Origin: Micromonospora sp. CB01531
GTDB taxonomy: Bacteria > Actinomycetota > Actinomycetes > Mycobacteriales > Micromonosporaceae
Length of the DNA: 64,000 nucleotides
Reading direction: 5' to 3'
Assembly (NCBI RefSeq): GCF_001905095.1
Contig: NZ_LWLS01000066.1
Coordinates: 1 to 64,000, forward strand
Part shown: piece by piece, positions 1 through 64,000 of the stretch
Position numbering within the stretch: position 1 is the first letter of the stretch
Layout of the letters: each line of letters opens with the position of its first letter
Notes under the pieces: generated by a model
Told to the model about the DNA's origin: nothing
What the model saw: the letters and a program-made list of their open reading frames with translations, nothing else
The model's database searches: none
Position numbers and translations under genes: made by a program

Positions 1-77
1 TGAACCGCCGCCCAAATGAAAGACCGAGGCTAGCCGAGGCATTCTTCACCACCCTCAAACGAGAGTCTGGGCCGAGG

Positions 78-438
78 CCCAGCGCCGCCGCGAGCCGTCC
101 CCGCACGGCCTGCGCGTCCAGCCGTACCGCAACCCGGTCGGCCGGACCGTCGACGCTGTCCCGGTCGGCCGTACCAGGCCGGTCCACCCGGGCCAGCGCG
201 CGGTACCGCCGCGCCTCGGTCCGCTGGTGGCCGGCGATCAGATTCGACGCGATACCGAACAACCATGGCCGGGCGCTGTCGTGTGTGGTGTCGTACCGCT
301 GCCAGTGGTCGAACGCGACCAGAGACGTCTCCGCCGCCACGTCGTCGGCCAGGTCGCGACCCAGCCGGCGGTTCGCGTAGCCGTGGACCGACGGGTAGTA
401 GCGGTCGAAAATGGCGCCGAACCAAGCTGGCGCGCGTG
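78..438 (-). pseudogene. ECF sigma factor remnant (region 2 only)
   Basis: Reading the minus strand in the frame that is open here gives a sigma-70 region 2: FDRYYPSVHGYANRRLG, then LADDVAAETSLVAFDHW, then RPWLFGIASNLI and HQRTEARRYRALAR. These are the core-binding helix and the -10 recognition helix of an ECF factor. No start codon with a ribosome binding site lies upstream. Similarity stops near LAAALG, where region 4 should begin, and the frame continues as unrelated sequence to the window edge. The gene has therefore lost both its start and its DNA-binding region 4. It would have been a transcription initiation factor and cannot act as one now. Confidence 0.7.
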
Positions 439-584
439 CTCTATCCGGGGGGCTTCGCCTGGCTTGCCAGCCGAAGCCTGGACCTCGGCTCGCTTCGACC
501 GCAGCGATGAAACAGGGCCTACGAGGTTCCCTCGCTTCCCAGTGGGCACTAGCGCCAAAAGGTTTCCTGTGCCAACCTATTGGC

Positions 585-1310
585 ATGACCACTGATGCGG
601 TACCGCCCGCCGGCGATCCCCACCGGCTGCTGTCCGACGTGCGCGCCCTCGCCCGCCAGGTGCGTCTTGACCAGCGGGTGACCTGGGTCGCGCTGCTGGT
701 GCTGGCCGTGGTGACGTTCGCGGCGATCCCGTTCGACTGGTACTCCCTCAACGCCGACTGCGGGTCCGCGAGCGCGTGGATCAAGGACGTCAACGGCGGC
801 TCCATGTGTCACATCACGGGCCGGGGCGCGATGTTCTACTGGCCGCCGGCGCTGCTGCTGGCGTACACGGCGATCGCCGTGTACGCCGCGCGGGTCGCCC
901 GGGCGAGGGGGGTGGGCGTCCGGGCGCTGCCGTACGCGATCACCGGCGCCGCCCTGACCGTCGTCCTGTTCATCGGCGCGTGGTTGCTGTGGCGCATGTA
1001 CTTCGCCAGCCATCCGGCGCCGACGCACCCGTTCCCGTACTGGGTGATGCTGCTGGACCGTCTAGCCGCACCGTGGGGCGCGATCGGGGTCGCGCTGCTG
1101 GTGCTGGCCCGGCTGGAGCGCAACGTCGCGCTGCTCCTGTTCACCGTCGGGTACCTGGCGGTGGTCCTGGTGCCGATCAACTTCGGCTGGCATCCCTCCT
1201 GGGGATACCGGGGGATCCTGGGGGCGTTCCTGCCGCAGCAGATCATCAACGGCACCGTGCTGCTGCTGGGCGCGGTCGGCTTCGCGGTGGCCCGCCGGGG
1301 GCGCCGGTGA
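585..1310 (+). CDS. Six-helix integral membrane protein, unknown function
   Basis: A 241-residue protein with about six hydrophobic segments: near residues 30-50 (VTWVALLVLAVVTFAAIPF), 85-110, 125-150, 165-182, 185-205 and 215-235. It ends in a basic tail (ARRGRR), consistent with a cytoplasmic C terminus. I chose the ATG at 585 because upstream sequence in the same frame loses coding character. The stop overlaps the GTG of the next gene (GTGA), so translation is probably coupled to the regulator that follows. I do not recognise the family; multi-pass proteins paired with HTH_34 regulators are common in actinomycetes. Confidence 0.75.
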   Translation: MTTDAVPPAGDPHRLLSDVRALARQVRLDQRVTWVALLVLAVVTFAAIPFDWYSLNADCGSASAWIKDVNGGSMCHITGRGAMFYWPPALLLAYTAIAVYAARVARARGVGVRALPYAITGAALTVVLFIGAWLLWRMYFASHPAPTHPFPYWVMLLDRLAAPWGAIGVALLVLARLERNVALLLFTVGYLAVVLVPINFGWHPSWGYRGILGAFLPQQIINGTVLLLGAVGFAVARRGRR

Positions 1311-1669
1311 CCGCCGAGAACGGGACCCCGGACCCGCACGAGCCGCCCGTCCACCCGGTCACCGGGCTGGACGAGGTGGTGCACCAGCGGGTCCGGCTGG
1401 GGATCCTCGCCATCGCGCACGAGGCGCGCCGGGTCGAGTTCGGCTACCTACGCACCCAGCTGGACCTGACCGCCGGGAACCTCTCCAAGCACCTGAGCGT
1501 GCTGGAGACGGCCGGCCTGGTCGAAATCGAGAAGGGCTACGCCGGCCGGCGCGGCCGCACCTGGATCACGCTCACCGCCGCCGGCGCCGCCGCCCTCGCC
1601 GAGGAGATCGAACGACTGAAACTGCTCATCACGCGGCTCGAGACCACCGACACCCCGGAGGACCGATGA
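1307..1669 (+). CDS. Winged-helix transcriptional regulator (HTH_34 / MarR-like)
   Basis: A 120-residue DNA-binding protein. The order is a short leader, an N-terminal helix HQRVRLGILAIAHEARRV, a recognition helix-turn-helix LDLTAGNLSKHLSVLETAG, and a wing with GYAGRRGRTWITLT. This is the PF13601-type winged helix, a small one-domain relative of ArsR and MarR. The GTG at 1307 overlaps the stop of the membrane gene, and the stop overlaps the ATG of the hydrolase (ATGA at 1666). The three genes therefore form one translationally coupled operon, and the regulator probably controls it. The effector is not evident. Confidence 0.85.
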   Translation: MTAENGTPDPHEPPVHPVTGLDEVVHQRVRLGILAIAHEARRVEFGYLRTQLDLTAGNLSKHLSVLETAGLVEIEKGYAGRRGRTWITLTAAGAAALAEEIERLKLLITRLETTDTPEDR

Positions 1670-2850
1670 CCACCGCACTGACCCGCCGACACCTGCTCAC
1701 CGCCGCGCTCGCCACCGGGGTCGCCGTGCCGCTCGGCACCGGCCGCGGATGGGCGGCCCCGACGCAGGCCGCGCCTGGCCCGGCACGGCTTACGCTGCCC
1801 CCACCCACCGGGCCGCACCCTGTCGGCACCGTATCCCTGCACCTCGTCGACACATCCCGACCGGATCCCATCGCCGGCCCAGGGCACCACCGCGAACTGA
1901 TGGCCAGCATCTGGTATCCCGCCGCCCGCGATGCCCGGCGCCATCCGGTGGCCCCGTGGATGCCCGCCGCGCCGATGCGCGCGCTGCTCATGTCCGCCGG
2001 GTTCGACGCCGATGCCGCGGCGGCGCCCCTCACGGCCGGCCACGAGGGAGTTCCGGCACTGCGGGCACCCGGCCGGCTGCCCGTGATCGTGTTCTCCCAC
2101 GGCAACGATGGTCACCGTTCCGAGGCCACCATCGTGGTGCAGGAACTCGCCAGCCACGGCTACGTCGTGGTCACCGTGGACCACACGTACGACGCGTTCA
2201 GCGAGTTCCCCGACGGCCGGCTCACCGTCCCCAACGATCTGTCGTTCACGCCATGGGACCATGCCCACGACATCGGGTTCGTCCTCGACTGCATCGAGGA
2301 CCTCGCCGCCGGCCACAACCCCGACGTCGAGCGCCGTCCGCTGCCGGCCGAGCTGGGCGCCGCGCTCGACCTGCGTCGCATCGGCATGTTCGGCTGGTCG
2401 AAGGGCGCTACCGCGACCGCCCTCGTCATGAACGAGGACCGGCGGGTGCGGGCCGGGCTCGGCTTCGACGGCCCGATGCAGTCGCTGCCACCGGTCACGG
2501 ACCTGAACCGGCCGTTCATGCTGGTGACCGCGGAGTTCACCCGGGCCGCCGAGCCGAGCGTCGCCCAGTTCTGGTCACGCCTGCATGGATGGCGGCTCAA
2601 CGTGCAGGCCGACGGCGCGCTCCACGGGGCGTACTGCGACCACCAGTGGCTGGTCCCGCAACTGGCGGCGATCGTCGGGATGAGCGACGAGGACCTCGCC
2701 AGCTGGGTCGGCACCCTCGACCCGGCCCGGGCGGTACGGATCCAGCAGGCGTACCCGCTCGCGTTCTTCGACCTGCACCTGCGCCACCGGCGGCAGCGCC
2801 TGCTCGAAGGCCCGAGCCCGGCCTTCCCCGAGGTCCGGTTCATCCCCTGA
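1666..2850 (+). CDS. Secreted alpha/beta hydrolase, PAF-acetylhydrolase/dienelactone type
   Basis: A 394-residue protein. The N terminus (TRRHLLTAALATGVAVPLG) reads as a Tat-type signal with an arginine pair and ends near an A-A-P cleavage region, so export is likely. The fold has an oxyanion-region strand VIVFSHGNDGHRSEA around residue 145 and the nucleophile elbow GWSKGA with Ser near residue 245. A histidine in GALHGAYCDHQW is a candidate for the triad. The pattern matches bacterial platelet-activating-factor acetylhydrolase-like esterases. It is the last gene of a three-gene coupled operon. The substrate cannot be told from sequence; an ester or lipid is expected. Confidence 0.82.
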   Translation: MTTALTRRHLLTAALATGVAVPLGTGRGWAAPTQAAPGPARLTLPPPTGPHPVGTVSLHLVDTSRPDPIAGPGHHRELMASIWYPAARDARRHPVAPWMPAAPMRALLMSAGFDADAAAAPLTAGHEGVPALRAPGRLPVIVFSHGNDGHRSEATIVVQELASHGYVVVTVDHTYDAFSEFPDGRLTVPNDLSFTPWDHAHDIGFVLDCIEDLAAGHNPDVERRPLPAELGAALDLRRIGMFGWSKGATATALVMNEDRRVRAGLGFDGPMQSLPPVTDLNRPFMLVTAEFTRAAEPSVAQFWSRLHGWRLNVQADGALHGAYCDHQWLVPQLAAIVGMSDEDLASWVGTLDPARAVRIQQAYPLAFFDLHLRHRRQRLLEGPSPAFPEVRFIP

Positions 2851-2977
2851 GGAGATCGCCTCGAATGCATCGCGGCAGGGTGGGGGTGTTCGCCTGCATG
2901 GCCGCTTGCGCCGCACTGTGACGCCCGATCGGCGGCATGAGCGCGCACCTGCCGCCCGGCTTTGGTGACCGTTTCCG

Positions 2978-3424
2978 TCAGGGCAGATCCCGGCGCAGGA
3001 CGTAGTTGAAGCCGAACTCTGTCTCCGTGGAGCGGACGTCGATGTAGCCGAGCCGGCGGTAGAAGTCATGCGCTGTGATGCTCGCGCCGGTTTCCATGTG
3101 GTCGTAGCCGTCGATCACGGCCAGCGCCTCGATGTGGCGCATGAGGAGCCGTCCTATGCCGCGACCGGCGGCCCGGGGGTGCACGAACATGGTGTAGACC
3201 TTGTTGCCATCGCGGGACACCGTGCCGGCGATCCCGTTTGCTTCGGCGATGAACATCTGCCGTTGCGTGGCGAGTTCCTTGATGCGTTGTTCGGTGAAGT
3301 GGTCGCACATCCGCTCGATGACCTCGCTCGGATAGTCGCGACTGTTGACCTCACGCAGGCAGCGTTCGATGAGGCCCGCCACGGCGAGGGCATCGGCGTT
3401 GTCGAACCGTCTTATCGTCACCAT
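2978..3424 (-). CDS. GNAT family N-acetyltransferase
   Basis: A 148-residue one-domain acetyltransferase. Motif A, which binds the acetyl-CoA pyrophosphate, is visible as VHPRAAGRGIGRLLMRHIE. The preceding strand is GNKVYTMFV and the C-terminal strand is GYIDVRSTETEFGF. An ATG at 3424 is preferred over the TTG one codon upstream. This ATG overlaps the stop of the mosaic reading frame upstream, so the two could be coupled. The acceptor is unknown; close relatives act on small amines or protein N termini. Confidence 0.88.
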   Translation of the reverse strand: MVTIRRFDNADALAVAGLIERCLREVNSRDYPSEVIERMCDHFTEQRIKELATQRQMFIAEANGIAGTVSRDGNKVYTMFVHPRAAGRGIGRLLMRHIEALAVIDGYDHMETGASITAHDFYRRLGYIDVRSTETEFGFNYVLRRDLP

Positions 3425-4266
3425 CAATCCATCTTGCCTGCATCAAGCGCCAAGACCCCGGGGCGAAGCACCGGAGTGACCGGGCGCCATGATCGGGTGC
3501 ACTGTATTCGACAGAGCCGCTCGTCGCCGCCGTCACGTTCTGGAGGCCATGTACGCGGCGAGGATGTAGTTGGGGTGACGGTCGAGGATCTTGCGCGCAT
3601 GGTGGTGCGGGGATCGGCGTGACGGGCGGCGATCTGCACGTCGCGCAGGCTCACGCCGGCGTCGGTGAGCCCGGGATGGCAGCCCAGCAGGGTCAGCTGC
3701 GGACCGGGCGGCCAGGTCTCCGGCCGCCCGTGGAACTGGCCCACGATGTCACGGCACTCGCCAGCTTGGCGTTCCTCGACGGCGCCGCTCGCCGTCGACC
3801 ACGCGAACAGCCGGTAGCCGAAGACGGCGGGCACGACGATGCCGCGACAATTGTTGTGGTCGTCACGGCGGTGGCCTTCGACGTCGATGTCAAGCAGACC
3901 GGACCCTTCCGCGGCGGGCCGGTGACCGACGACCCCGACGTCGAGCAACTCCTCCATGGTCTCGTAGGAGCCCCGGCACTGCTCCCCGCAAGCTGATCGG
4001 CCCGCCGTCCGTTGATGTCTTTCGTTCACCGATGGGCCCGGGACGTCTGCGCCCTCGAGAACGAAGTTGCCGAACCAGGCCGGCCCTGTGCCGTCGATCG
4101 CGGCGAGCAGCGGTCCGGACGGTGCGCAGCTCAACAGGGTGTAGCGCTCGTACAGCGGCTCGGACGGGAACACGCGGTCGACGAACAGGCCGTCTATGTC
4201 CGTGCAGTCGGCGAGGGTGGCGCCGGTCTTCTCGTCGAGCAGGCGCCAGCGCAGGGGGATCGACAC
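3424..4266 (-). pseudogene. Mosaic open frame made of gene fragments
   Basis: One continuous 280-codon frame appears to be stitched from unrelated pieces. The first about 80 residues (start SIPLRWRLLDEKTGATL) look like the N terminus of a common actinobacterial hypothetical protein. The middle (near GIVVPAVFGYRLFAWS) has good codon bias but no family I recognise. The last third contains DAGVSLRDVQIAARHAD, the C-terminal active-site region of the tyrosine recombinase encoded at 13175-14095. The GTG at 4266 is the only plausible start. I regard it as a product of rearrangement, not a single evolved gene, although it could still be translated. Confidence 0.5.
3540..3660 (-). mobile_element. Decayed copy of the tyrosine recombinase 3' end
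   Basis: On the minus strand this segment matches 13970-14091 closely: DAGVSLRDVQIAARHADPRTTMR, followed by the nucleotide equivalents of HPNYILAAYMAS. Relative to the intact gene, 13 bases are missing just after the ATGCGC codons. The deletion removes the catalytic tyrosine codon and shifts the frame. The copy therefore cannot encode an active recombinase end. It marks a past insertion, or a recombination between related elements, in this part of the island. Confidence 0.8.
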
Positions 4267-4734
4267 GGACGGACCTTAGCGCCGGTGGGCGCACCTCACG
4301 ACCGGCCATGCAGCCCGGGGCAGAGTCTTTGTCCGCTTCAGCTGAATGACACCCCTGTGCGGCCACTTCAGGGACCGACGTGAGCGAAGCCGGCGATGGA
4401 CGGACGCTCAACCGAGCCACATTGCATGATCGGGAATCCGCTTCTCGGCACGACCGGAAGTCGAACTGTCCGCCCAACGACTACCGTGCGTGGCGCTCGG
4501 TCATCAGCACGACCGCACGTCGAGCGTTCGGCACGTCGATCACTCAACGTGACGCTCGGTCAGCGGCAGATCCGGATGTTTCGTGGCAGTCGCGACCTCG
4601 GCTGTTCTCTGTACGTATACCCCCCCGTAACCGAGAATCGAGCGCGGACACCCTACATGAAAATGCGCAGGTAACGGCCAGGCATCTGGCCGTGAGCGCA
4701 GAAGGTGCTGTCCGTTGGGGGATTCGTGTGCGGA
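4267..4734. other. Non-coding stretch with one dispersed repeat
   Basis: No reading frame here has convincing coding character or a recognisable domain. The only structure seen is the repeat copy at 4548-4578. The stretch separates the mosaic frame from the convergent end of the TetR gene. Confidence 0.5.
4548..4578 (+). repeat. Dispersed repeat, short form (copy 1)
   Basis: A 31-base segment beginning CGTGACGCTCGGTCAG and ending GGCAGATCCGGATG is identical to the reverse complement of 15336-15366. The right half (GCGGCAGATCCGGATG) recurs at 13119-13135 and, with changes, at 22790-22808, 27897-27914 and 29990-30004. It lies between genes. Confidence 0.8.
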
Positions 4735-5373
4735 TCAGACTAGGCCGGATAGCAGCGCGGCAACCTCATCGGCGAGCGCGGCGTCGGGAGTACCCGGCCG
4801 GGAGAACGCCGATTCGACCGTGGCCGAAAGCAACCGCGCCCGCTCGTCACGCGTACCCGTTGAACCGACCGTGCGCTCGGCGTAGATGAAGCCCTCGAAC
4901 ACGGACTGGAAGGCGTAGGTCAGCTCCGGCGTCGCCAGATCCGTACGCACGAAGCCTCGCGCGGCTAGGACGTCTACATAGGATGCCATCACCATGTTGT
5001 GCCGGCCGCCGTCGTAGCCGGCCTCGGAGCCGACGAGCTTGCCCCACATCTGCACGTCGCCGATCACCATGCCGTACAGCAGCGGGCGGCGCAGGATCGC
5101 CAGGAAGAACTCCGCGGCGAAACGGTGCAGCAGCGCGACGGCGGGGTCGGCGCGCAGGGCGGTCACCATGTCGGCGATCGCGCCGCGGACCGCGCGGGCG
5201 AACACGGCGCTGAACAGCTCCTCGCGCGTCTTCCAATGCAGGTAGACAGTGCCCTTGCCGATGCCGGCGGCGCCGGCGACGTCGTCGATGGTGACGCGGC
5301 GGTAGCCGTGCCGGACCAGCATGTCGGCGGCGACATCGAGGATCTTCGTCTCGCGATCGGTGCGTGCAGTCAC
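4735..5373 (-). CDS. TetR family transcriptional repressor
   Basis: A 212-residue regulator. The N-terminal TetR helix-turn-helix is clear at residues 8-55: ILDVAADMLVRHGYRRVTIDDVAGAAGIGKGTVYLHW. The C-terminal ligand domain is not diagnostic. The GTG at 5373 is the start; the ATG just upstream is out of frame. The gene is transcribed away from the FAD monooxygenase at 5426, and an imperfect palindrome lies between the two. It most likely represses the monooxygenase and itself, with release by the monooxygenase substrate or a drug-like ligand. Confidence 0.88.
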   Translation of the reverse strand: MTARTDRETKILDVAADMLVRHGYRRVTIDDVAGAAGIGKGTVYLHWKTREELFSAVFARAVRGAIADMVTALRADPAVALLHRFAAEFFLAILRRPLLYGMVIGDVQMWGKLVGSEAGYDGGRHNMVMASYVDVLAARGFVRTDLATPELTYAFQSVFEGFIYAERTVGSTGTRDERARLLSATVESAFSRPGTPDAALADEVAALLSGLV

Positions 5374-5390
5374 ACCGACATGCTAACACT

Positions 5391-5413
5391 TGACCAGATT
5401 TCGAACTTGGTCA
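5391..5413. promoter_or_regulatory. Probable TetR operator between divergent genes
   Basis: The half-sites TGACCA (5391-5396) and TGGTCA (5408-5413) form an inverted repeat, extended inward by TT and AA at symmetric positions. It lies in the 52-base gap between the TetR start and the monooxygenase start, where a repressor would block both promoters. No binding data are available. Confidence 0.55.
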
Positions 5414-5425
5414 TACGGTCAATGC

Positions 5426-6559
5426 GTGACTGCGAAGACCGTACTCATCTCCGGCGCCGGCGTGGCCGGCCCGACCCTCGCGTACTGGCTCGCCCGCAAC
5501 GGATTCGCGCCGACGACCGTCGAGCGCGCCGCTGGCCAGCGCTCCAGCGGCAACCCCGTCGACGTACGCGGACCGGCATTCCCCATCGCCGAGAAGATGG
5601 GCCTGCTGCCCCGGCTGCGTGCGGCCGCGACGGCGACGACCGGCCTCGCCTTCGTCGACGCACAGGGACGGCGCAAGAGCCGCGTCGACTTGTCGGTCAA
5701 CCGGGCCACCGAGGTCGAGGTGCCCCGGGCCGACCTGGCTGCGATCATCACCGACGCCGTGGCCGGTAGCGCCGAGTTCATCTACGGCGACTCCATCTCA
5801 GCCCTCACCCAGGACGGTAGCGGTGTCGACGTCACCTTCGAACGGGGTGCACCGCGCCGGTTCGACCTGGTCATCGGCACCGACGGACAGCATTCGATGG
5901 TCCGGAGGCTCGCCTGGGGACCGGAGACGGACTTCGTCAGGCACCGCGGGCTCTACGTGGCAACCCTGCCCGTCGAGCGCGAGCTCAATCCGACGACCGA
6001 CGTGCTGCTCTACGGCATGCCCGGCCGCCTCACCTCCGTCCATCCGGTACGCGGCGACGGCGGCATCGCGGCGTTCATCTGGCGCAGCAAACCCGTGCCC
6101 GGCTACGACTACCGCGACACCGCCCAGCACAAGCGCATCGCCGAGCAGGCGTACGCGGGCGGCGGCTGGATCGTGCCCGAACTGATCGAGCGCGTACGCG
6201 ATGCCGGAGACCTCTACTTCGATGCTGTCAGCCAGGTACGCCTCGACACCTGGTCCCAGGGGCGCATAGGGCTGCTCGGCGACGCCGCGTCCTCGGTGTC
6301 ACTGTTCGGCGACGGGTCGAGCCTGGCGATGGCGGGGGCGTACACGCTCGCGCGGACGCTGGCCGAGCACCGCAACGACCTCGGGCAGGGCCTGAAGGCC
6401 TACGAGTACGAGCACCGCAAGCTCGTTGCACCCAAGCAGAACGGGTTCGCCACTGCCGCAACGCTCATGGTGCCGGCCACCCGATTCGGGGTGACCTTGC
6501 GTGACAACGGCGCCCGCCTGGTCACGGGCTGGCAGCGGCTGAAGGCCGGCGCAAGGTAA
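5426..6559 (+). CDS. FAD-dependent aromatic/antibiotic monooxygenase (PHBH class)
   Basis: A 377-residue class A flavoprotein monooxygenase. The N-terminal Rossmann motif (TVLISGAGVAGPTLAYWLA) binds the FAD ADP moiety. The mid-protein DLVIGTDGQHSMVRR is the DG fingerprint for FAD and NADPH. The segment GRIGLLGDAASSVSLFGDGSSLAMAGA is the GD motif contacting the flavin ribityl chain. The GTG at 5426 places the Rossmann strand at the very N terminus, as usual in this family; an upstream start would add residues unlike any flavoprotein. Relatives hydroxylate phenols, polyketides, tetracyclines or rifamycins, so a detoxification role under the divergent TetR is plausible. Confidence 0.87.
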   Translation: MTAKTVLISGAGVAGPTLAYWLARNGFAPTTVERAAGQRSSGNPVDVRGPAFPIAEKMGLLPRLRAAATATTGLAFVDAQGRRKSRVDLSVNRATEVEVPRADLAAIITDAVAGSAEFIYGDSISALTQDGSGVDVTFERGAPRRFDLVIGTDGQHSMVRRLAWGPETDFVRHRGLYVATLPVERELNPTTDVLLYGMPGRLTSVHPVRGDGGIAAFIWRSKPVPGYDYRDTAQHKRIAEQAYAGGGWIVPELIERVRDAGDLYFDAVSQVRLDTWSQGRIGLLGDAASSVSLFGDGSSLAMAGAYTLARTLAEHRNDLGQGLKAYEYEHRKLVAPKQNGFATAATLMVPATRFGVTLRDNGARLVTGWQRLKAGAR

Positions 6560-6578
6560 GATCAATTCACGGGGCACC

Positions 6579-6612
6579 CGCTGTTCGAAGACCGTTCGAT
6601 CAAAGAACAGCG
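6579..6612 (+). terminator. Candidate hairpin terminator after monooxygenase
   Basis: An eight-base stem, CGCTGTTC (6579-6586) with GAACAGCG (6605-6612), encloses an 18-base loop about 20 bases after the monooxygenase stop. There is no U tract, which is common for actinomycete terminators, so the call rests on position and stem only. Confidence 0.35.
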
Positions 6613-7007
6613 CCAACAAGAGATCGCGTCGCGAAGCGATGCGGGCCGTGAAGTTGTCCGGTCACCGTCCCCTCCATGGGCAACCTGACCAGCATCCGGA
6701 CATCGGCATGAGCGTGCGCTTCGGCGTTCTCGCGAGGGCTTGGGCTGCGGGGCGGATGCTGCTACCGGCGTCACGCCGTGGCACGTTCGCACTGAGACAG
6801 ATGCGGATGCCCGTGGATGTCACCGCCCGATGCTTCGTCGGTGCCGTACCGCATCATGTCGTGCAAGTCCTCGGCGAGTAGATCCCTCGCGGGGCCACGT
6901 TCCACGAACGCTGCTAACGAGCGGCCGGTCTTGTCTCCTGCCACGTCGGTCAGGTCCTCATCGTGTGCTCGTGATCGCCAGCAGCAAACCCACGATGGCA
7001 AACGTTC
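6613..7007. other. Non-coding stretch, no gene recognised
   Basis: Open frames on both strands lack conserved domains and have inconsistent codon bias. I see no promoter, repeat or RNA gene. The next recognisable piece is the duplicated segment starting at 7008. Confidence 0.45.
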
Positions 7008-7214
7008 GATTGGTCGGACGCAAGTCTCGCCGCAGCAATCGCGCGAACTGGGCATCGGTGGTGACAACCAAATCACAGGCGTTCTGGAGGCCCACGCTGG
7101 AAGGTGTCGTCGTCGGCGATTACCGAACGTCCAGGGCGAGCTGGAGGACTTCCTTGTCCCGCACATCCGCGCGGGCCGCGTCCAGCCGACGGAGACGGTG
7201 GTCGACGGCTTCGA
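7008..7214 (+). repeat. Duplicated segment, part 1 (matches 24055-24256)
   Basis: Nearly identical to 24055-24256. Differences seen are two nearby base changes at the left end, five bases (AACTG) absent from the copy, and one base change near 7156. At 24256 the copy jumps directly to sequence matching 8347, so 1132 bases including the SUKH gene are missing there. Confidence 0.9.
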
Positions 7215-7284
7215 CAACATCGTGAATGCGTTCCTGGGCATGCTGCGCGGCGAGAACGTGGGCAAGATGCTGGTACGCGCGTGA
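7070..7284 (+). pseudogene. C-terminal remnant of an NADP-dependent MDR oxidoreductase
   Basis: The 3' part reads LEDFLVPHIRAGRVQPTETV then VDGFDNIVNAFLGMLRGENV and GKMLVRA before a stop. This is the typical C terminus of medium-chain NADP-dependent alkenal/quinone reductases (leukotriene B4 dehydrogenase-like). The nucleotide-binding Rossmann domain is absent; upstream sequence in any frame is unrelated. It is a truncated gene. Part of it is carried into the copy at 24 kb, where it is cut at VVDGF. Confidence 0.72.
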
Positions 7285-7556
7285 CGCGGGCAGGAGCTTG
7301 GGGGCGATAAGGGCAGCGGCAGGGCGCGTTTGGTGAAGGTCTTCGCGATGTCGCGGTGCTATGAGGGAACAGGACGCTGCCGGTCGGGTACGACACGCCG
7401 GCGTACGGCGTCTATCCCGATGGGGATGGTCGGCATCGACTCCATGCTCAGCGAGCTGATCATGGTACACATTCTAGGCAGGCAATGGGACAGCAGCGAC
7501 GCGTTGGCGGGCGCAGGGGGGCACACCATGACACGGATCGAGAAGGCGCGGTGCCG

Positions 7557-8102
7557 ATGAGTGAGCCAGCCGACCTGGAGGCCCTGCGACGGCTTATGCC
7601 GCCGCCGTCGGACGGTGGTACGAGGGTCGACTGGGACGCCATCACCGTGTCCTGGGGCAGGCGGTTCCCGCCGGATTACCAGCGCTTCATGGAGGTCTAC
7701 GGCGCTGGCATGGTGCAGGACTACCTGGCGATCAACGAACCTGAAGCCAGGGTCCCGTTGTCCGATGCTCAGCGGGACGGGATGGTGATCGAGACGGCGA
7801 ATGCCGAGGCCGACTGGGAGACCGAGGACAAGGCGTCCGAGCTGGAAGGTACCTCTCCGGTGCTGATCAACTGGGGTGTCGACGGTACCGCCGACATGCT
7901 GTGTTGGGATGCCTCGGACAAGGATCCAGCAAAGTGGCCGGGCGTGGTCTACAAGCGGAACGGCTCGTTGTGGAGTCGCTACGACTGCGGCATGGTGGAG
8001 TTCCTCGTTCGGGTATTGCGGGCTGACTTTCCCGAATGTCCCCTCGGCGGCCTGTTCATGTGGGGCGTCGGTGAGGTGGCCTTCGAGAAGGGGGGCGGCT
8101 GA
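7557..8102 (+). CDS. SMI1/KNR4 (SUKH) family protein, possible immunity protein
   Basis: A 181-residue protein. The SUKH signature is WGRRFPPDYQRFMEVYGAGM around residues 30-50, followed by the aromatic strand-rich core (LCWDASDKDPAKWPGVVYK). The ATG at 7557 is chosen because upstream codons have no family similarity. SUKH proteins commonly give immunity to polymorphic or contact-dependent toxins. No toxin gene lies next to it, so it may be an orphan immunity gene, as often accumulates in variable islands. It lies inside the 1132-base interval missing from the duplicate at 24 kb. Confidence 0.8.
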   Translation: MSEPADLEALRRLMPPPSDGGTRVDWDAITVSWGRRFPPDYQRFMEVYGAGMVQDYLAINEPEARVPLSDAQRDGMVIETANAEADWETEDKASELEGTSPVLINWGVDGTADMLCWDASDKDPAKWPGVVYKRNGSLWSRYDCGMVEFLVRVLRADFPECPLGGLFMWGVGEVAFEKGGG

Positions 8103-8189
8103 CCGCAACCCTGTTCCGCACACGGGTGCTCAGGAAAGCCGAGACCAGGCACAGCCCCGCGCGCGGAGCCACTCGGCTGGCGGTAGCAG

Positions 8190-9101
8190 TCACGCCAGTT
8201 CGGCGATCACTGCGCGGACCATGCGGCGGCCGTGCTCGGCCATTCGGGGGAAGGTGTGCCGGTAGTAGTCGAGGCCGGTCAACGACGGTGCGAGGGCCCA
8301 ACCGCAGGCGCGGCGCCAGGTAGCGTCGTCGTACCCGATCGCCTCCCGGTAGGTTTCCCGGGCCGTTCCGGTGAAGGTCCAGAGCGCCGGAGCCACGTCC
8401 GGCGCCGGATCGCCGAGACCGAGCGCGCCGAAGTCGATGACCGCGGCCAGCCGGCCGCGGTCGGTGATCAGGTTGCCCGGTTGCAGATCACCGTGGATCC
8501 ATACGGGGTCCCGGTCCCACACGGGAGCAGCCAGACAGACGTCCCAGGCCGCCTCGGCCGCGGTCACGTCGAAGCCGTCGTCATGCTCGGCGAGCCGGGG
8601 CAGCACTCGGCGGACGGCTTCATCGGCGTGGCGCAGGGCGGACCCGCGGGTACCCGGTGGCTTGAGCGGGCCGCCGGCCGGCTCCACCCGGTGCAGGGCG
8701 CGCACGAAGGCCGCCACATCGCGGGCCAGGAGCACGTCGCCGCAGCCAAGCCGGGGAGGCGTGTTCCCCACGACCCACGGCACCACGGTCCACCGCCATG
8801 GATACCCCGCGCCCGGCTCGCCCACGTGCAGCGGAACTGGAATCCGCACCGGCAGGTGGGACGCCAGCCAGGGCAGCCACCGCGCATCCGAATCGGCCTG
8901 GTCGACCGCCCCGGCAATCTTGGGCATCCGGGCGACGAGTTCGTCGCCGATCCGAAAGAGTACGTGGTCAGTGCCCTCCAACGCGTCGGCTAGGGGCGCC
9001 ACGGGAAGGCCTACCCACTGCGGACACTGGGCCGCGACCAGGCGGCACACCTGATCGGCGGTGGCTCGAATCTCGTCATCATGGATGGGCACGGCTGGCA
9101 C
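8190..9101 (-). CDS. Aminoglycoside/macrolide phosphotransferase-like kinase
   Basis: About 303 residues with the APH fold. The catalytic loop and metal motif are WIHGDLQPGNLI (HxDxxxxN) followed by LAAVIDFGALGLGDPAPD. The N-lobe strand HVLFRIGDELVARMPKI supplies the nucleotide-binding lysine region. The start is uncertain: GTG at 9101 or GTG at 9092, neither with a clear ribosome binding site; a longer frame reaches 9344 but its first 80 residues are unlike the family. It could phosphorylate an antibiotic or an endogenous alcohol. Its central 380 bases are duplicated at 24257-24636. Confidence 0.85.
   Translation of the reverse strand: MPAVPIHDDEIRATADQVCRLVAAQCPQWVGLPVAPLADALEGTDHVLFRIGDELVARMPKIAGAVDQADSDARWLPWLASHLPVRIPVPLHVGEPGAGYPWRWTVVPWVVGNTPPRLGCGDVLLARDVAAFVRALHRVEPAGGPLKPPGTRGSALRHADEAVRRVLPRLAEHDDGFDVTAAEAAWDVCLAAPVWDRDPVWIHGDLQPGNLITDRGRLAAVIDFGALGLGDPAPDVAPALWTFTGTARETYREAIGYDDATWRRACGWALAPSLTGLDYYRHTFPRMAEHGRRMVRAVIAELA
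8347..8726 (-). repeat. Duplicated segment, part 2 (matches 24257-24636)
   Basis: A 380-base internal piece of the phosphotransferase gene, including the catalytic HGD loop codons, is repeated at 24257-24636 with about four substitutions and no length change. Both ends of the duplicated piece fall inside the gene. Confidence 0.92.
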
Positions 9102-9323
9102 GTTAGTGCGGCCAGCCGGCGTGGTGCCAACCGGTTCGGTGGCCAGCATGACGCCCGACGGACGCCGGCGCGGAAGCTGCTCAACAGCAGCAGGTCTGGA
9201 CGATTTCGCCGGTGTTGACCCTTGCCATGTCCGCCCGACCGCGCGCTGATATGGGCTTATTGCCGCCTGCGACCCGAACACATAGCACTCCGATCCGTTC
9301 CCACCGGCCGTATTCTCACCGGC

Positions 9324-10199
9324 ATGACGAGAACGCAGACGCACACCCTCGCCGCGCCCGGCGTCGATCTGGTCTACGACGTCCGCGGCCCGCTACCCCC
9401 GTCCGGCGGGCGCCCCGCATTGCTCATGATCGGCCAGCCGATGACGGCGGAGGGCTTCGAAGCCCTCGCCGCACACTTCACGGACCGCACAGTCGTCACG
9501 TACGACCCGCGCGGCCTGGGCCGCAGCATCCGCAAGGACGGCCGGTCCGACCACACGCCGCAGCATCAGGCGGCCGACCTGCACCTGCTGATCAAGGCGC
9601 TCGGCGCCGGTCCGGTCGACGTGTTCGCCAGCAGCGGCGGTGCGGTGACCGCACTCGAACTGGTCGCGACCCACCCCGGCGATGTCGTCACGCTCGTAGC
9701 GCACGAGCCGCCGATCAACGCGGTGCTCCCAGACGCCACGGCCGCCGAGCGGGCCCGGGCCGCCTTCCATGAGGCCTACCAAGCGAAGGGCACCGGCGCG
9801 GGAATGGCCGCCTTCATTGCGATGACGTCATGGCAGGGCGAGTTCACCGACGCCTACTTCGCCCAACCCGCGCCCGACCCGGCGATGTTCGGCATGTCGA
9901 CCGACGACGATGGCAGCCGCGACGATCCGCTGCTGTCGAAGAACTCGTGGGCGATCAGCGACTACCGCCCTGACGCGAGCATGCTCAGGGCGGCACCGGC
10001 CCGGATCGTGATCGCGGTCGGCGAAGAGTCGGCGGGAACGTACACCGCGCGAACGGCCCTAGGCACCGCAGCGCTGCTCGGCCAAGAGGCCACCGTGTTC
10101 CCAAGCCACCACGGCGGCTTCCTCGGTGGTCAGTTCGGTTACGCGGGCAAGCCCGACGAGTTCGCGGCAAGGCTGCGCGACGTGCTGGACGCCAGCTGA
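9324..10199 (+). CDS. Alpha/beta hydrolase
   Basis: A 291-residue cytoplasmic hydrolase. It shows the oxyanion strand ALLMIGQPM, the strand VVTYDPRGLGRS, and a nucleophile elbow VFASSGGAVTALEL in which the second Ser (about residue 107) is the likely nucleophile. The late HHGGFLG supplies the catalytic histidine. The ATG at 9324 is preferred because the protein then begins just before the first beta strand. It is divergent from the phosphotransferase. The family includes esterases and aryl hydrolases; the substrate is not predictable. Confidence 0.85.
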   Translation: MTRTQTHTLAAPGVDLVYDVRGPLPPSGGRPALLMIGQPMTAEGFEALAAHFTDRTVVTYDPRGLGRSIRKDGRSDHTPQHQAADLHLLIKALGAGPVDVFASSGGAVTALELVATHPGDVVTLVAHEPPINAVLPDATAAERARAAFHEAYQAKGTGAGMAAFIAMTSWQGEFTDAYFAQPAPDPAMFGMSTDDDGSRDDPLLSKNSWAISDYRPDASMLRAAPARIVIAVGEESAGTYTARTALGTAALLGQEATVFPSHHGGFLGGQFGYAGKPDEFAARLRDVLDAS

Positions 10200-10608
10200 C
10201 CGTCGCGGGCATGCGCTGCCTGACACTGCTGATCTATGTCGGTTCTGCAGGCGCACTACGTTCAGCCCTGCCACGGGTTCGAGCGCCAACGCACGCTTGT
10301 CACACCTGCAACGCCCGGTCGACGGCATGTCTGGATGCCAGCGGGACGGCACAGGGATTGGAACTCGTCTTGGCCACGCCTGCGATGGCGGCGGCCTGGC
10401 GCCTGTGCGGCAAGAGTCCGGCCAGGGCGGACTTCACGGGCGACAACCTGAGCCGCAGCAGGGTGCTCGGGGTGGAGGACTCGTACTGCGCCAGAGCGCA
10501 ACGGTGCCATCCGCGACCTTGACCCCACGTGAAGAATCGGCGGCTGATGCAACACCCGCCGACGGCACTGCACCCCGGCTACCACAGCGCCCCTTCGGAC
10601 GAGTGTTG
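10200..10608. other. Non-coding stretch, no gene recognised
   Basis: Short frames on both strands lack domain content. The stretch lies between two convergent genes and shows no clear terminator stem. Confidence 0.45.
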
Positions 10609-11286
10609 TCAGCCGGCTGGCGGTAGCAAGCGGAACGCCAGCATGGTGGTCCAGGCGAAGGCGAGGGTGACCGCGACGGCGAGTCGCATGCTCAGCCCAT
10701 CCTGGCCGGGCCAGGCGACGAGTACGAGGGCGACGACGCCGGTGGCCGCGCTGTAGGTGGCCCAGCCGAGTTGCCGCAACATGACGGCCCGGCGGACGAT
10801 CACGAGGCAGGCCAGCACTAGGGCGGCGAAGGCTAGCGGCGGGGCGACGGCGTGCACTATGCCGTGCCAGCTCATCGGGTCTGCGTTCCCCTTCGGGGTG
10901 CCGGGTGGGAAGCCGAGCGCCGGATCCGGCCGGAACGCCCCGCCCACGATCAGGCCGAGCCCGAAGACGCCCATCAGCGGCGGGGTCCAACTGCCTGCGG
11001 GTCCGGGGTGCAGCACCCGCCGCAGCCCGATGGCATACGCGGCGGTGAGCAGGCCGGCGACGATGAACGCGGACATCTGGATCCAGCCCAGGGTGCCGAG
11101 GGTGAGCAGGCTGATCGGGTGCCGGCGGAGGTCGAAGCCGTCACGGGTAAGGGCCTGCGCGGCCACCGTCACGACGAAGACCGGCCCGGCCAGGGCGCCG
11201 CAGATCAGTAGTCCCCGGTTGGTCCGGGAGGGCGGCGCGGCCAGCGGTTCCGCGCTGGCCGGCGGTGTGGTGAACTCTCTCGTCAT
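10609..11286 (-). CDS. DUF998 family membrane protein
   Basis: A 225-residue protein with about six transmembrane segments, beginning with LLICGALAGPVFVVTVAAQALT. The signature DLRRHPISLLTLGTLGWIQM is characteristic of DUF998 membrane proteins. The charged loop with GGAFRPDPALGFPPGTP is also typical. The ATG at 11286 gives the usual family length. It is the third gene after an ArsR regulator and an SRPBCC protein, all on the minus strand with short gaps, so the three are probably co-transcribed. The function of DUF998 is unknown. Confidence 0.82.
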   Translation of the reverse strand: MTREFTTPPASAEPLAAPPSRTNRGLLICGALAGPVFVVTVAAQALTRDGFDLRRHPISLLTLGTLGWIQMSAFIVAGLLTAAYAIGLRRVLHPGPAGSWTPPLMGVFGLGLIVGGAFRPDPALGFPPGTPKGNADPMSWHGIVHAVAPPLAFAALVLACLVIVRRAVMLRQLGWATYSAATGVVALVLVAWPGQDGLSMRLAVAVTLAFAWTTMLAFRLLPPAG

Positions 11287-11302
11287 CACCGTCTCCCTGG
11301 GG

Positions 11303-11794
11303 TTAGCCGGCCAGCGGTTTGCCGGTCTCCAGCAGCGTCTTGAGGTCGCTGAGCACCTCGCTCCAGCCGCCGCCGGCGTTGGGCACCTCCCCGGCGACCA
11401 TCCCGGCCACGCTGGGCGCATCGGTGACGTCGTGGACGACCGTCAGTCGGGTGACGCCGGGGCTGCTCTCGTCGATCTCATAGGTGAGGCGGGTGGCAGG
11501 CTCGGCGGCGGCCTCTCGGCCCCATACGGGGTGCCAGGTCTGCACCAGCCGGCGCGGCGGGTCGACCTCGACGATTTCGCCCTCGACGGCCACTTCCGGC
11601 GCGCCCGCTGCTGTCATTTCCGGGCTTGCGAGGCCGCGGTACCGGCCGCCGGGGCGCAGCTCGAAGTGGGCGGGCGACCGGTAGCCGTACCGCTGACTCC
11701 ACTCCGGATCGGTTATCGCGGTCCAGACCGCTTCTGGCGTCGCCTGGATGTAGATCCGGTAGACCTGGACGGTACGCGGCGTGGTGCTTGTCAC
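11303..11794 (-). CDS. SRPBCC / AHSA1-like protein
   Basis: A 163-residue START-like lipid- or small-ligand-binding fold. The N-terminal strand is VQVYRIYIQATPEAVWTAIT, followed by ELRPGGRYRG, IVEVDPPRRLVQTWHPVW and the C-terminal helix WSEVLSDLKTLLETG. This is the Activator-of-Hsp90-type SRPBCC family. The GTG at 11794 overlaps the stop of the ArsR gene (GTGA), so translation is coupled. ArsR plus SRPBCC pairs are widespread in actinomycetes; the ligand is unknown. Confidence 0.86.
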   Translation of the reverse strand: MTSTTPRTVQVYRIYIQATPEAVWTAITDPEWSQRYGYRSPAHFELRPGGRYRGLASPEMTAAGAPEVAVEGEIVEVDPPRRLVQTWHPVWGREAAAEPATRLTYEIDESSPGVTRLTVVHDVTDAPSVAGMVAGEVPNAGGGWSEVLSDLKTLLETGKPLAG

Positions 11795-12129
11795 TTGTCC
11801 TCCAGCTCGCTCTTGAGGTCGATGAGTGTCAACGCGTGGTGCGCGGTGTACTTGTCGATCCACCGGTCGTGGATCTGGCGGATCGGCACGGGGTTGAGGA
11901 AGTGCAGCTTTTCCCGGCCCGACCGGCGGGACACAACGAGACCCGCCTCCTCCAGCACGCGTAAGTGCTTCATGACACCGAAGCGGGTCATCTCCAGCTC
12001 GGACTCCAGCTCGGTCAGAGTGCGGCCGTCCCGGGCGAAGAGCAGGTCGAGCAGAAACCGCCGCGTCGGGTCGGCGAGCGCCTTGAACACGAGGTCGTCG
12101 TCGGGCACCACGTTAAGATAGGTGACCAT
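11791..12129 (-). CDS. ArsR family transcriptional regulator
   Basis: A 112-residue winged-helix regulator. The helix-turn-helix runs VFKALADPTRRFLLDLLFARDGRTLTELE then MTRFGVMKHLRVLEEAGLV, with wing SRRSGREKLHFLN. No metal-binding cysteine pair is seen in the recognition helix, so this is an ArsR-fold regulator not tied to metals. The ATG at 12129 lies within a palindrome (12122-12137), suggesting autorepression. It leads the operon with the SRPBCC and DUF998 genes. Confidence 0.88.
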   Translation of the reverse strand: MVTYLNVVPDDDLVFKALADPTRRFLLDLLFARDGRTLTELESELEMTRFGVMKHLRVLEEAGLVVSRRSGREKLHFLNPVPIRQIHDRWIDKYTAHHALTLIDLKSELEDK

Positions 12130-12137
12130 TTGGTCAC
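12122..12137. promoter_or_regulatory. Palindrome over the ArsR start codon
   Basis: GTGACCA (12122-12128) and TGGTCAC (12131-12137) form perfect seven-base arms around two bases. The start codon at 12127-12129 overlaps the palindrome. A regulator bound here would block initiation or a leaderless transcript, so autoregulation is the simplest reading. Confidence 0.5.
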
Positions 12138-12483
12138 ATGTCAATGGCGTCTGCACTGCGAACTCTCCGCCGCAGCTCGCGACATCTCGTTGACAAGCGT
12201 CCCCCGCCGCAGCACCACCGAGCTGAACCGCACCAAGGCCAAACACCAGATCACCGCCGGAACCGCACCCAGGTGTCGGCGTACGAGTTGCAGGGCAGGG
12301 CCGCGTACGCCACCGAGTACGCAGCGGCCATCGACATCCGCAAGCTCAGCGGCGAGCTGATGGTCGAGCCGCCACCCGCACACATATCGTCGTCTACACA
12401 CAGTGACGTTCGCCGAGCCCCGGTGGTGTCCGGATCTGTCGAGAACAGTGCGTCCGACCTTGAGACGTGCGAAGCTTCGTCGG
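12138..12483. other. Short uncertain coding remnant and repeat end
   Basis: Part of this stretch (12270-12385, plus strand, ELQGRAAYATEYAAAIDIRK) has coding-like codon use but no start, no recognised family and no clean stop, so it may be a gene fragment. The left end of the dispersed repeat lies at 12428-12452. Confidence 0.3.
12428..12452 (-). repeat. Dispersed repeat, left end only
   Basis: The reverse complement reads GCACTGTTCTCGACAGATCC then GGAC. It matches 26449-26473 at about 22 of 25 positions and the start of the full-length copy near 22700. The rest of the repeat is not present here. Confidence 0.55.
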
Positions 12484-13110
12484 GTGATGATCTCCTCGGA
12501 GGTTCTGGCTTCTGCTGCGGCCGACCCAACCTCTTTAGCCTGGGACTTCATCTGGCAAGAGTCGTGTCATCAAGGCACCTGTGACCCAGCCAGCGCGGTC
12601 CTGCTGCCCTGGCTGGCTCAGACCTGCGCCGCCTTTGCCAGGGAAGACCGCGAGAAGGCCGTGGTGCTTGCCGGCTTCATCGCATTGGGAGCGGATGACG
12701 CCGGCCGCGCCGCATACGCGGACGAGATCACGACCTTGCGTGCGCTCGCCGTGGACCGCCTGCCCAGTGCATCAAGCGACAGCATGTTCGTATACCTACA
12801 GCAGGCCATTCTCGGTTTCGACGGTGACGAGATCTGGGGCAAAGAACTCGATCACCTCAACGATGGGGAAATCGACGTGCAATGCCCCGAATGCGACGAG
12901 GAGTGGCTGCTCGACTTGGAGTCCGAGGACTCCAGAATCGAATCGGGGCTGTCCTCGGGCCTGGCTAGACGTCTACATGCCGAGGCGGTGCAAGCAGGCC
13001 GAGGGTCCGTAGCCGCTCGCTTGACACGCCTCTTTGGTCGGTTCAGCTGTCCCGACTGCGGTACCCGTTTCAATCTGGCGGACCACTTGGCAGGCATCTC
13101 ATACCAGTGA
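12484..13110 (+). CDS. Hypothetical protein with a zinc-ribbon-like C terminus
   Basis: About 208 residues starting at GTG 12484 or ATG 12487. The first two thirds are helical and acidic (FAREDREKAVVLAGFIALGA). Two CPxC pairs, CPECDEEWLLDLE and CPDCGTRFNLADHL, about 60 residues apart, probably bind one zinc. I do not recognise the family. It sits immediately before a repeat copy and the recombinase gene, so it may be a mobile-island cargo gene. Confidence 0.6.
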   Translation: MMISSEVLASAAADPTSLAWDFIWQESCHQGTCDPASAVLLPWLAQTCAAFAREDREKAVVLAGFIALGADDAGRAAYADEITTLRALAVDRLPSASSDSMFVYLQQAILGFDGDEIWGKELDHLNDGEIDVQCPECDEEWLLDLESEDSRIESGLSSGLARRLHAEAVQAGRGSVAARLTRLFGRFSCPDCGTRFNLADHLAGISYQ

Positions 13111-13112
13111 CG

Positions 13113-13136
13113 CAGGCATCCGGATCTGCCGCTCCC
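13113..13136 (-). repeat. Dispersed repeat, right end (copy before recombinase)
   Basis: Reverse complement AGCGGCAGATCCGGATGCC matches the right end of the other copies. Further left on that strand, GTGAC and GCCAGCA occur in the same order as in the full-length copy at 22714. It lies 40-60 bases before the recombinase start and in the same orientation as the copy at 15336. Confidence 0.7.
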
Positions 13137-13174
13137 GGCTTGCTGGCGTTCGTCACCGCTGGTTACGCAGGGTG

Positions 13175-14095
13175 ATGTATGGCTGCATATTCTGCTCCGC
13201 TTCCAATGTCGTGCCGGCCGATCAACTCGTTCTGCGAGCCGCGGTGTCCGCCTTCCTGGGCCGCTACCGTGGCCAGACACGCGTTCATACCGAGTCCGAC
13301 CTGCGCGTCTTCCTCCGCTGGTGCAGCGACCACGGCCTTGACCCGTTGGCTGCGGTGCGGGTGGACATCGAGCGGTACATTCGCTGGCTGCAGGACGTAC
13401 GCCGGTATCAACCCTCGACAGTGTCCCGCCGGCTGTCGGTCGTGGTCGGCTTCTACCGGGTCTGTGTCATCGACGCCATCCTGGAGCACTCGCCGGCCGA
13501 CTACGTCCGCCGGCCCACGGTGCCGGCTGAGTCGCCGACCCTCGGACTGGGTCACCTGCAGTTCGAAGCCCTGATCACCACCGCCCGAAAGTCGTCGAAC
13601 CCGGACGACTTCGCCCTGGTCGCGCTCGTGGGCCTGCTCGGCTTGCGCATCTTCGAAGCCTGCGGGTCGAACATCGCCGACCTCGGAGAGGAGCACGGCC
13701 ACCGGGTTCTGCGGGTGCGCGGCAAGGGCGGCAAGGTCGTCCTCGTCCCGCTGCCACCCGCGGTCGCCCGAGCCATCGACCGGGCCGTCGACGAGCGCAC
13801 CAGCGGGCCGATCCTGCGCAACACCCACGGCGCGCGGATGGATCGGCACGCCGCCACCCGCCGGCTCAAGCACCTCGCCTCCATGGCAGGGATCCGGATG
13901 CTGAGGATTCACCCCCACATGCTTCGCCACACGTTCGTGACCACGATGCTCGACGCCGGCGTCAGCCTGCGCGACGTGCAGATCGCCGCCCGCCACGCCG
14001 ACCCGCGAACCACCATGCGCTACGACCGGGCCCGCAAGAACCTCGACCGCCACCCCAACTACATCCTCGCCGCGTACATGGCCTCCGGGACGTAG
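13175..14095 (+). CDS. Tyrosine-type site-specific recombinase/integrase
   Basis: A 306-residue protein, short for a phage integrase and close to XerC/XerD size. The N-terminal SAM-like core-binding domain spans about 15-110. The catalytic domain carries Arg158 (LLGLRIFEA), the beta-hairpin Lys near 184-187 (RGKGGK), His248-Arg251 (HMLRHTF), His274 (ARHAD) and the nucleophile Tyr283 (TTMRYD). All required residues are present, so it could be active. The ATG at 13175 is preferred, but GTG 13172 is possible. Dispersed repeat copies lie at 13113 and 15336 in matching orientation, and a decayed copy of its 3' end is at 3540-3660. Confidence 0.88.
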   Translation: MYGCIFCSASNVVPADQLVLRAAVSAFLGRYRGQTRVHTESDLRVFLRWCSDHGLDPLAAVRVDIERYIRWLQDVRRYQPSTVSRRLSVVVGFYRVCVIDAILEHSPADYVRRPTVPAESPTLGLGHLQFEALITTARKSSNPDDFALVALVGLLGLRIFEACGSNIADLGEEHGHRVLRVRGKGGKVVLVPLPPAVARAIDRAVDERTSGPILRNTHGARMDRHAATRRLKHLASMAGIRMLRIHPHMLRHTFVTTMLDAGVSLRDVQIAARHADPRTTMRYDRARKNLDRHPNYILAAYMASGT

Positions 14096-14198
14096 CAAGC
14101 GCTTACGGCCTTGCCGATGTGCGCGTGGTGGAACCGGATCGTCGACCGGATCGCTCCGCCCGTCCGGCACGCGAGGCGTTTTGCTGAATGCTCGCGGC

Positions 14199-14756
14199 TC
14201 AGCGCCGGGTTGGGAACAGCGCGCTGAGCCGCGGTAGGCGGCGGCCCATCTCCGCTTCGTCGTCGAAGTCCCACTCGTCCCCGGTGGGCGCCGGGTCTTC
14301 CGGATATTCGTGGTGGAGTGCCCGCAACGCGTCGATGATGCCTTCGTTCTCACCGGTCACCGTGTCATACGCCTGCCGACTGACATAGTTCAGCGCTTCC
14401 CACTCCGGCCAGTCATCGTCAGTCCACCGGTCCATCTTCAGCCCGGCCAGCCGGCGCACCTGAGGGACGTCGGCGAGCGCGTCGGGGTCGGCCACCACGC
14501 GATCGAAGCTGTCCCGGCCGAGACCGACCAGCCACGGCAGGAAGTACCAGAAGCCGTCAGCGGAGCACAGGCCGGACATAATCCGGTAGCCAGCGGCCCA
14601 CACCGTCCACGTCTCGGCCCGGCGGCGTGCGGCGGTGAAGGCAATGTCGAACTCCACGATCTCGGCCGGCGTCCGGGCCGCTAGCCGACGCTCGATCCAC
14701 CACGCCCGGTCCGCCTGCCCCGCAGACTCCTCGATCAACACCCAGAAGCCGGTCAC
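14199..14756 (-). CDS. DUF4240 domain protein
   Basis: A 185-residue protein with GTG start at 14756. The pattern is an N-terminal FWVLIEES, then LAARTPAEIVEFDIAFTAA, then GYRIMSGLCSADGFWYFLPWLVGLGRDSF, and VVADPDALADVP. This order is the DUF4240 signature. These proteins occur as small solitary genes in variable regions and near SUKH-type immunity genes; their function is unknown. Confidence 0.82.
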   Translation of the reverse strand: MTGFWVLIEESAGQADRAWWIERRLAARTPAEIVEFDIAFTAARRRAETWTVWAAGYRIMSGLCSADGFWYFLPWLVGLGRDSFDRVVADPDALADVPQVRRLAGLKMDRWTDDDWPEWEALNYVSRQAYDTVTGENEGIIDALRALHHEYPEDPAPTGDEWDFDDEAEMGRRLPRLSALFPTRR

Positions 14757-14953
14757 GCACAGACGATAGCTGTGATCAAGAAAGCAGCACGCCGTGGGAT
14801 ACTCCGAACGACCTGCCGTCCGTGATCGAGTCGGCGGAGTTCACGGTTGAGCTGACGACCATACGCACCGGGGACGGCCCCCGACGTCCGCATATGCCGA
14901 GATCAGTGCATCCGATCATGTCTGATTGAGTGCGCCGCTAGTTCGTCCGCCGA

Positions 14954-15298
14954 TCACGGCCGGCGTGTCGGCCAAGATCCTCGCCGGACGAGGCGATCAA
15001 GGTAATCGAGCAGCTTCACCTCGCTGCGAGCCAGCCTCTCACGCTCGGGCGTCGGCAGATCGGCAAGCAGGTCCGGGAGACGTTCGTTCCGCGGTACGAA
15101 CACCATGGAACCGGAGTACTCGCGGCAGATCGAGCACCACGCCAAGCCGACGCAGCGCTCGTAGAAGCTGTCGGAGGGCTCATAGAAGCGGTACCTGTAG
15201 GAGTAGATCTCACTGGCACACGCGACGGCGTCTCCATCACGGACCCCGTGAATCGTGCTGACTTTCGACCATGCCCACCGCGCAGATCTGTGCCCCAT
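14954..15298 (-). CDS. Small hypothetical actinobacterial protein with CxxC
   Basis: A 114-residue protein from ATG 15298. It has an aromatic stretch (YSYRYRFYEPSDSFYERCVG) followed by a CSIC pair and a conserved-looking tail (ERERLARSEVKLLDYLDRLV). I recognise the style of a widespread actinobacterial hypothetical family but can assign no function. It lies between the recombinase and a repeat copy. Confidence 0.6.
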   Translation of the reverse strand: MGHRSARWAWSKVSTIHGVRDGDAVACASEIYSYRYRFYEPSDSFYERCVGLAWCSICREYSGSMVFVPRNERLPDLLADLPTPERERLARSEVKLLDYLDRLVRRGSWPTRRP

Positions 15299-15335
15299 GA
15301 CCTTGATCTTCCCTGACCGCGAGCCCACGCCCCGC

Positions 15336-15366
15336 CATCCGGATCTGCCGCTGACCGAGCGTCACG
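15336..15366 (-). repeat. Dispersed repeat, short form (copy 2)
   Basis: The reverse complement is identical over 31 bases to 4548-4578. Together with the copy at 13113 it flanks a 2.2-kb unit containing the recombinase, the DUF4240 gene and a small hypothetical gene. The adjacent CGGCAGTTCAG at 15382 resembles the left end of other copies. Confidence 0.8.
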
Positions 15367-15429
15367 ACATGTGACGGAGAGCGGCAGTTCAGCGCACCCT
15401 CGTGCCGAAAGTACTGCGCTCGGCGCGGG

Positions 15430-15770
15430 CTAGCTGACCCGGCGCTGGATGCGCCACAGGCCGACCGCCGCGAGCAGCGCGCTGAGACCGAGATACAGCG
15501 CCAGTTCGATCCATTGGAAGGGCCAGAATCGCTGGTTGGGCTGGGAGACTAGGTCCACGTGCAGGTCGAGCTTGCCGAGACATACCGCGGTGTCACCGAA
15601 CCTGCCGGTGGCGCCGGTCTTCGGGGCGTTGTTGAGACACTCGTTGAAGGCGGCGTCGGACAGTTGCCGGCCGTCGGGTGTCAAGAGTTTGCTGGTATCC
15701 GTGACCCAGGCGTCCGGTACCTCCAGCCCCCCGATAACCGGCCCGCCGGTGATGCTGCCCAGCGACCGGG
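15430..15770 (-). pseudogene. C-terminal remnant of an ABC transporter permease
   Basis: The frame ends with LDLHVDLVSQPNQRFWPFQW followed by one hydrophobic helix (LALYLGLSALLAAVGLW) and a basic tail. This arrangement of a polar loop, a VxxQPxxRFWxFQ motif and a final helix is the usual end of actinobacterial ABC-2-type permeases. The intact protein at 31720-32799 ends in the same way. The five or so upstream helices and the ATPase partner are missing, so the gene is truncated. Confidence 0.55.
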
Positions 15771-15819
15771 CCTGGTTGATGGCGTCGGCACTCATCGTCA
15801 TTGCTCCGAACCACACGAG

Positions 15820-16578
15820 CTACATCCGGGTCCGCGCGTACGCTTGCAGTGCGTCGCGGACGAACGTCGCCCCTGCGGCGTCGTCGTACATGCCGGCGAA
15901 GCGGGGGTCGTCGACGTACATGTCCCCCAGGCATTTCACCATCTCGATCGAGCGCTCCCGGTCGCCCTCGGCCGTGGGGGTACCCGGGATTTGGCTCAGC
16001 CACTGGACGTGCCGGGCAGCCACTGACTGAGCGTGTTCCGATGTCGGAGAAACCCCGGCCTTCACTGCGGCGACCCATGCGGCGACGAGGTCCTCGGTGT
16101 CCTGCTTCCAGGCCCGCTGCTGGTCAAGGCTCTTGCCGTGCCACCAGTCATTACCCACTTGGAACGCGCGCTCGCCCCAGCGTGAGATCACCTCGTCCTT
16201 GTAGCCGTCGTTGAATCCCGCCAACATAACGTCCATCCGCGGTTCCGCCCCCGACTGCAGGGCCTCGAGCGTGTGCCGCACAGACCGGATCTGCCGTTCG
16301 ATGCGGTCCCGTTCCTCTTCCAGTGCGGCGATGTGGGCACGGAGCCCGTCGCGCGTGTCCACCTCGTCGGCCAGGACCTCGGCGATGGCCGGCAAGCCCA
16401 TGCCGAGCTGGCGCATGAGCAGGATCCGCTGTAGCCGGGCGACCGCGGTGGGGTTGTAGTAGCGGTACCCGTTCGCGCCGACCCGGGACGGGGCCAGGAG
16501 CCCGACGCGGTCGTAGTGACGCAGGGTGCGGCTGCTGATGCCGGCCCTCGTCGCGAGTTCCTGGATCGTCCACTCCAT
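15820..16578 (-). CDS. MerR family activator with TipAS ligand domain
   Basis: A 252-residue regulator. The N-terminal MerR domain is textbook: WTIQELATRAGISSRTLRHYDRVGLLAPSR, then YRYYNPTAVARLQRILL, then a dimerisation helix (AHIAALEEERDRIERQIRSV). The C-terminal about 130 residues (WGERAFQVGNDWWHG to MYDDAAGATFVRDALQAYA) is a TipAS-like antibiotic-recognition fold. The ATG at 16578 follows the stop of the peptidase gene by 10 bases, so the two are co-transcribed. A MerR-type promoter with a 19-base spacer and centred dyad precedes the peptidase gene, which predicts self-activation. Confidence 0.9.
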   Translation of the reverse strand: MEWTIQELATRAGISSRTLRHYDRVGLLAPSRVGANGYRYYNPTAVARLQRILLMRQLGMGLPAIAEVLADEVDTRDGLRAHIAALEEERDRIERQIRSVRHTLEALQSGAEPRMDVMLAGFNDGYKDEVISRWGERAFQVGNDWWHGKSLDQQRAWKQDTEDLVAAWVAAVKAGVSPTSEHAQSVAARHVQWLSQIPGTPTAEGDRERSIEMVKCLGDMYVDDPRFAGMYDDAAGATFVRDALQAYARTRM

Positions 16579-16588
16579 CGTTCCAGTG

Positions 16589-17473
16589 TTAACCGCGGCG
16601 GAGCGTGGTTGCGATGATCTCCGAGCTGTCGGCGTGCAGGGCCTGCGCCGCCGTCTGCCCGGTCGCGGCCAGGTAGGTGTCGACCAGCCGGTTGCCCGCG
16701 GCGTACCCGGCGCCCATCGGCAACCCCACCGGGGTGACACCGAGGTGCTCGGCGCCGGGGTCGCCGTGTACCCAGGCAGTGAAGTTCTGCATGCCTGTCA
16801 CGTCGAGCCCGGTGAGCACCTTGCTGAAAACCGCGTCGTCGTGCAGGTGCGGCACGCCGATGCGGGCGGGGCCGAGCTCGTCGCCGTAGAGCTGGCGGGC
16901 GAAGGCGTCGGCCAGGCCCTCGCCAACGATGTGCTCGCCGACCGTGACGGTCATCGGGTCCCACACGACCCCGCCCGGGCTGTAGCGCAGGTTGTGGTTG
17001 AGCTCGTGCACGGCGGTGGCCTCCAGCCGCTCCACGTTCTCGGGGAAGGGCCAGAACGTGATGGCGATGTTGCCCGAGATACCGCCGAACCCGGTCAATC
17101 CTTTGCAGGGACCCATGAAGTGCTCGTCACCCGGATCGCCGAGCACGAACAGCACGGTGATGTCCGGGGCCTCCAGCCCCGGCGTCGCCTCCAGCAGTAC
17201 GGCGAGAGCGTCGTCGAGCGCGCGTTGCATCCGCTCCCAGGCTCCGGCCGCCGCCAGGGTTTCGAGCGCGTCGAGGCAACGCTCCTCGTCGCGGTCGATG
17301 GGGAACCCGGACGATTGGAGGTGCACGGCCACCAGGTCGACCTCGCCGGGGTAGTAGCGGTACATGCCCCTGTTGGCCGCCAGCATCGGACGCAGCAGGT
17401 CAACGCGGTCCGCGACCGGGGCCAGCAGGATCCGCCTCATGGCGGAGTAGGTGTCAAGAACAGTGATCGACAT
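16589..17473 (-). CDS. DUF2268 putative zinc metalloprotease
   Basis: A 294-residue protein from ATG 17473. The zinc motif HELNHN in EATAVHELNHNLRYSPGGV, followed by a downstream glutamate in GEGLADAFARQLYG, matches the HExxH...E arrangement of DUF2268 proteases. No signal peptide is seen, so it is probably cytoplasmic. It is the first gene of a two-gene operon with the TipAS-type MerR regulator. Proteins of this family paired with MerR regulators are known as autoregulated units; the protein substrate is unknown. Confidence 0.82.
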   Translation of the reverse strand: MSITVLDTYSAMRRILLAPVADRVDLLRPMLAANRGMYRYYPGEVDLVAVHLQSSGFPIDRDEERCLDALETLAAAGAWERMQRALDDALAVLLEATPGLEAPDITVLFVLGDPGDEHFMGPCKGLTGFGGISGNIAITFWPFPENVERLEATAVHELNHNLRYSPGGVVWDPMTVTVGEHIVGEGLADAFARQLYGDELGPARIGVPHLHDDAVFSKVLTGLDVTGMQNFTAWVHGDPGAEHLGVTPVGLPMGAGYAAGNRLVDTYLAATGQTAAQALHADSSEIIATTLRRG

Positions 17474-17480
17474 GGCCCCG

Positions 17481-17511
17481 ATGCTAGAAGTTGACGCAGC
17501 GTCAAGGTCAA
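17481..17511 (-). promoter_or_regulatory. MerR-type promoter with dyad in the spacer
   Basis: On the minus strand a -35 box TTGACC (17506-17511) and a -10 box TAGCAT (17481-17486) are separated by 19 bases, longer than the normal 17. The spacer contains a dyad with perfect seven-base arms, TTGACGC and GCGTCAA, around one base (17491-17505). This geometry is the hallmark of promoters activated by MerR proteins through DNA distortion. It precedes the peptidase-MerR operon by fewer than 10 bases, so the transcript may be leaderless or nearly so. Confidence 0.72.
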
Positions 17512-17904
17512 ACCAGCGGCGCTCGTCGTTAAGGTACGGCCGGTGTGCCGTCACCCAGTCCCGTGATGACCGGCGGTTCGCCTCTGCGATGGACTCACGC
17601 GACTTGGTCGGCCGCTGTTCCAGTGTGCGCAGCTCCTCGGTCTTGCAGTCGGCAGTGACGTAGTCCGGATGATGCCTGCATCGTCTGAGCGAGCACGCAA
17701 CCCCATGATCAGGTGCACGGATCCGCCGCGATCCGGGCGCTAGCCCACGTCCACCGATTACCCATCGTGAGTAGCGGACCTGGGTCGTCGGGCCGGCCGC
17801 CATCGCAGCGTCCCGAATGCTTCGCGCCCCCGACCTCTGCACATTTGGCGTACCCGACTCTGCACCGGAATCCGTACGCCGACACCAGGCGCTAGCGTGG
17901 GCCG
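17512..17904. other. Non-coding stretch with a possible decayed repeat
   Basis: No supported gene. Around 17700-17735 the minus strand reads GCGGCGGATCCGTGCACCTG, which resembles the right end of the dispersed repeat copy at 27821 but is too short for a firm call. Confidence 0.35.
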
Positions 17905-18369
17905 GTGGCCACGATGTCGCTGACCTATGCACCACCACGGGTGGGCTGTCTGCCGCGTGGCCGACCAGCAGGCGGAAGTCGAAGCCGTTGCATCCTACGT
18001 GACGGCCCCGAGCAACTACTTACCGCAGTCGCCAACATCGTCATCGGCGCGGAGACTGCACGCGCGGAGTTCGAGGCGGAGCCGGTCGTCTACCGATGGA
18101 CCTTCCAGCGGCGCGGATCGGAAGTCGAGACCCGGCTTCTAGAGGTGCCCTCGGCCCGCCTACCCGACCAGGCCGGAACGGTCATCTGGGCCAGCAGCCA
18201 GTCCCTCGACACCCTCGCCCGGGTCCTTGTTCGCGCCTTCGACGCCGTCGCAGCCCAGCACGGTGAGGACGGCTACGAGACGACTTGGGGTCGTCCCTTC
18301 CCACGACGCGAGCTCAACGCCCTACGCGCAGCACGACACAAGGCAAAACAACCCGAAGAGACCCGATAG
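17905..18369 (+). CDS. Hypothetical protein
   Basis: A 154-residue frame from GTG 17905. The part from about residue 33 (GPEQLLTAVANIVIGAETAR, then EFEAEPVVYRWTFQRRGSEV) has strong coding bias and alternating strand-helix character. The first 30 residues look poorly conserved, so the true start may be later. No family recognised. It converges on the VOC gene with a 20-base gap. Confidence 0.55.
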   Translation: MATMSLTYAPPRVGCLPRGRPAGGSRSRCILRDGPEQLLTAVANIVIGAETARAEFEAEPVVYRWTFQRRGSEVETRLLEVPSARLPDQAGTVIWASSQSLDTLARVLVRAFDAVAAQHGEDGYETTWGRPFPRRELNALRAARHKAKQPEETR

Positions 18370-18389
18370 CATCAGCTCAAAGGGCACTA

Positions 18390-18800
18390 CTAGTCGCGCT
18401 TGGGCCAGATGAGACCCTGATCGGTCCAAATGACACCCTTGTTGCGGCAGAGGCAGAAGGGGTGACCAATGGGGTCGGCGTAGACGCGGAAGCCGTAGCC
18501 GTCGGGGCCGACGCAGTCCCGCTGCAGGGTCGCGCCGAGGGCCAGGACGCGGCGCTGTTCGGCCTCGATGTCGTCGACTTCGAAGTCGAGGTGGAACTGC
18601 TTGGGGTGCTCGCTGTCGGGCCACTGCGGGGCGCGGTAGTCCTCCACCTGGATGAAGGCCAGTTCGATCTCGCCGAACTGGATACCGGCCCAGTTCTCGT
18701 TACTGCCCTCCTTGACCGGGAGCCCCATCACCCCAGAGTAGAAGGCTGCCAGCTTCATCGTATCCGGGCAATCGATGATGAAGTCGGTTAGTCGTAGCAT
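18390..18800 (-). CDS. VOC (glyoxalase/bleomycin-resistance) family protein
   Basis: A 136-residue protein with the two beta-alpha-beta-beta-beta modules of the vicinal oxygen chelate fold. The first strand is LRLTDFIIDCPD with helix KLAAFYSGVMGLP. The second module includes FHLDFEVDDIEAEQRRVLALG and ends with FRVYADPIGHPFCLC. The ATG at 18800 puts the first strand at the N terminus. His in KQFHLDFEV and similar positions could bind a metal. Relatives are dioxygenases, lyases or drug-binding proteins; no specific role is indicated. Confidence 0.85.
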   Translation of the reverse strand: MLRLTDFIIDCPDTMKLAAFYSGVMGLPVKEGSNENWAGIQFGEIELAFIQVEDYRAPQWPDSEHPKQFHLDFEVDDIEAEQRRVLALGATLQRDCVGPDGYGFRVYADPIGHPFCLCRNKGVIWTDQGLIWPKRD

Positions 18801-19000
18801 CCCGCGATCTTGCCACAAGATCAAATGAGCCGGACTTGAGACAGGCCCTCGCCCAACCGATCATGACCTGGCGCCAATAGGTCGGTGCCCCCATCCAGGT
18901 CCACCGGCTCCCCCAGCTCGGGATGCGGCTGGTGGCGTCCGAAGCCCGGGAGCGGTTCATCGCAGCGCGGGTGCTGCGCCTGGCCGCGGTTGGCGTCGGG

Positions 19001-19972
19001 TCACCACTCGGGGATGAGCGGCGGGTCCGGTTCGTGCTGCCGCCAGGCTTCGGTGAGGCGGGCGAGGCGGGTGGGGGCGGCGATGCCGCGCACGGTTGCG
19101 ATCTTGCCGCCTGTGATGTCGAACGCCATGGCGCCGACGACCTGGTCGCCGAGCAGGAAGAGGATGGCGGGGGCGCCGTTGACAAGCGCGTAGTGGATGG
19201 CGAGCGGGCCGCCGGCAAGTCGCCGTTTCGCGGGTGTGGGTTTAAAGCCGGCCCGTGCGGCGGCGGCGATGCGCTGCGGAGTGTCGTAGCGCAGCAGCGT
19301 CTGGGTCAGGCCGGCGCCGGCGCCGTCGGAGATCGCGGTCGCGTCGTCGGTGAGCAGCGCCACCAGCCGTTCGGTGCGGCCCGAGGAGGCAGCGGCGAGG
19401 AATTCCTCGACGATCCTGCGGGCGGATGCCGGGTCGACTTCGCCGCTGCCGCGGCGGCGAGCGGTGGTGATGCGGCGCCGGGCCCGGTGGAGGTGCTGCT
19501 GGCTTACGGACTCGGTGATGTCGAGGATCTCGGCGATCTCGGCGTGGCTGTAGGAGAACGCTTCGCGCAGGACGTAGACGGCCCGCTCGAGGGGTGACAG
19601 GCGCTGCATGAGTGTCAGCACGGCCAGGGAGACTGATTCGCGCTGCTCGAAAGTGTCGGCCGGGCCGAGCATCGGGTCGCCGGCGAGGAGCGGTTCGGGC
19701 AGCCATGCGCCGACGGTGCGTTCGCGGCGGGCTTGTGCCGAGCGGAGCCGGTCGAGGCACAGGTTGGTGACGACCTTGGTCAGCCATGCTTCCGGCACCT
19801 TGATCCGCTGCCGGTCGACGGCCTGCCAGTGCAGGAACGCATCCTGCACTGCGTCTTCGGCGTCGGCGGCGGAGCCCAGGAGCCGGTACGCCAGCGAGGC
19901 CAGCCGGTTCCGGCTGGCCTCGAACCGGCTGGTGTCGAAGCGATCAGTGGCGGTGCTGTCCACGCGGATCAC
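19001..19972 (-). CDS. ECF41-type RNA polymerase sigma factor with SnoaL-like tail
   Basis: A 323-residue sigma factor. Region 2 is RLASLAYRLLGSAADAEDAV then VPEAWLTKVVTNLCLDRLRS. Region 4 is RLSPLERAVYVLREAFSYSH then AEIAEILDITESVSQQHLHRA. A C-terminal extension of about 120 residues (ARRIVEEFLAAASSGRTERL onward) is the NTF2/SnoaL-like domain typical of ECF41, which acts as a built-in modulator in place of an anti-sigma factor. The GTG at 19972 starts one base before the end of the upstream oxidoreductase. ECF41 genes are characteristically linked to a carboxymuconolactone decarboxylase, oxidoreductase or epimerase, which fits here. Confidence 0.88.
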   Translation of the reverse strand: MIRVDSTATDRFDTSRFEASRNRLASLAYRLLGSAADAEDAVQDAFLHWQAVDRQRIKVPEAWLTKVVTNLCLDRLRSAQARRERTVGAWLPEPLLAGDPMLGPADTFEQRESVSLAVLTLMQRLSPLERAVYVLREAFSYSHAEIAEILDITESVSQQHLHRARRRITTARRRGSGEVDPASARRIVEEFLAAASSGRTERLVALLTDDATAISDGAGAGLTQTLLRYDTPQRIAAAARAGFKPTPAKRRLAGGPLAIHYALVNGAPAILFLLGDQVVGAMAFDITGGKIATVRGIAAPTRLARLTEAWRQHEPDPPLIPEW

Positions 19973-19973
19973 C

Positions 19974-21182
19974 CTAGGCGGCTACGCCGACCGCCTTCTT
20001 GGCGGACGCATGCGGCGCGGCGGCCAGGCGGTGCTTGCGCTTGGGCAGGCCGAAGGTGGGGTGCGAGGTGGCCCACAGCGAGATCTTGAGGATGCCCGAC
20101 TTGATCCGCGCGGCCGTTCGGCCGCCCACGTACTTCGGCTTTGCTTGCGCTTCGTTGTCGACCAGCTGCAGGATCCCGTCCCGCCGGCCGAGGCTGATGT
20201 GGTTGCCCGGGTAGACCAGCTTGGTGTTCGCGATCTTGCGGCCGGTCAGGCGTCCCACGATCGCCTCGATGGCCTGCTGGCCAGTGAAGCCGGCCGAAGC
20301 GCAGGACATCGGCAGCGGCCGGCCGTTGTCGCCGATGGCGTAGGCGCTGTCGCCGGCGGCGTAGACGTTCGGGTGCGACACCGACCGCATGGTGCGATCG
20401 ACGACGATCCGAGCGTTCTCGGTGACCTCCAGCCCGCTGGCGGCGGCGATGGGGCCGACGGCGAACCCGGCCGTCCACACGGTGGCGTCGGACGCCAGGG
20501 CGGTGCCGTCGGCGCACAGCACCCGTGTCGCTTCGACGGCTTCGACGGTGGTGTGCTCCAGGACGGTGATGCCCAGCCGGGCGCAGGCCTGGCGCAGGTG
20601 GCTGCGGGCTCCGGCGGAGAGCCGGGCGCCCAGCCCGCCGCGGGCGACCAGCGCCACCGACAGGCCGGGCCGGGCTTCGGCGATCTCGGTGGCGGTCTCG
20701 ATGCCGGTCAACCCGTCGCCGACGACCAGCACCCTCCCGCCTTCGCCCCGCCTGCCCATGCTGTCCAGGCGCTCGCGCAGGCGCAGCGCCGAGGGTCGGG
20801 CGGCGATGTCGAAGGCGTGCTCGGCCACGCCGGGGACGCCGCGGTCGTCGCCGTGGCTGCCGAGCGCGTAGAGAAGCGTGTCGTAGCCGAGCTCGCCGCC
20901 ACCGTCGGCGTCGGCCACGGCGACGACCTGACGCTCGGGGTCGACGGCGGTGACACGGGCCAGGCGCAGCCGTATCCCCGTGCCCGCGAAGACGTCGGCG
21001 AGGTTCGGAGCCTTGATCTCATGGCCGGCCGCGAGCTCGTGCAGCCGCAGCCGCTGGACGAAGTCCGGCTCGGCGTTGACCACGGTGATCTCGGTGTCCG
21101 CCGGGGACAGCCGGCGGGCCAGGTTCCCGGCCACGTGGGCCCCGGCATAGCCGGCGCCAAGGACGACGATGCGGTGCTTCAT
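19974..21182 (-). CDS. NDH-2-like FAD/NAD(P)-dependent oxidoreductase (ECF41 partner)
   Basis: A 402-residue two-dinucleotide-fold flavoprotein. The FAD-binding motif is RIVVLGAGYAGAHVAGNLA at the N terminus. The NAD(P) motif is RVLVVGDGLTGIETATEIAE near residue 150. The conserved flavin contact is HPNVYAAGDSAYAIG near residue 290. The ATG at 21182 has a good ribosome binding site (AGGAG six bases upstream). It resembles type II NADH dehydrogenases, but with a basic soluble C terminus. It forms a transcription unit with the ECF41 gene that follows. I looked for the ECF41 promoter (TGTCACA...CGTC) upstream and found no exact match. Confidence 0.87.
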   Translation of the reverse strand: MKHRIVVLGAGYAGAHVAGNLARRLSPADTEITVVNAEPDFVQRLRLHELAAGHEIKAPNLADVFAGTGIRLRLARVTAVDPERQVVAVADADGGGELGYDTLLYALGSHGDDRGVPGVAEHAFDIAARPSALRLRERLDSMGRRGEGGRVLVVGDGLTGIETATEIAEARPGLSVALVARGGLGARLSAGARSHLRQACARLGITVLEHTTVEAVEATRVLCADGTALASDATVWTAGFAVGPIAAASGLEVTENARIVVDRTMRSVSHPNVYAAGDSAYAIGDNGRPLPMSCASAGFTGQQAIEAIVGRLTGRKIANTKLVYPGNHISLGRRDGILQLVDNEAQAKPKYVGGRTAARIKSGILKISLWATSHPTFGLPKRKHRLAAAPHASAKKAVGVAA

Positions 21183-21350
21183 GTGTTGCTCCTGTCGGTT
21201 CGCTTGCTTCCGTGAGTTGAGCGGAACGGCGCCCCGATTGCTGACAGGAACTGCATGTGGCACGGGTCACAGAGCGGCGGGAGCGCCGCCCAACGACGCC
21301 TCGCGACGTCAGGCGGCGCAGATGCAGGCCGTGCTGAACGAGGCGATCTG

Positions 21351-21545
21351 ATGCCGATCACCGTCGACATCGACGTCATGCTCGCCAAGCGGAAGATGTC
21401 CGTGGGCGAACTCGCCAAACGTCGACATCACAACCCGCCAACCTGGCCGTACTGAAGAATTGCCCCGCCAAGGCCGTCCGCTTCACCACCCTCGCCGCAC
21501 TCTGCGAAGCCCTCGACTGCCAGCCCTGCTGCGATGGGAGACCGC
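21351..21545 (+). pseudogene. Frameshifted Cro/C1-type HTH regulator
   Basis: The start PITVDIDVMLAKRKMSVGELAKR is the N terminus of a small one-domain HTH protein. The continuation ANLAVLKNCPAKAVRFTTLA then ALCEALDCQP lies in another frame from about 21430. The normal protein is about 70 residues and often follows a DUF2975 membrane gene, which is not present here. A frameshift or small deletion near 21425 breaks the recognition helix region. Confidence 0.6.
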
Positions 21546-21790
21546 GGACTCCGCGGGCGCGTAACGGCCACGGTCACCGAGGCCTCGCGTGGGCCGTGAT
21601 GCCATCCCGATGGGCCCTCGTCACGGACAACTCCGCGCCGCCGACCAGGTGGCTGCGAAGCGGGTGCCGGGCGCTGCAGTGAGCCGACTCTGGACACAAG
21701 ATCAGACGCACTACTTTCGGCACGACAGGCACTCACGCCGGGGCCACCAAGTGGCGACGGGTGCACCGCCAAGCTGTCACAGTAGCGGCC

Positions 21791-22624
21791 TCATCGTTCG
21801 CGGCGTTGCCGGCGGTCAAGTGCGAGCCCGATCAAAAGGCCCACGCCGGCGCCAAGGAGGAGACTTCCCGCGGCGACGCGGCGCGATCTCTGGATCGGGA
21901 CAGTAACCGGTTGCTCGGGTTCGATGCTCGCGCTGTAAACAACAGCTGGCTCCTCGGCAATCGCCGGCGGACCTGCTGCATCCGCCCGGCGGTACTCGTC
22001 GTCAACGATGGCGACGAACCGGCGGCCTCGTCGATTCGTCGCAGCAGAGGCAACCCAGGCTTCCCGAGCCATCAGCCAGTACCGCCTCGCAGACTCGCTC
22101 TGGAACATTCCAATCAACATGTCCCTGAGCCACGGCTCCGAGATCTCACCGACGTTGTAGCCCATGGAAGCGTAGGAGAACACGAGGTTGGTGTAAATGT
22201 GCCGCTGCTGCGCTGCCCGGCTTGGCAGATCGAGCGGCCCCCAACATGGGAGGTACGTTTGGAGGTCGTCCAACTCCATGCGGATGAGATCGAGATGGAA
22301 TTGGCGCACCGCTTGGATCTGGCTAGCCTTTGCCTGCCTGGCTTGAATGGAAACCGACACAGCCACGGCTCCCAACGCTAGGGCCGAGAGGACGGCCGAG
22401 ACTGCACCGTACGTCTGTCCAATCTCGCTGCGCCGCGACCAGTCCGAGATGTCGAAGGTGTTGAGCACGCCGAGCAGGAACGGCGACAGAATGACGATGG
22501 CCAAGGTAACGAGGACCGCCGCTATGATCGACAAGGGTCGCGTAGTGCCACGGACGCTCCCCGCGTGGAACCGGCTCCGCGCGGCCTGTCCACTCTGTGG
22601 TCCTGTTACCTCGGATGCTGGCAC
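21791..22624 (-). CDS. DUF6082 family membrane protein
   Basis: A 277-residue protein with two N-terminal transmembrane helices (about 32-55, LSIIAAVLVTLAIVILSPFLL, and about 72-92), a cytoplasmic helical middle (QAVRQFHLDLIRMELDDLQT, then YASMGYNVGEISEPWLRDML) and one C-terminal helix (about 250-270). This layout matches the DUF6082 family of streptomycete-type proteins. The function is unknown. It is transcribed away from a full-length repeat copy. Confidence 0.7.
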   Translation of the reverse strand: MPASEVTGPQSGQAARSRFHAGSVRGTTRPLSIIAAVLVTLAIVILSPFLLGVLNTFDISDWSRRSEIGQTYGAVSAVLSALALGAVAVSVSIQARQAKASQIQAVRQFHLDLIRMELDDLQTYLPCWGPLDLPSRAAQQRHIYTNLVFSYASMGYNVGEISEPWLRDMLIGMFQSESARRYWLMAREAWVASAATNRRGRRFVAIVDDEYRRADAAGPPAIAEEPAVVYSASIEPEQPVTVPIQRSRRVAAGSLLLGAGVGLLIGLALDRRQRRER

Positions 22625-22713
22625 CGCATCTCCCTTCCCTGGCGGATCAGCGTAAGAGGAAGATCAGCGTAAGAGGAAGCCGTATCGATGGGCGAGAGCA
22701 CGCACTCTCTTCG

Positions 22714-22808
22714 ACAGTTCAGGATGCCCGCTCGACTCAGCAGCCAGCTACCGACCGTGACCGCTCTTGATCAGCCAGCACGCACGGACGGCGGCAGATC
22801 AGGATGCC
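22714..22808 (+). repeat. Dispersed repeat, full-length copy
   Basis: About 95 bases bounded by near-identical direct repeats, ACAGTTCAGGATGCC and GGCAGATCAGGATGCC. Internal landmarks are CCGCTCGACTCAGC, GTGACCGCTCTTGATC, GCCAGCACGCACGGAC and GGCGGCAGATC. The same landmarks recur in order at 27821-27914. A version with about 33 internal bases deleted is at 25791-25850. Confidence 0.82.
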
Positions 22809-23134
22809 GGACTCACCTGATCACCTGCACCTGCGGTCTGCCGGGCGAACTCGAATGGTGCTTGCTGCCGTTTGGAGCACGTACCACAACACTGCACTCA
22901 GGGCACCGCTTGGACGGCTGCGGAAAGCATCGTCGGCCATGCCCGAGCCCACCGTGGCTTCCCGTCGTGCCCGATGATCACGTCGCTGCTCATACGTGTT
23001 CTCCTGTTCGGCTGCGGCGACAGGCCGAGGGCAGGGAGAGTCGCTATGGCAGAAGTCCCAGGAGCGACGCAGACCGGTGGGCCGATCGCCGATGGACCAG
23101 ACAGTCTGAGGGCGCTGAAGGAGGAGACCATCAG

Positions 23135-23986
23135 ATGAGCGCCGAGGCGGTTTCGCCGATCGCTACTTACTTCCGAGTCTGCGACGGGGTGCGGGTGAGG
23201 TTCGCCGACAACAGAGCAGACTCGGATATCACGGTTCTGCTGCTGGCGCCGTGGCCCGAAACCCTTTGGGCCTTCCGTCGCATCTGGCGCCGCGTCTCAG
23301 CAGTCGGGCGGGTCGTCGCCATCGACATGCCGGGATTCGGCCATTCCGATGGCCGCCCGGGACTGATCGCACCGGACACTTCGGGAGCGTTCCTGGCCCG
23401 TCTGATCGACGAATGGGCCCTCGGGTCTCCTCATATCGTCGGTCCGGACGTCGGAACGGCAGCGGCGCTCTTCCTTGCGGCGAGCACGCCGGAGCGAGTG
23501 ACGAGCTTGACGATCGGGAGCGGCGCGGTCCGCTTTCCGATCGAAGCGGGCGGCTCACTCAAGAACATCATCGAAGCGCCGAGTCTTGACGTCGTGCGCG
23601 GGCTGGATGCCAGGGCCAACATCGGTCACGCGGTCGAGGCGGGCGCCGCAAGCGACAGCGAGCCCGAAGTCCACGAGGACTATGTCAGCGCCTACGACCT
23701 CGGGCGCTTCGCCGAGTCAGCTCGCTTCGTGCGGCATTACCCAGAACAGAACCGGGTCTTGCGCGACCTTCTCCCGACGATCGCTACGCCGACCCAGATC
23801 CTCGCCGGACGCGATGATGACCTCGTGCCGTGGTCTAACAACCAGTACCTCCACGACCTCCTTCCTAACAGCGAGATTCATCCTCTCGACGCCGGTCACT
23901 TTGCGTGGGAGCAAGCACCCGAGGCGTATGGTGACCTGGTCGCCGAGTGGGTCAGCGGCGGATATCGGCGCGTCGGGGCGAGCTAG
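23135..23986 (+). CDS. Alpha/beta hydrolase with aspartate nucleophile (dehalogenase/epoxide-hydrolase-like)
   Basis: A 283-residue hydrolase. The nucleophile elbow reads HIVGPDVGTAAALFLA, so Asp replaces the Ser of esterases, as in haloalkane dehalogenases and epoxide hydrolases. Other motifs are RVVAIDMPGFGHSDG (HG-type strand 4 region), QILAGRDDDLVPWSN with an acid residue, and HPLDAGHFAWEQAP with the catalytic His. The ATG at 23135 follows a good GAAGGAGGAG ribosome binding site. A long upstream frame exists but runs through the repeat copy. Reaction class inferred: hydrolysis of C-halogen or epoxide bonds. Confidence 0.8.
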   Translation: MSAEAVSPIATYFRVCDGVRVRFADNRADSDITVLLLAPWPETLWAFRRIWRRVSAVGRVVAIDMPGFGHSDGRPGLIAPDTSGAFLARLIDEWALGSPHIVGPDVGTAAALFLAASTPERVTSLTIGSGAVRFPIEAGGSLKNIIEAPSLDVVRGLDARANIGHAVEAGAASDSEPEVHEDYVSAYDLGRFAESARFVRHYPEQNRVLRDLLPTIATPTQILAGRDDDLVPWSNNQYLHDLLPNSEIHPLDAGHFAWEQAPEAYGDLVAEWVSGGYRRVGAS

Positions 23987-24054
23987 GCGAACTCCCCACG
24001 GGCAAAGGTCAGTCTGACCCGCGCCGCTTCACCGCAAACGCAAGTTTGAATGCA

Positions 24055-24636
24055 GATTGGTCCGATGCAAGTCTCGCCGCAGCAATCGCGCGGGCATCGG
24101 TGGTGACAACCAAATCACAGGCGTTCTGGAGGCCCACGCTGGAAGGTGTCGTCGTCGGCGATTACCGAACGTCCAGGGCGAGCTGGAGGACTTCCATGTC
24201 CCGCACATCCGCGCGGGCCGCGTCCAGCCGACGGAGACGGTGGTCGACGGCTTCGAAGGTAGGTTTCCCGGGCCGCGCCGGTGAAGGTCCAGAGCGCCGG
24301 AGCCACGTCCGGCGCCGGATCGCCGAGACCGAGTGCGCCGAAGTCGATGACCGCGGCCAGCCGGCCGCGGTCGGTGATCAGGTTGCCCGGTTGCAGATCA
24401 CCGTGGATCCATACGGGGTCCCGGTCCCACACGGGAGCAGCCAGACAGACGTCCCAGGCCGCCTCGGCCGCGGTCACGTCGAAGCCGTCGTCATGCTCGG
24501 CGAGCCGGGGCAGCACTCGGCGGACGGCTTCATCGGCGTGGCGCAGGGCGGACCCGCGGGTACCCGGTGGCTTGAGCGGGCCGCCGGCCGGCTCCACCCG
24601 GTGCAGGGCGAGCACGAAGGCCGCCACATCGCGGGC
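24055..24636 (+). repeat. Chimeric duplicate of 7008-7214 joined to 8347-8726
   Basis: The left part (24055-24256) copies 7008-7214 and the right part (24257-24636) copies 8347-8726, both at about 97-99% identity. The result fuses a cut MDR oxidoreductase tail to an internal, antisense piece of the phosphotransferase. Neither piece can make a functional enzyme. The right piece still holds the catalytic HGD loop codons on the minus strand. No target duplication or inverted ends were seen at the borders. Confidence 0.92.
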
Positions 24637-24700
24637 GGAATTAACCTACCGGCAGGGGCCGATCTTCGAGGTCTCACGCCCACGGGCGGGAGTAGTTCGG

Positions 24701-24784
24701 TCAATCCTTGGTGGCACGCTCGGCCGCGGCGCGGTCGCTCGCCACGATGAGGTCGAGCAGGTTGGACAACGCCAGGATCCGTCC
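24701..24784 (-). other. Short coding-like tail after the methyltransferase
   Basis: Directly after the methyltransferase stop and in the same frame, 27 codons read ILALSNLLDLIVASDRAAAE then RATKD and a stop. This looks like a real protein C terminus. It may be a remnant of another gene or a read-through tail; the evidence is weak. Confidence 0.3.
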
Positions 24785-25678
24785 CTAACCAAGTGTCGGC
24801 GGGTGCTCTGCCGGACGGCGTCCCCAGGACGAGATCAGCGGCGCGAGAGTCAGGTCGAGTTCGCCGGCCTGGATGGCGGCCAGGTGCGCGTCGATCTCGG
24901 CGTCGTCGGCCAACCCGGCCGCGAGCAGCTCACCGCGCACGTGCCGTATGGTCGCCGCCTCCAACCGGTCACAGGCCAGCCCGCCGACCGGGAACGAGCC
25001 CACCGCGGCGACATCTACCAAGCCCGCCTCACGCAATGCTCGCGGCAGCGTCCGGCCGTAGCGCAGGTCCGCGCCGCGGCGCGTCAGCAACTCCCGGACC
25101 GCGTCGCGCAGCCGGTTGGCCCGCCGCTGCGCAGGGCCGCTGTCGTCCAGGCACGCCAGTGGCTGCAGAGCGGTATCGGCGTCCTCGACCAGCAGCCAAC
25201 CGCCGGGCCGTAGCGCTGCCGCCATCGTGGCCAACGCTCGAGCCCGATCGGGTACATGGACCAGCACGAGCCTGGCGTGCACCAGATCGAACGTCCCCGG
25301 CTCCGGGGGCGGATCAGCGGCGACGTCGTGCTGGCGCACCTCGTACCCGTCGCCTGCCTTCAGCCACGACAGGTCGATGTCCGTCGCCAGCACGTGCCCG
25401 GTCGGACCGACGGCCGCCGCGAGCGCCTCCGGGATACTGCGGCCACCAGCCCCCACCTCCCAGCAGCGCGAGCCAGCCCTGACCCCAAGCCGATCAAAGT
25501 GCGCGCGCGTCACACCGTCGAACAGCTCGGCCAGCCAAACGAATCGCTCGCCCGCCTCGGCGCGCGCGTTGTCCAGCAGGTACCCACGGGCGGGTGCCGA
25601 CTCCCCACCGGGCACGGTAGCCACGCCGGTCGGATCCAGTCGGCCACCGACGTCCGGCAGGCGAGGCGAGGAGGTCAT
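24785..25678 (-). CDS. Class I SAM-dependent methyltransferase
   Basis: A 297-residue enzyme. Motif I is CWEVGAGGRSIPEALAA, which binds SAM; the following acidic strand is GHVLATDIDLSWL; motif IV region is GTFDLVHARLVLVHVPD; and the post-motif helix is LATMAAALRPGGWLLVEDAD. The ATG at 25678 is preferred, with an earlier GTG/ATG possible. The fold matches UbiE/arsenite-methyltransferase-type enzymes acting on small molecules. No neighbouring biosynthetic genes indicate the substrate. Confidence 0.87.
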   Translation of the reverse strand: MTSSPRLPDVGGRLDPTGVATVPGGESAPARGYLLDNARAEAGERFVWLAELFDGVTRAHFDRLGVRAGSRCWEVGAGGRSIPEALAAAVGPTGHVLATDIDLSWLKAGDGYEVRQHDVAADPPPEPGTFDLVHARLVLVHVPDRARALATMAAALRPGGWLLVEDADTALQPLACLDDSGPAQRRANRLRDAVRELLTRRGADLRYGRTLPRALREAGLVDVAAVGSFPVGGLACDRLEAATIRHVRGELLAAGLADDAEIDAHLAAIQAGELDLTLAPLISSWGRRPAEHPPTLG

Positions 25679-25790
25679 CACCACATGGTCAACCTCCCCG
25701 GGCAACCAGGACACGACGACGAGAGTGGGACATCTCACACAGCCAGCGAACCCGAAGGCCGTACAGCACCGTCCGGGTGCGCGCTCATCG

Positions 25791-25850
25791 GCAGTTCAGG
25801 ATGTCCGCTCTTGATCGGCCAGCACGCACGGACTGCGTCAGATCAGGCGG
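25791..25850 (+). repeat. Dispersed repeat with internal deletion
   Basis: Starts GCAGTTCAGGATG, then continues directly with CCGCTCTTGATCGGCCAGCA and CGCACGGACTGCGTCAGATC. Relative to the copy at 22714 about 33 internal bases are absent. It lies before the CoaD-like gene. Confidence 0.78.
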
Positions 25851-25932
25851 TGGTCGGCGGTGACGACAAGGCCCACCGTCCGGTCGGCACATGTACGACT
25901 GGGATGATCGTGGCCATGTGGTTGGAGTCGCG

Positions 25933-26409
25933 GTGACGGCTACGTCGGACCGTGGAGCAGTGCCGGTACACGGTTCGCTGGCGGTCTATCCCGGTACGTT
26001 CGATCCGTTCACCCCGGGGCACCGCGACCTGGTGGCCCGCGCCCGGGAGATATTCGACCAGATCATCGTGCTGCTGGCGGTGAGCGCCGACAAGCGACCA
26101 ACCGCCGAAGCCACGACCAGGGCCGTACACGTGCGCGACGCCATGCCGGCAGCCTGGGGCAACGTCGAGGTGGACACCTGGACCGGCCTGACCACCGCCT
26201 ACTGCCTGCGCCGCCGCGCCACCGTCATCGTCCGCGGCCTCCGTACGGCCACGGACCTACGCCACGAGTACCAACTCGCCGCGATGAACGAGCAACTCGG
26301 CATTCAAACCGTCTGGCTGCCGACCCGTCCACAGCTGGCCGCCACCTCGTCCACGGCCGCACGCGCATACCGCTCGGCACAGTCGGGCCCGTCCGTCCCC
26401 GAACGCTGA
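25933..26409 (+). CDS. CoaD-like nucleotidyltransferase (phosphopantetheine adenylyltransferase paralogue)
   Basis: About 158 residues. The nucleotidyltransferase signature is YPGTFDPFTPGHRDLVARA. The middle motif VIVRGLRTATDLRHEYQLA then AMNEQLG matches the substrate and ATP region of CoaD. The end SSTAAR stands where CoaD has ISSTxxR. Several CoaD positions differ (VSADKRP for NPxKK), so a different acceptor is possible. The start could be GTG 25933 or GTG 25960, the latter nearer the usual CoaD N terminus. It is a solitary gene between two repeat copies, unlike housekeeping coaD, which normally sits with rsmD or recG. Confidence 0.78.
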   Translation: MTATSDRGAVPVHGSLAVYPGTFDPFTPGHRDLVARAREIFDQIIVLLAVSADKRPTAEATTRAVHVRDAMPAAWGNVEVDTWTGLTTAYCLRRRATVIVRGLRTATDLRHEYQLAAMNEQLGIQTVWLPTRPQLAATSSTAARAYRSAQSGPSVPER

Positions 26410-26448
26410 ACAGTGACCCCACAGGTACTGGAACGGTGACAACGCCTC

Positions 26449-26534
26449 AAGGTGGGATGCACTCTTCTCGACAGGTCCGGACGTTCCTCCGGACGCCAGT
26501 GGTCACGATCCGTAACGCTCGGATAGCGGCAGAA
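26449..26534 (+). repeat. Dispersed repeat, diverged copy
   Basis: TGCACTCTTCTCGACAGGTC then CGGACG matches the left end of the family, and CACGATCCGTAACGCTCGG followed by AGCGGCAGA matches the right end. It begins about 40 bases after the CoaD-like stop and precedes the sulfotransferase unit. Confidence 0.6.
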
Positions 26535-26677
26535 GCGTGCACCCGCCCAGAAGCGCGGGCTCAAAAGACGGCCGGAAGTTAGGAACGAGTGGTCTGCGAT
26601 GCGGTTGGGCTGAAGCAGCTTTTACCGGGCGATCGAGGGGCGCGACGCGACGTCGTCAAGGTGGAGAGCCAAAGCCG

Positions 26678-27634
26678 TCACTCATATCCCATGGCCGGGA
26701 TGACCTTGCCGAGTTCTTCTTCGATGAACTCGCGGGTTTCATCGTCGAATTGGTTGGTGCGGTTCGTCAGCTTGTGCGCCTGAAACGTTGAAGAGGTGGC
26801 GAAGTCGTCGACGTCGAGCCGTTCGAACAGGGCGCGGCGCTGCCCAGGCCAGTCGACTGCGAGATCTTCTGCTTTCACCTCGATGTATCGCCTGCCCGTC
26901 AGGTCGACCGTGTTCTTCCAGGTGAGCCATCGGTGGTAGACCGGCTTGAGGTAGGCCAGCGCGCCGTCGACGGTGGGCGGTGCCCATGGCTGGGCCAGGT
27001 GGGATGCGAGCACTGAGACCGGGTGACGCTTGATGTGCACGATGGTCGCTTCGGGGACCAGTTCCCAGAGGAACTCCATGCACAGCAGGTTGAACGGTGT
27101 CTTCTCGCACCAGGTCGGCTTGCCCGCGTCGGCGGCTGCTCCGCCGAACATGGTGTCGATCAGGCCCCGCAAGATTCCGAGCAGTTCGCCCCGGTCGCTG
27201 AAATACCTGGGAAGTACCCGCCGGCGGCTCAGCGGCTCGAACGGCCCGGCAGGCCGGTCGGCGTTCCCGAAGCCCTCCGCGGGCGCAGGTTCGTCGTATG
27301 TGTCCGCGATCAACTGCGGCCACAGCTGTTGCACCGCGTCCCGGTAGCGCCGCTCGCCGACCAGCTCGGGAACGGTTTTGCCGCGATCGTCGCGCCGACC
27401 CGGCACCCGTACGGTGAGGAAGTCGCTCAGCCGGCGCAGGGCGTCCTCACCGACGGTGGGGTCGTATCGATCGGTGAGCGCGTCGGCCAGGTCCCGCAGG
27501 CCACCCGGATCGATGAGAAACCGGGTCTCCATGGGAATCCGATGGATCAGCGGATGTTCGCCGATGATGTCAGCGATCCGCGACGTTCCCGAACGACCCG
27601 TACCCGCAACGAAGATCGGTGAGGGGAAAGACAC
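26678..27634 (-). CDS. Sulfotransferase family protein
   Basis: A 318-residue enzyme. The 5'-phosphosulfate loop is IFVAGTGRSGTSRIADIIG at the N terminus. The 3'-phosphate motif is ATIVHIKRHPVSVLASHLAQ near residue 205. These two define the PAPS-binding fold. A central KPTWCEKTPFNLL region is typical of bacterial sulfotransferase-3 proteins. The start ATG at 27634 places the P-loop at residue 8, as usual. The acceptor could be a lipid, glycan or secondary metabolite. It is a lone gene flanked by repeat copies. Confidence 0.87.
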   Translation of the reverse strand: MSFPSPIFVAGTGRSGTSRIADIIGEHPLIHRIPMETRFLIDPGGLRDLADALTDRYDPTVGEDALRRLSDFLTVRVPGRRDDRGKTVPELVGERRYRDAVQQLWPQLIADTYDEPAPAEGFGNADRPAGPFEPLSRRRVLPRYFSDRGELLGILRGLIDTMFGGAAADAGKPTWCEKTPFNLLCMEFLWELVPEATIVHIKRHPVSVLASHLAQPWAPPTVDGALAYLKPVYHRWLTWKNTVDLTGRRYIEVKAEDLAVDWPGQRRALFERLDVDDFATSSTFQAHKLTNRTNQFDDETREFIEEELGKVIPAMGYE

Positions 27635-27820
27635 GGCGAGCAGTCAAACTCTCAGCCCGGCGCCTGTGCAAACCATTTATCCCCTTCACCCGCCGCTACG
27701 GGCCGGACCCACACCCGCCGCGCCGAGTACGTGCCGGACGGCCACCTCCAACAAGCGCGCAACGAATTATCGAAGCTTCCCGACGCGCCGCATCCCTCAC
27801 ACACTAATGCACTGATCTCG

Positions 27821-27914
27821 GCAGTTCAGGATTCCCGCTCGACCCAGTGGCCAGCTACGGATCGTGACCGCTCTTGATCGGCCAGCATCCACGGACGGCG
27901 GTAGATCCGTGCAT
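27821..27914 (+). repeat. Dispersed repeat, full-length copy
   Basis: Begins GCAGTTCAGGATTCCCGCTC, contains GGCCAGCTACGGATCGTGAC and CGCTCTTGATCGGCCAGCA, and ends ACGGACGGCGGTAGATC. Same order and spacing as the copy at 22714, with scattered substitutions. Confidence 0.82.
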
Positions 27915-28009
27915 CTGTCACGGCCAGGGATGAGGCCGCAGAGACGCTCCGGCGGACCGAACACAACCGCGCCGATGTACCTTCCGCGTGTGGACCGCGT
28001 TCACCTTGC

Positions 28010-28375
28010 CCGCATCCTGCACCAGCCCGACAGCACCCGGCCCAGTAATGCGAGTCGGCGAATCGCCAACGCTCGTCGTGCGGTGGCTCGGCGGGCGCGG
28101 GCTCGCCCGCGAAGTACGCCGCCAGCTCCGCGTCGCCTGCCCCGGCCAGCCAGCGCTCGGCCGCGCGCAGCGCCTCGGGGGACGGCACCGAGCCGCACGT
28201 TCCAGCACGCCCAAGAGCAGCTGATAGCCCTGCATGAGCGGCCACGGCAGGTCGGCGACCGGCCATAGGGTGCCGATCACGCATCCTGCGCCGGCAGGCA
28301 GGAAGCCTGCGGGCAGGCCGACCGTCTCGTTCGGCAGCCGCCGGACGTCAGTCACGGCCGTCTGGCATTCCCGAT
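28010..28375 (-). pseudogene. CHAT-domain protease C-terminal remnant, frameshifted
   Basis: The upstream frame reads ECQTAVTDVRRLPNETVGLP then AGFLPAGAGCVIGTLWPVAD. This is the catalytic-cysteine half of a CHAT (caspase-like) domain, with Cys of the xCxTA motif. Near 28200 the frame changes, and the expected continuation SPEALRAAERWLAGAGDAEL, then FADSHYWAGCCRAGAG, is found in another frame. The histidine half and the usual N-terminal TPR repeats are absent upstream of 28375. It is therefore a broken copy of a caspase-like peptidase of the kind used in bacterial defence or signalling. Confidence 0.75.
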
Positions 28376-28474
28376 ATCCGCCGCTTGCCACCGGATCTGA
28401 TGAAACCCTAAACGCGGGGAGTGCGGTCGCGAGCCCAGGAGAGGCGGCATCGGGATCACGGTGAACGGCTTCTG

Positions 28475-28868
28475 ATGCGTACCGCGTTGATCGTGTTGGC
28501 CACGCTGGCGGCGGCCGTGGTCGTGGACCTGGTCGCCCGCGTGCTGATCCGCCGGGGTGCCCGTGGCCGCTACAAGTGGCTGCTGGAGCCGCTACGGCAC
28601 GCCTGCCGCCGCCCGGCGGCCGCGGTCCTGCTGGCCGGGGCGCTGTACTACGCGCTGCCGCCCGGACCGGCCGAGTGGCAGCGTTATCTGCGGCACGCCA
28701 TCCTGCTGGTCCTGATCGCCGTCAGTGCGTGGCTGGTGATCAAGGCATTGCACGTTGCCGAAGCGGTCGCGTTCAGCCGGCTGCCGAGCGATTTGCTCAC
28801 GAGCCGGCGGGTCCGGCGGGCCCGGACCCAGATCCGCCCGGTGCGGCGACTCACCGTGGCCGTCGTCA
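28475..28868 (+). pseudogene. MscS-type mechanosensitive channel, N-terminal part only
   Basis: From ATG 28475 the protein has three hydrophobic helices (TALIVLATLAAAVVVDLVA, then AAAVLLAGALYYALP, then AILLVLIAVSAWLVIKAL), followed by RRVRRARTQIRPVRRLTVAV. That last motif immediately precedes the pore helix in actinobacterial MscS proteins. At VVT the similarity ends and unrelated sequence follows, so the pore and beta domain are lost. The break coincides with the DUF7002 fragment on the other strand. Confidence 0.65.
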
Positions 28869-28985
28869 CGGCTGCGTGGACAGGAGGCCGTGTCGTTGCA
28901 CCGATGGCCACGCGGTCGCCGACATCGTGTGGAAGACCCGCGGATGGCGCGCGATCAGTTCCTCGACGTCCATGACGGTCATCAT
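28869..28985 (-). pseudogene. DUF7002-like N-terminal remnant
   Basis: From ATG 28985 the minus strand reads VEELIARHPRVFHTMSATAW then PSVQRHGLLSTQP and a stop. This is the characteristic N terminus of DUF7002 proteins (small cytoplasmic proteins of unknown function). The remaining roughly 180 residues are gone. The break point abuts the broken MscS gene, so the two fragments share a rearrangement junction near 28869. Confidence 0.55.
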
Positions 28986-29182
28986 TCCGGACGTCCACGA
29001 CTACGGGCCATCAGGGATCCGGTCGACGCTTTCCCATCACCTGGTCGACAGGTGGCCTGCAGCGCTGGTGCCCCTCTGCGCTATGCCTACGCCTGTCGAG
29101 ACAACAGCCACCCTCCGTAGTGACCGACTCGCGGCAGATGTGCGCACTCGACCGCCGATAACCCCACTCCTCGAACGCGTTC

Positions 29183-29917
29183 TCAGACCGCTCGAACTTC
29201 GGCGAGCCGCCTGACTGCGTACTCGTCGTCCCAGCAGACGGCGGCTTCCCATGCGGCCGACGCTTGCCCGGCGATGTCGAGCGCGCCGTCGTCGAGGCCG
29301 GCGGCGTTGCCGGGCAGCACGAGGTCGAGGTCGGGAACGTCGATGTGCGACTCGTCCCAATCGATCAGCCCGACTTGACTCGCGGTCATGCGCACGTTGC
29401 CAGGGTTGTTGGGGTTGCCGTGGACGACGCATGTCTGACGCCCGGTGAGCCGCGCCCACGCTGCCCGGCATCGAGCAACGCTCTCCGGGGGCATCGCGCC
29501 GAGGTCGATCTTCGTTCCGGTCTCGGCGTGCAGGAGGTCGGTCGACGATCGCCACCCTGGGCGCTGCGGCCAGGCCTGCGTCAGCCGATGCAGCTCGCGG
29601 AGCGTGCCGGCGACGCGGCGCCAGTCGGCCTGCGTCTCGGGCGGTCCGCCCTCCAGGTAGGTCATCACCACCAGACCGTCGGCGAACAGCCGGCCGTCCG
29701 TAGTCGGGATCGGGACCGGCACGGTCAGACCTTCACGGTCGAGGTGTTGGAGGAGTGCTGTCTCCCACGCAAGATCAGCGTCGCTCCTGGTGCCGAGACG
29801 ACCGACCGCGAGGTGCCCGTTGACGCGCACGCTCCACACGTCGTTGGCGACTCCGCCAGCGAGCGGTTCGATGCGAGCGACGTCTTCACCCCATTGCCCG
29901 AGCGCCTCCCACCCCAC
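29183..29917 (-). CDS. APH-family phosphotransferase (putative kinase)
   Basis: A 244-residue small-molecule kinase. The N-lobe is VANDVWSVRVNGHLAVGRLG. The catalytic loop is TCVVHGNPNNPGNVRMT, with HGNxxxxN in place of the standard HGDxxxxN, followed by the metal motif VGLIDWDESHIDVPDLDL. The Asp-to-Asn change in the loop would lower or alter catalysis, so activity is uncertain. A second phosphotransferase at 8190-9101 has the normal HGD. The start ATG at 29917 gives the usual beginning. Confidence 0.8.
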   Translation of the reverse strand: MGWEALGQWGEDVARIEPLAGGVANDVWSVRVNGHLAVGRLGTRSDADLAWETALLQHLDREGLTVPVPIPTTDGRLFADGLVVMTYLEGGPPETQADWRRVAGTLRELHRLTQAWPQRPGWRSSTDLLHAETGTKIDLGAMPPESVARCRAAWARLTGRQTCVVHGNPNNPGNVRMTASQVGLIDWDESHIDVPDLDLVLPGNAAGLDDGALDIAGQASAAWEAAVCWDDEYAVRRLAEVRAV

Positions 29918-30338
29918 TGGCCGTATCTTACGGGGTTCCGAACATCACTGTTCTCGGCGCGAGGGGGCGCTGACCGGGCGCGCGGTCTGCGGCAGATCCG
30001 GACGCCGGGATCGCCCCTCGCGCGTCGTCGAATACTCCGCCGGACGGTTGTAGGTTCTCAGTGATCTTGGCGCCGTGGATCGCTGGCGAGTTGCCGGGTT
30101 GCACGGCTGTCTCACTGGCTTAGCGCTGGTTTGTCTCATCGATCTGGCGCTTTCCTCGGTCCGGCATGTGTTAGTGGCGGCCAGCCGTTTGATCCTGCCG
30201 TCCAAGCTTTGAGTTCGATTGATTCGTCGTAGCCGACCCGCCGCTCGCGCTGCCCTTGCCGTGCGGGTTAGTCGGTGTTCTACTGTACCGGCACAATCGG
30301 TGGGCGCAGGCGGATACCAGATGGAGGGGATATCGGAC
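29918..30338. other. Non-coding stretch with repeat end and an inverted repeat
   Basis: GCGGCAGATCCGGACG at 29989-30004 matches the right end of the dispersed repeat. It is enclosed by imperfect arms GCGCGAGGGGGCG (29958-29970) and CGCCCCTCGCGC (30013-30024). The remainder is the upstream region of the GntR operon; no clear promoter was identified. Confidence 0.45.
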
Positions 30339-30800
30339 GTGATCACCTTTCATGTCGACCGGGCTGACAGCGTCCCTGCATACGCGCAGCTGATCAGGCA
30401 GGTGCGCGAGGCGCTACGGATGGGACTACTGCATCCCGGGGACCAGTTGCCCACCGTGCGCAGCGTGGTGACCTCGTGCACAGTCAACCCGAGCACGGTG
30501 CTGAAGGCCTACCGCGAGCTGGAGCTGGCCGGCCTGGTCGAGGCGAGGCAGGGGTCGGGCACCTTCGTCAGCGGGACGCTGGGCGATGCGGACCCCCATG
30601 TCATGGCCCGGTTGCGTAGCGGCCTTTCCCGGTGGCTCGGTCAGGCCCGCGAGGCAGGGCTCGAGGCCGAAGATGTCCAGGCGTTGATCGCCTCGGTGAT
30701 CACAGAGGACTCACTGCGCCAGGCGCAGGCCGGCAACGGCCCGCCGCAGACGGAACCGGTGGCGCGTGCCGCGTTCGGTAAGGAGGGAGACGCCGCATGA
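30339..30800 (+). CDS. YtrA-type GntR family regulator
   Basis: A 153-residue repressor. The GntR winged helix is SVPAYAQLIRQVREALRMGL then QLPTVRSVVTSCTVNPSTVL and GLVEARQGSGTFV. The short C-terminal helix pair is typical of the YtrA subfamily, which controls ABC exporters. I chose GTG 30339 because the upstream in-frame ATG at 30321 forms part of GGAGGGG, a strong ribosome binding site nine bases before the GTG. The stop overlaps the ATPase start (ATGA). Confidence 0.87.
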   Translation: MITFHVDRADSVPAYAQLIRQVREALRMGLLHPGDQLPTVRSVVTSCTVNPSTVLKAYRELELAGLVEARQGSGTFVSGTLGDADPHVMARLRSGLSRWLGQAREAGLEAEDVQALIASVITEDSLRQAQAGNGPPQTEPVARAAFGKEGDAA

Positions 30801-31723
30801 ACGGCCAGTCCATCGCCGTGGAAGCCCGAGACGTGAGCAAGCGCTACGGCAACGTGTGGGCGTTGCGGGAGTGCAGTTTCCATCTGCCCGCGGGCCGCAT
30901 CATCGCCCTCGTCGGCGCCAACGGCGCGGGCAAGTCGACGCTGATGAGCATCATCAGCGGCATACTGCCGGCCACCTCTGGCTCGCTGTTCGTCAACGGA
31001 CAGGCCGTGGTGAGAGGCATGGCCTCCGGTAACGGGGGAACGGCCGACGCTGGGAGCCGGGTCGCGATCCTGGCACAGGACAAGCCCCTCTACCGGGACT
31101 TCACCGTGGCCGACATGCTGCGCTTCGGACGGTCCACCAACCACGTGTGGGACCAGCAGCGAGCGCTGTCCTGGCTGGAGCGCTTCGACGTGCCGTTGGA
31201 CCGCCGCTGCAGCAAGCTGTCTGGAGGCCAGAAGGCACAGGTCGCACTCGCGGTTGCCCTGGGGTCCCGCCCGGACGTGCTGCTGCTGGACGAACCGCTG
31301 GCCAACCTCGACCCGGTGGCCCGCACCGAAGTAACCGCCGAACTGCTGGCCGAGACGGCCGACAGCGACATGACGGTGATGCTCTCGACCCACATCGTGG
31401 CCGAACTCAGCGGCGTCGGCGACCACCTGCTGCTGCTCGACGCGGGCCGTCCCGTGCTGACCGGCGACGTCGAGCAGCTGCTCGCTCGCCACCTCCGCTT
31501 CACCGGACCCCGAGCGGACCGGCCGCCGGCCCCCGGCACGATCCTGCAGGCGCAGCACGCGGGCCGGCAGTCGGCCTTCGTCATCCAGCTACCCGACGCA
31601 GCAGTCGCGCCCGCCATCGTGGCACCCGGATGGACCGCCCAACCGATCTCCCTGGACGAGCTGATTGTCACCCACCTCAAGGCGTCACAGCGGGCGCGAA
31701 AGGATCTGGAGGCAGCAGCATGA
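30797..31723 (+). CDS. ABC transporter ATP-binding protein
   Basis: A 308-residue ATPase. Walker A is LVGANGAGKSTLM near residue 40, the signature is KLSGGQKAQVALA, Walker B is DVLLLDEPLANLDP, and the H-loop is VMLSTHIVAEL. The C-terminal about 90 residues after LLARH are a regulatory extension seen in ABC-2 exporters. It is coupled to the GntR regulator upstream and overlaps the permease downstream (ATGA at 31720). Such YtrA-ABC operons often respond to cell-wall-active antibiotics. Confidence 0.92.
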   Translation: MNGQSIAVEARDVSKRYGNVWALRECSFHLPAGRIIALVGANGAGKSTLMSIISGILPATSGSLFVNGQAVVRGMASGNGGTADAGSRVAILAQDKPLYRDFTVADMLRFGRSTNHVWDQQRALSWLERFDVPLDRRCSKLSGGQKAQVALAVALGSRPDVLLLDEPLANLDPVARTEVTAELLAETADSDMTVMLSTHIVAELSGVGDHLLLLDAGRPVLTGDVEQLLARHLRFTGPRADRPPAPGTILQAQHAGRQSAFVIQLPDAAVAPAIVAPGWTAQPISLDELIVTHLKASQRARKDLEAAA

Positions 31724-32799
31724 GCGCGCTCACCCATCGATCGCTGGCCGCGAACCGTCGGAACAGACGCGAATCCACCACCCGCCGCGCTGGCGGCGTC
31801 GCCGGCATGGTCTGGCTGACCTGGCGCCAGCACCGCTGGACGCTGCTCGGCTCCCTCGTCCTGACGCTCGTGCTCGTCGGCTGGATGACCTACCTCTCCA
31901 TCGACATGATGAGTCTGTACCACCAGTGCCACGACACGCGGTGTCCGCCGTACTCTCCGCAGTACGCGGCGCTCTTCGCCGACTACGGCCCGATCTTGCA
32001 GGCCGAGATCCTGGCGCTGGTGGTGCAGTACACCCCGCTGCTGATCGGCGTGTTCATCGGCGTTCCGGTACTGGCCCGCGAGCACGAGCAGCGGACGCTG
32101 CTGCTGGCCTGGAGCCAGGATGTCTCCCCGGTGCGCTGGCTGTGGACCAAACTGGCCCTGCTCGGCCTGTTCGTGGCGGCCCTCGGCGCGGCATTGGCCG
32201 CCGTCACCGACCATCTTGCCCACGTGCACGCCACCATCGTCGGCAACAGCCTGTTCGGCGACAGCGTGTTCCCGGTCACCGGAATGCTGCCGCTGGCAAG
32301 TAGCGTCTGCTGGTTCGCGGTCGGCGTCGCACTCGGCGCCGCCATCAGACGTACGCTCCCCGCCATATTCGGCATCATCGCGGCGTTCATCGGCGTCATG
32401 CTGGGCATCCAGTGGCGCTACCCCACCCTGATGAAGCCACTGTCCCTCTACCTGCACCCCGACCAACCAAGCCCCCTCGTCTCGGACCACAACGGCCTGG
32501 TCGTCGACGGCCTCATCCAAATCGGACCCGACTCGGCATCGAACTTGTTCCACTCTCCCGGGCACGAAGTCACGTATGCCGACCTGCTACGCATGTGCCC
32601 TGACCTCAGCAATCCATCTGGATCTATGATCCCCGACTGCGTAGCCCGCAACGATCTCCTCACCTACGTGACCTATCAGCCGAGCAGCCGGATCCCCGTA
32701 TTCCACCTGATCGTCGCCAGCGGCTACCTGGGCCTCGCCGCGGTTGCCCTCGCCGCCGTCTGGCTGATCGTCCGCCGCACCAACCTCAGCGCGGGATGA
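31720..32799 (+). CDS. ABC-2-type transporter permease
   Basis: A 359-residue protein with about six transmembrane helices. They start at LLGSLVLTLVLVGWMTYLSI, then ALVVQYTPLLIGVFIGVPVL, and three central helices. A long extracytoplasmic loop (about 245-325) precedes the last helix (LIVASGYLGLAAVALAAVWL) and a basic tail. The conserved LAREHEQRTLLLAWSQ lies before helix 3, as in actinobacterial ABC-2 permeases. It forms an exporter with the preceding ATPase, repressed by the YtrA-type regulator. Confidence 0.88.
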   Translation: MSALTHRSLAANRRNRRESTTRRAGGVAGMVWLTWRQHRWTLLGSLVLTLVLVGWMTYLSIDMMSLYHQCHDTRCPPYSPQYAALFADYGPILQAEILALVVQYTPLLIGVFIGVPVLAREHEQRTLLLAWSQDVSPVRWLWTKLALLGLFVAALGAALAAVTDHLAHVHATIVGNSLFGDSVFPVTGMLPLASSVCWFAVGVALGAAIRRTLPAIFGIIAAFIGVMLGIQWRYPTLMKPLSLYLHPDQPSPLVSDHNGLVVDGLIQIGPDSASNLFHSPGHEVTYADLLRMCPDLSNPSGSMIPDCVARNDLLTYVTYQPSSRIPVFHLIVASGYLGLAAVALAAVWLIVRRTNLSAG

Positions 32800-32898
32800 A
32801 GTCCCTCACGCCGGCAAGCGGTTCAAGAGCAAGCAGGGCGCTTCCGACCGTTGCCGCTCCGGAGCCGCGGGGTCAAGTCCCAACTCCCGATCGGCGGC

Positions 32899-32917
32899 CC
32901 GACCCCGTCAGGGTCGG
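32899..32917 (+). terminator. Candidate hairpin between convergent genes
   Basis: CCGACCC (32899-32905) and GGGTCGG (32911-32917) form a seven-base stem with a five-base loop, about 100 bases after the permease stop and ahead of the converging DUF1062 gene. There is no U tract. Confidence 0.4.
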
Positions 32918-32984
32918 CGATGGAGTCGGGGCGTTCACCTTCGTCGCCGGTATCGGGCCGGCCCTGACCTTTGTTCGCGCCGGG

Positions 32985-33621
32985 TTATGAGCGCCCGGGC
33001 GCGGACGGCTGCGTGATGCAGTCCGGGGCAAGGCCACCTTGCCTTTCGCCCCAGCTCAGGCCCACGGCGGCTCGTAGCCGGACGAACGAGAAATCCCTGT
33101 GAGTCCTGCGGTTCGGCGGAATGCCGATCTTGGCACGGCGAGCGATCTCCCCGCGGCTGATGCCCAGCCGCTGGGCGATGAGCTGTTCGGGGCGCAAGGG
33201 GCAGGGGCTCGTCGAAGTTGACCGAAACCTGGACGGGCCAGGGGCTTTCGGGAGGGGACGGGGCGAGCAGTTCCCAGCATGAGTCCCGCTTTAGGGCGAA
33301 CCGGTTGCGCCGGGCGATCAGCGGGTCGAGAAGGACGCGGGCGATGAGGGTTGAGGAGTTGCCGGAGTAGTCCTCCAGAAGGTTCGGATCCAGGTACCGG
33401 ACCGGGAGGCGATCGGGAAGGGTGTTCTTGCTGGTGCGGTCGCAGGAAACGCAGGCGACCAGGAGCCAGATGTCGGGGAGTTTGCCGTTGGCATTGACGC
33501 GGAACTTCCCGTCGCCGATGGCGGCGAGGCCGGAATGGCAGTGGACGCAGCGGAACACGAGCAGGGGAAGGCGCGTGCGCGGAAGGGCCCAGGGCAGCAC
33601 GATGTGAGGACGCGTAGACAT
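32985..33621 (-). pseudogene. DUF1062 family protein, frameshifted
   Basis: From ATG 33621 the protein reads FRCVHCHSGLAAIGDGKFRV then NANGKLPDIWLLVACVSCDR. This is the DUF1062 zinc-ribbon-like start with two CxxC pairs. Near 33200 the frame breaks; the expected C terminus (RPEQLIAQRLGISRGEIARRAKIG, an S4-like RNA-binding segment) continues in another frame to 32985. The total length is not a multiple of three, consistent with a one-base indel. It may be a sequencing error or a real lesion. Confidence 0.7.
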
Positions 33622-34018
33622 GATCTCTCTAAGAACCTGACGGTAGGCATGGGCAAAGAGCCGACGGCGACGTCGGCGACCGATGCACGGGGAAGGTGTC
33701 GGGTCTAGAGAGCAGGCGGCGTCACGCGGGGTGAAGTCCTCTCGTGAGTGGGTCAGAGAAGAAGATCCAGTTACAAGGTACGGCGGGACGGGCTGGCGAG
33801 GCGACCCATTTTGTCCTGGTGGCGAGCACTGAGGGGCGGGGTCGGCGAGCCGGGCGTCGACCATGCGCCGGTCGCCTGAGCATCGCCGCCTTCGAAAGTG
33901 CGACGTTAAGCTTTCTGGTCAACAGGGCATCCGCATCAGCCGTCGCTCAGGGAGCGCTCTGACGGGCGAAACCGGGGGGCGGAGGGATCGGCCGCGGCGA
34001 GAGATTTCTCCGGGGCCG
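33622..34018. other. Non-coding stretch upstream of the ECF42 operon
   Basis: No gene or repeat recognised. It separates the DUF1062 start from the ECF42-type promoter. Confidence 0.45.
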
Positions 34019-34045
34019 TGTCGATCCGCGGGCCGCTCGTTCGAC
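34019..34045 (+). promoter_or_regulatory. ECF42-type promoter
   Basis: TGTCGA (34019-34024), a 17-base spacer, then CGAC (34042-34045). The published ECF42 pattern is a TGTCGA -35 element with a CGA/TC -10 element. The match lies about 50 bases before the DGPF-type gene that is normally co-regulated with ECF42, so direct autoregulation of this operon is likely. Confidence 0.7.
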
Positions 34046-34094
34046 GTTAGGGTGCGAGGGTCGAGAGGCGGCCCCGCCGAACGAGGAGAACGCG

Positions 34095-34466
34095 ATGCCG
34101 AAGTACCTGCTGATCATGCGGGGCACCGACGAGTCGAACGCGGCCATGATGGCCAACATCGACGAGATGATGGCCACGACCCGCCAGTTCATCGAGGAGA
34201 TGGTCAAGGCCGGCGTTCTCCTCGCGGCGGAAGGGCTGGACGATCCGGGCCAGGGCGTCGTGGTCGACTTCAGCGGCGAGGCCCCGGTGGTCACGGACGG
34301 GCCATACGGCGAGACCAAGGAACTGTTCGGAGGCTTCTTCCTGCTCGACGTCGCCTCGAAACAGGAGGCGGTCGAGTGGGCCAAGCGGGTCCCGGCGGCC
34401 CGCGGGTCCAAGATCGAGGTCCGGCGGGTGCCCGGGAGCGACGAGGTCCCGCAGGTCCACGAGTGA
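34095..34466 (+). CDS. YCII/DGPF-domain protein
   Basis: A 123-residue YCII-like protein. It starts PKYLLIMRGTDESNAAMM and contains the family hallmark VVTDGPYGETKELFGGFFLL, followed by KQEAVEWAKRVPAARG. DGPF-domain proteins are the conserved neighbours of ECF42 sigma factors. An ECF42-type promoter lies about 50 bases upstream and the sigma gene follows after 43 bases, so the pair forms one operon. The catalytic role of this family is unproven. Confidence 0.9.
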   Translation: MPKYLLIMRGTDESNAAMMANIDEMMATTRQFIEEMVKAGVLLAAEGLDDPGQGVVVDFSGEAPVVTDGPYGETKELFGGFFLLDVASKQEAVEWAKRVPAARGSKIEVRRVPGSDEVPQVHE

Positions 34467-34509
34467 TCGTCAAGGACTGGGCCGGGCGCGAGAGCAACGG
34501 CCAGATCTG

Positions 34510-35736
34510 ATGGATACGGCCGATGTCGAGGCCGTCTGGCGGATCGAGTCGGCGCGGATCGTCGCCGCGCTGACCCGGTTCACCGGCGATTTCGGGCTGG
34601 CTGAGGACGCGGCCCAGGAGGCGGTGGCCGAGGCGCTGGTGTCGTGGCCGCTCGCCTCTCCGGCGAATCCGGCCGGCTGGCTGATGGCCACGGCCCAGCG
34701 GCGGGCGATCGACGCGATCCGCCGCCGGACCGCCCTCCAGGACCGATACGCCCTGATGGCGGCCGACTTGGCGGTCAACTCGACGGTTGACGAAGAAATC
34801 GATCCCGACAAGATCGATGACGACGTGCTTGCGCTGATGTTCATCAGCTGCCACCCGGTGCTCTCCCCCGAGGCCCGGGTGGCGCTGACCCTGCGCGTGG
34901 TCGCCGGCCTGACCAGCGAAGAGATCGCCCGCGCGTTCCTCGTACCCGTGCCGACCGTGCAGGCCCGCATCACCCGGGGCAAGAAGACGATCGCGGCGGC
35001 CGGGGTGCCGTTCGAGCTGCCGCCGGCTGCCGAGCGTCGGGAGCGGCTGGGCGGTGTGCTCAGCGTCATCTACGTGATCTTCACCGAGGGGTCGACGGCC
35101 ACGTCGGGCGACCGGCTGCTGCGCCCCGACGTCGCGTACGAGGCGATCCGGCTGGCCCGCACGCTGGCCGCGCTGCAACCGGACGAGCCGGAGGTGCACG
35201 GCCTGCTCGCGTTGTGCGAGCTGACGGCCGCGCGCTTCCCGGCCCGGACCGGCCCGGACGGCTCGCCGATCCTGCTCGAGGACCAGGACCGGCGGCGGTG
35301 GGACATCTCGGCGATCCGCCGTGGGCTGGCCGCGCTGGCCAAGGCATCGACTCGCGGCCTCGGCCCCTACGGCCTGCAGGCCGCGATCGCCGCCACCCAC
35401 GCGTCGGCACCGTCGGTCGAGGCAACCGACTGGGACCGGATCGTCGTGCTCTACGAGGCACTCGGCCGGGTCGCACCCTCGCCGGTGGTCGAGCTCAACC
35501 GGGCCGTCGCCGTCGCCATGGCCTCGGGCCCGGCGCAAGCCCTGGCCATCGTGGACGAGCTGATCGCCTCGGACCGGCTCCCCGGTTCGCATCTGGTCCC
35601 GACCGTACGCGGTGAGCTGCTGGCCCGGCTCGGACGGCGACCGGAAGCGCGCGCCGAGCTGGAGCTGGCGGCCCGGCTGTGCGCCAACCAACGCGAACGC
35701 TCAGTGCTGCTGCGCAAGGCGGCCACGCTGAGCTGA
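34510..35736 (+). CDS. ECF42-type RNA polymerase sigma factor
   Basis: A 408-residue sigma factor, far longer than the usual 180. Region 2 spans about 8-75 (RIVAALTRFTGDFGLAEDAA, then PAGWLMATAQRRAIDAIRRR). Region 4 spans about 115-165 (LSPEARVALTLRVVAGLTSE, then EIARAFLVPVPTVQARITRG). The remaining about 230 residues form the TPR-like C-terminal extension of ECF42 (VIYVIFTEGSTAT; YGLQAAIAATHA; GELLARLGRRPEARAELELA), which is required for activity in this group. No anti-sigma gene is present, as expected. Confidence 0.92.
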   Translation: MDTADVEAVWRIESARIVAALTRFTGDFGLAEDAAQEAVAEALVSWPLASPANPAGWLMATAQRRAIDAIRRRTALQDRYALMAADLAVNSTVDEEIDPDKIDDDVLALMFISCHPVLSPEARVALTLRVVAGLTSEEIARAFLVPVPTVQARITRGKKTIAAAGVPFELPPAAERRERLGGVLSVIYVIFTEGSTATSGDRLLRPDVAYEAIRLARTLAALQPDEPEVHGLLALCELTAARFPARTGPDGSPILLEDQDRRRWDISAIRRGLAALAKASTRGLGPYGLQAAIAATHASAPSVEATDWDRIVVLYEALGRVAPSPVVELNRAVAVAMASGPAQALAIVDELIASDRLPGSHLVPTVRGELLARLGRRPEARAELELAARLCANQRERSVLLRKAATLS

Positions 35737-35849
35737 CTTCTCCAGCTCGGCCAGCCGGGACTCAAGCGCCGCCCGGATGCCGTCGATCGCGTCGGCCATG
35801 TCGCGGCTGATCCCCGAATCCGGACGGCGGGAGCGCGACGAACCCGGGC

Positions 35850-36001
35850 CTGACGACGAGGACTTCGTCGTCCAGACGGCCACCACCCGCCCGACCAAGC
35901 TCAGCCAGCCCTTCACCCGCTGGTCCATCCGCAAACTGCTCGCCTACCTGCGCAAGGTGCACGGCCGGGTGATCCGCATCGGCCGCGAGGCCCTGCGCTA
36001 A
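35850..36001 (+). mobile_element. IS630-family transposase fragment (internal)
   Basis: The frame contains TKLSQPFTRWSIRKLLAYLR then KVHGRVIRIGREALR and a stop. This is the second helix-turn-helix of IS630-type transposases, just before the DDE catalytic domain. The N-terminal HTH and the whole catalytic domain are missing. It is a decayed insertion sequence with no visible terminal repeats. Confidence 0.65.
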
Positions 36002-36064
36002 CCCCGGGCCCAGTTGCGCCCGCAGGAGCGCGCGCACAACCGACATGCGTCACAAGTGCGCGTT

Positions 36065-36838
36065 TTACGCGTTCGGGTCCCAGTCTGCGAGCTGCTCCAT
36101 CGGCTCGGTGTCGCCGGTGGTCTCCAGGCCGTCGAGCGGGACGCGCGCGTAGAAGTAGAGGACCAGTTCGCTCGCTGCGCCTCGCATCGCCATGTCGCCC
36201 GGCTCCGCGTCGGCGGCGAGGTCGTCGCAGCGGACGCCGTCGGCGTTGAGGGTCAGGCGCCAGGAGCGGCCCTCGGTCGTGTGCAGGTCGATGGTCGCCG
36301 GCTTGAACGGCCAGGGGACGGTCGTCGCCGAGACGGTCGTCAGGAACTCGTCGACGCCCTCGACCGCGACGTCCGTCGGCAGCGGCTGTGCGGCCCCCTG
36401 GGTGAGCTGGGCGTCGTAGGTGTGGACGGCGATCTCCTGGATCTGGTGCCGGGCCACGGCTCCGCTGGTCTCCGGGGCCTGCGAGCGGCCCCACCAGGTC
36501 CAGCAGCCGCGGTCCGGGCCGGCCTCGCGCATCGCGTCGAGCATGAGCTCGGCCGACTCGGCGAGCCAGGCGTCCAGGGCTTCGCGGTCGCGGGGCGCGG
36601 TCGGGGCGCCCTTCGGGTCCGTCCTCGCCGGGGGCTCAGCGCCCGGGCCCGCCGCGATGATGGCGGCCTGGCGGCGGCGGCCGTCACCGAGGTGCTGCGC
36701 CAGTTCGCGCAGCGTCCAGTCCGGGCAGGTCGGGACCTGGACGTCAAGGTCGGGGGCGGACGCGATCGCGGCGCGGAACGCGGCCGAGCGGTCTTCGATC
36801 AGCCGCAGGACCTCGGGGAACTCCAAAATGTTTTGCAC
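36065..36838 (-). CDS. Mycothiol-dependent maleylpyruvate isomerase-fold protein
   Basis: A 257-residue protein of the DinB-like maleylpyruvate isomerase N-terminal family. The helix bundle starts RLIEDRSAAFRAAIASAP, with the conserved VPTCPDWTLRELAQHLGD. A metal-binding histidine set is suggested by AQHLGD and VARHQIQEIAVHTYD. The C-terminal about 80 residues (ATIDLHTTEGRSWRLTLNAD) are the MDMPI C-terminal domain. These enzymes are mostly found in mycothiol-producing actinobacteria; the substrate here is unknown. Confidence 0.85.
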   Translation of the reverse strand: MQNILEFPEVLRLIEDRSAAFRAAIASAPDLDVQVPTCPDWTLRELAQHLGDGRRRQAAIIAAGPGAEPPARTDPKGAPTAPRDREALDAWLAESAELMLDAMREAGPDRGCWTWWGRSQAPETSGAVARHQIQEIAVHTYDAQLTQGAAQPLPTDVAVEGVDEFLTTVSATTVPWPFKPATIDLHTTEGRSWRLTLNADGVRCDDLAADAEPGDMAMRGAASELVLYFYARVPLDGLETTGDTEPMEQLADWDPNA

Positions 36839-37035
36839 CTCGGTTGTGTATCACTGCGCTCCGGCCGCCGGGTAGCGAATTTGTCGGACGAACGCGTCGA
36901 CAGCCGGACGGAGCGCCGGCGCCGAAGCCCTGAAACTCCGCGCACTGCTCGCCGACGGCCGACCCTGGTGATGAGTTGTCGCGCCCGCGCCCGTCACACG
37001 TACAGCGGGACACGACGAGGCGGAAGGATGACGTG

Positions 37036-38049
37036 ATGGGTGCGGACACGCGGCTGGAGGAGCTGGGGGTGAGCGGGTTGGGCGGGAGCGGCCTGGGTGA
37101 GGTCGACGAGCCGGCGTTCTCGGGGCTGGCGCAGCGGCACCGGCGGGAGCTGCACGTGCACTGCTATCGGATGCTCGGGTCGTTCGAGGACGCCGAGGAC
37201 ACCGTGCAGGAGACGTTTCTCCGTGCGTGGCGGCGGCGGGAGACCTTCGAGGGGCGGTCGACGTTCCGGGCTTGGCTGTACCGGATCGCCACCAACGCCT
37301 GCCTGGACCTGCTCGCCAAGCGCCGCCCGGAGCCTGCGACCGGCGGTGAGGTGCTGTGGCTGCAGCCCTATCCGGACCGGCTGCTCGACGAGCTGCCCGC
37401 GGGCGACGCGGACGAGCCGGAGACCGTCGCCGTCGCGCGGGAGACGATCGAGCTGGCGTACCTGGTCGCAGTCCAGCACCTCGCGCCGCGCCCGCGGGCC
37501 GTGCTGATCCTGCGGGACGTGCTCGGCTGGCCGGCGAAGGACGTCGCGGAGCTCCTCGGGGATTCCGTCAACTCTGTGAACAGCGCGCTGCAGCGGGCCC
37601 GCGCCGGCATGCGGGAGCACCTGCCCGCCGAGCGGCAGGACTGGACCGGCGGCGAGGAGGACACCCGGACGCGCGAGCTGGTGCGCCGCTACACCGACGC
37701 CAGTGTGGCCACGGACGTCGACGGGCTCGCCGCGCTCCTGCGGGACGACGTCCGGTTCTCGATGCCGCCCATGCCGGGCCTGTACGTCGGCCGCGACGCG
37801 GTGGTGAACGACTGGGTCGAGGACGGCTTCGAGGGCATGAAGCACATGCGCGCCGTCCTCACCTGCGTGAACCGGCAGCCCGCTGTCGCGTTCTACCTGT
37901 GGCGGAAGCGGGAGGGTGCGTACCTGCCGCTGACGATCGACGTCCTGCGTATCAGCGGCGGGGCGATCACCGAGATCGTCACGTTCCACGACGACCAGTT
38001 CCCGCGGCTCGGGCTACCGGAGCGCCTACCAGCGCAGGGCACGGAGTAG
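37036..38049 (+). CDS. ECF sigma factor with SnoaL-like C terminus (TIGR02960 type)
   Basis: A 337-residue sigma factor from ATG 37036. Region 2 is LHVHCYRMLGSFEDAEDTVQ then FRAWLYRIATNACLDLLAKR. Region 4 is RPRAVLILRDVLGWPAKDVA then ELLGDSVNSVNSALQRARAG. The C-terminal part (RELVRRYTDASVATDVDGLA to FHDDQFPRLGLP) is an NTF2/SnoaL-like domain. The layout resembles the sigma-70 X5 (TIGR02960) group. It is divergent from the mycothiol-enzyme-like gene. No anti-sigma partner is adjacent. Confidence 0.9.
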   Translation: MGADTRLEELGVSGLGGSGLGEVDEPAFSGLAQRHRRELHVHCYRMLGSFEDAEDTVQETFLRAWRRRETFEGRSTFRAWLYRIATNACLDLLAKRRPEPATGGEVLWLQPYPDRLLDELPAGDADEPETVAVARETIELAYLVAVQHLAPRPRAVLILRDVLGWPAKDVAELLGDSVNSVNSALQRARAGMREHLPAERQDWTGGEEDTRTRELVRRYTDASVATDVDGLAALLRDDVRFSMPPMPGLYVGRDAVVNDWVEDGFEGMKHMRAVLTCVNRQPAVAFYLWRKREGAYLPLTIDVLRISGGAITEIVTFHDDQFPRLGLPERLPAQGTE

Positions 38050-38339
38050 GCCCGGTGTGGACGCGCGCGCCGCGGTGGCGCGCGTGTCGCGGTGGTCGCG
38101 GCGCAGTGGTGCGACGCGTTCGTCACCCGCGGGCGGGTGCAGCTGGAGCTGCGCGACGGCGAGCCCGGGCCGGTCCTCGGACGCGACGCCGGGTTCTGGC
38201 CCCGTGGCACCGGCGTCCGCGCCCTGCGGACCCCGGCCGTCGCACGGCGAGGGCGCGCATCGTCGCCCCCAGGGCCAGGACCGTCACAAGCCGGTCAACA
38301 CACCCTGTACGCCAGTTACCGAATGATGGAGGAAAGGAC

Positions 38340-38795
38340 ATGGACAGCATGAATGACACCGGGGCCGTCGCAGGCCCGGCATCGGGCCAGGCCAGCCACA
38401 CCCACCGACTCCGCGGGCTCGCCGTCACCGGCGTCATCGCCACGCTCGCAGCGATGGTGGCCACCACCCTCGCCGCTGCGCTCGCCCAGGCCGTTGGCGT
38501 CGACTTCGAGGTGCCCGATGGTGGCGAGACGATCCCGTTGCCCGGGTTCGCCGTCGTGACCGGCTTCTTCTCGGTCGTGGGCGTCGTCATTGCCGCCGCT
38601 CTTCTTCGTTGGAGCGCTCGCCCCGCCGAGCGATTCGTCTGGACGGCAGTGTCGCTGACCGCGATCTCGTTTGTCCCGCCCCTCCTCTCGGAGGCAAACA
38701 CCGTCACCACCACCGTCCTCCTCGGGCTACACCTCGTCCCTGCGGCGGTGATGATCCCCACCCTGACGCGGCGCCTCCGCACCCGGACCGCTTGA
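38340..38795 (+). CDS. DUF6069 family membrane protein
   Basis: A 151-residue protein with four transmembrane helices: GLAVTGVIATLAAMVATTLA, FAVVTGFFSVVGVVIAAALL, FVWTAVSLTAISFVPPLL and TTTVLLGLHLVPAAVMIPTL. The motif VDFEVPDGGETIPLPGFAVV in the first loop is characteristic of DUF6069. ATG 38340 has a strong GGAGGAAAGG site upstream. It follows the SnoaL-type sigma factor after about 290 bases and may be in its regulon. Function unknown. Confidence 0.8.
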   Translation: MDSMNDTGAVAGPASGQASHTHRLRGLAVTGVIATLAAMVATTLAAALAQAVGVDFEVPDGGETIPLPGFAVVTGFFSVVGVVIAAALLRWSARPAERFVWTAVSLTAISFVPPLLSEANTVTTTVLLGLHLVPAAVMIPTLTRRLRTRTA

Positions 38796-38929
38796 CGATC
38801 CGGCAACGGGACAACGCGCGCCGCAAGGGCGTGCGCGAGCGCACTAGAGATCTTGAATGGTTGGGTTGAGTCGGGCTCCGGGGTGAGGCCGGTGTGGGCG
38901 AGGAAGTCGGTAACTGCCGTTGGCGGCCC

Positions 38930-39057
38930 GGGGTCTCTCGGCGGGCCACCTCTGGCGCGGTCACACCCTCGGCGAACCAGTCAGCCGTCTGATGCCGTAC
39001 CACCTCTCGTCTGGCCCGCCCTTGCGCGGTCAGGCCGCCAACGTCGGGATACCTCAT
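38930..39057 (-). mobile_element. IS630-family transposase N-terminal fragment
   Basis: From ATG 39057 the minus strand reads RYPDVGGLTAQGRARREVVR then HQTADWFAEGVTAPEVARR. This is the first helix-turn-helix of IS630-type transposases. After that the frame becomes unrelated (AVTDFLAHTGLTPEP). It is on the opposite strand from the internal fragment at 35850, so the two are not one simple deletion product. Confidence 0.6.
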
Positions 39058-39153
39058 CCCTCCGGCCCGCAAGAGGCCATCGGAGCGCCGTTACGCAGAC
39101 ATGCCGGAGCGATATCGATCAACCCGACGATCTGTAGTCGGCGAAGCGGCCAG

Positions 39154-39186
39154 AGGCCGGTGTCGGATCACGTCCGACACCGGCCT
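39154..39186 (-). terminator. Strong hairpin terminator after the transporter operon
   Basis: A perfect 14-base stem (AGGCCGGTGTCGGA, 39154-39167, with its complement at 39173-39186) closes a five-base loop. It lies 32 bases after the stop of the ATPase-permease gene on the minus strand. This is the clearest terminator in the window and marks the edge of the catabolic island. Confidence 0.8.
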
Positions 39187-39217
39187 TCACCGGACAGATT
39201 CTGCGCACGTCCTGTGA

Positions 39218-41728
39218 TTATTCAGGGTTCGAAACGACGGCCTTCGAGGCTGCCCGACGCTGCGCCTGAGCGAACACGCCGGTGGCGGCCAGGGCCATCA
39301 GACCAGGTAGCCAGTACTGCCAGGCCTGCGAGAGCTCGGCGAAGACGGCAGTCGTTTGGGTGACCTGGAGCAGCACCACGCCGAGCAGTGCGCCGAAGAA
39401 GCTGCCGCGACCGCCGAAGACTGAGGCACCTCCCAGGACGATGGCAGTGATGCTGGCCAGCGTGTAGGACGTGCCGGCGGTGGGGTCGCCGACGCCGATC
39501 TGTGCCATCAGCAAGAACGCCCCAAGCAGCGTGCACAGCGCGGACGCGATGTACGCCGAGAGGTACACCGCTCCCACGGGCACACCGCGGCGGTGCGCTG
39601 CCTCGTGGTCGGAGCCGGTGCCGCGCAGGCGCAGCCCGGCGAGTGTGCGTCGGGAGGCACGCTCAAGCAGGAGCAGCATCGCGACGCCGGCCAGGATCAC
39701 CCAGGGGACCGGACCGATCTTCGCGGTCAGGAACGACATGATCGGAGCTGCGATGGTGCCGCCTGGGGTGTCGCGCATGAGCAGCGACAACCCCTGCAGG
39801 CCGGTGTAGGTGACCAGGGTCGCCACGACCGGCGTGACTGCGGCGAACCTGACCAGGGCGCCGTTGAGTAACCCGACTGCCAAGGCGAGCGCGACCATCA
39901 ATGCGATGCCGATGAGCCACCATGTCAGGCCCACACCGTCACGTAGGTAGAAGGAGGCGACGACGACGAGGGCGCCGCAGAGCGGTCCGACCGAGAGGTC
40001 GATTCCGCCGGTCAGCATCACGAACAGCTGTCCTGCTGCCAGGAAGATCAGCGGTGCGATCAGGCCCAGCATGCTGGAGATGTTAAAGCTCGACAGGAAC
40101 CGGTCGCTTTGGCCGATGCCGACCAGTGTGAGCGCTGCGATGGCCAGCAACAGGAATGCGCTGGGGCCCTGCTCGCTGGTCAGCAGCCTGGTCAGCCGGC
40201 CGACGCGCCGCTTGTCGGAGCGTGGTGCGGAGGCATCGCGGTTGGACCCGGCTTCGGTCAGTGAGGCAGCGGTGATGGCGTGGTCGGTGACCTCGTCCCC
40301 GACGAGCTCGGCGACCACCGTTCCCCGGGAGAACACCAGCACGCGGTCGCAGAGGCCGGCGAGCTCCACGTTGTCGGAGCTCAGCACGACCACTGGCACG
40401 CCGGCATTGGCGTGGCCGCGAAGGCGGTGGTAGATGTCCGAGCGGACGCCGACGTCGATGCCCTGGGTGGGCTCGTCGCAGAGCAGCACCGTGGGCTCGG
40501 AGAGGAGGGCACGCCCGAGCACGACCTTCTGCTGGTTGCCGCCTGACAGGGTCTTCACGGCGGTGTCTGCCGACGGGGTCTTGATGCCCATCTCGGCGAT
40601 TGTCCGGCGCACCAGTTCGTGCTCCTGCGACAGCCGGATCACGCCCTTGTTGGCGGATTGTGCAGTTGCGGCGATCGATAGGTTCTCCCCCACCGAGTGG
40701 ATCGGTGCCAGGCCTTCGACGTGCCGTTCCTGGGGCATCAGCACGATTCCGGAGGCACGTGCCGCCCGTGGGGTGCGAAGATCAGCGGGTTTGCCGTCCA
40801 CCTGTACGTGTCCGCTGCCGGCGATGGCGCCGCCGAGGGCACGGATGAACTCCCGCTGGCCGTTGCCTTCGACGCCTGCCAGGCCGAGGATCTCGTTGCG
40901 CCGGACGTCGACGTCGACGCCCTTCAGTCCGGGGGCACGCAGGCCGCGCACGTGCAACACCGGCTCTCCCAGCGCCTGCGCGCGGTCCGGGAACATCGCG
41001 TCGACCTCTCGTCCCGCGACGCGCGTGATGATCTCCTGCTCGGTGACCTCCGCGGCGTTGTAGGTGCCCCGGATCTGCCCGTCTCGCAGGACGGTGATGC
41101 GGTCGGCCAGGGCGAGCACGTCTGGCAGCCGGTGGCTGATGTAGACGATGCCGACGCCGGTGGCTGCCAGTCTCCGTATCTGGGTGAAGAGCTGTTCGGT
41201 CTCTGCTGCCATGAATGGTTCGGTCGGCTCGTCGAAGATCACTACCTGTGGGTCGCAGGCGAGTGCGCCGCAGATCTCCACCGCCTGCTTTTCGGCGAGG
41301 GTGAGGGTCTCCACCCGCGCCTCGGGGCGGATGGGCATGCCCATTGGTTCCAACCGTTTGCGTGCCCATTCGGTCGCCTTTGAGAACGGTGGCCGCTTCC
41401 GGGTCGGCACGGAGAGCATCAGGTTCTCGGTGACGGTGAGGTCGGGCAGCAGCGCGGGATGCTGGAACGCGATGGACAGCCCGAGTTCCCGCGCGGCTAC
41501 CGGCGATACCTCGGTGATCTTTTGGCCGTCGATCTGGATCGAGCCGCTGTCGGGCACGAGGGCGCCGGATGCCACGCTCATGAGCGTCGACTTGCCGGCT
41601 CCGTTGCCTCCCACGAGCGCGTGGATCTCACCGGGCCGGACATCGAAGTCGACGGAGTTCAGTGCCAGTACGCCGGGAAAGCGTTTGGTGACACCTTTCA
41701 TCACCAGCAACGGCGTGCGCTCCACCAT
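39218..41728 (-). CDS. Ribose-type ABC importer: tandem ATPase fused to permease
   Basis: An 836-residue fusion. Residues about 5-245 are ATPase domain 1 with Walker A VGGNGAGKSTLM and Walker B VVIFDEPTEPF; its signature is unusual (LTLAEKQAVEI). Residues about 250-500 are domain 2, which as in RbsA has a degenerate Walker A (AGVEGNGQREFI) but a good signature TLSGGNQQKVVLG and Walker B VLLCDEPTQGIDV. Residues about 515-825 are an RbsC-type permease with 8-10 helices (QLFVMLTGGIDLSVGPLCGA). In most systems these are separate proteins. The start lies 67 bases after the binding-protein gene, across a hairpin. It should power sugar-type import. Confidence 0.93.
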   Translation of the reverse strand: MVERTPLLVMKGVTKRFPGVLALNSVDFDVRPGEIHALVGGNGAGKSTLMSVASGALVPDSGSIQIDGQKITEVSPVAARELGLSIAFQHPALLPDLTVTENLMLSVPTRKRPPFSKATEWARKRLEPMGMPIRPEARVETLTLAEKQAVEICGALACDPQVVIFDEPTEPFMAAETEQLFTQIRRLAATGVGIVYISHRLPDVLALADRITVLRDGQIRGTYNAAEVTEQEIITRVAGREVDAMFPDRAQALGEPVLHVRGLRAPGLKGVDVDVRRNEILGLAGVEGNGQREFIRALGGAIAGSGHVQVDGKPADLRTPRAARASGIVLMPQERHVEGLAPIHSVGENLSIAATAQSANKGVIRLSQEHELVRRTIAEMGIKTPSADTAVKTLSGGNQQKVVLGRALLSEPTVLLCDEPTQGIDVGVRSDIYHRLRGHANAGVPVVVLSSDNVELAGLCDRVLVFSRGTVVAELVGDEVTDHAITAASLTEAGSNRDASAPRSDKRRVGRLTRLLTSEQGPSAFLLLAIAALTLVGIGQSDRFLSSFNISSMLGLIAPLIFLAAGQLFVMLTGGIDLSVGPLCGALVVVASFYLRDGVGLTWWLIGIALMVALALAVGLLNGALVRFAAVTPVVATLVTYTGLQGLSLLMRDTPGGTIAAPIMSFLTAKIGPVPWVILAGVAMLLLLERASRRTLAGLRLRGTGSDHEAAHRRGVPVGAVYLSAYIASALCTLLGAFLLMAQIGVGDPTAGTSYTLASITAIVLGGASVFGGRGSFFGALLGVVLLQVTQTTAVFAELSQAWQYWLPGLMALAATGVFAQAQRRAASKAVVSNPE

Positions 41729-41750
41729 GTGGGTCCGTCCTTTCCTCCGT

Positions 41751-41784
41751 GCCGGCCGCGAGCGGTGTTGCTGTCGCGGCCGGC
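41751..41784 (-). promoter_or_regulatory. Intergenic hairpin between binding protein and ATPase genes
   Basis: GCCGGCCGCGA (41751-41761) and TCGCGGCCGGC (41774-41784) form a perfect 11-base stem with a 12-base loop. In ABC operons such a hairpin after the binding-protein gene usually stabilises its transcript or partly terminates it, giving more binding protein than ATPase. No U tract follows. Confidence 0.55.
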
Positions 41785-41795
41785 AGGAGACCTGA

Positions 41796-42950
41796 TCAGT
41801 TGTAGATGCGCTTGAACTGTTCGTCGGTGAGGTCAGCGCTGAGGATCGCGCTGCTGGGCAGGCCCGGTTCGCAGCGCGGCTGCTTGCTGGCGTCGAAGGT
41901 GTCCTCGTGGATGGGGATGTTGACGATCTCCGGCTCGTCGTTCTTGATTCCCTGCTTGGCGGCGATCGCCTTGCGCAACGCCAGCCGCACCAGCCATGTC
42001 CTGCTCGACACGGTCACGGTGTTGAAGCTCTGGTGTTGCTTGTGCAGGCGGTGCCACTCACAGGCGAACCCGTTGAGGTCGTTGGCCGTCCACAGCGGTA
42101 GCTTGCGGCCGGCGGAGAGGAAGGCACGGATACCACCGAGGGAGCCGTCACCCGAGTCGGAGATCACCGCGTCGATCTGCGGGTACTTCGTGAGAAGGCC
42201 GGAGACGACCCGCTGGGTCTGGGCTGGGTTCCAGTCGGTGTCGATGGGCTTTCCGGGCTGGTTGAGAAGCTTGACGTTGGCGCACGCCTTGTTGGATTCG
42301 AGTTCTTCCTGGATGCCCTTCATCTCGGTGGTGCTCTGTGTGTTGCCTGGAGTGCCGCCGAGGAAGATGACGTTCCCGCCTGCGTCACCTAGGTGCTGGC
42401 AGGTCCAGCGAGCCCAGGTACGGCCGTCGTTGACCGTGTTGTGGCCGACGAAGGTGGTGTAGTCCTTGCCCGGGGTGCCGCCCGGGTTGGCCGTCCATGG
42501 CACCATCGCCACGCCGGCCTGGTATGCCTCGCGAAGCGTGGGCAGAAGGGCCTCGCCCGCATCGGGGAACACGACGATCGCGTCGGCGCCCTGTGAGACG
42601 ATTGCCTTGATGTCACTGATCGCCTTCTGCGGGTTGTTCTGCGCGTCGGAGTACGGCATGACGGTCAGGTTGGGACATTTGCTCGCTTCGTCCTCGAACT
42701 CTGCGCGCGCGGTCTTGCGCCAGGCGTTGTCTCCGGTGCCGTCTGCCAGAGCGACTTTGAGCGGCTTGTCGCCGCAGAACTCGTCGATCGACTTGAGGTC
42801 GCTCACCTCACCGACACGTGCCTTGTCGGCGTAGACGTCGGCGGCTTTGCTGCCGCCTCCGGAGTCGTCCGCTGGGGCTGCGCAGGCCGAGGCGGTGAGC
42901 AGTGTCGCCATCGCGAACGTCGCCGCGGCGAGGACACGGTTGGTTGCCAT
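41796..42950 (-). CDS. Substrate-binding lipoprotein of sugar-type ABC importer
   Basis: A 384-residue periplasmic-binding-protein family 1/4 (RbsB-like) protein. The signal peptide (VLAAATFAMATLLTASACAAP) ends in a lipobox-like SAC, so the mature protein is probably lipid-anchored at the Cys. The ribose-binding fold is shown by KVALADGTGDNAWRKTARAE then ISDIKAIVSQGADAIVVFPD, and IDAVISDSGDGSLGGIRAF. ATG 42950 is the start. Domain lengths are larger than RbsB, suggesting a ligand bulkier than ribose. It lies between the permease and the ATPase-permease gene. Confidence 0.9.
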   Translation of the reverse strand: MATNRVLAAATFAMATLLTASACAAPADDSGGGSKAADVYADKARVGEVSDLKSIDEFCGDKPLKVALADGTGDNAWRKTARAEFEDEASKCPNLTVMPYSDAQNNPQKAISDIKAIVSQGADAIVVFPDAGEALLPTLREAYQAGVAMVPWTANPGGTPGKDYTTFVGHNTVNDGRTWARWTCQHLGDAGGNVIFLGGTPGNTQSTTEMKGIQEELESNKACANVKLLNQPGKPIDTDWNPAQTQRVVSGLLTKYPQIDAVISDSGDGSLGGIRAFLSAGRKLPLWTANDLNGFACEWHRLHKQHQSFNTVTVSSRTWLVRLALRKAIAAKQGIKNDEPEIVNIPIHEDTFDASKQPRCEPGLPSSAILSADLTDEQFKRIYN

Positions 42951-43004
42951 GCCGGTCTCCAATCTGAGGAATGCGTGGAACGTCGAGTGATCGGGGAAGC
43001 TTCG

Positions 43005-44018
43005 TCAGCGTCGGTGTGGGCGCTTGCGCAGTCCGAGGAGAGCGGTCACGGGAATCCGGTGCAGCGAGACCGCCAGCGCCAAGACAACGGCCTGCACCAG
43101 CAGTTGCATTGAGGTCGGAGCCCCTGCTGCCAGGACGACCTGGTTGAGCTGAGTGAGGAACAACGCCGCGACGGCCGTGGCGAGTGCGTTGCTGATGCCG
43201 CCGGCGAGAAGGCTCCCTCCGAGGACCACCGCCGCGATGGACGACAGCTGGTAGGAGTTGCCGAGCAGGATGTCGGGGGTTCGCAGGTATCCGGCCAGCA
43301 GCATGCCGGCGAGCGAGTAGAGGACGCCGGCGGCGGCGTAGGCGCCCACTTGGTACAGGCGGGTGCGGATGCCCACGAGGCGGGCGGCATCGACGCTGGC
43401 TCCGACAGCCATGAATCTGCGTCCCACCACGGTGCGGCGACGCATCCACTGCACCAGGAGCGTCAACGCGAGGGCGACGAGGAGCAGGTTCGGGATGCCG
43501 AGCACCGAACCTACGGAGAAGCTGCTGAAGTCGGGGTTGGCTGATCCGGGGAAGCCCTTTGAGACGGCGAAAACGACACCGATGAGGATGGAGTTCATCG
43601 CCAGGGTTGCGACGAAGGCGGCGATGCGGACGTGCACGACGACAAACCCGATGAGCACTCCGGCGCCGGCCCCGACGAGCAGGCCAAGCAGCGCGGCAAC
43701 AGGCAGCGACACACCCAGCATCTCGGGAACCTTGGTGACGAACACAGCAGCCAGGGCCACGGCACCCGGCACGGAGAGGTCGATGCCGCCGTGCGCGATC
43801 ACGAGCGACTGCCCCAGCGCGGCGATCATCAGGATCGCCGCGAAGGGCAGCATCGAGGCCAGCGCGGATCCGGAGAGGCTCCCGGGGGCGAGCAGAGGGC
43901 TGATCACGAACAGCGCCGCGGCCATGATCCAGACCGTCGTGAACGGGTTGGGGCGCAACATGGGACGCCGGGACGACAGCTTGCCCGTCCGGTCCGGTTG
44001 CTGCACGTCGATCGTCAT
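43005..44018 (-). CDS. RbsC-type ABC importer permease
   Basis: A 337-residue membrane protein with about ten helices. The conserved QSLVIAHGGIDLSVPGAVAL is the RbsC/BPD_transp_2 signature, and the ATPase-contact loop follows VGRRFMAVGASVDAARLVGI. The second permease of the importer is fused to the ATPase, so the transporter has a heterodimeric membrane part. It lies 37 bases after the SDR gene and 54 bases before the binding protein, in one minus-strand operon. Confidence 0.92.
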   Translation of the reverse strand: MTIDVQQPDRTGKLSSRRPMLRPNPFTTVWIMAAALFVISPLLAPGSLSGSALASMLPFAAILMIAALGQSLVIAHGGIDLSVPGAVALAAVFVTKVPEMLGVSLPVAALLGLLVGAGAGVLIGFVVVHVRIAAFVATLAMNSILIGVVFAVSKGFPGSANPDFSSFSVGSVLGIPNLLLVALALTLLVQWMRRRTVVGRRFMAVGASVDAARLVGIRTRLYQVGAYAAAGVLYSLAGMLLAGYLRTPDILLGNSYQLSSIAAVVLGGSLLAGGISNALATAVAALFLTQLNQVVLAAGAPTSMQLLVQAVVLALAVSLHRIPVTALLGLRKRPHRR

Positions 44019-44055
44019 CGAATTGGTCCTTTCACTGCTCCGGGCAACAGGCGGC

Positions 44056-44808
44056 TCAGACAGCGGTGTAGCCGCCGTCGACGGGCAGGTCGGCTCCGGT
44101 GATGAAGGCCGCCTCAGGTCCGAGGAGAAACGCGATCACGCCGGAGATCTCGGCCGGCTCGGCGATTCGCCGCAGTGGATGCGCCGCGATCAGCTGATCT
44201 TCGGCCGCAGCGGGATCGGACTGGCTAGCCAGGTAGCCCCTCAGCTGGGCCGTCTCGACCGATCCAGGGCTGACGACGTTGCACCGGATGCCGTGCTGGG
44301 CGTAGTCCACGGCGATCTGCCGGCTCAGCTGGACGACCGCACCCTTGGACGCGCAGTACGCCGGCTGTTTGGGTAGCCCGACGTGCCCGGAGATCGATGA
44401 CGTGTTGACTATCGCGCCGCCGCTGTCCTGCTCCAGGAACGCGCGGACTGCGTGCTTGCACGTCAGGAATGTGCCGGTCGCGTTCACCGCCATGACCTGC
44501 GACCACTCCTGCAGGGTGGTCTCGGTCAGGGCGCGGGAACTCATCGTCGCGGCGCAGTTGACGAGCCCCGACAGAGTGCCCCAGCGCTGGCGGGCCTCCG
44601 CCACGAACCCCGCAACGGCGGCTTCGTCGGTCACGTCTGCCGGCCTTGCGAGGACATCGAGCCCGCGTCCGGCCAGTTCGTCGGCGGTGCGGCGGACGCC
44701 GTCACCGTTGCGGTCTACCAGCAGCACGCCGCTGCCGCGCTCGGCCAACAGCCGGGCGGTGTCGGCGCCGATGCCACCGCCGGCTCCAGTCACGATCACG
44801 CCGGTCAT
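44056..44808 (-). CDS. SDR family NAD(P)-dependent dehydrogenase
   Basis: A 250-residue classical short-chain dehydrogenase. The cofactor loop is GVIVTGAGGGIGADTARLLA; an Asp at the end of strand 2 (VLLVDRNGDG) favours NAD. The catalytic residues are Ser in IVNTSSISGHVGLP and Tyr-Lys in QPAYCASKGAVVQL. The C-terminal GADLPVDGGYTAV is standard. ATG 44808 gives the family length. It is the first gene after the 26-base palindrome and heads the transporter operon. Expected role: oxidation of a secondary alcohol of the imported compound. Confidence 0.92.
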   Translation of the reverse strand: MTGVIVTGAGGGIGADTARLLAERGSGVLLVDRNGDGVRRTADELAGRGLDVLARPADVTDEAAVAGFVAEARQRWGTLSGLVNCAATMSSRALTETTLQEWSQVMAVNATGTFLTCKHAVRAFLEQDSGGAIVNTSSISGHVGLPKQPAYCASKGAVVQLSRQIAVDYAQHGIRCNVVSPGSVETAQLRGYLASQSDPAAAEDQLIAAHPLRRIAEPAEISGVIAFLLGPEAAFITGADLPVDGGYTAV

Positions 44809-44838
44809 GCGGCTTGCTCCTTGAACATGCGGGGAAGA

Positions 44839-44864
44839 TTGACATGCTGCATGCAGCATGTCAA
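44839..44864. promoter_or_regulatory. Perfect 26-bp palindrome, probable GntR operator
   Basis: The 26 bases are a perfect palindrome: the left half TTGACATGCTGCA is mirrored in the right half. It sits between the divergent SDR-transporter and amidase-cyclase-dehydratase operons. Each end supplies a TTGACA, a consensus -35 hexamer, in each direction, so a repressor here would close both promoters at once. The FadR-type regulator at 48550 is the only regulator in the island and is the likely ligand-controlled binder. I found no second copy in the island. Confidence 0.78.
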
Positions 44865-44912
44865 TACTCATGCAAGTCGCCTTCAGTTCCGTCCCCGAAC
44901 GAGGAGCCCCAG

Positions 44913-45767
44913 GTGGAGACCAAGACCAACTCGCTGGTCAGCGTGGCCGTGGCGCAGGTGCCGTCGGCCCCGGGTGCTCTCGACCGCAACGTGAGCATCA
45001 CGGCAGCCCACATCCGCGATGCGGGCCACCGGGGGCACGACCTTGTCGTCTTCCCCGAGTGCACGCTCAGCGGCTACATGTTTGACAGCCCGGAACAGAC
45101 GCGCGCGGCCGCCCTCACCACCGCGGATCACCGTCTGGCCGCCTTGGTGGAAGCCTGCGGCAACGCGGACGTGCTCGCCGTGGTGGGCCTGCTGGAGCTG
45201 CAGGGACCGGACGTCTACAACTCGGCCCTCCTGATCAGCGGAGACGGGATCCTCGGCCGCTACCGGAAGGAGCACCTGCCGTTCTTCGGAGCCGACCGGT
45301 TCGTGTCGCCCGGCGACGACCGCGCCCCCCGGGTGATCGACACGCCGATCGGTCGCATCGGCCTGATGATCTGCTTCGACCTGCGCTTTCCGGAGTCAGC
45401 AAGGGTCCCGGCGTTGCAGGGGGCCGACGTCATCGCCATGCCAACCGCCTGGCCGGCTTCCGCCACACTTCTCGCCGAGCACTTCACACGTGTTCGAGCG
45501 GTCGAGAACCTCGTTTACCTGGCGGTGGCCGACCGCGGTGACGAGGAGAACGGCACGACGTACCTCGGCGGCAGCCAGGTGGTCGCTCCGACCGGAGAGG
45601 TGCTCGTCCGCGCGGACCAACGCGAGGGCATCTTCGGCACCGACGTGGACCTCGAGGTGGCACGCACCAAGCGGCTCGTCTTCATTCCCGGTGAGTACGA
45701 ACTCGCGGTGTTCGACCAACGCAAGCCGCAGCAGTACGGCGTCCTCACCCAGACCCCCGAGAACTAG
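44913..45767 (+). CDS. Nitrilase-superfamily carbon-nitrogen hydrolase
   Basis: A 284-residue enzyme with the full catalytic triad: Glu49 (VVFPECTLSGY), Lys119 (RYRKEHLPFF) and Cys154 (LMICFDLRFPE). The GTG at 44913 follows GAGGAG by six bases. The family hydrolyses amides, nitriles or carbamoyl groups; with FDLRFPE after the cysteine it looks like an aliphatic amidase or N-carbamoyl hydrolase. It begins the plus-strand operon with the cyclase and dehydratase, so it probably removes ammonia or carbamate from the substrate. Confidence 0.9.
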   Translation: METKTNSLVSVAVAQVPSAPGALDRNVSITAAHIRDAGHRGHDLVVFPECTLSGYMFDSPEQTRAAALTTADHRLAALVEACGNADVLAVVGLLELQGPDVYNSALLISGDGILGRYRKEHLPFFGADRFVSPGDDRAPRVIDTPIGRIGLMICFDLRFPESARVPALQGADVIAMPTAWPASATLLAEHFTRVRAVENLVYLAVADRGDEENGTTYLGGSQVVAPTGEVLVRADQREGIFGTDVDLEVARTKRLVFIPGEYELAVFDQRKPQQYGVLTQTPEN

Positions 45768-45787
45768 GCCGGAAGAGAGGCACCGAC

Positions 45788-46762
45788 ATGTGCGGACCGG
45801 AGATCATCACCGACGAGGTGCGCAGGAAGATCGCTGCGTACGCGGCGAAGTTCCGTGAGGTGACGAAGAGCCCCTTCGGGCCCGACGACGAGATCGGCAT
45901 GCTCAACCTGTTGTCGCCGCAAGCCGCCCGCAAGGCGGTGCAGCGTGCCGACGGGGGCGCCGCGATCGACCTGTCGGTCGACATGTTCATGGGCATGCCT
46001 TCCTGGATCAAGGCGGGCGACCCGGCATTCCAGCAGTGGATGACGCACACACCGCCGGGCACGGTGCTCGACGACCTCACCGGGGCAGGCCCAGACCAGA
46101 ACGAGCTGGTGGCGTACTCGGGCGACGCCGTTTCGATGTACACCCACACCGGCACACACATCGACACCCTCAACCACTTCGGATACCGCGGGAAGATCTG
46201 GAACAGCTTCTCCGCCGACCAGCACCTGAGCTCACGCCACTGGATCAAGTGCGGAGCAGACAAGATCCCGCCGATCATCGGCCGTGGCGTACTGTTCGAC
46301 GTCGCCGCGCTGCACGGCGTGGACATGCTTCCGGACAACTACGGCATTAGTGCCCAGGACCTGCAGGACACCCTGCGCCGCCAGCAGCTGGAGTTCCACC
46401 CCGGCGACATCGCCCTGATCCGGACGGGCCGGATGACGCAGTGGCCCGACCCCTCGCGGTACATCGACAACAGCCCCGGCCTCAATCTCGATGGTGCGCG
46501 TTGGCTGGCGCGGGCCGGTGCGTCGGTCATCGGCGGTGACAACTCCGCGCTCGAGCAGATGCCGGCCGACGACGACGAGAACTGGCAGGTCGTGCACACC
46601 TACCTGCTCGGCGAAGCGGGTGTCCCGATGATGGAACTCGTCGACTGCGAGCAACTGTCCGCCGAGAACCTTTACGAGTTCGCCTTCGTGGGTGCCTGCC
46701 TGAAGATCCGCGGCGCGACCGGGGCCCCGATGCGGCCCCTCGCCATGCCCTTCACCTCCTGA
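45788..46762 (+). CDS. Cyclase family protein (kynurenine-formamidase-like hydrolase)
   Basis: A 324-residue metal-dependent hydrolase of the PF04199 cyclase family. The metal motif is YTHTGTHIDTLNHFGYRG (HxGTHxD...H), followed by IIGRGVLFDVAALHGVD and GDIALIRTGRMTQWPD. Members hydrolyse formamides, lactones, cyclic amides or isatin. It starts 20 bases after the amidase gene, in one operon. Its length, longer than the about 210 residues of bacterial kynurenine formamidase, matches the polyketide-cyclase-like/isatin-hydrolase-like branch. Confidence 0.88.
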   Translation: MCGPEIITDEVRRKIAAYAAKFREVTKSPFGPDDEIGMLNLLSPQAARKAVQRADGGAAIDLSVDMFMGMPSWIKAGDPAFQQWMTHTPPGTVLDDLTGAGPDQNELVAYSGDAVSMYTHTGTHIDTLNHFGYRGKIWNSFSADQHLSSRHWIKCGADKIPPIIGRGVLFDVAALHGVDMLPDNYGISAQDLQDTLRRQQLEFHPGDIALIRTGRMTQWPDPSRYIDNSPGLNLDGARWLARAGASVIGGDNSALEQMPADDDENWQVVHTYLLGEAGVPMMELVDCEQLSAENLYEFAFVGACLKIRGATGAPMRPLAMPFTS

Positions 46763-46803
46763 CGCCCCGACGGCGCCCTAGTACACGAGAAACGAGGCAC
46801 CAC

Positions 46804-48498
46804 ATGCCCCCCAAGTCCGCTGGCTCGGCCGTCGACTCCAGCCGCACCGCCTACGGCGACGAGGAGTTCAGCCGTTTCCTGCGACGCGGCTTCCTGGCGT
46901 CCAGTGGCTACGACGACGTCGACCTGGAGCGGCCGGTCATCGGCATCGCGGTCACCACGTCCAGCTACAACACCTGCCACCGTGACATGCCAGCATTGGT
47001 GGAGGCGGTGAAACGCGGCGTCCTGGAGGCCGGCGGGCTGCCGATGACGTTCCCGACCATCTCCCTCGGGGAGATCCTCACCTCCCCCACCTCGATGCTC
47101 TACCGCAATCTGATGGCGATGGACACCGAGGAGATGATCCGCGCGCTGCCCATGGATGCCGCCATCCTGCTCGGCGGCTGCGACAAGACCGTTCCGGCGC
47201 AACTCATGGCGGCGGCCTCGTCGGACAAACCGGTGCTTCTCGAGGTCGTAGGGCCGATGATGACCGGCAGCTGGCGGGGCGAGCGGATGGGTGCCTGCAC
47301 CGACTGCCGACGGCTCTGGGCAAGCCACCGCGCCGGCGAGCTGGACACCGACGAGATCACCGAGGCGCGCGGCGAACTGGTCACCACCGCAGGCACGTGC
47401 GCGGTGATGGGCACCGCTTCCACCATGGCGTGCATGACGGAGGCTCTCGGCATGATGCTGCCCGGCGGCGCCACCCCGGGCGCCTCCACAGGTGAACGGC
47501 TGCGCCACGGTGTGGCGACCGGACGCCGCGCGGTCGCCCTAGCCGAGCAGGGCGGCCCGCTCCCCCGCGATGTCCTCACGCGCGCAGCCTTCGACAACGC
47601 CATTCGGGTGCTCGCGGCACTGGGCGGATCCACCAACGCGCTGGTGCACCTCGTCGCCGTCGCTCGCCGCGCGGGCGTGGACCTCAAGCTCGCGGACTTC
47701 GACACCGTGGGCGCCAAGGTGCCGCTGCTGGTCGACTGCAAGCCCTCGGGACAGAACTACATGCAGGACTTCCACCACTCCGGCGGCCTGCCCGCACTGC
47801 TCAAGGTCCTCGAGCCCGAACTCGACACGACCACCATCGGAGTGACCGGCCGCGCCCTTCACGAGCTACTAGGAGACGTTCCCGCCAGGCAACAGTGGCA
47901 GAGCACGATCCGCTCACTCGAGGACCCGCTCGGGCCCCCCGGCGCGCTTGCGGTCCTGCGCGGTTCGCTGGCCCCCAACGGTGCGGTGCTCAAGACCTCG
48001 GCCGCCAGTCCGCACCTCCTGCAACACACCGGGCCGGCGTTCGTGCTGGACGCGGACCAGGACATCGCCTCGGTGCTGGACGACCCGGATCTCGACATCA
48101 CACCCGAGCATGTGCTGGTGCTCCGTTCCGCCGGTCCGAAGGCAGCGGGGATGCCGGAGGCCGGCGCGCTTCCGATCCCCCGGAAGCTGGCCCGTCAAGG
48201 GGTGCGCGACATGGTGCGGGTCTCGGACGCCCGGATGAGCGGAACGTCGTACGGCACGGTCGTACTCCACTGCGACCCGGAAGCAGCAGCCGGCGGGCCC
48301 CTCGCGGTCGTCCGCAACGGTGACCTGATCCGCCTCGACGTCGCCGCACGTCGTCTGGACCTCCTCGTCGACGACGATGAGGTACAGCGCAGGCTGCGCG
48401 ACTACGTGCCTCCGGCAGCACCGCAGCGTGGTTGGGGGCGCCTATACGCCGAGACCGTTCTGCCGGCAAGTCAGGGCGCTGACTTGTCCTTTCTTTGA
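46804..48498 (+). CDS. IlvD/Edd family dehydratase (Fe-S sugar-acid dehydratase-like)
   Basis: A 564-residue dehydratase. Three Cys likely to bind the Fe-S cluster are at 58 (SSYNTCHRDMP), 126 (LLGGCDKTVPAQ) and 199 (TAGTCAVMGTASTM), matching the IlvD pattern. Other family motifs are LGGSTNALVHL and RVSDARMSGTSYGTVVLH at the C terminus. Length and RMGACTDCRR insertion resemble the pentonate/arabinonate dehydratase branch more than biosynthetic IlvD. It sits in the catabolic operon 41 bases after the cyclase gene, so dehydration of a polyhydroxy acid is expected. Confidence 0.92.
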   Translation: MPPKSAGSAVDSSRTAYGDEEFSRFLRRGFLASSGYDDVDLERPVIGIAVTTSSYNTCHRDMPALVEAVKRGVLEAGGLPMTFPTISLGEILTSPTSMLYRNLMAMDTEEMIRALPMDAAILLGGCDKTVPAQLMAAASSDKPVLLEVVGPMMTGSWRGERMGACTDCRRLWASHRAGELDTDEITEARGELVTTAGTCAVMGTASTMACMTEALGMMLPGGATPGASTGERLRHGVATGRRAVALAEQGGPLPRDVLTRAAFDNAIRVLAALGGSTNALVHLVAVARRAGVDLKLADFDTVGAKVPLLVDCKPSGQNYMQDFHHSGGLPALLKVLEPELDTTTIGVTGRALHELLGDVPARQQWQSTIRSLEDPLGPPGALAVLRGSLAPNGAVLKTSAASPHLLQHTGPAFVLDADQDIASVLDDPDLDITPEHVLVLRSAGPKAAGMPEAGALPIPRKLARQGVRDMVRVSDARMSGTSYGTVVLHCDPEAAAGGPLAVVRNGDLIRLDVAARRLDLLVDDDEVQRRLRDYVPPAAPQRGWGRLYAETVLPASQGADLSFL

Positions 48499-48549
48499 TA
48501 GAGGCACTATGAAGAACAATCGGACCGGGCAACAGAGAAGGATCGTGTC

Positions 48550-49254
48550 GTGAAGCCACTGGTGATCGATCAGGCATCCCTGACGGAGCGCGTGTTCGAG
48601 CAAATCCGTGACGCGATCCTCGCCGGCGAGCTGGCACCAGGGACGCTGTACTCGGTCGTAGAGCTGTCCAACCAGCTCGGGGTCTCACGTACCCCGGTGC
48701 GCGAGGCCCTTCTCCAGCTGGCCAGCAACGGGATGGTTCGATTCGAGCGCAGCAAGGGCGTGCGGATTCTCGAGCTCTCCACGCAGGACATCGAGGAGAT
48801 CTACATGTTGCGGATCTTCCTCGAGGCACCGGCCGCGTACCGCGCTGCCCAGCACATGCCTCAGGAGCACCGGGAGGCGTTCCAATCGGCGTTCGCCGGA
48901 ATGCGCGCGGCATGCGAGGCCGGCAACGAGCGGCAGTTCCAGAAGCACGACCTGACCTTCCACGAGGCGATCCTGCGGGCTGCGGGGAACTCGCGGGTGG
49001 TCGAGGCCGTCGCGAAGGTCCGGTCGCAGATGCACTCCCTGGGTCTGTCCACCACCAGGACGCGCACGCTGTCGGACATCCTGTCAGTCCACGAGCGCAT
49101 CTACGACGAGGTTCTTGCGGGCAACCCAGCGGGAGCGGCGAAGGCGGTTCAGGAGCACCTGGTCGGCACACTACGCATGCTCATCCGGCAGTCGACACGT
49201 GACACCACCGCGGAGGAGTACCAGCCGCCCGTGATCCCCACCTTCCCTGACTGA
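48550..49254 (+). CDS. FadR/FCD-type GntR family regulator
   Basis: A 234-residue regulator. The GntR winged helix is TERVFEQIRDAILAGELAPG then SVVELSNQLGVSRTPVREAL. The C-terminal FCD ligand domain is all helical, with metal-ligand candidates in FHEAILRAAGN and SVHERIYDEVLAGN. FCD regulators sense organic acids, often with a bound metal. It ends the plus-strand operon and very likely binds the palindrome at 44839, relieving repression when a pathway intermediate accumulates. Confidence 0.92.
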   Translation: MKPLVIDQASLTERVFEQIRDAILAGELAPGTLYSVVELSNQLGVSRTPVREALLQLASNGMVRFERSKGVRILELSTQDIEEIYMLRIFLEAPAAYRAAQHMPQEHREAFQSAFAGMRAACEAGNERQFQKHDLTFHEAILRAAGNSRVVEAVAKVRSQMHSLGLSTTRTRTLSDILSVHERIYDEVLAGNPAGAAKAVQEHLVGTLRMLIRQSTRDTTAEEYQPPVIPTFPD

Positions 49255-49319
49255 CGGAGTCTGGTGCGCTGGCATGCCCGGCCACCCGCAGGCGACCGCG
49301 CCCCGGACCGGCCTGCCGG

Positions 49320-49610
49320 TGAGCTGGCCGGGCACTTCGGCGCCCTGCGGGTGCGTCCCGCCGGCCGGACCATCCAGCGCGGATCCAGTGCGGTGAGGAC
49401 GCTGTCCTGCCAGAATGCTGGCTGCTCCTGCAGTCCCGACCAGGACGAGCCCAGCGATTACTGGCTGTGCGGCCCGCCTGCCGACACATCCGTTGAGTGA
49501 ACTGGTCCGCCTGGCCAAGAGCCGCTGGCGGTCGAGCACGACTACCCCGAACTCAGGACCGCCCTCGGGCTCGACCACTTCGAAGGCCGCTCCTGGATCG
49601 GCTGGCGCTC
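49320..49610 (+). mobile_element. IS701-family transposase 3' remnant, multiply frameshifted
   Basis: Pieces in different frames spell an IS701-type C-terminal region: GHFGALRVRPAGRTIQRG, then DYWLCGPPADTS, then LSELVRLAKSRWR, then EHDYPELRTALGLDHFEGRS followed by W. At least two frameshifts separate them (near 49490 and 49530). The catalytic N-terminal two thirds are absent. It marks the right edge of the catabolic island, opposite the IS630 fragment at 39057. Confidence 0.72.
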
Positions 49611-50064
49611 CCAAAGCAGTGGGCAGACCTGACCCCGTACGCCGCTAGGCCGGCGCGGCGATGGCCCCGGATGCTCCTGGCGCTCGTGGCGGTCGTCTGC
49701 GCCGGCCTTGTTACTGTGCGCGCGCCGCGGGCGGTGCGGAAGCAGTCTGCGGTCTTTGGCTTCTCTCAGGCCGACCACAGAACGACGGGGTTGGCTTCGA
49801 GCATGAACCAAGGAGGCAGCCGTATCGACGCCATCCGCTCATCGGCATTCCGGACACCCCGGCAGCTGTCGGCTCGGCCACGGCATGTGACCGCCTCGCC
49901 GGCAGTCACGTTTCGCGCCAGTACGCCAGCCCAGAGGCACCTCGGTCTGACGAATTTGCCCGGCTGTTCGCGAGAAAGGTTGTGCGCACGCCGCCAGACG
50001 GTCCCCCAGCAATCGTCCGAGCGGATCTCGTCCCGCGTCGATGGATCCGCTTACCGTGGGGTAG
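49611..50064. other. Non-coding stretch, no gene recognised
   Basis: A long plus-strand frame crosses this stretch but has no start signal or domain and passes through the transposase remnant. I see no repeats. It contains the upstream region of the large membrane protein gene. Confidence 0.45.
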
Positions 50065-53000
50065 GTGACGATGCCGGGGGGTAACGTGGGAGAGCCTTAC
50101 CAGCAAGGGGAGATCGTCGAGTCGGCCCAAGCTGCCGCCACTGATTCGGTGGTGCTGGGCGCAGTCCCGTCGCCACGGCCGGCACCGGAGCCGGCATCAA
50201 CGGTCACCCCGGCGGACGCGCCCCACCCCGTGACGGCGGAGGCCTCTGGGGGTGGGGACGGCGGCTCGCGGCGGCAGGAACGCGCGAAGCCGCGGACGGG
50301 CCGCGTGCGACACGGTGCGCTCAACCGTCTGATCATGGTTCGTACGTCAGCCTGGCGCATCCCGGAGATCGAACTGCTGCGGCGGGACCCGGACCGCTCC
50401 CCGGACAGTCTCGCTACCGAACCAGGCGGTGTGGAATTCGCCGCGCATCGTCGCCTACTCGACGCTCTCCTCCGGACGGACGGGGTGCCGGACGGGGCGG
50501 CCTGGCTGGGGCGGGTCCGCGATGGAGACGATGCCGTCGACTACAAACGTGCCGACAGTGAAGCGGGCCGGTCACTGATGACCGAGCTGGTGGACGAGGT
50601 GCGGCAGGGGTGTTTGGCCGCATTGGACAAAGACCGGCAGGCCTGGGGTCAGCTGGCCGAGCTGCGGCATCAAATATTCCTGGAGCCGCGGCGGCTGCAG
50701 TCGCTGCGCGATCCGGCGGATCCGGACCGGCCCCTGTATGCGGTCGTCGACATCTCCTTTTCCTACCTCGTGAAGCGGCCGCTGTGCCGAGCCAGCGTCT
50801 CGGTTTGGACGTCGCTGCCCCGTAGCCGTCGGCATGTCCCTGAGGAGCTGCTGGCGGTGAACGGCGCGCAGGACGTGCAGATCCCCGCTGAGCAGCTACC
50901 CGCCTACCGCGCCTATTTGCTGCGGGTCGGTGAGAGCCTGCAGCGGTTGCTTGCCGCACAACTCCTGCCGGTCCAGTTCCGGATCTTCGATTGGCAGTAC
51001 GACTTACCGACGTTCTGGGTGGCCGTCCCGGCGTCTCTGCGCAGCGACGCCTACCGCTATCTGGAGCAGAGCGACCGGGTCGGTGATCGGCTCGCGCGCG
51101 AGCTGCTACTGACCGGCACCGCTCGGGACTCCGTGGTGAGCCGCGCCGTGATCAACGGCGACTTCATGGTGCTGCGCCGGTTTCGGCGGGAGGACGAGAC
51201 CTACACTCCGCACTACCTGATCCTGCCATCGCGCAACGGCTACCCGGCCCGTGACGCCGAAGGCCAGCGGGACTCGGACCGGCAGGCGGCCGCGATCCGC
51301 CGCCAGGAGGAGAACGCCGCGGGGATCGTCACCGCCCTCAGTGAACTCGAGGCGAAAAGCGGCAGCGAGCTGTACACGGTGGAGCGTGACCTGGAAATTT
51401 GGAAAAACCATCTTCAGGTCTACACCGCGATGGCTGAACGCGGCGCGTTTCTGTGGGACGCGCTCTCGACCCACCTGCCGATGCGGCGCGGTCGAACGCT
51501 CAACGAAGCGCACCGCGCGGTGCAGTTGCTGCACCAGATCCTGCTCCAAGGGGTAGCCGACCTCGGCCATCTGCGCGCACTGACGCGGGCCTCCAGTGCC
51601 GACATCGACGCGGCGGCCGAGCAGTTGCAGGACGACTTCGACGCGAAACTCACCGAGTTGCACGGGCGAAGTGTGCGCGGACTGCGCGGAGCGATCACCG
51701 AGACCGGACTGTTCGCCCGGGTACGCCAGCACGGCGCGGAAATCGTCGAGCAGTCCTCCTGGGTCAAGTCTCGGTACGACGACCTCGTGGCCGCGATCAC
51801 CTCCGCGTTCGACGAGCGGCGGGTCCGCGAGGCGGACGTGATCCAGAAGGGCGGCGTGGTGATCAGCCTCGCGGTGGGACTGGTCAGCCTGGTGACAGTC
51901 CTGGACGCGACGACGGACATGAAAACCCCCAAGGACATCGCGCCGACCCCCGGCGCGCCGGCGGATGGCAACTGGCTGCGCTGGCTGCATGACCAGGCAC
52001 TGGGGTTGCTGTCCCGGCACGCCGACGAGGCGGCGCTGTTCAGCCTTGCCTGCGGAGTCGCCGTCCTGGGCGTAGCGGTGTATGTCTGGGTCAGGTTCAG
52101 GTCCTCGGGTCGGCTGAGCTCTCGGCAGTTTCGCCGGCTCTATGACGGGTCACGCCGCCGGCTCGTCCTGCGCGACGGCCACGGGGTGTGGCACTTCCTA
52201 AGGGACGCCTCGACCGACAGCCTCGAGGATTTCCTCGGCAGCACGCGGCGCCCGCCAGCCAAACCCGAGGAAAACCGACCGCCCGGAACACCCGCGTCCA
52301 GGGCACCTCGGGCGGACGCCCCGAAGAACCGGCAGCGTTGGGCCGAGCACGATGACGCCCTGGCCGGGCGCTTCGCCGACCTGTGGGATCGGGCGGCTCC
52401 GATGAAGGTGCGGCGGCAGGACCGGGTCCGTTCCGACATCAAGGCACTGGCCCGACGAATCGAACACTGGGGCATTCACGGCCTGCTACTCACCGAGCGT
52501 CCTCGCCAACTACATGAGTACGTGCTGCCCCGACTCATCTGCCTCTACCGGTTCTGCATCCCGTGGCCGGACTCGTTCATCGAAAAGGTGGGCCGACAGA
52601 ACCGCCCGAAGAGCCTCGTGCCGGACAGCGAGTTCGTGCGGGCGATGCAGTGGCTCGGCTTTCAGCGCGACCAGGCAATGGAGTTCGACAGGCACCTACA
52701 CAGCTGGCAGAAGCGCCAGATCAACGAGACCCAGGACGCCGCCGAATCCGCCGGAAAATCCGTACCCGCTCAGTACGCTCGGCGACTTCTCGATCTTCTG
52801 AATGAGTTGGAACTCTCCGCGTACTGCACGGCGGAAAACGTCGAACGGCTGCTGGTCCATTCGGAAGCAGCGGCCGCCGAGAATCGACCCGCGCCGCCGG
52901 AGGCGCCTCCGCGGGTATGGACCCAGGTCGTAGTGCAGCCCGGCGACCTGAATCCGAACGGCGAACCGACCCACCAGGCGCTCGAGCGCTACTGCGTACT

Positions 53001-53418
53001 GGCTTTCGCCGAGTGGCTCCAGGCCGAAGGGGTGCGGGTCGAGCCGCTCGCCAGCGGAAGGGTGACCATAACGGGCAAGGACGGTGCCACCGTCGAGCCG
53101 GTGGTGCTGGATCCACGCGCCAGCCGATCACTCCGACTCACCGCAGGCGACACCATCGAGGTGAGCTGCGCCGTACACCAGACCGAACTTCGCGGATTCC
53201 CCACTCGCCACCTGCTGCGACCCGCCCCCGCGACGCTGAGCCAAACGAACGACGACGCGCACGATTCGGCCACCGTGCTGCAAGGCAGCGCTCCGAATGA
53301 CATGAAGGGCGAGGGCGGCGAGTCCGACGAACCGGTGACTGTCGACGGCATCGCGCTCCTGCGCGACACTGCCACCGGCCGCTTCACGCGCGAGCCGGCG
53401 CTCTGGCTACGCCGATGA
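50065..53418 (+). CDS. Large two-helix membrane protein of unknown function (1117 aa)
   Basis: Starts at GTG 50065 or ATG 50071. Order of parts: a Pro/Ala-rich disordered leader (1-85), a mixed alpha-beta region (about 90-400) with SFSYLVKRPLCRASVSVW and FRIFDWQYDLPTFWVAVP, a helical region likely to form coiled coils (about 410-595; LNEAHRAVQLLHQILLQGVA), two transmembrane helices (about 597-617, VVISLAVGLVSLVTVLDATT, and about 655-675, LFSLACGVAVLGVAVYVWVR), a cytoplasmic helical domain (about 760-935), and a C-terminal beta-rich tail. No nuclease, ATPase or protease motif is visible. Codon use is uniform, so this is one gene. No related gene is adjacent. Confidence 0.72.
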   Translation: MTMPGGNVGEPYQQGEIVESAQAAATDSVVLGAVPSPRPAPEPASTVTPADAPHPVTAEASGGGDGGSRRQERAKPRTGRVRHGALNRLIMVRTSAWRIPEIELLRRDPDRSPDSLATEPGGVEFAAHRRLLDALLRTDGVPDGAAWLGRVRDGDDAVDYKRADSEAGRSLMTELVDEVRQGCLAALDKDRQAWGQLAELRHQIFLEPRRLQSLRDPADPDRPLYAVVDISFSYLVKRPLCRASVSVWTSLPRSRRHVPEELLAVNGAQDVQIPAEQLPAYRAYLLRVGESLQRLLAAQLLPVQFRIFDWQYDLPTFWVAVPASLRSDAYRYLEQSDRVGDRLARELLLTGTARDSVVSRAVINGDFMVLRRFRREDETYTPHYLILPSRNGYPARDAEGQRDSDRQAAAIRRQEENAAGIVTALSELEAKSGSELYTVERDLEIWKNHLQVYTAMAERGAFLWDALSTHLPMRRGRTLNEAHRAVQLLHQILLQGVADLGHLRALTRASSADIDAAAEQLQDDFDAKLTELHGRSVRGLRGAITETGLFARVRQHGAEIVEQSSWVKSRYDDLVAAITSAFDERRVREADVIQKGGVVISLAVGLVSLVTVLDATTDMKTPKDIAPTPGAPADGNWLRWLHDQALGLLSRHADEAALFSLACGVAVLGVAVYVWVRFRSSGRLSSRQFRRLYDGSRRRLVLRDGHGVWHFLRDASTDSLEDFLGSTRRPPAKPEENRPPGTPASRAPRADAPKNRQRWAEHDDALAGRFADLWDRAAPMKVRRQDRVRSDIKALARRIEHWGIHGLLLTERPRQLHEYVLPRLICLYRFCIPWPDSFIEKVGRQNRPKSLVPDSEFVRAMQWLGFQRDQAMEFDRHLHSWQKRQINETQDAAESAGKSVPAQYARRLLDLLNELELSAYCTAENVERLLVHSEAAAAENRPAPPEAPPRVWTQVVVQPGDLNPNGEPTHQALERYCVLAFAEWLQAEGVRVEPLASGRVTITGKDGATVEPVVLDPRASRSLRLTAGDTIEVSCAVHQTELRGFPTRHLLRPAPATLSQTNDDAHDSATVLQGSAPNDMKGEGGESDEPVTVDGIALLRDTATGRFTREPALWLRR

Positions 53419-53451
53419 TCGATCGCTTGGTGCCAGACGTGGAACGGGCTC

Positions 53452-53946
53452 CTACCGGCCGGTGGCACCGTCGACAAGCTCTCGCAGGATGTCGGCGTGA
53501 CCGGCATGCCGGACGGTCTCGCTCGTCATGTGGGCAAGCACCCAGCGAAGCGTACGAGGCGTGTCGCCGACGGGTTGCGCGGTGAGGACGTCGGGGCCAG
53601 CGGCTGCGATGATGTGGGCGTCGCTCTCGGCGATCGCGGTCCGGTAGCCGGCGATGATCTGATCCGGGGACCGGTCCGGCTCGACCACCATGTCGAAGTC
53701 GACGTCGGCGTAGCGTGAGTCGCCGGCGAACGTGTAGCCGAACCAGTACCGTTCGGCGTCGGTCAGATGCTGGACCAGGCCCAGCAGGGTGGTGTCGGAG
53801 ACGACCAACCGGCGCCGCAGCTGCTCCTCGTTCAGCCCGGCAACTTTCTTCAGCACGCATGATCGAGCGAAGGACAAGAAGGCGAGGGTGGTGTCGAGCT
53901 CGCCATCGTCGTTGCGCGGCACGGCTTCACGTTGGGATTCGATCAT
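53452..53946 (-). CDS. DinB/DUF664 family protein
   Basis: A 164-residue four-helix-bundle protein. The N-terminal helix is TTLAFLSFARSCVLKKVAGL. A conserved histidine in LLGLVQHLTDAERYWFGYTF and the C-terminal LRWVLAHMTSETVRHAGHAD supply the usual His3 metal site of DinB-fold proteins. The family includes thiol-S-transferases and damage-linked proteins; function here is unknown. It converges on the large membrane protein gene. Confidence 0.86.
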   Translation of the reverse strand: MIESQREAVPRNDDGELDTTLAFLSFARSCVLKKVAGLNEEQLRRRLVVSDTTLLGLVQHLTDAERYWFGYTFAGDSRYADVDFDMVVEPDRSPDQIIAGYRTAIAESDAHIIAAAGPDVLTAQPVGDTPRTLRWVLAHMTSETVRHAGHADILRELVDGATGR

Positions 53947-54093
53947 TCCCGGACCTTACGTGCCCGTCATCCGGGCGAGCCGGGCGGGGACGTCATACCG
54001 ACAGCCGCAGGTGACCTGCGATTGAGGGTTCCGACGGCAGGTGAGCAGACGACAGGTCGCAAGGCCTCAACCGGGCGTTCAGGGATACGATTC

Positions 54094-54714
54094 ATGGACA
54101 TGGCACAGAGCGCGCGCACCGTATCCGGAGACTTCGACCTGACGATGGACGAGCTGCGCGTCGTGGCGCGTTACGTGGTCCGGCATGCCGAGGACGTCCT
54201 GTCGGTCTTCGAGCGGGCCGTTCCCGATGATCCGCGCCCCCGTGCGGCCATCGACGCGGCCTGGGCGTTCATCAACGGCGCCAACAGGACCAAACTGCAA
54301 CGCGTCACGTCCCTCGAGGCTCACCGGGCCGCCGGGTCCGCCCCCTCCGAGGCCGCGCGGCTGGCCGCGCGATCCGCCGGTGATGCCGCATCGGCCGCAT
54401 ACCTGCACCCCATTGCCAAGGCCAGCCAGGTCGGCCACATCCTGCGAGCGTCCGCAAGCGCTGCGCGCATCGGGGAGATCGAGGCGGGCGGTGACCCCAC
54501 GATCGGGGATGCCCTGCTGGAACGGTCGCGGCAGCGCGCGACACCGGTGCTCATCGACGTTCTCAGCCGCTACCCGATCGCGCCAAGCGGCGGCAATCGT
54601 GTTGCCCAGCTGATGAGCACACTGGACCGTTCCCTGCGTCAGGCGGCTGACCGGCCACCAGGGCGCACTGCGCTGAGTCGCGCCGACCCGCGTGGGAGGG
54701 AGTGCAAGTCATGA
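54094..54714 (+). CDS. Imm5-like putative immunity protein (tandem copy A)
   Basis: A 206-residue all-helical, alanine-rich protein. It contains VRHAEDVLSVFERAVPDDPR then PRAAIDAAWAFINGANRTKL, and AAYLHPIAKASQVGHILRAS. This matches the Imm5-like family of predicted immunity proteins. The ATG at 54094 starts near the conserved helix; upstream sequence is not conserved. The stop overlaps the ATG of copy B (ATGA), so the two are translated together. No toxin gene is adjacent. Confidence 0.75.
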   Translation: MDMAQSARTVSGDFDLTMDELRVVARYVVRHAEDVLSVFERAVPDDPRPRAAIDAAWAFINGANRTKLQRVTSLEAHRAAGSAPSEAARLAARSAGDAASAAYLHPIAKASQVGHILRASASAARIGEIEAGGDPTIGDALLERSRQRATPVLIDVLSRYPIAPSGGNRVAQLMSTLDRSLRQAADRPPGRTALSRADPRGRECKS

Positions 54715-55223
54715 TCCTCCCGAAGGTCCGGGACCCTCGCTTCGTGACGATCCGCCGTAGGGGGACTCTCACCGATGGCGATCACCGGCTTCTCGCTCTA
54801 TGGGCCGCCTCGTGTGCAGAGCACGTCCTTGGCCTCTTCGAGTCGGCTCAGCCGGGGGACCCGCGACCGCGTCACGCGATCGAGCATGCCCGGGCCTGGG
54901 TCCGCGGCGAGGTCAAGATGATGCAGGCTCGTGCGGCGGGCGGCCACGCGATGGGAGCAGCCAGAGACCTGCGTGGGGCGGCCCGGCATGCCGCGTACGC
55001 CGCCGGCCAGGCCGGGGCCGTCGCCCACGTAGCCGCGCATGAGCTCGGCGCCGCCGCCTACGCAATCAAGGCTGTGCGCGCGGCGGCACCGGACGCTCTG
55101 AGCGAGGCCGCAGGGGGGCTCGAGTGCCAATGGCAACGCGACCAGCTCCCGGAGGCGATCCGCGAACTCGTACTTGATGACCAGAGATTACGCAATGACA
55201 TCTGCTGGTCGGTGTTTCACTGA
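54711..55223 (+). CDS. Imm5-like putative immunity protein (tandem copy B)
   Basis: A 170-residue relative of copy A. LLALWAASCAEHVLGLFESA then DPRPRHAIEHARAWVRGEVK matches copy A's VRHAEDVLSVFE/DPRPRAAIDAAWAFING, and GHAMGAARDLRGAARHAAYA is the typical alanine-rich core. Copy B is the more canonical Imm5-like sequence. Start ATG 54711 is set by the overlap with copy A. Two diverged paralogues in one transcript suggest a pair with distinct specificities or a heterodimer. Confidence 0.8.
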   Translation: MILPKVRDPRFVTIRRRGTLTDGDHRLLALWAASCAEHVLGLFESAQPGDPRPRHAIEHARAWVRGEVKMMQARAAGGHAMGAARDLRGAARHAAYAAGQAGAVAHVAAHELGAAAYAIKAVRAAAPDALSEAAGGLECQWQRDQLPEAIRELVLDDQRLRNDICWSVFH

Positions 55224-55449
55224 CGAAGCCGAGCCTTGCCGCGAGCGGTAACGTAACCCTACGTAGCGCGCGACTCGCGGCATGACCGGCTGTTCAATGC
55301 CGACCTTGGACTGCCTCCTCATTCAGTCCGGGCAGCGTGGGCGATGGCGCGGCTCGGTCACCGGGGAGTTGGCAGCCTGGCGATGTTGACCGATGGAGCC
55401 CGTCCAACCCGTCCCGTAAGACGATCCGCTGCCGGACACGGTGTACGGG

Positions 55450-56349
55450 TCACGATGCGGCTCGGAGGGAATCGAGCCGGCGCAGGTCGTCGTCGGACAG
55501 GCTTAGGTCGGCCGCGGCGACGTTGGAACGTAGGTGGCGGACGCTGGTGGTCCCGGGGATCGGGACGACCGGCACGCCGTGTGCCTGCTGCCGGTGGTGT
55601 ACCCAGGCCAGTGCGACCTGCCCGCTCGTGGTGTCGTTTCTACTGGCGATCTCGCCCAGTGCGGCGCGTAGGCCGCTCGCTGCTTCCTCGTCGGCTGTGC
55701 TCGGCGGCTGGTGGAGGAGTCCATGACCGTTTGGGGAGTGGGCCACGACGACCACTCCGAGGTCGGCCACGGTAGGCAGCAGCTCCCGCTCGATGTCGCG
55801 CTGCACCAGTGACCACTGCTCCTGTAGCGCCGCGATCGGGTGAACGGCGTGTGCGCGGCGTAGGTCGTCCGCCGTCACGTTGGACAGGCCAAGGGCGCGC
55901 ACCTTCCCCTGGTTGACTAGTTCGGCCATGGCTTCGACGGTTTCCTCGATCGGGACCTTTTCGCTGCGATGGTGCAGGTAGTAGAGGTCGATCACGTCGA
56001 CACCGAGCCGTCGCAGGCTCGCCTCGCTCGCCTGCCGCACGTATGACGGGTCAGCCCGTACGTCGAAGCCGCCGGCGAGCTCATCTCGCCAGACCAACCC
56101 GAACTTGCTGGCCAGCAGCACCTCATCACGGCGTCCTCGGATTGCCCGGCCGACCAGCTCTTCATTCTGGTAGGCATCTGCGGTGTCCACCATCGTGACG
56201 CCCGCATCAAGGGCGGCGTGGACCACCGCCACCGGGTCGCGGTCGGTGCCGTCGTCGGTTCCATCGCGCAACCTCATCGCGCCGAATCCCTGACGGCCGA
56301 AAGTGTCCCGACCCATGGATAGACGCGTCCCCGTCTCAGCAGTTGGCAT
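55450..56349 (-). CDS. Aldo/keto reductase
   Basis: A 299-residue NADPH-dependent reductase. The catalytic tetrad is visible: Asp-Tyr in MVDTADAYQNEELVG, Lys in LLASKFGLV and His in DLYYLHHRSEK. The cofactor region is VPIPGTTSVRHLRSNVAAAD. The barrel begins GRQGFGAMRLRDGTDDG. ATG 56349 or 56316 could be the start. The pattern fits the AKR13-like group; substrates are usually aldehydes or ketones. A short gap follows to the next degenerate region. Confidence 0.9.
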   Translation of the reverse strand: MPTAETGTRLSMGRDTFGRQGFGAMRLRDGTDDGTDRDPVAVVHAALDAGVTMVDTADAYQNEELVGRAIRGRRDEVLLASKFGLVWRDELAGGFDVRADPSYVRQASEASLRRLGVDVIDLYYLHHRSEKVPIEETVEAMAELVNQGKVRALGLSNVTADDLRRAHAVHPIAALQEQWSLVQRDIERELLPTVADLGVVVVAHSPNGHGLLHQPPSTADEEAASGLRAALGEIASRNDTTSGQVALAWVHHRQQAHGVPVVPIPGTTSVRHLRSNVAAADLSLSDDDLRRLDSLRAAS

Positions 56350-56639
56350 GACCCACCCTAAAACCTCAACCGCAATTGAGGTCCAGTCCATTAGCGGTGC
56401 TGGTCTGCGTCATCTCGAACAAGGACCTCATACGGGACGCCGCAGCTCAGATGGCCTGAGCGCGGCAGGGTGTCCCGTATGACCCGGCCGGTGAACGTTT
56501 CCGCACAGGGCCGCTATCCGGGACACCTACGCTCATTGGTGGCCCGCGCCGACCGTTCGCGTGGCGTGAGTGTCGGCGTCCAGCCTCGACGACATGCCTC
56601 GGTCCGACGCGCCACCAGGTCAAGTGACATCGGTTCCAT

Positions 56640-57230
56640 AAGGCCAGTGCATCGACAGCAGAACAGTCAACGCACGCACGCTCATCGGCATGAGAGCGCG
56701 CGGGAGCGGCTCCGTCATGCGTTCGGTCGGGGCGTTCGTCGACTCAGCTGCGCACGCGTTAGTAATTCTGCTGGTGCCGCCTTTGACTTCGCTTGTCGGA
56801 TCGGCGGTTCGGCGTTGGGCGGTGTGGGCGTCGGTGAGGAAGCGGTCGCGGTCGTCGCCGTGGGCGATTGCCGCGTTGTAGACGGCGTCGATCGCGGCGA
56901 CCAGCGGATCGTCGTTCGCCAGGGCGATCAGGGCGGGCAACGCGACGGCCTGCTGGAGCACCTCGGTGACGCGACATGTGCCGGACGTCCTCGCGGCCAG
57001 GTGGAGCGTGATGGTGGTGTGCAGCACAACAGCCGGTTGAACGCGGCGGTGCCGCTTTGCTCGGTGAAGGGTCGGGGCAGTGGGCGGTCGGCCTCGGCGG
57101 CGGCGAGCGCGTCGGCGATCCACCGATCCGTTCCAGCCCGGCCACCCGCATCGCGCGGCGGGCCGCCCAGATCACCGACGGGGACGGCCAAGGAAGGTCT
57201 CTAGTCCAATGAAGAGAGCTGGTCGGGACC
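56640..57230 (-). pseudogene. Degenerate coding region in several frames
   Basis: On the minus strand three frames in turn carry coding-like sequence: SVIWAARRAMRVAGLER, then DRWIADALAAAEADRPLPRP then FTEQSGTAAFNRLL, then TTITLHLAARTSGTCRVTEV and LQQAVALPALIALANDDPLV. They would join into one protein with two frameshifts. The family is not recognised. The sequence from about 56640 onward (TNAPTERMTEPLP) is unrelated, so the gene is also truncated. No promoter or repeats seen between here and the aldo/keto reductase. Confidence 0.4.
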
Positions 57231-57354
57231 GTCGCCGCCCAGATCGAGCAGGAGACCAACCAATCGATCGAGTGGATCCAGATCGACTCTTAAGAGCACT
57301 GCGGTACGTGACGGCACGCCGCACGCGACCGGCGGATGTGCGGATGAACCACTG

Positions 57355-58290
57355 TCATGGCCATGCTCGCTGGGTGCGGCGCCATCGCTGCGGGGTGATG
57401 CCGTAGCGGTCGCGGAAGCGGCGGACGAGATAGGTGGCGTCGCGCAGGCCGGTTCGGACGGCCACGGCGTCGAGCGACAGGTCGGTCTCGCGTAGCATTC
57501 GCCGGACCTCGGTCATGCGCCGTTCGGTGATCCATTCAAGCAGGGGGCGGCCGGTGCGCCGGCGGAGCACGGTCGTGAGGTGCCCCGGGGTGTAGCCGAG
57601 CGTGCGGGCGACATCGGCGGCGGAGACCGGTTCGCGGAACGTCGCCTCGATCTCGGCGAAGACCCGCTCGACGAGTGGGTCCGGCGTGGCCGGAGCGCTG
57701 GGTGCCAGTCGCGCGGCCGCGACCAGAAGCCGGGTGAGCAGTGCGGCGACGGCCTCGCGGGCACCGAGACGGCCTGGGTCGGCGAGTTCCTCGGCCAGGT
57801 CCGCCAGCCACGCCGACCAGTTCGCCTGGTCGGGCTCTGCGATCCGACCGTGCCCCGCGCTGGAGGCGAACAGGGCGAGGAGGGGATGGTGCGTCCAGGC
57901 CAGTGGGGAGACCGAGGCCAGGGCGGGAACGGCGTCCGGTGTGAACGCGACCGACCACGCGCGGCCGCGGGCGAACTCGGCCGCGTCCGCGACGCCGATG
58001 ACCTGCCCGGGCGATACAGCGTGGATCTCGCCAGCGCGCATCGGCCGTTCAGCGCCGTCGACGGTGAACGAGCCCATGCCCTCCTCGACATAGACCAGGA
58101 CGAAGAAGTCGTGGGCGTGCCGGTGCTCCGGCGGGAGGCTGGGGTGGGCGGCTTCGGTGTCGAAGCGGGTCACCGAGACAGGAGGCAGGCCGGGGCGCTG
58201 CCGGTAGCGGTAGACCGGCGTCCCGTCGGGCCGTACCGTGCGCAGCCCCGACGGGCCTCGCGGCGAGTCACTGACCGAAGAATGTCCCAT
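57355..58290 (-). CDS. AraC family transcriptional regulator
   Basis: A 311-residue regulator. The N-terminal cupin-like sensor includes HRHAHDFFVLVYVEEGMGSF and MRAGEIHAVSPGQVIGV. The C-terminal double helix-turn-helix is SAADVARTLGYTPGHLTTVL then RRMTEVRRMLRETDLSLDAV and FRDRYGITPQRWRR. ATG 58290 precedes the sensor domain directly. It is divergent from the methyltransferase gene; TTGG/CCAAG half-sites lie in the 118-base gap and could be its sites. The ligand is unknown. Confidence 0.9.
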   Translation of the reverse strand: MGHSSVSDSPRGPSGLRTVRPDGTPVYRYRQRPGLPPVSVTRFDTEAAHPSLPPEHRHAHDFFVLVYVEEGMGSFTVDGAERPMRAGEIHAVSPGQVIGVADAAEFARGRAWSVAFTPDAVPALASVSPLAWTHHPLLALFASSAGHGRIAEPDQANWSAWLADLAEELADPGRLGAREAVAALLTRLLVAAARLAPSAPATPDPLVERVFAEIEATFREPVSAADVARTLGYTPGHLTTVLRRRTGRPLLEWITERRMTEVRRMLRETDLSLDAVAVRTGLRDATYLVRRFRDRYGITPQRWRRTQRAWP

Positions 58291-58408
58291 GGTTTCCAAG
58301 TTAAATCCTGCTTGGTTACCGCAGAATATCCAAGACTTGGAGGTGACGACACCGGGTCGGTCAGGTGCCATCGAGGCAGACCCGCCACCGCGTGCACAGG
58401 AGGCATCC

Positions 58409-59164
58409 ATGGCAGCTTCGATCCACGTACGCATCCTCGACCAGCGAACTCCGCAGGAGCGGGACCGCCCGTTCCTGCCGGGTGCGGGAAAGACCTGGCT
58501 TCTCCCGTTCTACGACGCCTTCACCCGGGTGGCCGGCGTCCGCGCACTGCACGAACGTGCGGTCGAGCTCGCCGGCATCGAGCCCGGCCAGACGGTGGTC
58601 GACGTCGGCTGCGGCACGGGCAACCTGTCATTCGCCGTGCTCGCGGCCCAACCGAGCGCGCGGGTGACCGGCCTCGACCCCGACAGAGACGCCCTGCGCA
58701 GGGCAGCGCGCAAGGCGCGCCGCCGCAGCGTCGCTCTTACCCTCGTTCAGGGATACGCCGACCGGATCCCCGCCGAGGACGCCTCGCTCGACCATGTCGT
58801 CTCGTCGTTGGCCCTGCACCACGTCGATGACGACGGTCGGATCGCGTTCGCGCGCGACGCGCTGCGTGCTCTCCGGCCGGGAGGAAGGGTCACCGTCGTC
58901 GACTTCGGCGGCCCAGCATCCAACGTCGAGGACGCCGGGCACCCGACACACCGCCATGGCCACAGCCCTGTCCACGCCCTCCGGCACCTGACCCGCCTCA
59001 TGCGTTCCCGGGTGGCGCACAGCCCGGTCGTGGCCCGCAACCACGGCGATGGCATCGTCACGCTCCTGGCCGACGCCGGGTTCGGCGACGCCCGGGAGGT
59101 CGCGCACGCCGACCACAGGTTCGGCCGGGTCACCTTCATGCAGGCGACTCACCCCTTGAGCTGA
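58409..59164 (+). CDS. Class I SAM-dependent methyltransferase
   Basis: A 251-residue enzyme with motif I TVVDVGCGTGNLSFAVLA, acidic strand VTGLDPDRDALRRAARKA, motif II region LDHVVSSLALHHVDDDGR and post-motif RALRPGGRVTVVDFGG. The ATG at 58409 follows AGGAGG by five bases. It resembles small-molecule methyltransferases (Methyltransf_11/25). Its regulation by the divergent AraC protein is likely. Confidence 0.88.
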   Translation: MAASIHVRILDQRTPQERDRPFLPGAGKTWLLPFYDAFTRVAGVRALHERAVELAGIEPGQTVVDVGCGTGNLSFAVLAAQPSARVTGLDPDRDALRRAARKARRRSVALTLVQGYADRIPAEDASLDHVVSSLALHHVDDDGRIAFARDALRALRPGGRVTVVDFGGPASNVEDAGHPTHRHGHSPVHALRHLTRLMRSRVAHSPVVARNHGDGIVTLLADAGFGDAREVAHADHRFGRVTFMQATHPLS

Positions 59165-59230
59165 ACATGATGGGGGTGTTGACAGACGCCAATCGGATCA
59201 GTGCGTTGCCAGGGCTGTTGTGGGCGCCGA

Positions 59231-59602
59231 TCAGCCGTTGGGGCGTGACTCGATCGCCTGCAGCGACCACCTGTTGCCGTCAGGATCGCCGAAGTAGACG
59301 AAGTTGCCCCATGGCTGCACGTCGACCTCGCTGGCATCGACGCCGGCGTCGAGCAGTTGCCGACGCGCCGCCTCGGCGTCGGCGACCACCACCTGGATTT
59401 CCTGTGTGCCGGGAGTCTTGTCGGTGATGCCTTCGCCGATCACGATGGAGCAGGCCGAGCCGGGTGGTGTCAGCTGGACGAACCGCAGGCCCTCGTGCAC
59501 CCTGTGATCGTGGTCGGCGTTGAAGCCCACCTTCTGGTAGAACGCCTTGGCCCGGTCGACATCGGTAACCGGTACGGGGATGAGTTCGATCTTCCAGTCC
59601 AT
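59231..59602 (-). CDS. VOC (glyoxalase) family protein
   Basis: A 123-residue single VOC domain. It starts KIELIPVPVTDVDRAKAFYQ then KVGFNADHDHRVHEGLRFVQ, and ends GNFVYFGDPDGNRWSLQAI. The GDPDGN turn is standard. No full metal triad is obvious, so it may be a binding protein. It converges on the methyltransferase gene. Confidence 0.88.
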   Translation of the reverse strand: MDWKIELIPVPVTDVDRAKAFYQKVGFNADHDHRVHEGLRFVQLTPPGSACSIVIGEGITDKTPGTQEIQVVVADAEAARRQLLDAGVDASEVDVQPWGNFVYFGDPDGNRWSLQAIESRPNG

Positions 59603-59852
59603 GGTCCCACCGTAGGACGTGGCTACGACATACGGGCTCACCGCACCATCTGTGGCAGTGAGCGGATGTCGCATGCATGGATAGACCGACCTTGGTTGAT
59701 GCACTTCAGATGCATGTCTAAGGACGGAGAGTTCTCCATGGGCGCCCCCGCGACCGGGCACGCTGGGCTGCCGCGACATGAGCGATGGGGCGCGTTTTGC
59801 AGCGCTCGATCTGCCGTCGGCGGCCCTCGATGCTCAGCGGCGTTGTCGTGGC

Positions 59853-60293
59853 TCATGCGTCCAGCGCATAGGACCGGGCCATCAGATCAGTCATGGCCTG
59901 CTGAAAGTCGCGGCGCCGCTCCTCGCTCCAGTCCGCGGTCAGCTGATCGAAAACGTCCTCCTGCCAGCGGTGAGCTTGCGCCAGCATGGACCGGCCCGCA
60001 GGGGTGAGTGACGCTTCGCGTCGCCGGCCATCAGTGGCAGATGCCGCGATGACCAGGTATCCCGCCGCGGTCGCGCTCTTGATCAGTCGTGAAGCCCCGC
60101 TCTGATCGATCCCGATCTCGTGCGCGATCGCGTTGACCGTTGCAGCGGCCCCGCGCTTGGTCAGGGAGTGGACCGCCTCGCTGACCAGCACGAGTCGCCC
60201 TTGGTCGGCTATGGCAGGATCACCAGTCACGGATCTGCGTGACCAGTGCCGGACGAAGCCGAACAAGACGTGGCCCGGCCCCGGGCGGGTCAC
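59853..60293 (-). CDS. MarR family transcriptional regulator
   Basis: A 146-residue regulator. The helix-turn-helix is ATVNAIAHEIGIDQSGASRL then IKSATAAGYLVIAASATDGR RREASLTPAG, a winged helix with the DGRR wing. The dimerisation helices are at both ends. GTG 60293 overlaps the stop of the NTF2-like gene, so the pair is coupled. A palindrome upstream of the pair is the likely operator. Confidence 0.87.
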   Translation of the reverse strand: MTRPGPGHVLFGFVRHWSRRSVTGDPAIADQGRLVLVSEAVHSLTKRGAAATVNAIAHEIGIDQSGASRLIKSATAAGYLVIAASATDGRRREASLTPAGRSMLAQAHRWQEDVFDQLTADWSEERRRDFQQAMTDLMARSYALDA

Positions 60294-60670
60294 TCCGATG
60301 CCGCCATCTCGCGGCAGATGTAGGCGAGTTCGAGTGCCGACTTCAGGTCGGACAACCGCAGTGCAGCCGTCACCTTGCCAGCGGATGCGCGGAAGACCGT
60401 TGCTACACGCGTTGGCGTGTTGCTCTCGGGCCAGGTGGCGTCCTCCTCGACCACCATGAGTCGCTCACTGATCGGGTGCCACGACCGCGGGACCAGCTTG
60501 ATCCCTGAACGCTTCACCCAATCCGCGAACTGCGCAGGCGTGATCGGGCCGACCCCCTTTGGCCCCAGCACCACGATCGGATCACCAACCGCTTTCGCCG
60601 ACCGCTGCAGGTCTCCGTCGTTCACGCTCGCGTGCCACTCGTTGATGGCTGCTTCAAGGTTCGACTCCAT
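60290..60670 (-). CDS. NTF2/SnoaL-like protein
   Basis: A 126-residue NTF2-like fold protein: helix LEAAINEWHASVNDGDLQRSA, then VGDPIVVLGPKGVGPITPAQ, a strand MVVEEDATWPES and RVATVFRASAGKVTAALRLS. It could be a small isomerase or a ligand-binding protein. ATG 60670 is the start, close to the palindrome at 60681. It is the first gene of the operon with the MarR regulator. Confidence 0.8.
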   Translation of the reverse strand: MESNLEAAINEWHASVNDGDLQRSAKAVGDPIVVLGPKGVGPITPAQFADWVKRSGIKLVPRSWHPISERLMVVEEDATWPESNTPTRVATVFRASAGKVTAALRLSDLKSALELAYICREMAASE

Positions 60671-60680
60671 GCGGCAACTA

Positions 60681-60695
60681 TATGCGAAACGCATA
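60681..60695. promoter_or_regulatory. Palindromic operator upstream of NTF2-MarR operon
   Basis: TATGCG and CGCATA are perfect six-base arms around AAA, ten bases before the NTF2-like start codon. MarR proteins bind palindromes of this size; the location predicts autorepression. Confidence 0.6.
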
Positions 60696-60744
60696 CGCCT
60701 ACCCAGGGTCTTCGCAAGGTTGGGACCAGCGCGAAGGACCGCGC

Positions 60745-61026
60745 TCGTGGAAGCATCACCGTTGATTGGTGACTTGTCCGCACGTCTGGGTGCCGTGTCG
60801 GATCAGGTGGAACGGGAGGCGCCGGGCCTGTTGCGGGCGTTGGCGAGGGTGCCGGACCCGCGAGACCCACGGGGACGGATCCATCCGCTACCGGGCCTGC
60901 TGGCGATCACGGCCGCGGCGGTGGCTGCCGGGCAGAGCACGGTCACCGAGATCGCCGAGCGGGCTGCAGACCTGCCCGATGCGGTGCTGGCCCGGTTGGG
61001 TGCGGCCCGGCGGCAATTCACCCCAC
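60745..61026 (+). mobile_element. ISAs1-family transposase N-terminal remnant
   Basis: In the plus frame: PLIGDLSARLGAVSDQVERE then APGLLRALARVPDPRDPRGR and IHPLPGLLAITAAAVAAGQS, ending with DLPDAVLARLGAARRQFTP. This is the N-terminal domain of ISAs1-type DDE transposases. The catalytic domain is missing: at about 61026 the sequence changes to the convergent end of the DUF418 gene. Confidence 0.8.
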
Positions 61027-61035
61027 CGGGACCCG

Positions 61036-62241
61036 TCATGCCGGGTCCGCGGCCCGCAGCCGTGGCCACCGCTGCTCGGTCCAGGCCCGCAACAGCCACT
61101 CCAACGGTCCGTACCGGAACCGGGCCATCCACGCCGCGCTGGCGGCGAGCTGAACGCAGTAGATCGCGACCGCGATGAGTACGACGACCGGGGGTGCGAC
61201 GGCACCGGCGAGGCCCAGCCCGACGCCGGTGAAGACCAGGACGCAGAGCAGCGACTGGCCCAGGTAGTTCGACAGGGACATCCGTCCGGCCGGCGCGAGT
61301 ACGGCGACGACCCGCCGTCCCCGGTCGGTCTGGAAGAACTGGAGCAGGGTGGCGGCGTACGCGGCGGCGAGTAGCGGCGCGGTGAGCACGCCCGCCGTCA
61401 GCCCGGTCAGGTTGGCGCTGCCCCCGCCCGATGCGAAGATCACCGCACCGGCCAGGCCGACCGGATAGCCCAGCTGCTGCACCCGGCGCAGGAGCTGCCG
61501 GTTCCCGACGACGTCGGTGAGTAGCCGGCGCCGCCCGGCCGCGTAACCGAAGAGGAAGGCCGAGAGGGCGAGCGGCCCCTGCACGAGGAGCGTGCCGAAC
61601 ATCGCCGGCAGCTGGCGTACGTGCTCGGTGATCAGCGAGCCGATCCCGCCCTGTAGTGCCTCGGTGGACCGCTGCCCCGCCGCGAGTGCCGTCGCCGGAT
61701 CGGTGACCAGCTGGGTCCCGCCCGTGGCGGCGAGCGCGAGGACGAAGCCGATCCCGCCGGTCAGCAGTACGGCGGCGCGCACCGCGGTCCCGACGCTGAC
61801 TCGCCGCATGGCGAGCAGGACCAGACCGAGCAATGCGTACGTGGTCAGGATGTCGCCCTGGAACAGCAGCACTGCGTGCAGGATGCCGAGCACGAAGAGT
61901 CCGGCCAGCCGTCGCCGGAACCGTGGGGCGAGGTCGACGCCGCGCCGCGCGGCGGAATCGAGTTGGAGCGTGAAGCTGTAGCCGAACAGAAAAGAGAAGA
62001 GCAGGTACGCCTTCATCGCGAGGAGCAGCTCGACCAGCCACCGGACCGCGTGGTCACCCCACGAGTCGTGCGCGGGGTCCGGAACCAGGTGGAAGGAATA
62101 GCCGGTGGCGAAGAAGGCGATGTTGACGACCAGGATGAGGAGCAGCGCCACGGCGCGCAACGCGTCGACGTCGACGATCCTGGAGAGCGTCCCGGACGAC
62201 GCTCGATTCCCGACGGGCGGGTCTTCGATGGAGAAATTCAC
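61036..62241 (-). CDS. DUF418 family membrane protein
   Basis: A 401-residue protein with about ten helices. The N terminus has VDVDALRAVALLLILVVNIA and LLFSFLFGYSFTLQLDSAAR (the FG motif of the DUF418/YeiB family). The C terminus carries the DUF418 domain with GRMSLSNYLGQSLLCVLVFT. The GTG at 62241 follows GGGGGTAG. A longer frame reaches 62397 but its start is unconvincing. Function unknown, possibly a transporter. It lies between two ISAs1 remnants in opposite orientation. Confidence 0.85.
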   Translation of the reverse strand: MNFSIEDPPVGNRASSGTLSRIVDVDALRAVALLLILVVNIAFFATGYSFHLVPDPAHDSWGDHAVRWLVELLLAMKAYLLFSFLFGYSFTLQLDSAARRGVDLAPRFRRRLAGLFVLGILHAVLLFQGDILTTYALLGLVLLAMRRVSVGTAVRAAVLLTGGIGFVLALAATGGTQLVTDPATALAAGQRSTEALQGGIGSLITEHVRQLPAMFGTLLVQGPLALSAFLFGYAAGRRRLLTDVVGNRQLLRRVQQLGYPVGLAGAVIFASGGGSANLTGLTAGVLTAPLLAAAYAATLLQFFQTDRGRRVVAVLAPAGRMSLSNYLGQSLLCVLVFTGVGLGLAGAVAPPVVVLIAVAIYCVQLAASAAWMARFRYGPLEWLLRAWTEQRWPRLRAADPA

Positions 62242-62419
62242 GTGACTACCCCCGGAACGGACAGGAATCGTGTTCGATGACTTTCCTGCGACCCTACGAA
62301 GCGTTCTGTCCAGACGACAGCCGGTGAGGGTGAAGATTGCCGGTGGCGCAGGCCCTACCCCAGCGGTGGGGCACGCCCTACCCCAGGGCTCTCGCAAGGT
62401 AGCTGCATGCCCGTTTCAG

Positions 62420-62760
62420 GTGATTCCGAGGAGTTGTAGGGATCGATGCGGTTGAGGGCTGTTGCTGCGTAGGGCTTGGCGATGGTGGTGATACCGGCCA
62501 GGCGGAGCAGGCTGATCGCGATGTTGCGTAGGGTGGCCAGGGCGCGGGGTGCGTCGCCGGTTCGGACGCGGACGGTGTCTTCGCGGTAGGTGGTGTCGCG
62601 GATGTGATGTAGGACTTCGATGGCCCAGTGACCGCGTAGCCCGTCGGCCAGGTCGGCGGGGCGGGCCTGGCGGCGGTGCGGTTGGTGAGGGCGTACACGT
62701 TGACGGTGGATCAGCGTCCGGTGGCCGGGTTTGAACCGGCGCCGGCGGATCCGCAAGCTT
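62420..62760 (-). mobile_element. ISAs1-family transposase C-terminal remnant, frameshifted
   Basis: The minus strand carries [20 protein letters not shown] then [20 protein letters not shown] and [20 protein letters not shown], the C-terminal part of an ISAs1 transposase including the catalytic Glu region. The upstream [10 protein letters not shown] is in another frame, and the last residues continue in a third. It is antisense to the N-terminal remnant at 60745, so it is a separate decayed copy. Confidence 0.78.
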
Positions 62761-62900
62761 GGGTCCCTGTACGCCTGCCTGCGTCCGAGACGTCGTCACC
62801 GGCCTGCCCCGCAACAACGCCAGTGCTTTCGGCGGCCGTCGACCGTCCCGCAGAGCTGGCGATGCCCCGCTGCGGTTCACCGACGACGCCTGCGGGGATT

Positions 62901-63791
62901 TCAGCGGCTCTGGGAGGCCTGCGACTCTTGCCAGCGGCGGTGCGCTGTGAGGACGTTTGTCCAGAGTCGATCACGCGCCTCCGGGGTCATGGTGTGCAAC
63001 CGCAGATCGAATAGGTCCGCGAGCAGGTCAAACCACTCCGCCCGGCGAGTGACGGGCTCTGCGGTGCGGGCGCCGTCGCCGATCCGGCTCAGAACCAGAC
63101 CCCGGATGACATCTACCCCCGTGGCGTCGCGGCGTTCGGCCATCGCCACCTGGACGAACCCCGACTCCGGCGAGGTCGACAACCAGTGATGCTTCGCCTC
63201 GAACTCGGCCCAGCGCGCGTGAGCCAAGGTCCAGGTCATGCCGGTGAATCCGCCGCCTGGGTCATGGGTCAGATGCCACCCCGATTTGTCAGCAGCCCGC
63301 TCGAGGGAGAGTTCGAAGGGCGGCTGGTCATGCCTTCCCGCGACCAACGGCAGCGGACCGTGCAGAGCATCGCCCAACCCGGCGTCCACGTACCAGACCC
63401 CGCCAGGGTTCGTGTCGCTCGGCAACAGCTCCACCGTCAAGACCAAGTGGTTTCCCATCGCGGCGGCGTTGGAGCCTTCCGGGCCGTGAACTCCTCCGAC
63501 GTGGCCGCATACTGCGTAACCGAGCGAACTGAGCAGCAAGCCCAGCGCCCCGTTCATGTGATAGCAGTAGCCGCCGCGGCCGTGCAGTGCGATACGCGTT
63601 GCGGACTCGTACGGGTCGATGTTCCAGGCCTCGCCGGCGTGGATCCACAGGGTTTCGTACGGCACGCGCTCAGCGTGCCGCTGCACCAACAGCTGAAGGC
63701 CTGCCGCCGAAGGCGGTTCCGCCGCAACACCGAGCCGGGCGAGATACGCCCGTTGGACATCTAGATCCAATCGGGGCATCGATTCGAACAT
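62901..63791 (-). CDS. Arylamine N-acetyltransferase
   Basis: A 296-residue NAT. The catalytic triad is Cys76 (GRGGYCYHMNGALG), His115 (MGNHLVLTVEL) and Asp136 (YVDAGLGDALHG), in the spacing of the family. The N-terminal VPYETLWIHAGE is also conserved. ATG 63791 or 63779 could be the start. NATs acetylate arylamines or hydrazines with acetyl-CoA, or act as amide synthases in secondary metabolism; no cluster is visible here. It is the last gene in the window. Confidence 0.9.
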   Translation of the reverse strand: MFESMPRLDLDVQRAYLARLGVAAEPPSAAGLQLLVQRHAERVPYETLWIHAGEAWNIDPYESATRIALHGRGGYCYHMNGALGLLLSSLGYAVCGHVGGVHGPEGSNAAAMGNHLVLTVELLPSDTNPGGVWYVDAGLGDALHGPLPLVAGRHDQPPFELSLERAADKSGWHLTHDPGGGFTGMTWTLAHARWAEFEAKHHWLSTSPESGFVQVAMAERRDATGVDVIRGLVLSRIGDGARTAEPVTRRAEWFDLLADLFDLRLHTMTPEARDRLWTNVLTAHRRWQESQASQSR

Positions 63792-64000
63792 GGCCCCATT
63801 ATTCTTGGCCGTCGGAAGATGTGAACCGTCCTGGGCTCGTAGAGTCCGCTGCGAGCCGGGCTGCATCCTGCCCAGCCGCGAGCGGCGCGCGGTCCGCCAA
63901 CGCGGATTGCCGTCGGCCGAAGCCGCGCCACATCGGTCCGTCCCGCGCAATCGAAGTCGGCAGGGCACCGAGATCGACCGTGTCGGCAGTCGGCGATCTC

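Follow-up and report, generated by a model that had tools for sequence, protein, structure and literature searches.

The eight-gene cluster at positions 39218-49254 of the window (the whole stretch of 64,000 nucleotides that was analysed) was tentatively interpreted as a mobile catabolic module, induced by its substrate, for a small hydroxylated compound with a nitrogen-containing ring, a reading that was given slightly less than an even chance. The interpretation draws on a ring-opening hydrolase subfamily, a gene order that recurs in other actinobacteria and a shared operator, and it was weighed against three other readings.

Gene content and layout of the cluster

Eight intact ORFs filled the interval, with A to D running leftward, E to H rightward and a 28-bp palindrome between D and E. 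The two divergent operons around one operator and all of the genes named by the initial annotation were therefore present with intact frames. The features were located as follows:

39154..39186, no strand: probable terminator of the leftward operon, a 14-bp perfect inverted repeat read from the sequence
39218..41728, minus strand: A, two RbsA/AraG-like ABC ATPase domains fused to an RbsC-type permease, 836 aa
41796..42962, minus strand: B, sugar-type (CUT2) substrate-binding protein, with an alternative ATG start at 42950
43005..44018, minus strand: C, RbsC-type permease
44056..44808, minus strand: D, classical SDR oxidoreductase, 250 aa
44838..44865, no strand: operator, a perfect 28-bp palindrome overlapping the sigma70-like promoter of the E-F-G-H operon
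44913..45767, plus strand: E, nitrilase-superfamily (CN_hydrolase) amidase with the triad Glu49-Lys119-Cys154
45788..46762, plus strand: F, PF04199 hydrolase of the PKC/HpoH subfamily with the metal motif HTGTHIDTLNH (H120, H124, D126, H130)
46804..48498, plus strand: G, IlvD/EDD sugar-acid-type Fe-S dehydratase with Cys58, Cys126, Cys199, Lys128 and Ser479
48550..49254, plus strand: H, GntR/FCD-family regulator, a probable repressor at the palindrome as judged by its co-conservation with the operator
49480..49606, plus strand: decayed remnant of an IS701-family transposase at the right edge

Profile search of the cluster proteins produced Pfam matches far above cut-off for all eight genes. 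The leftward operon matched ABC_tran (two copies) and BPD_transp_2 (A), Peripla_BP_4 (B), BPD_transp_2 (C) and adh_short (D), and the rightward operon matched CN_hydrolase (E), PF04199 (F), ILVD_EDD_N/C (G) and GntR with FCD (H). An importer described as RbsB/RbsC/RbsA-type was encoded, but its RbsA gene proved to be an ATPase-permease fusion and the permease domains number two. The transporter shares its domain composition and binding protein family with CUT2 sugar ABC importers (Rbs/Ara/Ytf) and differs from them in this fusion. The fused type also accompanies aromatic catabolism clusters. Of the edges predicted for the island, the terminator was a perfect hairpin and the IS remnant just right of H had approximately 80% DNA identity to IS701-family transposases, whereas the IS remnant on the left was weakly supported. 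The GC content of the cluster (65-70%) was slightly lower than that of the left flank and equal to that of the right flank.

Operator, gene order and transfer between lineages

The operator palindrome ATTGACATGCTGCATGCAGCATGTCAAT was perfect over 28 bp, and no palindrome of this kind was expected in shuffled sequence. The sigma70-like promoter at the operator (-35 TTGACA at 44839) was the only one in 38.7-50.1 kb, where approximately one was expected by chance. A 26-bp operator core was identical (26/26) in the window, Nocardioides (L016), Nocardia (L020), Mycobacterium (L054) and a congener (L068), and matched at 25/26 positions in a second congener (L069). The core was thus letter-identical across four families, while the remaining D-E spacer diverged. 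Tandem pairs of the site were present in Saccharopolyspora and in both congeners, and related sites with 4-6 mismatches in the type III clusters (L021 and L022) described below; the site was not found in the type II clusters. It occurred once in the whole 9.24-Mb source genome, and none of 394 further genomes from the class contained it. The co-conservation of H and the operator suggests that H binds the palindrome, through which it would repress both operons until the compound or an intermediate arrives.

Homologues were surveyed with a pattern-based, and hence not exhaustive, scan using F, with one genome per species, and with family searches. The full order A-B-C-D and E-F-G-H was found in Saccharopolyspora spinosa (L017), Amycolatopsis sp. 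GM8 (L018), Nocardia jinanensis (L020), Mycobacterium sp. NS-7484 (L054) and the two congeners L068 and L069, and the flanks differed among these loci. Nocardioides soli (L016) carried E-F-G-H with a more distant A-B-C lineage and without D. Conservation of gene order in other actinobacteria, which had been suggested as a check, was therefore found in seven further genomes (one without the SDR), and because of this recurrence the set is not a chance association. The earlier view of a single regulated catabolic unit that has its own importer was also supported. The module is rare. Among 395 genomes of the class, F at more than 60% identity was seen in its own genome only, and of 301 genomes from the family, 4 had G at E ≤ 1e-200, with one of the four in another gene context.

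E, F, G and H of the window were closest to Nocardioides soli (70, 87, 86 and 78% identity) compared to the congener L068 (58, 84, 83 and 71%), and the trees of F and E placed the window nearest to N. soli rather than the congeners with full support. The transporter genes reversed this pattern, with 51, 55 and 48% identity to N. soli and 71, 77 and 70% to the congener. These opposite affinities indicate that the module is a mosaic joined near the operator and that it moved between families. They bear out the transfer that had been proposed for the island, here between lineages. Judged from sequence, the cluster is a self-contained set that is horizontally shared among soil actinobacteria.

The PF04199 hydrolase and its relatives

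F is a full-length PF04199 protein of the class of about 310-325 aa with the HxGTHxD...H metal motif. It aligned over 95% of its length, at 50.5% identity, with a cyclase from an Arthrobacter nicotine plasmid, compared to ≤29% with other PF04199 branches, and its close relatives formed one supported group separate from the PF04199 outgroups. The nicotine-plasmid cyclase was flanked by a Mo-hydroxylase large subunit with a small ORF and by a FAD monooxygenase, and a nitrilase-type hydrolase was close by, a neighbourhood that matches the pAO1 set kdhL-ORF106-pkc-dhph-nit. PKC is induced by nicotine, and hydrolysis of 2,3,6-trihydroxypyridine to 2-ketoglutaramate has been proposed as its reaction, ahead of a 2-ketoglutaramate amidase (PMC6214936). 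In 2-hydroxypyridine degradation, HpoH/HpoI of Rhodococcus rhodochrous PY11 are reported to perform the equivalent, with HpoH likewise acting on 2,3,6-trihydroxypyridine (PMC6214936). On the level of sequence, F is placed in this PKC/HpoH ring-opening subfamily. The single structure model made, that of F, had a mean pLDDT of 79.7 and was weak in the segment 77-100. Its fold matched isatin hydrolase and kynurenine formamidase, as well as PDB 5ibz, a PF04199 protein of unknown function; since the first two are both C-N hydrolases, these matches were counted in favour of C-N ring opening. Residues of G and F specific to type I were also listed, and no pocket argument was derivable from them.

Similar to PKC/NIT (pAO1) and HpoH/HpoI (PY11), the cluster places a PF04199 hydrolase of the same subfamily beside a CN-hydrolase amidase, and C-N ring opening followed by ammonia release in those systems is the reaction logic proposed here. 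Unlike in those systems, Mo-hydroxylase and FAD monooxygenase were found neither among the cluster genes nor in the immediate flanks, and an SDR, an IlvD dehydratase, a CUT2 importer and a GntR operator are added. As it lacks these ring hydroxylases, the cluster does not qualify as a hydroxypyridine pathway in the strict sense. A tail of such a pathway, in which F would open a trihydroxypyridine-like aromatic ring to 2-oxoglutaramate or a relative, agrees with the shared subfamily, the adjacent amidase E and the F homologues beside Mo-hydroxylases in L063, L071 and L072. This reading was considered quite improbable, as no ring hydroxylase is present in the cluster, 2-oxoglutaramate would require neither G nor D, and the importer is of sugar type. 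The absence of the Mo-hydroxylase and FAD monooxygenase of known pyridine routes also speaks against the nitrogen-ring reading itself.

E had 27% identity to the omega-amidase NIT of the nicotine pathway and fell on a separate branch; it is not an orthologue of NIT, a further point against a nitrogen ring. Its nearest solved relatives were archaeal small-molecule amidase/nitrilase enzymes. These relatives, and the sugar-acid type of G, are compatible with degradation of an aldaramide or aldonamide without a ring, where E would start from an open-chain amide, F would act on a later lactone and G would dehydrate the sugar acid. This was the least probable of the readings, and it leaves the recurrent SDR-E-F core and the relationship to PKC unexplained.

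A match in reaction order was found in the lower nicotinate pathway of Aspergillus nidulans, where the SDR HxnW, the imidase HxnM and the amidase HxnN lead to 2-hydroxyglutarate (PMC9304392). The order of reaction types is alike: a cyclic imide is formed by an SDR oxidation, its ring is opened to a 2-hydroxy half-amide, and an amidase follows. However, that pathway is fungal and without IlvD, and its hydrolases are not homologous to F and E, since the imidase HxnM is of the PuuE/deacetylase type and HxnN resembles FAAH. F was rejected as an HxnM homologue for this reason, and Pfam search showed no PF01522 match (PuuE-type cyclic imidase) in the cluster.

E-like genes were found near F in 18 related loci, covering types I, II and III and Methylocapsa, while amidase-signature genes were near F in rhizobia, Aminobacter and Variovorax. 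Type II clusters (L023, L025, L027 and L029) carried a CUT2 transporter, E and F, then an SDR and/or a D-2-hydroxyglutarate-dehydrogenase-like protein, with an L-2-hydroxyglutarate oxidase in three of the four. The 2-hydroxyglutarate enzymes fit the acid expected from 2-hydroxyglutaramate, and by analogy the product in type II is probably oxidised as a 2-hydroxy acid instead of being dehydrated. Type III clusters (L021 and L022) contained F, G, a DHDPS-family aldolase and an SDR. In L021, E and another F were present as well, together with an enolase-superfamily enzyme and an isomerase of the LarA type. The type III aldolase, LarA-type isomerase and enolase-superfamily enzyme point to longer, sugar-acid-like intermediates, which also counts against a nitrogen ring. 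In Shinella, E, L-2-hydroxyglutarate oxidase and F occurred together. Aminobacter pUSP2 had a transporter of the same fused type along with an isopropylmalate/tartrate-dehydrogenase-like enzyme, F, an SDR and an amidase; Variovorax had a PuuE/cyclic-imidase-type gene as well as the amidase-signature gene near F. Rhizobia carried two SDRs, an amidase and, in addition to F, a distinct protein of the PuuE/cyclic-imidase type. F is therefore not necessarily the enzyme that opens the imide in every cluster, and this pairing is likewise an observation against the nitrogen-ring reading. In Microbacterium sp. BR1, SDR-E-F was present without G, and its F was nested in the type I group. Overall, we infer a recurrent theme of an SDR with C-N ring or amide hydrolases that would act on small hydroxylated acids.

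Proposed pathway and its significance

G was closest to L-arabinonate and related sugar-acid dehydratases, although its score of 648 bits with the L-arabinonate dehydratase equivalog NF009559 was below the cut-off of 882. Homology to IlvD/EDD sugar-acid dehydratases (PDB 5j83, 9evv and 8ej0) was full-length with Fe-S cysteines and catalytic Ser kept; the [2Fe-2S] residues C58, C126 and C199, together with K128 and S479, were invariant and aligned to 9evv. The clade of G differs from these dehydratases in two extra cysteines (C165/C168) and in gene context. A G homologue (62% identity) occurs together with an aldehyde dehydrogenase-like gene.

The main rival is an oxidative sugar pathway (Weimberg/Dahms-like) with D as sugar 1-dehydrogenase, F as lactonase and G as aldonate dehydratase, which keeps some plausibility because G and the importer look sugar-type. 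In it, E would act on a modified sugar to remove its amide or nitrile group, or would serve a side reaction. It is favoured by the nearest relatives of G, the CUT2 sugar type of the binding protein and permeases, the 62% homologue with the gene that accompanies it, and L021/L022, where F and G lie beside an SDR and a DHDPS-family aldolase, joined in L021 by a LarA-type isomerase. It was nevertheless judged unlikely. F belongs with PKC/HpoH, a family in which no sugar lactonase was found, and most clusters combine F with an amide hydrolase. In addition, no KDx aldolase, dehydratase or semialdehyde dehydrogenase was found within the cluster, Microbacterium keeps SDR, E and F without G, and the fused transporter is also found in aromatic-compound clusters.

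For the preferred nitrogen-ring reading, A-B-C, of an established transporter class, would import the compound and D would oxidise a ring hydroxyl to a carbonyl, in the fungal analogue at the carbon adjacent to the nitrogen. F, by subfamily and fold a metal-dependent hydrolase, would open the ring of a hydroxylated cyclic imide or lactam at the C-N bond to give a half-amide. E, of the amidase family, would hydrolyse the amide to ammonia and a hydroxylated carboxylic acid, and G, by its family, would dehydrate a 2,3-dihydroxy acid to a 2-oxo acid. We infer the order of the steps, the substrate and the product from the observed families and their genomic association. The product of G and its fate are guesswork; as no aldolase or aldehyde dehydrogenase follows G, it may possibly yield 2-oxoglutarate, oxaloacetate or another 2-oxo acid of central metabolism. 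One specific version, considered rather improbable, starts from a dihydroxylated cyclic imide (e.g., 3,4-dihydroxyglutarimide or tartrimide) that F would open and E deamidate to 2,3-dihydroxyglutarate or tartrate, from which the IlvD-family enzyme would form 2-oxoglutarate or oxaloacetate in one step. The route of ring opening or deamidation, dehydration and oxidation outlined by the initial annotation agrees with the comparative genomics, but a plain sugar-acid amide is a less likely substrate than a cyclic imide or lactam since F is in the PKC/HpoH subfamily.

A plain known pathway was rejected, as no gene reached an NCBIfam equivalog cut-off and G passed only a broad subfamily model. No published description of the gene set was found in the open-access literature, which omits most subscription journals, and open-access searches on dihydroxyglutarate, PF04199 imidases and isonicotinate clusters gave no useful match. 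The absence of any equivalog or matching open-access publication is in line with the earlier view that no characterised pathway has this exact set. C-N ring opening followed by an amidase is already known from the lower nicotine, 2-hydroxypyridine and (fungal) nicotinate pathways; the new element is the IlvD step combined with an SDR and a sugar-type importer.

If the nitrogen-ring reading is true, PKC/HpoH hydrolytic opening would extend from aromatic hydroxypyridines to saturated, sugar-like nitrogen rings, and an IlvD enzyme would take on a new function in the final part of an N-heterocycle pathway. If the dihydroxylated imide route is true, a nitrogen ring would enter the citric acid cycle directly by a bacterial route so far undescribed. 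The cluster would also offer a ready set of regulator, operator and importer, with an inducer that could be found by simple binding assays. Finally, the sister clusters with 2-hydroxyglutarate oxidase predict a bacterial counterpart of the hydroxyglutaramate route, which has so far been reported only in a fungus.

Dehydratase cysteines and a related regulon

The island's IlvD/EDD dehydratase (G; window 46804-48498) and its type I-III relatives showed two additional conserved cysteines, C165 and C168, which were absent from the aligned L-arabinonate dehydratase. To the right of the island, an ORF of 1117 aa (window 50065-53418) had zero Pfam matches. A large regulon related to the island (L021:43-16643), with the same operator type, encoded two copies of the PF04199 hydrolase (F), the nitrilase-superfamily amidase (E), G, an enolase-superfamily enzyme, a DHDPS aldolase and a nickel-pincer isomerase of group 22. 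A search for a described function of this isomerase group produced none.

Type II and rhizobial clusters

The type II clusters (L023, L025, L027 and L029; roughly positions 1.3-13 kb in each locus) contained a CUT2 transporter, a nitrilase-type amidase and a PF04199 hydrolase, together with an SDR and/or a D-2-hydroxyglutarate-dehydrogenase-like protein. L-2-hydroxyglutarate oxidase was present in all except L029. These clusters are a candidate bacterial counterpart of the fungal hydroxyglutaramate route, which has reportedly not been detected in prokaryotes (PMC9304392).

In Rhizobium johnstonii pRL12 (L059:964-10969) and about ten more rhizobial loci, an F homologue was accompanied by SDRs, an ABC importer, a GTP-binding protein, an amidase and a PuuE/cyclic-imidase-type protein very closely related to PDB 3qbu. 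These clusters likely encode a cyclic imide pathway.

Fused ATPase-permease importers

The conjugative plasmid pUSP2 of Aminobacter sp. MSH1 (L058:37-13258) carried an F homologue alongside a fused transporter of the window's type, plus a tartrate/isopropylmalate-dehydrogenase-like enzyme, SSADH, an iron alcohol dehydrogenase and an amidase. At two other loci (L076 and L077), this importer type was accompanied by genes for maleylacetate reductase, dioxygenase and Gfo/Idh dehydrogenase enzymes; therefore, the CUT2-like fused architecture is not restricted to sugars.
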